Of a stretch of DNA of 7,623 nt, positions 1 to 7,623 are shown in pieces. This DNA comes from a bacterium (GTDB lineage Bacteria; Bacillota_I; Bacilli_A; RF39; UBA660). How positions within the stretch are numbered: the first letter of the stretch is position 1; each line of letters starts with the position of its first letter. A program made the translations under genes and the position numbers. The stretch lies in NCBI GenBank assembly GCA_004560915.1, contig SFTR01000049.1, forward strand, positions 1 through 7,623, written 5' to 3'. The notes below the pieces were generated by a model. The model was not told the origin of the DNA and did no database searches. It was given only the letters and a program-made list of their open reading frames with translations.

Positions 1-2
1 AT

Positions 3-260
3 TTATTTGTTTTTGTTCTTCCATATTTTTTCGTCTTCCCTCTTTCTATAATTCCAAACTAGAATATATCTTGAAATGTTCTTAATTGTTATTTCATCCC
101 ATCCTAATTCTTCAAGTCTTTCTTCAAATTCAGTAATTGATTTTTGTTGTTTGAATAGTTTTCTGTAGATGTTTATAATCTTGTTTCTATCCATTTTTCG
201 CTTAATGTACAAACTATCTAAGTAGTCGTTAAATTGTATTAGGTCGATATTTACTCTCAT
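3..260 (-). CDS. Small protein of unknown function, last gene seen in the replication cassette
   Basis: This 85-residue protein is highly charged, with many Lys, Arg and Glu, and appears largely helical; I recognise no family. It has no signal peptide, membrane segment or cysteine motif. The first half (about residues 20-50) could form helices or a short coiled coil. The C-terminus is Lys-rich (KIWKNKNK). The ATG at 260 follows GGAGAG at 5 nt and lies inside the end of the helicase-loader gene (32-bp overlap), so it is probably translationally coupled to it. Position directly after the replication genes suggests an early phage function, but that is inference only. The gene is complete: its TAA stop is at 3-5. 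Confidence 0.75.
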   Translation of the reverse strand: MRVNIDLIQFNDYLDSLYIKRKMDRNKIINIYRKLFKQQKSITEFEERLEELGWDEITIKNISRYILVWNYRKREDEKIWKNKNK

Positions 261-792
261 CTTTGCTCTCCATTACTACGTGTTTCCAATAGTCGTTAAT
301 TCCTTGTCTTTCAAAGCTATTTAACACATTCTTTTCCTTCTCGACCAAAACCACCTTTTTTATAAAATTCGTGTAATTATTGTTAATTGTTTCTGAAGTA
401 ACAGTTCTTAAATCTCCAAAGAACTCAGTTGGATCTATCTCTAACTTTTTTGATATTCTCCTGATGTAAGATAAATCTAAATCTCTATCAAAACAATCAT
501 CAGCTTCTTCCATTGATAGATATTTCTTTCCGCATCTAGTACAGTGATAGTAACCGGGTGCTGCATCTTCTTCCTTTTGCGCAAATGTTTTTAATGGATG
601 AATTAATAACGAAAGTGTTGGAACATCTTCATCTCCACTATCAACATAATTATCTAGTTGCTCAAGTACTTCATTGAAATCGTAATCTTTTAGCTTTTCA
701 CTCCAGTTTTCAAAAACATCTTCTGTTAATGAAAAGTATGGAAAGAAACTTTTAATCGCTCTTAAGAGTTGTTCAGTTTGTTGTTTTGTCAT
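229..792 (-). CDS. Phage replicative helicase loader/inhibitor, G39P-like
   Basis: The 187-residue product has an N-terminal region (about 1-68) with the pattern of the SPP1 G39P family: a helical start, 'FFPYF', then an acidic helical segment ending in 'VPTLSLLIHPL'. G39P-type proteins bind the phage DnaB-like helicase, hold it inactive and help load it at the origin. Residues 83-100 carry HC-x2-C and a further Cys 12 residues later, a possible incomplete zinc site. The C-terminal half is not recognised. I chose ATG 792 over an in-frame ATG at 837: GGAGAG lies 8 nt upstream of 792, and the longer form would overlap the previous gene by 65 bp. As chosen, it overlaps the DnaD-like gene by 20 bp, suggesting coupled translation. 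The family call rests on pattern recall. Confidence 0.65.
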   Translation of the reverse strand: MTKQQTEQLLRAIKSFFPYFSLTEDVFENWSEKLKDYDFNEVLEQLDNYVDSGDEDVPTLSLLIHPLKTFAQKEEDAAPGYYHCTRCGKKYLSMEEADDCFDRDLDLSYIRRISKKLEIDPTEFFGDLRTVTSETINNNYTNFIKKVVLVEKEKNVLNSFERQGINDYWKHVVMESKDESKYRPNTI

Positions 793-1591
793 TATCTTCA
801 CTCTCCATTTTCTTTCTAGCTCTTGTGAATATTGCATCTAGTTTTCTTTCACTTACCGATTTCTTACCTTTTTTCAAATCTTCCTCAATCTTTTCTAAAG
901 AATCTAGTCCACAGTCTTTCCAAGTCTTTAAAATACCTTTTATGTAACTCAATTTGTTGTTTCTTTGTTCGAATGCAACTTTGTAAGCCTTTAAGACTAT
1001 TGGTTCTGTATGAACTTCTACTAAGTTGTTCACCTCTTCGAACTCATAAGGTGTAAGACTTCTTCCATAGTTCTTTTCAACGAAATCTAAAATTGAATCT
1101 AAAGATGTTTCTTCCTCTTCCTCTTTCTCTTTCCTTACAATCCTATCTCTATCTTTATTACTATCTTCTTCTTTAGATATAGAATTATCTTTATTATTAA
1201 GAGTATTATTATTAACAACAACATTAACATTAACATCTTGATGTGATTTCTTTTCGTTGTTGTTTTGATTTTGTTTTGATTTTGTTTTGATTTCATTTTG
1301 ATTTTCATTTGTTTTTATTTTGATTTCATCTTGATTTTGTTTTGTTTCTATTTCATTATCAATTTTTTTAGACTTAGAACCATTCCTACTTTTACTACAA
1401 GATTTAAGTAATGGTCTTTTTAAATTAATGAAAATCTTTGTTTGAGTATCATTTAGTTTAGGATCTTTACCTTCGAACATATATTCAGCAATTGCTAATA
1501 ATAGTTCTGCTCTTTCTTTTTTAGGTAAAATCGTTATCAGTTCATAATATTCTTTATATAAACTAAAACTCTTTACTGTGTTGTCTTCCAT
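773..1591 (-). CDS. DnaD-domain phage replication initiation protein with DUF6291-like N-terminus
   Basis: The protein has 272 residues. Residues about 8-65 (SFSLYKEYYELITILPKKE..., LLLAIAEYMFEG) look like the DUF6291 N-terminal module common in phage replication proteins. Residues about 163-235 match the DnaD/DnaB_2 domain, ending in the characteristic YIKGILKTW segment (216-224). DnaD-like organisers bind origin DNA and recruit the helicase with its loader; the next gene downstream is the probable loader. The two domains are joined by an extreme low-complexity linker (about 68-160): first Asn/Gln/Lys-rich, then Asn/Val-rich, then an acidic KEKEEEEE tract. Its DNA contains an 11-bp tandem repeat. 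The start ATG has AGGTG 4 nt upstream, and the preceding membrane-protein gene ends 10 bp before it, so all are likely one operon. Confidence 0.85.
   Translation of the reverse strand: MEDNTVKSFSLYKEYYELITILPKKERAELLLAIAEYMFEGKDPKLNDTQTKIFINLKRPLLKSCSKSRNGSKSKKIDNEIETKQNQDEIKIKTNENQNEIKTKSKQNQNNNEKKSHQDVNVNVVVNNNTLNNKDNSISKEEDSNKDRDRIVRKEKEEEEETSLDSILDFVEKNYGRSLTPYEFEEVNNLVEVHTEPIVLKAYKVAFEQRNNKLSYIKGILKTWKDCGLDSLEKIEEDLKKGKKSVSERKLDAIFTRARKKMESEDNDKTTN
1260..1303. repeat. 11-bp tandem repeat inside the DnaD-protein linker
   Basis: Three exact copies of TTGTTTTGATT (1260-1270, 1271-1281, 1282-1292) are followed by a diverged copy TCATTTTGATT (1293-1303). Similar TTTTGATT and TTGATTTTG pieces continue to about 1345. 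The unit is not a multiple of three, so gain or loss of a single copy would shift the frame of the DnaD-like gene, while three copies add 11 residues. It encodes part of the Gln/Asn/Lys-rich linker. Confidence 0.85.
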
Positions 1592-1601
1592 ATTTCACCT
1601 A

Positions 1602-1853
1602 TTATTGAAGATGTTCTTCACAGAAGGTTCTACTATTTCCAAATTCGACACATTCTTCTACAGCATTTCTATATTGAACATTTAAAGCAATAATAATCAT
1701 CACTACCATTATTCCACCTAGTATATAGATGAACTTTTCAAATCTATTTTCCCTTTTTTCTTTTTTTTCTAAATATTCTCTCACGTATGATCTATCTTGA
1801 TTTTTTTTAAGCTCTTCTAGGCTTACTATAAATTCAGGTTCTTTTTCTTTCAT
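1602..1853 (-). CDS. Single-pass membrane protein of unknown function
   Basis: The product has 83 residues. A charged, probably cytoplasmic N-terminus (1-40, rich in Lys, Arg and Glu, with coiled-coil character) precedes one clear membrane helix at about 41-59 (FIYILGGIMVVMIIIALNV). A short tail follows with two cysteines (C68, C78) that could form a disulfide if outside. I chose the ATG at 1853 because AAGGA lies about 9 nt upstream. An in-frame TTG at 1871 overlaps the SD and is unlikely. It lies second in the early operon, after the excisionase-like gene and 10 bp before the replication gene. Small membrane proteins of this topology are frequent in phage early regions, but no function is established here. 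Confidence 0.75.
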   Translation of the reverse strand: MKEKEPEFIVSLEELKKNQDRSYVREYLEKKEKRENRFEKFIYILGGIMVVMIIIALNVQYRNAVEECVEFGNSRTFCEEHLQ

Positions 1854-1907
1854 TTTGGTTCTTCCTTTCAAATAATAAATTTTGACATAGATTTAAAGCC
1901 CCTTAAA

Positions 1908-1936
1908 TTGATTTATTCTTCACTTTTTGATATAAT
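1908..1936 (+). promoter_or_regulatory. Plus-strand promoter, antisense to the early operon
   Basis: The -35 is TTGATT (1908-1913), followed by a 17-bp spacer and TATAAT (1931-1936) with an extended TG motif (1928-1929). Predicted start is about 1942. Just upstream is a dyad, ATTTAA-6-TTAAAT (1891-1908), that touches the -35 and could be an operator. No plus-strand gene follows; a terminator lies directly downstream. Confidence 0.6.
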
Positions 1937-1941
1937 TGTTA

Positions 1942-1974
1942 GTGAAGAACTTTTGTGTATGTTCTTCTTTTTTT
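1942..1974 (+). ncRNA. Very short hairpin-terminator transcript antisense to the early operon
   Basis: Directly after the predicted start is a perfect 7-bp stem, GAAGAAC (1944-1950) with GTTCTTC (1961-1967), a 10-nt loop and seven T (1968-1974): a rho-independent terminator read on the plus strand. On the minus strand the hairpin has no T run, so it should not stop the early operon. The product would be about 33 nt, little more than the hairpin. It is complementary to the operon mRNA between the excisionase-like and membrane-protein genes. Whether a stable RNA accumulates is unknown; the unit might only block plus-strand transcription. Confidence 0.4.
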
Positions 1975-1982
1975 ATGCCCAT

Positions 1983-2174
1983 TTAATCACTTCCTTTTGG
2001 TTCTTTGATTAAAACTTTCTTTTCAAAGTACCACTTAGGAATTTTTGCTTTAATAATAATTGTTCCTGGATATTCTCGTTTTAATTTAGTATTTAATTCT
2101 TCTATTAACTTGTAACTTGATGCTTTACCAAGTCCAGTTAATTTTATTATTTCTTTTGAGTCATAAAATTCCAT
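1983..2174 (-). CDS. Small helix-turn-helix DNA-binding protein, excisionase-like
   Basis: The product has 63 residues. Residues 4-32 (YDSKEIIKLTGLGKASSYKLIEELN) form a MerR/excisionase-type helix-turn-helix with the usual 'KE...TG...SSAYKLI'-like layout. A strand pair and a 'GTIIIKAKIPKWYFEKK' segment follow, a wing-like form common in phage and ICE proteins annotated as Xis or HTH regulators. It is first in the leftward early operon, a likely place for an excision or directionality factor, and it may regulate early transcription. The ATG at 2174 has AAAGGAG 8 nt upstream. Its leader holds the 18-bp repeat (2200-2217) that also occurs in the small RNA before int. I could not identify a convincing minus-strand promoter. 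The excisionase role is inferred. Confidence 0.7.
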   Translation of the reverse strand: MEFYDSKEIIKLTGLGKASSYKLIEELNTKLKREYPGTIIIKAKIPKWYFEKKVLIKEPKGSD

Positions 2175-2199
2175 ATTTTCAACTCCTTTCTTTTATTTC

Positions 2200-2217
2200 G
2201 CGTGGATATTGATATTT
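2200..2217 (+). repeat. 18-bp repeat, copy 1, in the leader of the excisionase-like gene
   Basis: GCGTGGATATTGATATTT is found here on the plus strand and, perfectly, on the minus strand at 4445-4462. Read towards the downstream gene, both copies have the same direction, one before the excisionase-like gene and one before int. Copy 1 ends 10 nt before the SD of the excisionase-like gene and also covers the -35 box (2209-2214) of the rightward gene. It may be an antisense-RNA target or a protein-binding site. Confidence 0.85.
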
Positions 2218-2237
2218 TTTTTGTTCTCCTTTACAAT
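2209..2237 (+). promoter_or_regulatory. Promoter for the gene at 2261
   Basis: TTGATA (2209-2214), a 17-bp spacer, then TACAAT (2232-2237). The predicted start is about 2243, giving a leader of about 18 nt that carries the SD. The -35 lies inside the 18-bp repeat, and the -10 begins at the end of the left arm of the inverted repeat at 2223-2255, so regulation by a bound protein is plausible. Confidence 0.65.
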
Positions 2238-2255
2238 ATTTCTAGAAAGGAGAAC
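2223..2255. promoter_or_regulatory. Perfect 10-bp inverted repeat between divergent genes
   Basis: GTTCTCCTTT (2223-2232) and AAAGGAGAAC (2246-2255) are separated by 13 bp. The left arm lies in the promoter spacer and the right arm contains the SD for the gene at 2261. As DNA it could be an operator. A transcript starting near 2243 would contain only the right arm, so an RNA hairpin is less likely unless transcription comes from upstream. Confidence 0.6.
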
Positions 2256-2260
2256 GCATT

Positions 2261-2539
2261 TTGGAAAAATATATTACTAGTACAATCCATAAACTTCTTG
2301 CTAAAACCGATAAAGTTAAAATTAAATTATTTATTGATACTGATGATAATAATTTTATTGGTATATTAAATCCAGAAACATTTATGGATGGCTACGATTT
2401 CATTATTTTAAATAATCCTATGAGTAAACAAAGCGGTCAGTTTAGAATAGATGAATCAATTATTTCTATTTCGTCTATCAAGACTCTCTCATATACGATT
2501 ATTGATTTTAATGAAACTGAAAATGATAATGACAAATAA
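2261..2539 (+). CDS. Protein of unknown function, TTG start, possible Sm-like small beta-barrel
   Basis: The 92-residue product starts at TTG, set by AAAGGAG 8 nt upstream (2246-2252); no ATG in frame fits this SD. After an N-terminal helix (about 1-15) come alternating hydrophobic strands: 'VKIKLFIDTDDNNFIGILNP', 'YDFIILNNP', 'FRIDESIISISSI', then an acidic tail. The GIL element and the terminal '...IISISSI' strand recall Sm/LSm-type barrels, but this is a loose resemblance and no family is claimed. It is the only plus-strand gene left of the switch, with its own promoter and terminator and convergent to the small gene at 2681-2550. That makes it look like an independently expressed accessory gene or regulator of the prophage state. 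Confidence 0.7.
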   Translation: MEKYITSTIHKLLAKTDKVKIKLFIDTDDNNFIGILNPETFMDGYDFIILNNPMSKQSGQFRIDESIISISSIKTLSYTIIDFNETENDNDK

Positions 2540-2559
2540 TGTCTATTTATCATTTTTTT
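2521..2559 (+). terminator. Terminator of the 2261 gene, overlapping its stop
   Basis: AAATGATAA (2521-2529) pairs with TTATCATTT (2547-2555), with an inner GACA/TGTC pairing (2531-2534 with 2540-2543), followed by T to 2559. The stop codon lies in the loop. On the minus strand only four T follow, so it may also weakly end the convergent H-G transcript. Confidence 0.7.
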
Positions 2560-2681
2560 AGTTTTACAACACTATTTGTTTCCAATAAATCACTTACATA
2601 GCCTAATATATTAATTGCTTGTCGAACTGTTAAATTGTTTTTTTCAAGCAATTTTAATATTTCATTTGCTATATTTTGCAT
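2550..2681 (-). CDS. Small helical protein of unknown function, downstream of the Cro-like regulator
   Basis: A 43-residue ORF begins MQNIANEILKLLEKNNLTVR and continues QAINILGYVSDLLETNS before a Lys-rich end. Evidence for a real gene is the full GGAGG (2691-2695) 9 nt before the ATG, placed immediately after the stop of the Xre gene, so the two are co-transcribed and probably co-translated. It appears to be two amphipathic helices. Small proteins with this 'NNLTVxxA.xIL' pattern commonly sit beside phage regulators, but I know no defined function; a partner or anti-repressor role would be a guess. The end overlaps the terminator of the convergent gene. Confidence 0.7.
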   Translation of the reverse strand: MQNIANEILKLLEKNNLTVRQAINILGYVSDLLETNSVVKLKK

Positions 2682-2695
2682 TGTTTAATTCCTCC

Positions 2696-2947
2696 TTATC
2701 CTTCTTTTTCTTCAAAAATGTTGCTTTCAGTTACGTTTGGTTTTACAAAAAAACTAGATAATTCGCAATTTAACACTTGAGCTATATTACTTAGTTTTTC
2801 AACATTGAGTTTGCTAGGATTAACTTCATAATCACAATATGTTGTTCTTGTAATTCCAAGAATTTCAGCCATTTTTTCTTGTGTATATCCCATCTTTACA
2901 CGATATGATTTCAAATTATTTGAAACATAACTTAATTTATCTTTCAT
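2696..2947 (-). CDS. Xre-family HTH regulator, Cro-like side of the switch
   Basis: The 83-residue product is nearly all one Cro/C1-type helix-turn-helix domain (about 8-66): LKSYRVKMGYTQEKMAEILG, then the recognition helix 'TRTTYCDYEVNPSK' and 'LNVEKLSNIAQVLNCELSSFF'. There is no dimerisation or protease-sensitive domain, as expected of a Cro-like protein. The ATG at 2947 has AAGGAGG closely upstream (2952-2958). It is transcribed leftwards from a perfect consensus promoter whose spacer contains a repeated operator motif, and it is divergent from the larger regulator at 3080. The likely role is the lytic or early arm of the switch. A lysogenic repressor role cannot be excluded, because its promoter is the stronger of the two by consensus. 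Confidence 0.85.
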   Translation of the reverse strand: MKDKLSYVSNNLKSYRVKMGYTQEKMAEILGITRTTYCDYEVNPSKLNVEKLSNIAQVLNCELSSFFVKPNVTESNIFEEKEG

Positions 2948-2967
2948 TTTTCCTCCTTACATTTTCA

Positions 2968-2996
2968 ATTATAGTTGCTATTAGTTACATTGTCAA
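2968..2996 (-). promoter_or_regulatory. Consensus promoter for the leftward Xre gene
   Basis: On the minus strand TTGACA (2996-2991), an exact 17-bp spacer and TATAAT (2973-2968) match consensus at all 12 positions. The spacer holds one copy of the repeated TTGCTA-N2-AGTTACATT motif, so a regulator bound there would block polymerase. Confidence 0.9.
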
Positions 2997-3040
2997 GTAT
3001 ATTTTTGCTAAAAGTTACATTTTTGTTTACATTTTGTTAC
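2975..3040. promoter_or_regulatory. Operator cluster of the divergent switch
   Basis: TTGCTATTAGTTACATT (2975-2991) and TTGCTAAAAGTTACATT (3005-3021) are 17-bp repeats differing at two positions and offset by 30 bp. A third, looser site, GTTTACATTTTGTTAC (3025-3040), covers the rightward -35. Site 1 lies in the spacer of the leftward promoter, site 2 lies between the two promoters and site 3 lies on the rightward promoter. This three-operator layout is expected for two competing phage regulators. Each site is an imperfect dyad of the form GTNNC-N5-GTTAC. Confidence 0.75.
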
Positions 3041-3054
3041 TTTTATAGTATAAT
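3026..3054 (+). promoter_or_regulatory. Promoter for the rightward repressor operon
   Basis: TTTACA (3026-3031), a 17-bp spacer, then TATAAT (3049-3054). The start is predicted near 3061, so the mRNA leader is about 20 nt and includes the SD AAAGGAG. The -35 overlaps the third operator-like site, giving a means of control by either regulator. Confidence 0.8.
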
Positions 3055-3079
3055 CAGTTCAGAAAGGAGAATTGTATTT

Positions 3080-3421
3080 ATGAATTATTTATCAACAAAT
3101 ATTAAGTTTTTAAGACAAGAAAGAAAATTAACACAAGAAGACATTGCAAAAATAGTAGATAAATCAAGAGTCTTAGTAAGTCAATGGGAATCTGATGACA
3201 GAGAAATTACAACCGAAGATATAATTAAATTATCAGATTACTTTAATGTTCCAATGGATGCACTTATTGGAAAAGATTTACGAATAGGATTTCCAAAAGA
3301 TGATTTAGAAATACTATTTGATAAACATAAAAGCATTTTAACTGACGGAGATAAAGAAACAATCAAATTCATTATCGAAAAAAGAAAACGAGAAATAGAC
3401 AAGGAACTTGATGGAGAATAA
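3080..3421 (+). CDS. Xre-family repressor, ImmR/CI-like
   Basis: The 113-residue product has an N-terminal helix-turn-helix (about 5-62): 'IKFLRQERKLTQEDIAKIV', recognition helix 'SRVLVSQWESDDREIT', then 'DIIKLSDYFNVPMDALIG'. A charged helical C-terminus (about 72-113) probably mediates dimerisation or peptidase recognition. The ATG at 3080 follows AAAGGAG by about 10 nt. The open frame runs back to 2975, but that extension would translate through the operators and promoter and is rejected. It heads an operon with a probable ImmA-type peptidase. In ICEBs1 and related phages ImmA cleaves the ImmR repressor to trigger induction, so this is the likely lysogenic repressor and the peptidase's substrate. 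It lacks a LexA-like S24 autoprotease domain, which fits that model. Confidence 0.85.
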   Translation: MNYLSTNIKFLRQERKLTQEDIAKIVDKSRVLVSQWESDDREITTEDIIKLSDYFNVPMDALIGKDLRIGFPKDDLEILFDKHKSILTDGDKETIKFIIEKRKREIDKELDGE

Positions 3422-3484
3422 TTAACAATAAGTATGCTAGTATAGGTACTTAATATAAATATAAAGAATAAAGAGGTATTAAGT

Positions 3485-3823
3485 ATGATTACAAAATTAT
3501 TAAAAGGAAATATAACTCAACAAGAGTTATTGAATTATTACAATGCTAACGTAACTTATGTTAGTTTAAGTAGAGGAATTGATGGATTTGTTTTCAATCA
3601 TCGAGGGATTTATAACATCATTGTTAATTCTAACCTATCCTACTATAAGAGAAAGAAAACAATACTACACGAACTTGCTCATATAGAACTTTCACATCTA
3701 GATCAAGATAAAACAATGTTAGAATTTAATAGAAATGGTTTTGAAGATGAAGCCGATAGATATATAAGGCATATTAAAGAATATTTAAATAATCTTATTC
3801 AGGAAAGTGAGGTGAATAATTAA
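3485..3823 (+). CDS. ImmA/IrrE-family metallopeptidase
   Basis: The 112-residue product carries the zinc-peptidase motif HELAH (H62-E63-x2-H66) within 'KKTILHELAHIELSH', and a downstream 'FEDEADRY' (E89 of EAD) that supplies the third ligand in this family. Upstream strands 'GFVFNHRGIYNIIVNSN' match the usual ImmA lead-in. ImmA proteins cleave the paired HTH repressor to induce the element, often after DNA damage or cell-cell signalling. It lies 63 bp after the repressor. The ATG is preceded by AGAGG 8 nt upstream. That SD lies in the loop of a possible hairpin, TACTTAAT (3447-3454) with ATTAAGTA (3478-3485), whose stem reaches the A of the start codon and might limit its translation. The stop overlaps the next start (TAATG). 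Confidence 0.88.
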   Translation: MITKLLKGNITQQELLNYYNANVTYVSLSRGIDGFVFNHRGIYNIIVNSNLSYYKRKKTILHELAHIELSHLDQDKTMLEFNRNGFEDEADRYIRHIKEYLNNLIQESEVNN

Positions 3824-4398
3824 TGAAATTTTGTAGTTATTGTGGTGCTAAACTTAAAGAAGGTCAAGATGTTTGTTTAAAATGTGGTAAAAACTTAAAT
3901 AATAATTCAGATAACGAGAAGAAAACAGCAAAAAAAATAGCAAGTATTGTCAGTCTTATATTATTTATCATAGGATTTTCATGTTTAGTTTATATTATTA
4001 TAAATATAGTTCAATACATAAATAAGGAAAATGCAGACGAGAATATTGATTATAGTGAGTATATAAAATTAGACCCTCAAAAATTACATAGCGATTATAT
4101 TACAAACGAAATAGCAGCAGAAGATGAATATGAAGGAAAATATTATTACTTTACTGGAAAAGTATATAAAGTTGAAGAATCTTGGGGAGATACTTATTTA
4201 AAAATTCAATATAAAGATCAAAGTAGTAAACCTGATAAACTAATTGAATTAGATGCATACTTTAATGATAGAGAAATTTTAAAATCAATAAAAAAAGATG
4301 ATACAGTTACTGTTTATTGTAAATTTAATGGTAGAGGTATCGAAGATTTTATGGGAGTAATTACAACATACTCATTTAAAAAATGTAAATTCAAATAA
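3823..4398 (+). CDS. Zinc-ribbon membrane protein with OB-fold domain, possible superinfection-exclusion factor
   Basis: The 191-residue product has three parts. An N-terminal zinc ribbon has C4-x2-C7 and C18-x2-C21. One long membrane helix spans about 40-66. A C-terminal domain (about 84-190), 'YYYFTGKVYKVEESWGDTYLKIQY...DDTVTVYCKFNGRG', resembles the tRNA_anti-like OB fold found in many Bacillota membrane or lipoproteins. The ribbon should be cytoplasmic and the OB domain outside. The ATG overlaps the peptidase stop by 1 nt, with GAGGTG 8 nt upstream, so it belongs to the lysogeny operon and should be made in the lysogen. Genes at this place between repressor and int often alter the host or exclude other phages (for example ltp of phage TP-J34). 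Exclusion is inferred from position and topology, not sequence identity. Confidence 0.8.
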   Translation: MKFCSYCGAKLKEGQDVCLKCGKNLNNNSDNEKKTAKKIASIVSLILFIIGFSCLVYIIINIVQYINKENADENIDYSEYIKLDPQKLHSDYITNEIAAEDEYEGKYYYFTGKVYKVEESWGDTYLKIQYKDQSSKPDKLIELDAYFNDREILKSIKKDDTVTVYCKFNGRGIEDFMGVITTYSFKKCKFK

Positions 4399-4427
4399 AA
4401 AATAGCACCTGCGCCAACAGGTACTAT
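4397..4427 (-). terminator. Minus-strand terminator of the small RNA before int
   Basis: Read on the minus strand, ATAGTACCTG (4427-4418), loop TTGGCG, then CAGGTGCTAT (4411-4402) form a 10-position stem with one mismatch, followed by a T run (4402-4397) and more T-rich sequence. On the plus strand no T run follows, so it does not stop the lysogeny operon. Confidence 0.75.
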
Positions 4428-4444
4428 CAATATAGAAAAACTTT

Positions 4445-4462
4445 AAATATCAATATCCACGC
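4445..4462 (-). repeat. 18-bp repeat, copy 2, inside the small-RNA loop upstream of int
   Basis: The minus strand reads GCGTGGATATTGATATTT, identical to 2200-2217 on the plus strand. Flanking bases do not match, so this is a discrete 18-bp element and not part of a longer duplication. Confidence 0.85.
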
Positions 4463-4499
4463 TAATAGAACTGAGTTTTTAAATGTTTTTCTATACACG

Positions 4500-4528
4500 A
4501 TTATACTAAATTAGTAGATTAAAATCAA
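4500..4528 (-). promoter_or_regulatory. Minus-strand promoter of the small RNA, facing away from int
   Basis: On the minus strand TTGATT (4528-4523), a 17-bp spacer and TATAAT (4505-4500). The -35 is directly before the SD of int (AAAGGAG at 4530-4536), so transcription here could interfere with int expression. The same TTGATT-17-TATAAT form is used by the antisense unit at 1908-1936. Confidence 0.7.
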
Positions 4529-4544
4529 GAAAGGAGAATAAAAA

Positions 4545-5666
4545 ATGAAGAAAATATATGAAAAAACTAGATATCCAAATATTTATAAACACATGAAAAA
4601 TGGAAACTATTTTATAAGACATAATGGAACAGCTATATCAACTATTAATGGTAAAAAAATCTATGATATAAAAGTAGCTAAAGATTATAAAGCGAAATTA
4701 GAACTAAATATTAAAAAGATAGAACAATCAAGTAATTCATATCTATTTAAAGATTTATGGAATGAATATATATGCTATTGTGAAAATATTGCTAAATTAT
4801 CTTACTCTACTCTAAAGAAAAAACATTTGTTTTATAAATGCTACTTACATGAATTAGATTCTAAAAGAATAGATAAAATAACTAAAGAGCATATTGTATC
4901 ATTTATTAATTCTCTATCAACTAGTGATAAGCAAAAAAATGAAGTATTAAAAATATTTAAAGCATTTATAAATTGGTGTTTTGAAGAAAAAGAAATTAAT
5001 ATTCGAAAACCAACATTAGGAATCAAATATATAAAAATGTCAAAACAAGAAATGAAATATTGGTCAATTGAAAGCTTTAAAAAATTTATGTACTTTATGA
5101 ATAAGCAAAAAAATGGAACCGGATATAGAATTAAAATTTTAGTACTATTAGAATTACATATGGGTGATAGAATTGGTGAAACAAGAGCATTAACATGGAG
5201 TTCTATAAATGAAGAACACTCTACAATTAAAATATCTCACTCAATTAATTATGATAGTAAATCCAACGATTTCTTATCAAATACAAAAAACTATGGTTCT
5301 GATAGAATTGTAGATGTTAGTGAGTCACTAATAAAAGAATTGTTAAAATATAAAGAATACTTAAAGAAACAACAAATAAACATAAATGATTTAATATTTT
5401 ATAACTATAATACAAATAGACCATATTCAGATACAAGTTTGAGAAATTTATTTTATAATTATATAAAAAAAGCTGGAGTGCCTAAAATTAGATTATATGA
5501 CTTAAGGCACACATATGTTGCACTAATGATGAGCGAAGGCTGGGAATTATATCATATTTCTAAAAGGATTGGTCACACTAATTATTCAACTACTGTTAAC
5601 AAGTATGGACACTTAGAAAATAATGTAAGAAAGGAGATAGCAAAAACCACTGATAAATATATTTAA
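4545..5666 (+). CDS. int: Tyrosine recombinase, prophage integrase
   Basis: The 373-residue product has the usual phage-integrase length. Residues about 5-55 form an AP2-like arm-binding domain ('NIYKHMKNGNYFIRHN...INGKKIYDIKVAKDYKAKLE'). Residues about 66-160 form the SAM-like core-binding domain. The catalytic domain (about 170-365) shows R209 in GDRIGE, K248, Y318-D-L-R321 with H322, G343-H344 and the nucleophile Y354. The HxxR histidine is Tyr here; 'YDLRHT' variants are common in this family, so activity is expected. The ATG has AAAGGAG 8 nt upstream. A plus-strand promoter is only weakly visible (TATACT at 4502-4507) and is overlapped by the opposing small-RNA promoter. The gene ends 67 bp before the attachment core, as usual for integrases acting at a tRNA 3' end. 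Confidence 0.93.
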   Translation: MKKIYEKTRYPNIYKHMKNGNYFIRHNGTAISTINGKKIYDIKVAKDYKAKLELNIKKIEQSSNSYLFKDLWNEYICYCENIAKLSYSTLKKKHLFYKCYLHELDSKRIDKITKEHIVSFINSLSTSDKQKNEVLKIFKAFINWCFEEKEINIRKPTLGIKYIKMSKQEMKYWSIESFKKFMYFMNKQKNGTGYRIKILVLLELHMGDRIGETRALTWSSINEEHSTIKISHSINYDSKSNDFLSNTKNYGSDRIVDVSESLIKELLKYKEYLKKQQININDLIFYNYNTNRPYSDTSLRNLFYNYIKKAGVPKIRLYDLRHTYVALMMSEGWELYHISKRIGHTNYSTTVNKYGHLENNVRKEIAKTTDKYI

Positions 5667-5698
5667 TGGAACTTTTAGTGGAAACAAAATGGAAAATC
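5667..5698. repeat. Phased TGGAA repeats, possible integrase arm sites
   Basis: TGGAA occurs at 5667, 5679 and 5690, that is every 11-12 bp or about one helical turn, between the int stop and the attachment core. Short repeats here are often arm-type sites for the integrase N-terminal domain. The motif is short, so chance is possible. Confidence 0.35.
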
Positions 5699-5733
5699 AA
5701 GTAATTATAAGGGCTAAATGGATTTCAAATGTT

Positions 5734-5749
5734 CCCTTCTCTTGCACCA
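5734..5749 (+). other. attR: Probable attR: tRNA 3'-end fragment
   Basis: CCCTTCTCTTGCACCA reads as the last 16 nt of a tRNA: T-stem 3' strand CCCTT, acceptor strand CTCTTGC, discriminator A and CCA. Upstream, TTTCAAAT at 5723 resembles a T loop but is 3 nt too far away, and no D arm or anticodon arm is present, so this is a fragment and not a gene. The acceptor (partner GCAAGAG) and the discriminator A would suit a tRNA-Leu, with tRNA-Arg possible. An intact copy should lie at attL beyond the left edge. The true core may extend a few bases into GTGACGAATCTG. Confidence 0.7.
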
Positions 5750-5760
5750 GTGACGAATCT

Positions 5761-5778
5761 GTTCGAAACTATTCGAAC
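5761..5778. repeat. Perfect 7-bp inverted repeat downstream of the tRNA end
   Basis: GTTCGAA-ACTA-TTCGAAC lies 12 bp after the CCA. It could form a hairpin in the tRNA precursor trailer or bind a protein. The half-site order is opposite to the Bacillota SOS box (GAAC-N4-GTTC), so it is not a LexA site. Confidence 0.5.
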
Positions 5779-5787
5779 TTTATATAT

Positions 5788-5814
5788 AGAGAACTTGAAA
5801 AAAGTTCTTTTTTT
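5788..5814 (+). terminator. Rho-independent terminator of the host tRNA gene
   Basis: AGAACTT (5790-5796), loop GAAAA, AAGTTCT (5802-5808), extendable by G-T and A-T pairs, followed by a T run to 5814. It should end the tRNA transcript in the uninserted chromosome. In the lysogen it stops rightward readthrough from int. Confidence 0.8.
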
Positions 5815-5852
5815 ATGTTATTATGTATTTAGCAAGAAAACTTGCATAAAAT

Positions 5853-5893
5853 AAAAAAGAGGAACATTTAAAGTTGCAAGTGAATGTCACCTC
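5853..5893 (-). terminator. Minus-strand terminator of the candidate toxin transcript
   Basis: On the minus strand GAGG and ACATT (5893-5890, 5887-5883) pair with AATGT and CCTC (5868-5864, 5862-5859) across a 2/1-nt internal loop. TTTTTTATTTT follows. It would end a leftward RNA of about 230 nt begun at the promoter at 6091-6119. Confidence 0.55.
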
Positions 5894-5907
5894 AATTAAT
5901 TGAGTTG

Positions 5908-5943
5908 GACACTCTATCTAAGCATATGAGTGTCTATTTTTTT
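5908..5943 (+). terminator. Plus-strand hairpin with T tract
   Basis: GACACTC (5908-5914) and GAGTGTC (5928-5934) form a perfect 7-bp stem with a 13-nt loop, followed by TA and seven T. A 14-bp palindrome CTCAATTAATTGAG (5891-5904) lies just before. No plus-strand gene is seen upstream apart from the tRNA end, so what it terminates is unclear. The GACACTC arm recurs at 6063-6069. Confidence 0.55.
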
Positions 5944-6025
5944 ATGACTAATACCAATAAGGTATGAAGTGATAAAATGATATAGATGTATCTTAAGAGT
6001 TTAATCACATAAACTCTTTTTTCAT
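5934..6025 (-). pseudogene. Frame-broken small hydrophobic peptide, type I toxin-like
   Basis: An excellent SD (AAGGAGG; GGAGG at 6039-6035) stands 9 nt before ATG 6025, but this frame closes after six codons (MKKEFM). One nucleotide out of phase, an open frame encodes a hydrophobic stretch, VIKLLRYIYIILSLHTLL, followed by VLVIKK and TAG at 5934. One extra A in the A6 tract directly after the ATG would give a 30-residue peptide: a basic start, one membrane helix and a KK end, the form of Fst/TxpA-like toxins. The upstream CCTCC (minus 6060-6056) can pair with GGAGG and mask the SD, another type I feature. It could be a decayed toxin, a peptide made by slippage, or chance. An in-frame GTG at 6008 would give 24 residues with a poor SD. 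Confidence 0.4.
5970..6022 (+). ncRNA. Possible short antisense RNA over the toxin-like start
   Basis: An extended -10, TGATAAAAT (5970-5978), without a clear -35 is followed by a terminator: AAGAGTTT (5995-6002), 8-nt loop, AAACTCTT (6011-6018) and a T run to 6022. The RNA would be about 38 nt, starting near 5985, and fully complementary to the beginning of the toxin-like reading frame. The terminator is convincing; the promoter is weak. Confidence 0.4.
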
Positions 6026-6090
6026 CGATATCTACCTCCTTCCTTTTTCAAGACTGGAGGACGACACTCACATTAAATGTTCATAATAAA

Positions 6091-6119
6091 ATTATATCAA
6101 ACATTTATTCGTGGCCCAA
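6091..6119 (-). promoter_or_regulatory. Leftward promoter of the toxin-like unit
   Basis: On the minus strand TTGGGC (6119-6114), a 17-bp spacer and TATAAT (6096-6091) with extended TG (6099-6098). Predicted start is about 6084, giving a leader of about 60 nt that contains GAGTGTC and the CCTCC/GGAGG hairpin. Confidence 0.55.
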
Positions 6120-6174
6120 TAGTTTTACTATATTTTTCTATTATATATAATAAACCATAGTACTTTGATATTAA

Positions 6175-6212
6175 TGTCAAAACACCTAGGGGGTTAAATA
6201 TTTTGTCAAAAC
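6175..6212. repeat. TGTCAAAAC direct repeats flanking CCTAGGGGG
   Basis: TGTCAAAAC occurs at 6175-6183 and 6204-6212, 29 bp apart, with ACCTAGGGGGTTAAATA between. Multiple short direct repeats of this type resemble the ends of IS21-like insertion sequences, but no transposase lies here. It may be an IS remnant or an operator upstream of the HAD gene. Confidence 0.4.
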
Positions 6213-6219
6213 AAAATAA

Positions 6220-6248
6220 TATACAAAGATTAATTTATATAGTATAAT
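6220..6248 (+). promoter_or_regulatory. Promoter of the HAD phosphatase gene
   Basis: TATACA (6220-6225), a 17-bp spacer and TATAAT (6243-6248), predicting a start near 6254 and a leader of about 25 nt. Confidence 0.6.
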
Positions 6249-6278
6249 ATAACCATCTATTTACAGTTAGGCGGTTTT

Positions 6279-6890
6279 ATGATAAAAAGAATAATGTTTG
6301 ATATCGATGGTACTTTGATTACTGGCGTAGATTTTTCATCTTATGTAGCAAATACACTTAAAAAATATGGCATTGAAGACATAGAAAAGACAAAACAATT
6401 TTTGTTAAATATTAAAGAGTATGAAAAAACATATAATAGCTATGATAGAAATCTATACTTAAAATTTTTTGGTGATAAATTAGGATGTGAATTAGATAAT
6501 CATTTTTTAGAAATATTCTTTCAGGAATTAAGAAAAGCAATTCCTGAAAATGCTGAAAAAATTAAATCAATGCTAGCAGCAATGAATGAATATGAACTAG
6601 TATTATTATCTAATTATTTTGAAGAATCACAAAGAAATAGATTAACTGCTATGGGAATCAATGATTATTTTAGTGAATATTATGGTGAAAGTATTATAAA
6701 GCCAAATGAATTAGCTTATAGACAGGCTCAAGGAATATACCAACCAAGTGAATGTGTAATAGTTGGTGATGATAAAAGATTGGATATTGATGTTCCTAAA
6801 TCACTAGGTTTTAAGACAATATATGTTAACGAAAATGGTGATATAAAAAGAGTTGAGGAGTTATCTCCAAAATTAATAAAAAAGTTGTAG
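6279..6890 (+). CDS. HAD-superfamily phosphatase
   Basis: The 203-residue product shows all four HAD motifs. Motif I is D8-I-D10-G-T (nucleophile and general acid). Motif II is S111 in LLLSN. Motif III is K141 in IIKP. Motif IV is G163-D164-D165 with D169. The insert between motifs I and II is helical, as in C1-type caps, so small phosphorylated metabolites are the likely substrates; the exact one cannot be told. 'IIKPNELAYRQA' and 'VIVGDDKRLDIDVPKSLGFKTIYVN' are typical of the phosphoglycolate phosphatase-like or HAD-IA group. The start follows AGGCGG by about 4 nt, a modest SD. It has its own promoter and terminator and lies beyond attR, so it is a single chromosomal gene. Confidence 0.9.
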   Translation: MIKRIMFDIDGTLITGVDFSSYVANTLKKYGIEDIEKTKQFLLNIKEYEKTYNSYDRNLYLKFFGDKLGCELDNHFLEIFFQELRKAIPENAEKIKSMLAAMNEYELVLLSNYFEESQRNRLTAMGINDYFSEYYGESIIKPNELAYRQAQGIYQPSECVIVGDDKRLDIDVPKSLGFKTIYVNENGDIKRVEELSPKLIKKL

Positions 6891-6898
6891 ATATCTAC
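6887..6898. repeat. 12-bp palindrome at the end of the HAD gene
   Basis: GTAGATATCTAC overlaps the stop codon (TAG 6888-6890) and runs into ACGACACTC (6897-6905), which also occurs at 6061-6069. The segment 6890-6905 (GATATCTACGACACTC) matches 6027-6069 if 27 bp holding the CCTCC/GGAGG hairpin are skipped. Confidence 0.5.
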
Positions 6899-6922
6899 GA
6901 CACTCGCACCATCTAGAACTAT

Positions 6923-6957
6923 AAATACTAACCATTTACTAGTTAGTATTTTTTTAT
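6923..6957 (+). terminator. Terminator of the HAD gene
   Basis: AAATACTAAC (6923-6932), a 9-nt loop, then GTTAGTATTT (6942-6951) form a perfect 10-bp stem followed by a T run to about 6955. Confidence 0.85.
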
Positions 6958-6968
6958 TTAAAAATTCA

Positions 6969-6977
6969 TGATATAAT
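6969..6977 (+). promoter_or_regulatory. Extended -10 promoter of the last gene
   Basis: TGATATAAT gives an extended -10 (TATAAT at 6972-6977). At 17 bp upstream there is only TTTTTT, inside the preceding terminator's T run. Start predicted near 6983. Confidence 0.6.
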
Positions 6978-7004
6978 AAACAACTAACAAAGGAAGGTTA
7001 TAAT

Positions 7005-7623
7005 ATGAGTAAAGTTAAAGGATTAGATAATGAACTATATAAATCTATGTATGGAAGTCCGAGAGTTGGAGACAGTAAAGAAATATGGAATGAAATAAAA
7101 AGTGATCCAGACGTTTTAAGAGAATCTGTACAAATAACAAAAGATAAATTCGGAGAAAGAGATACAGTAGAAGGATTAGCCATATGTAATGCTATGCTTA
7201 TAGATTATGAAAAGATCGATGAAGTCGCATATAAGAAGTTAATTGATTCTATCTATTCAAATACTGACATTGCAAGAATAGTTTTAGAAGGAGCATCAAA
7301 TGGTGGCTACTCTTTCCTACTAATGAGTTTATGGAATCCAAATTTAAAATTAACTGAAAAACAAAAAACATTTGCTGTAAACGAAGCAATGAATAAAATT
7401 GGTACTACTCGTTGGCAAGAATCAGAAAATGATTTTTCAAGAGAACTAGATGCAAAAGGTATTAGCGATGATGATACAACTTCTATTGATATAGATGGAA
7501 GTATTAACCCTATTGGTTCTAAAACTAAAGCACAATATATGAACCATATGTTCAAATCATTAAGTCAAACACAAGCACATGGAACAGGTTCATTTGATAT
7601 AAGATATTATATTTTAAGAAATC
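7005..7623 (+). CDS. Unrecognised protein, truncated by the window edge
   Basis: An open frame from ATG 7005 continues 206 codons to the right edge with no stop. The SD is GGAAGG about 7 nt upstream, and the gene has its own extended -10 promoter. I recognise no family. The sequence is soluble-looking, acidic and mostly helical: MSKVKGLDNELYKSMYGSPR at the start, helical segments around residues 28-50 and 60-115, then an Asp-rich stretch (DAKGISDDDTTSIDIDGS, about 148-165). It has no signal peptide, membrane helix or cysteine motif. It follows the HAD gene but is separated from it by a strong terminator, so it is transcribed independently. It probably belongs to the host chromosome. Confidence 0.8.
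   Translation, partial: MSKVKGLDNELYKSMYGSPRVGDSKEIWNEIKSDPDVLRESVQITKDKFGERDTVEGLAICNAMLIDYEKIDEVAYKKLIDSIYSNTDIARIVLEGASNGGYSFLLMSLWNPNLKLTEKQKTFAVNEAMNKIGTTRWQESENDFSRELDAKGISDDDTTSIDIDGSINPIGSKTKAQYMNHMFKSLSQTQAHGTGSFDIRYYILRN

Follow-up and report, generated by a model that had tools for sequence, protein, structure and literature searches.

The question raised by this locus is whether a small RNA (sRNA) encoded in the gap before an integrase gene (int) acts on a distant gene of the early operon to which it is complementary. The window, by which we mean the whole stretch of 7,623 nucleotides analysed here, covers the regulatory end of a prophage rich in A and T (Table 1). At the DNA level, its central 2,701 bases matched none of the INPHARED phages. 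At the protein level, the integrase matched 978 INPHARED records, all below 60% identity (24-31% among the 20 matches listed), and the HTH protein encoded in the early operon had one weak match.

Table 1. Features of the window, with the evidence on which each rests
Feature	Position	Strand	Basis
DnaD-like helicase loader gene, early operon	773..1591	-	Profile matches
Small protein gene with hydrophobic stretch, next in early operon	1602..1853	-	Start and membrane type by eye
Target gene, 63-aa HTH protein, phrog_989, AlpA/excisionase-like	1983..2174	-	Profile matches; AlphaFold model
Shine-Dalgarno (SD) AAGGAG of target gene	2183..2188	-	Sequence; partly paired in predicted extended duplex
Target site in HTH gene leader, exact 18-nt complement	2200..2217	-	Best duplex site of the locus
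cro-like HTH gene, first after early promoter	2696..2947	-	HTH_3; "cro-like" from position
Early promoter TTGACA-17-TATAAT	2968..2996	-	Consensus match 12/12
cI-like repressor gene	3080..3421	+	HTH_3; "cI-like" from position
ImmA/IrrE-type metalloprotease gene	3485..3823	+	Profile matches
Sie-like protein gene, convergent with sRNA	3823..4398	+	phrog_8545, E 4.6e-07
sRNA gene (putative antisense RNA, ~100 nt)	4397..4495	-	Fold; 18-nt complement; syntenic counterparts in relatives
sRNA intrinsic terminator	4401..4428	-	Terminator scan
sRNA hairpin 1	4431..4495	-	Outer arms 4495-4485 and 4441-4431, predicted fold
Antisense stretch GCGTGGATATTGATATTT	4445..4462	-	Within hairpin 1; exact 18-nt complement at 2217-2200
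sRNA promoter TTGATT-17-TATAAT	4500..4528	-	Consensus match 10/12
Tyrosine integrase gene (int), divergent from sRNA	4545..5666	+	phrog_1

The predicted RNA unit beside int and its complement in the early operon

A sequence-only reading of the window had proposed a promoter, a stem of 11 pairs (about 17 with an inner extension) and a terminator on the minus strand before int, and all three were found. Hairpin 1 is predicted to consist of 11 outer pairs and 6 inner pairs with a 10-pair upper hairpin on top, and the RNA 4495-4397 folds at -34.3 kcal/mol (z -7.1), a value equalled by none of 200 shuffles. The promoter by itself proves little, because a promoter scan of the whole window yields 46 sites, no excess over the shuffle mean of 54. 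Among the relatives described below, a -10-like hexamer is present in all 18 loci checked and the -35 hexamer matches the consensus at 3 to 5 of 6 positions, the best-scoring hexamers having been picked in each case. An automatic finder located a terminator 3' of the hairpin in 28 of 31 loci (the exceptions being L134, L170, and L176). With both promoter and terminator present, the sRNA is an independent transcription unit at the sequence level. The sequence of the outer pairs of hairpin 1 varies between loci, in a comparison that lists paired positions only.

The complementary 18-mer had been assigned to the loop of this hairpin. It does lie within hairpin 1, but in no open loop: in the predicted fold it begins in the final 2 nt of a 4-nt apical loop, follows the 3' strand of the upper hairpin down, and extends into the inner stem.

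Three further features of the unit were seen in passing. A 13-bp dyad, TACTAAATTAGTA, at window positions 4504-4516 extends over the upstream end of the sRNA -10 and is a possible regulator site. In an alignment of 22 sRNAs, an apical motif of the terminator hairpin like TGTTNCAGCA recurs in loci with unlike loops. In six loci (L115, L131, L132, L137, L166, and L175), hairpin 1 is separated from the terminator by an additional short hairpin, in most cases of the GGAGTT...CTCC type.

The exact 18-nt complement claimed for the early operon was also found, in the leader of the HTH gene, where it ends 11 nt 5' of the SD. In a duplex scan of the window this site tops 999 windows (-35.7 vs -25.1 kcal/mol for the runner-up), and, simple-sequence DNA at 1260-1293 aside, the window has no other repeat as long as this match. 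Since the longest inverted match between sites more than 200 nt apart reaches 18 nt in 3 of 300 dinucleotide shuffles of the window, the match taken alone is modest and suggestive, and the weight of the argument rests on the relatives. The 18-mer itself has four matches in viral contigs, each of them single copy and in a different context.

The sequence-only reading named as its weak point that no clear promoter places the target inside an mRNA. This is partly answered by the consensus early promoter, which would read through the cro-like gene. Because this promoter matches the consensus fully and a minus-strand scan gave no terminator-like site between it and the target, the early mRNA, a predicted transcript, should contain the target site. 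In several relatives the target lies 3' of the end of the cro-like gene (by eye). Within the early operon, which is on the minus strand, a 92-aa ORF runs on the plus strand (2261-2539) in the space separating the cro-like gene from the HTH gene. Its SD region has its complement immediately 5' of the target in the early leader, where it could form a hairpin. In the leaders of L006, L112, L131, L132, L136, L137, and L138, a small palindrome centred on an AAAA-like sequence was seen by eye 5' of the target.

All 19 aligned HTH proteins match phrog_989, a function-unknown family, and two of the 19 match Phage_AlpA weakly. Two relatives have been named AlpA by JGI, and the profile of the HTH protein matches 274 protein clusters (E <= 0.001). 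The AlphaFold model is small and HTH-like (mean pLDDT 82); a fold search with the target protein returned, at E <= 0.001, no PDB structure and two viral models, uncharacterised or HTH. On these matches, calling the target gene excisionase-like is a reasonable guess.

Concerted difference of loop and target in related prophages

The integrase and the HTH protein served as queries for relatives in viral contigs, genome contigs, and prokaryote genomes. Eleven of 16 titled records with relatives are "uncultured Bacilli bacterium" MAGs, and the first eight of the searched genomes measure only 1.2-1.8 Mb; judged by isolate names, the hosts of the related prophages are probably Bacilli of the gut. 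Within one order, the HTH protein was found in 9 of 385 genomes (E <= 1e-8) and the integrase in 14 of 375 (E <= 1e-70). The hairpin is present, divergent, before int in all examined loci carrying both genes, L129 excepted. In L164 it is located where a contig ends, and the int-bearing contig of that genome ends in the same hairpin.

Second copies of one contig (e.g. L052, L127, L128, and L133) were dropped before counting, and the counts exclude loci with a partial int (L117, L121-L126) and more distant HTH matches (L153-L162), several of which adjoin another integrase. Seven loci that have int but lack either a proper hairpin or, on the contig, the HTH gene were first set aside (L129, L135, L171, L239, L240, L242, and L243; L239 is the contig of L113). 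Four loci have the HTH gene and no int of related type on the contig: L130 and L169 were left out of the duplex-energy scan, and L168 and L220 gave no convincing pair by our detector. When 22 of the 31 sRNAs were aligned with MAFFT, the loops looked too poorly aligned, and therefore no covariance model was built.

In each of 28 loci with a proper hairpin, the hairpin core was scanned along both strands in windows of 45 nt (570-2020 per locus). The best pairing site of the whole locus was an early-gene start in 26 of the 28, 24 by an automatic rule and two by eye, at the start codon in L177 and at codons 2-13 in L174. The start that is hit belongs to the HTH gene in 19 of these loci and to a small neighbour in seven (L005, L111, L118, L119, L120, L164, and L174). 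L116 and L170 gave no convincing target in this whole-locus scan; an 8-nt match with G-U extensions before a second early gene of L116 was counted as a miss. When the seven loci set aside were scanned later, one, L171, was positive with the site of L172, which brings the overall count to 27 of 35. No site was found in L129, L240, L242, and L243 despite 4.5-9.2 kb before int on the contig; in the last three the HTH gene was also undetectable, and the L243 hairpin was wrongly parsed in the scan. L135 and L239 had no site within 1.6 and 0.5 kb, respectively, before int. In L242 and L243 the integrase ORF is split across several frames and the sRNA hairpin is still present.

By exact matching, the HTH leader contains a complement of 9-18 nt to the hairpin in 12 of the first 18 loci. 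A whole-locus search of the six remaining found, in four, a long match ahead of an early gene next to it (L005, 19 nt; L118, 16; L119, 20; L120, 16). L111 has a second site of 14 nt. The pairing is short in L134 and L164 (9 nt exact) and in L163 (8 nt plus G-U), and by exact match alone longer AT-rich matches occur elsewhere in L006, L114, and L134.

As a control we took, from both strands of 103 other viral loci, hairpins with the stem pattern seen in the window (206 tests). By the same automatic rule, the best site was in a start region in 9 of 206 control tests vs 24 of 28 family loci, with a mean z of -4.4 vs -6.7 and a mean gap to the next site of -2.3 vs -7.2 kcal/mol. Three of the nine control matches (L010, L012, and L107) are likely to be further family members: each has a hairpin with promoter-like sequence and terminator before a distant or different integrase. 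The target gene of L010 belongs to the same HTH family as that of the window (E 4.7e-16), and in L012 and L107 the target is another small gene, HTH-like by eye only. Among the six other control matches, L017, which we do not deem a member, has a gap as large as the family's. For four regions from the INPHARED collection (MT835780, Ruminococcus phage phiRg519T2, Butyrivibrio phage Idris, and Faecalibacterium phage Aster), we judged no loop-leader pair given by the detector to be real, and the duplex-energy scan was also without result in phiRg519T2 and Aster. These two (L245 and L247) do have a promoter-hairpin-terminator-like unit before int, for which no matching leader was found.

The specificity of the pairs was assessed by permuting 27 hairpins against 27 targets, L178 being left out because it has the same loop as L172. 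The cognate energies sum to -706, the best of 100,000 permutations to -411, and 24 of 27 rows have the cognate target in first place; targets were those chosen by the duplex scan, except that the HTH leader was used for L116 and L170. With the HTH leader only, and thus no choice of site, the cognate ranks first in 19 of 26 and none of 100,000 permutations is as good. Non-cognate pairs are sometimes fair, with an off-diagonal minimum of -27.9, and the cognate of L006 ranks second.

The pairs were also compared between close relatives. In L119 and L120, a small membrane-type gene (by eye) is identical from the SD onward over the aligned stretch and the sRNAs are near-identical up to the specificity stretch; this stretch and the leader both differ, matched within each element. 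In L131 and L132, the SD and gene start are alike, most of the sRNA gene is common to both with its 5' part near-identical, and there are matched differences in loop and target. In L172 and L178, loop and target are retained and the sRNA flanks differ (160 of 194 columns identical overall). As these two have one loop in common, the scan provides 25 distinct pairs, and with L010, L012, and L107 there are 28 distinct natural loop-target pairs. Across the pairs, the sequences differ almost everywhere and complementarity is retained. Independent divergence of loop and leader in relatives had been put forward as an observation that would speak against the pairing; most relatives have the opposite, joint differences, and 8 of 35 loci are without a site. 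The sequences show the anatomy of the unit, its complementarity and, over many elements, the concerted difference of stretch and target; the finding is real as far as sequence can tell, and it is unusually well supported for a computation.

Predicted pairing at the translation start and what it may do

The predicted duplexes were placed relative to the gene start in 29 pairs (the 26 loci and L010, L012, and L107). All 29 form at least 5 base pairs within -25 to +15 of the start codon, and 19 pair at least 2 nt of the SD. Fewer than 2 SD nt are paired in L006, L010, L112, L114, L131, L132, L136, L163, L174, and L177; the row for L174 rests on a cut leader, and in L177 the duplex covers the start codon. 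The extended duplex of the window reaches -36.9 kcal/mol with 4 SD nt paired. Figures for SD accessibility (free to bound) were set aside, because SD bases paired by the sRNA had been scored as unpaired. Given that SD and start region are engaged in the duplexes, translational repression is the likeliest effect.

This engagement, together with the joint change of loop and leader, supports the earlier proposal that the sRNA would silence a gene of the early or excision operon. Very probably, it is a trans-encoded antisense RNA that pairs with an early-gene start, blocks translation, and silences early and excision expression in the prophage. Its own promoter and terminator would drive the sRNA from the gap before int, on the opposite strand. 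The specificity stretch of its hairpin would then pair with the start region of the HTH gene, or in some relatives of the small neighbour, and hinder ribosome entry on the early mRNA, such that leaky early and excision expression would be silenced. We infer that the RNA is made, and made in lysogens, that pairing represses, and that the purpose would be lysogeny maintenance and perhaps immunity towards phages sharing the specificity.

The identity of the genes hit bears on a different reading, a type I toxin-antitoxin-like module in which the RNA would mainly silence a small membrane-type early protein and the HTH gene would be silenced along with it. The best site does lie before a small membrane-looking gene (by eye) in L005, L111, L118, L119, and L120, and the early operon of the window also holds such a gene. 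However, among the 26 loci with a site, 19 have it at the start of the HTH gene itself, and in the window the membrane-type gene comes after the HTH gene, and so we regard this module as unlikely. Pairing upstream of the SD in some loci (e.g. L112, L114, and L136) would also suit an RNA that activates translation by opening an inhibitory leader structure, but with the SD within the duplex in 19 of 29 pairs, and the start codon in L177, activation is very improbable. Nor does it seem credible, beyond a slight chance, that the two copies are DNA operators of one coevolving regulator (Int, Xis, or repressor) instead of RNA pairing sites. Such operators would in principle also give co-varying short sequences near int and the HTH gene; yet one copy belongs to a hairpin flanked by promoter and terminator and the other lies at a translation start, and the best site is on the target's sense strand in the 26 counted loci although both strands were searched (at most, the two misses could differ). 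Moreover, the HTH proteins of L131 and L132 are the same in the alignment, yet both sites differ in sequence. A chance match beside an ordinary int-proximal terminator has a negligible probability, since the shuffles of the window that hold an inverted match as long are opposed, at the family level, by the concerted difference across relatives and by the permutation and control results.

Known antisense RNAs and possible immunity types

Silencing of an early gene start by an antisense RNA would not be without precedent. In the accessible text of one review, antisense control of lysogeny is known from few phages, mostly enterobacterial, with c4, sar, and OOP as the cases (PMC12197685). As described there, c4 of P1 and P7 is an antisense RNA whose loops pair around the RBS of an early gene and which underlies heteroimmunity, and sar of P22, classed as trans in a table, is a small RNA that blocks translation initiation of ant, a gene that would disturb lysogeny; c4 and sar both act on the antirepressor (PMC12197685). 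Like c4, the int-adjacent sRNA would pair at the translation start of an early phage gene, and like sar it is a small phage RNA predicted to be directed at translation initiation. Unlike c4, its target is the phrog_989 HTH gene or a small neighbour, not ant. Furthermore, c4 is made from the transcript that it controls and sar is encoded within the ant region, whereas the int-adjacent sRNA has, by sequence, a promoter and terminator of its own and forms a separate unit; some 2.2 kb lie between it and its target, and the two do not overlap.

STnc6030 of prophage BTP1 is, in the accessible text of its report, a 786-nt RNA antisense to late genes that excludes the same phage but not P22 (PMC7067206). 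The sRNA predicted here would likewise be a prophage antisense RNA, and unlike STnc6030, for which none is described in that text, it has a family in which loop and target co-vary. The Rfam family of c4, RF01695, is listed for Proteobacteria and phages in the part of the source available to us (PMC2864571). An Rfam search of the window at E <= 1 gave no c4 match and none at the sRNA or target site, with two other sub-threshold matches elsewhere; at the gathering threshold, 11 relatives gave 2 tRNA matches only and no sRNA family. The int-proximal sRNA would thus work like c4 and yet is outside the c4 family by the features tested.

Antisense RNAs of plasmid copy-number control and incompatibility have loops that vary with the target and define specificity groups. 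They are encoded on the strand opposite their target, and their co-variation is therefore automatic. The hairpin stretch described here also varies with its target, but unlike in the plasmid RNAs, the loop and the target are far apart and each has to change on its own. In the literature searched, of which subscription papers were mostly beyond reach, we recognised no int-proximal trans-encoded prophage RNA with a co-varying loop and early leader.

One loop is common to L240 and L112, and another to L171, L172, and L178. Loops common to several elements are what is expected if specificity types exist. It is conceivable, though we put it forward tentatively, that the loops are RNA immunity (incompatibility) types, where a resident sRNA would silence the early operon of an incoming element of the same type and escape would come about by joint change of loop and leader. 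If true, this would be a superinfection immunity independent of the repressor and easily diversified, and the natural loop-target pairs allow testing whether antisense RNAs set phage immunity groups.

In summary, little-studied Bacilli prophages contain a family in which a specificity element and its distant target differ in concert. A hairpin with a terminator, divergent from int and with a loop matching the early leader, provides a search rule for such RNAs. The finding points to a family of RNA switches by which these prophages may keep the virus quiet.
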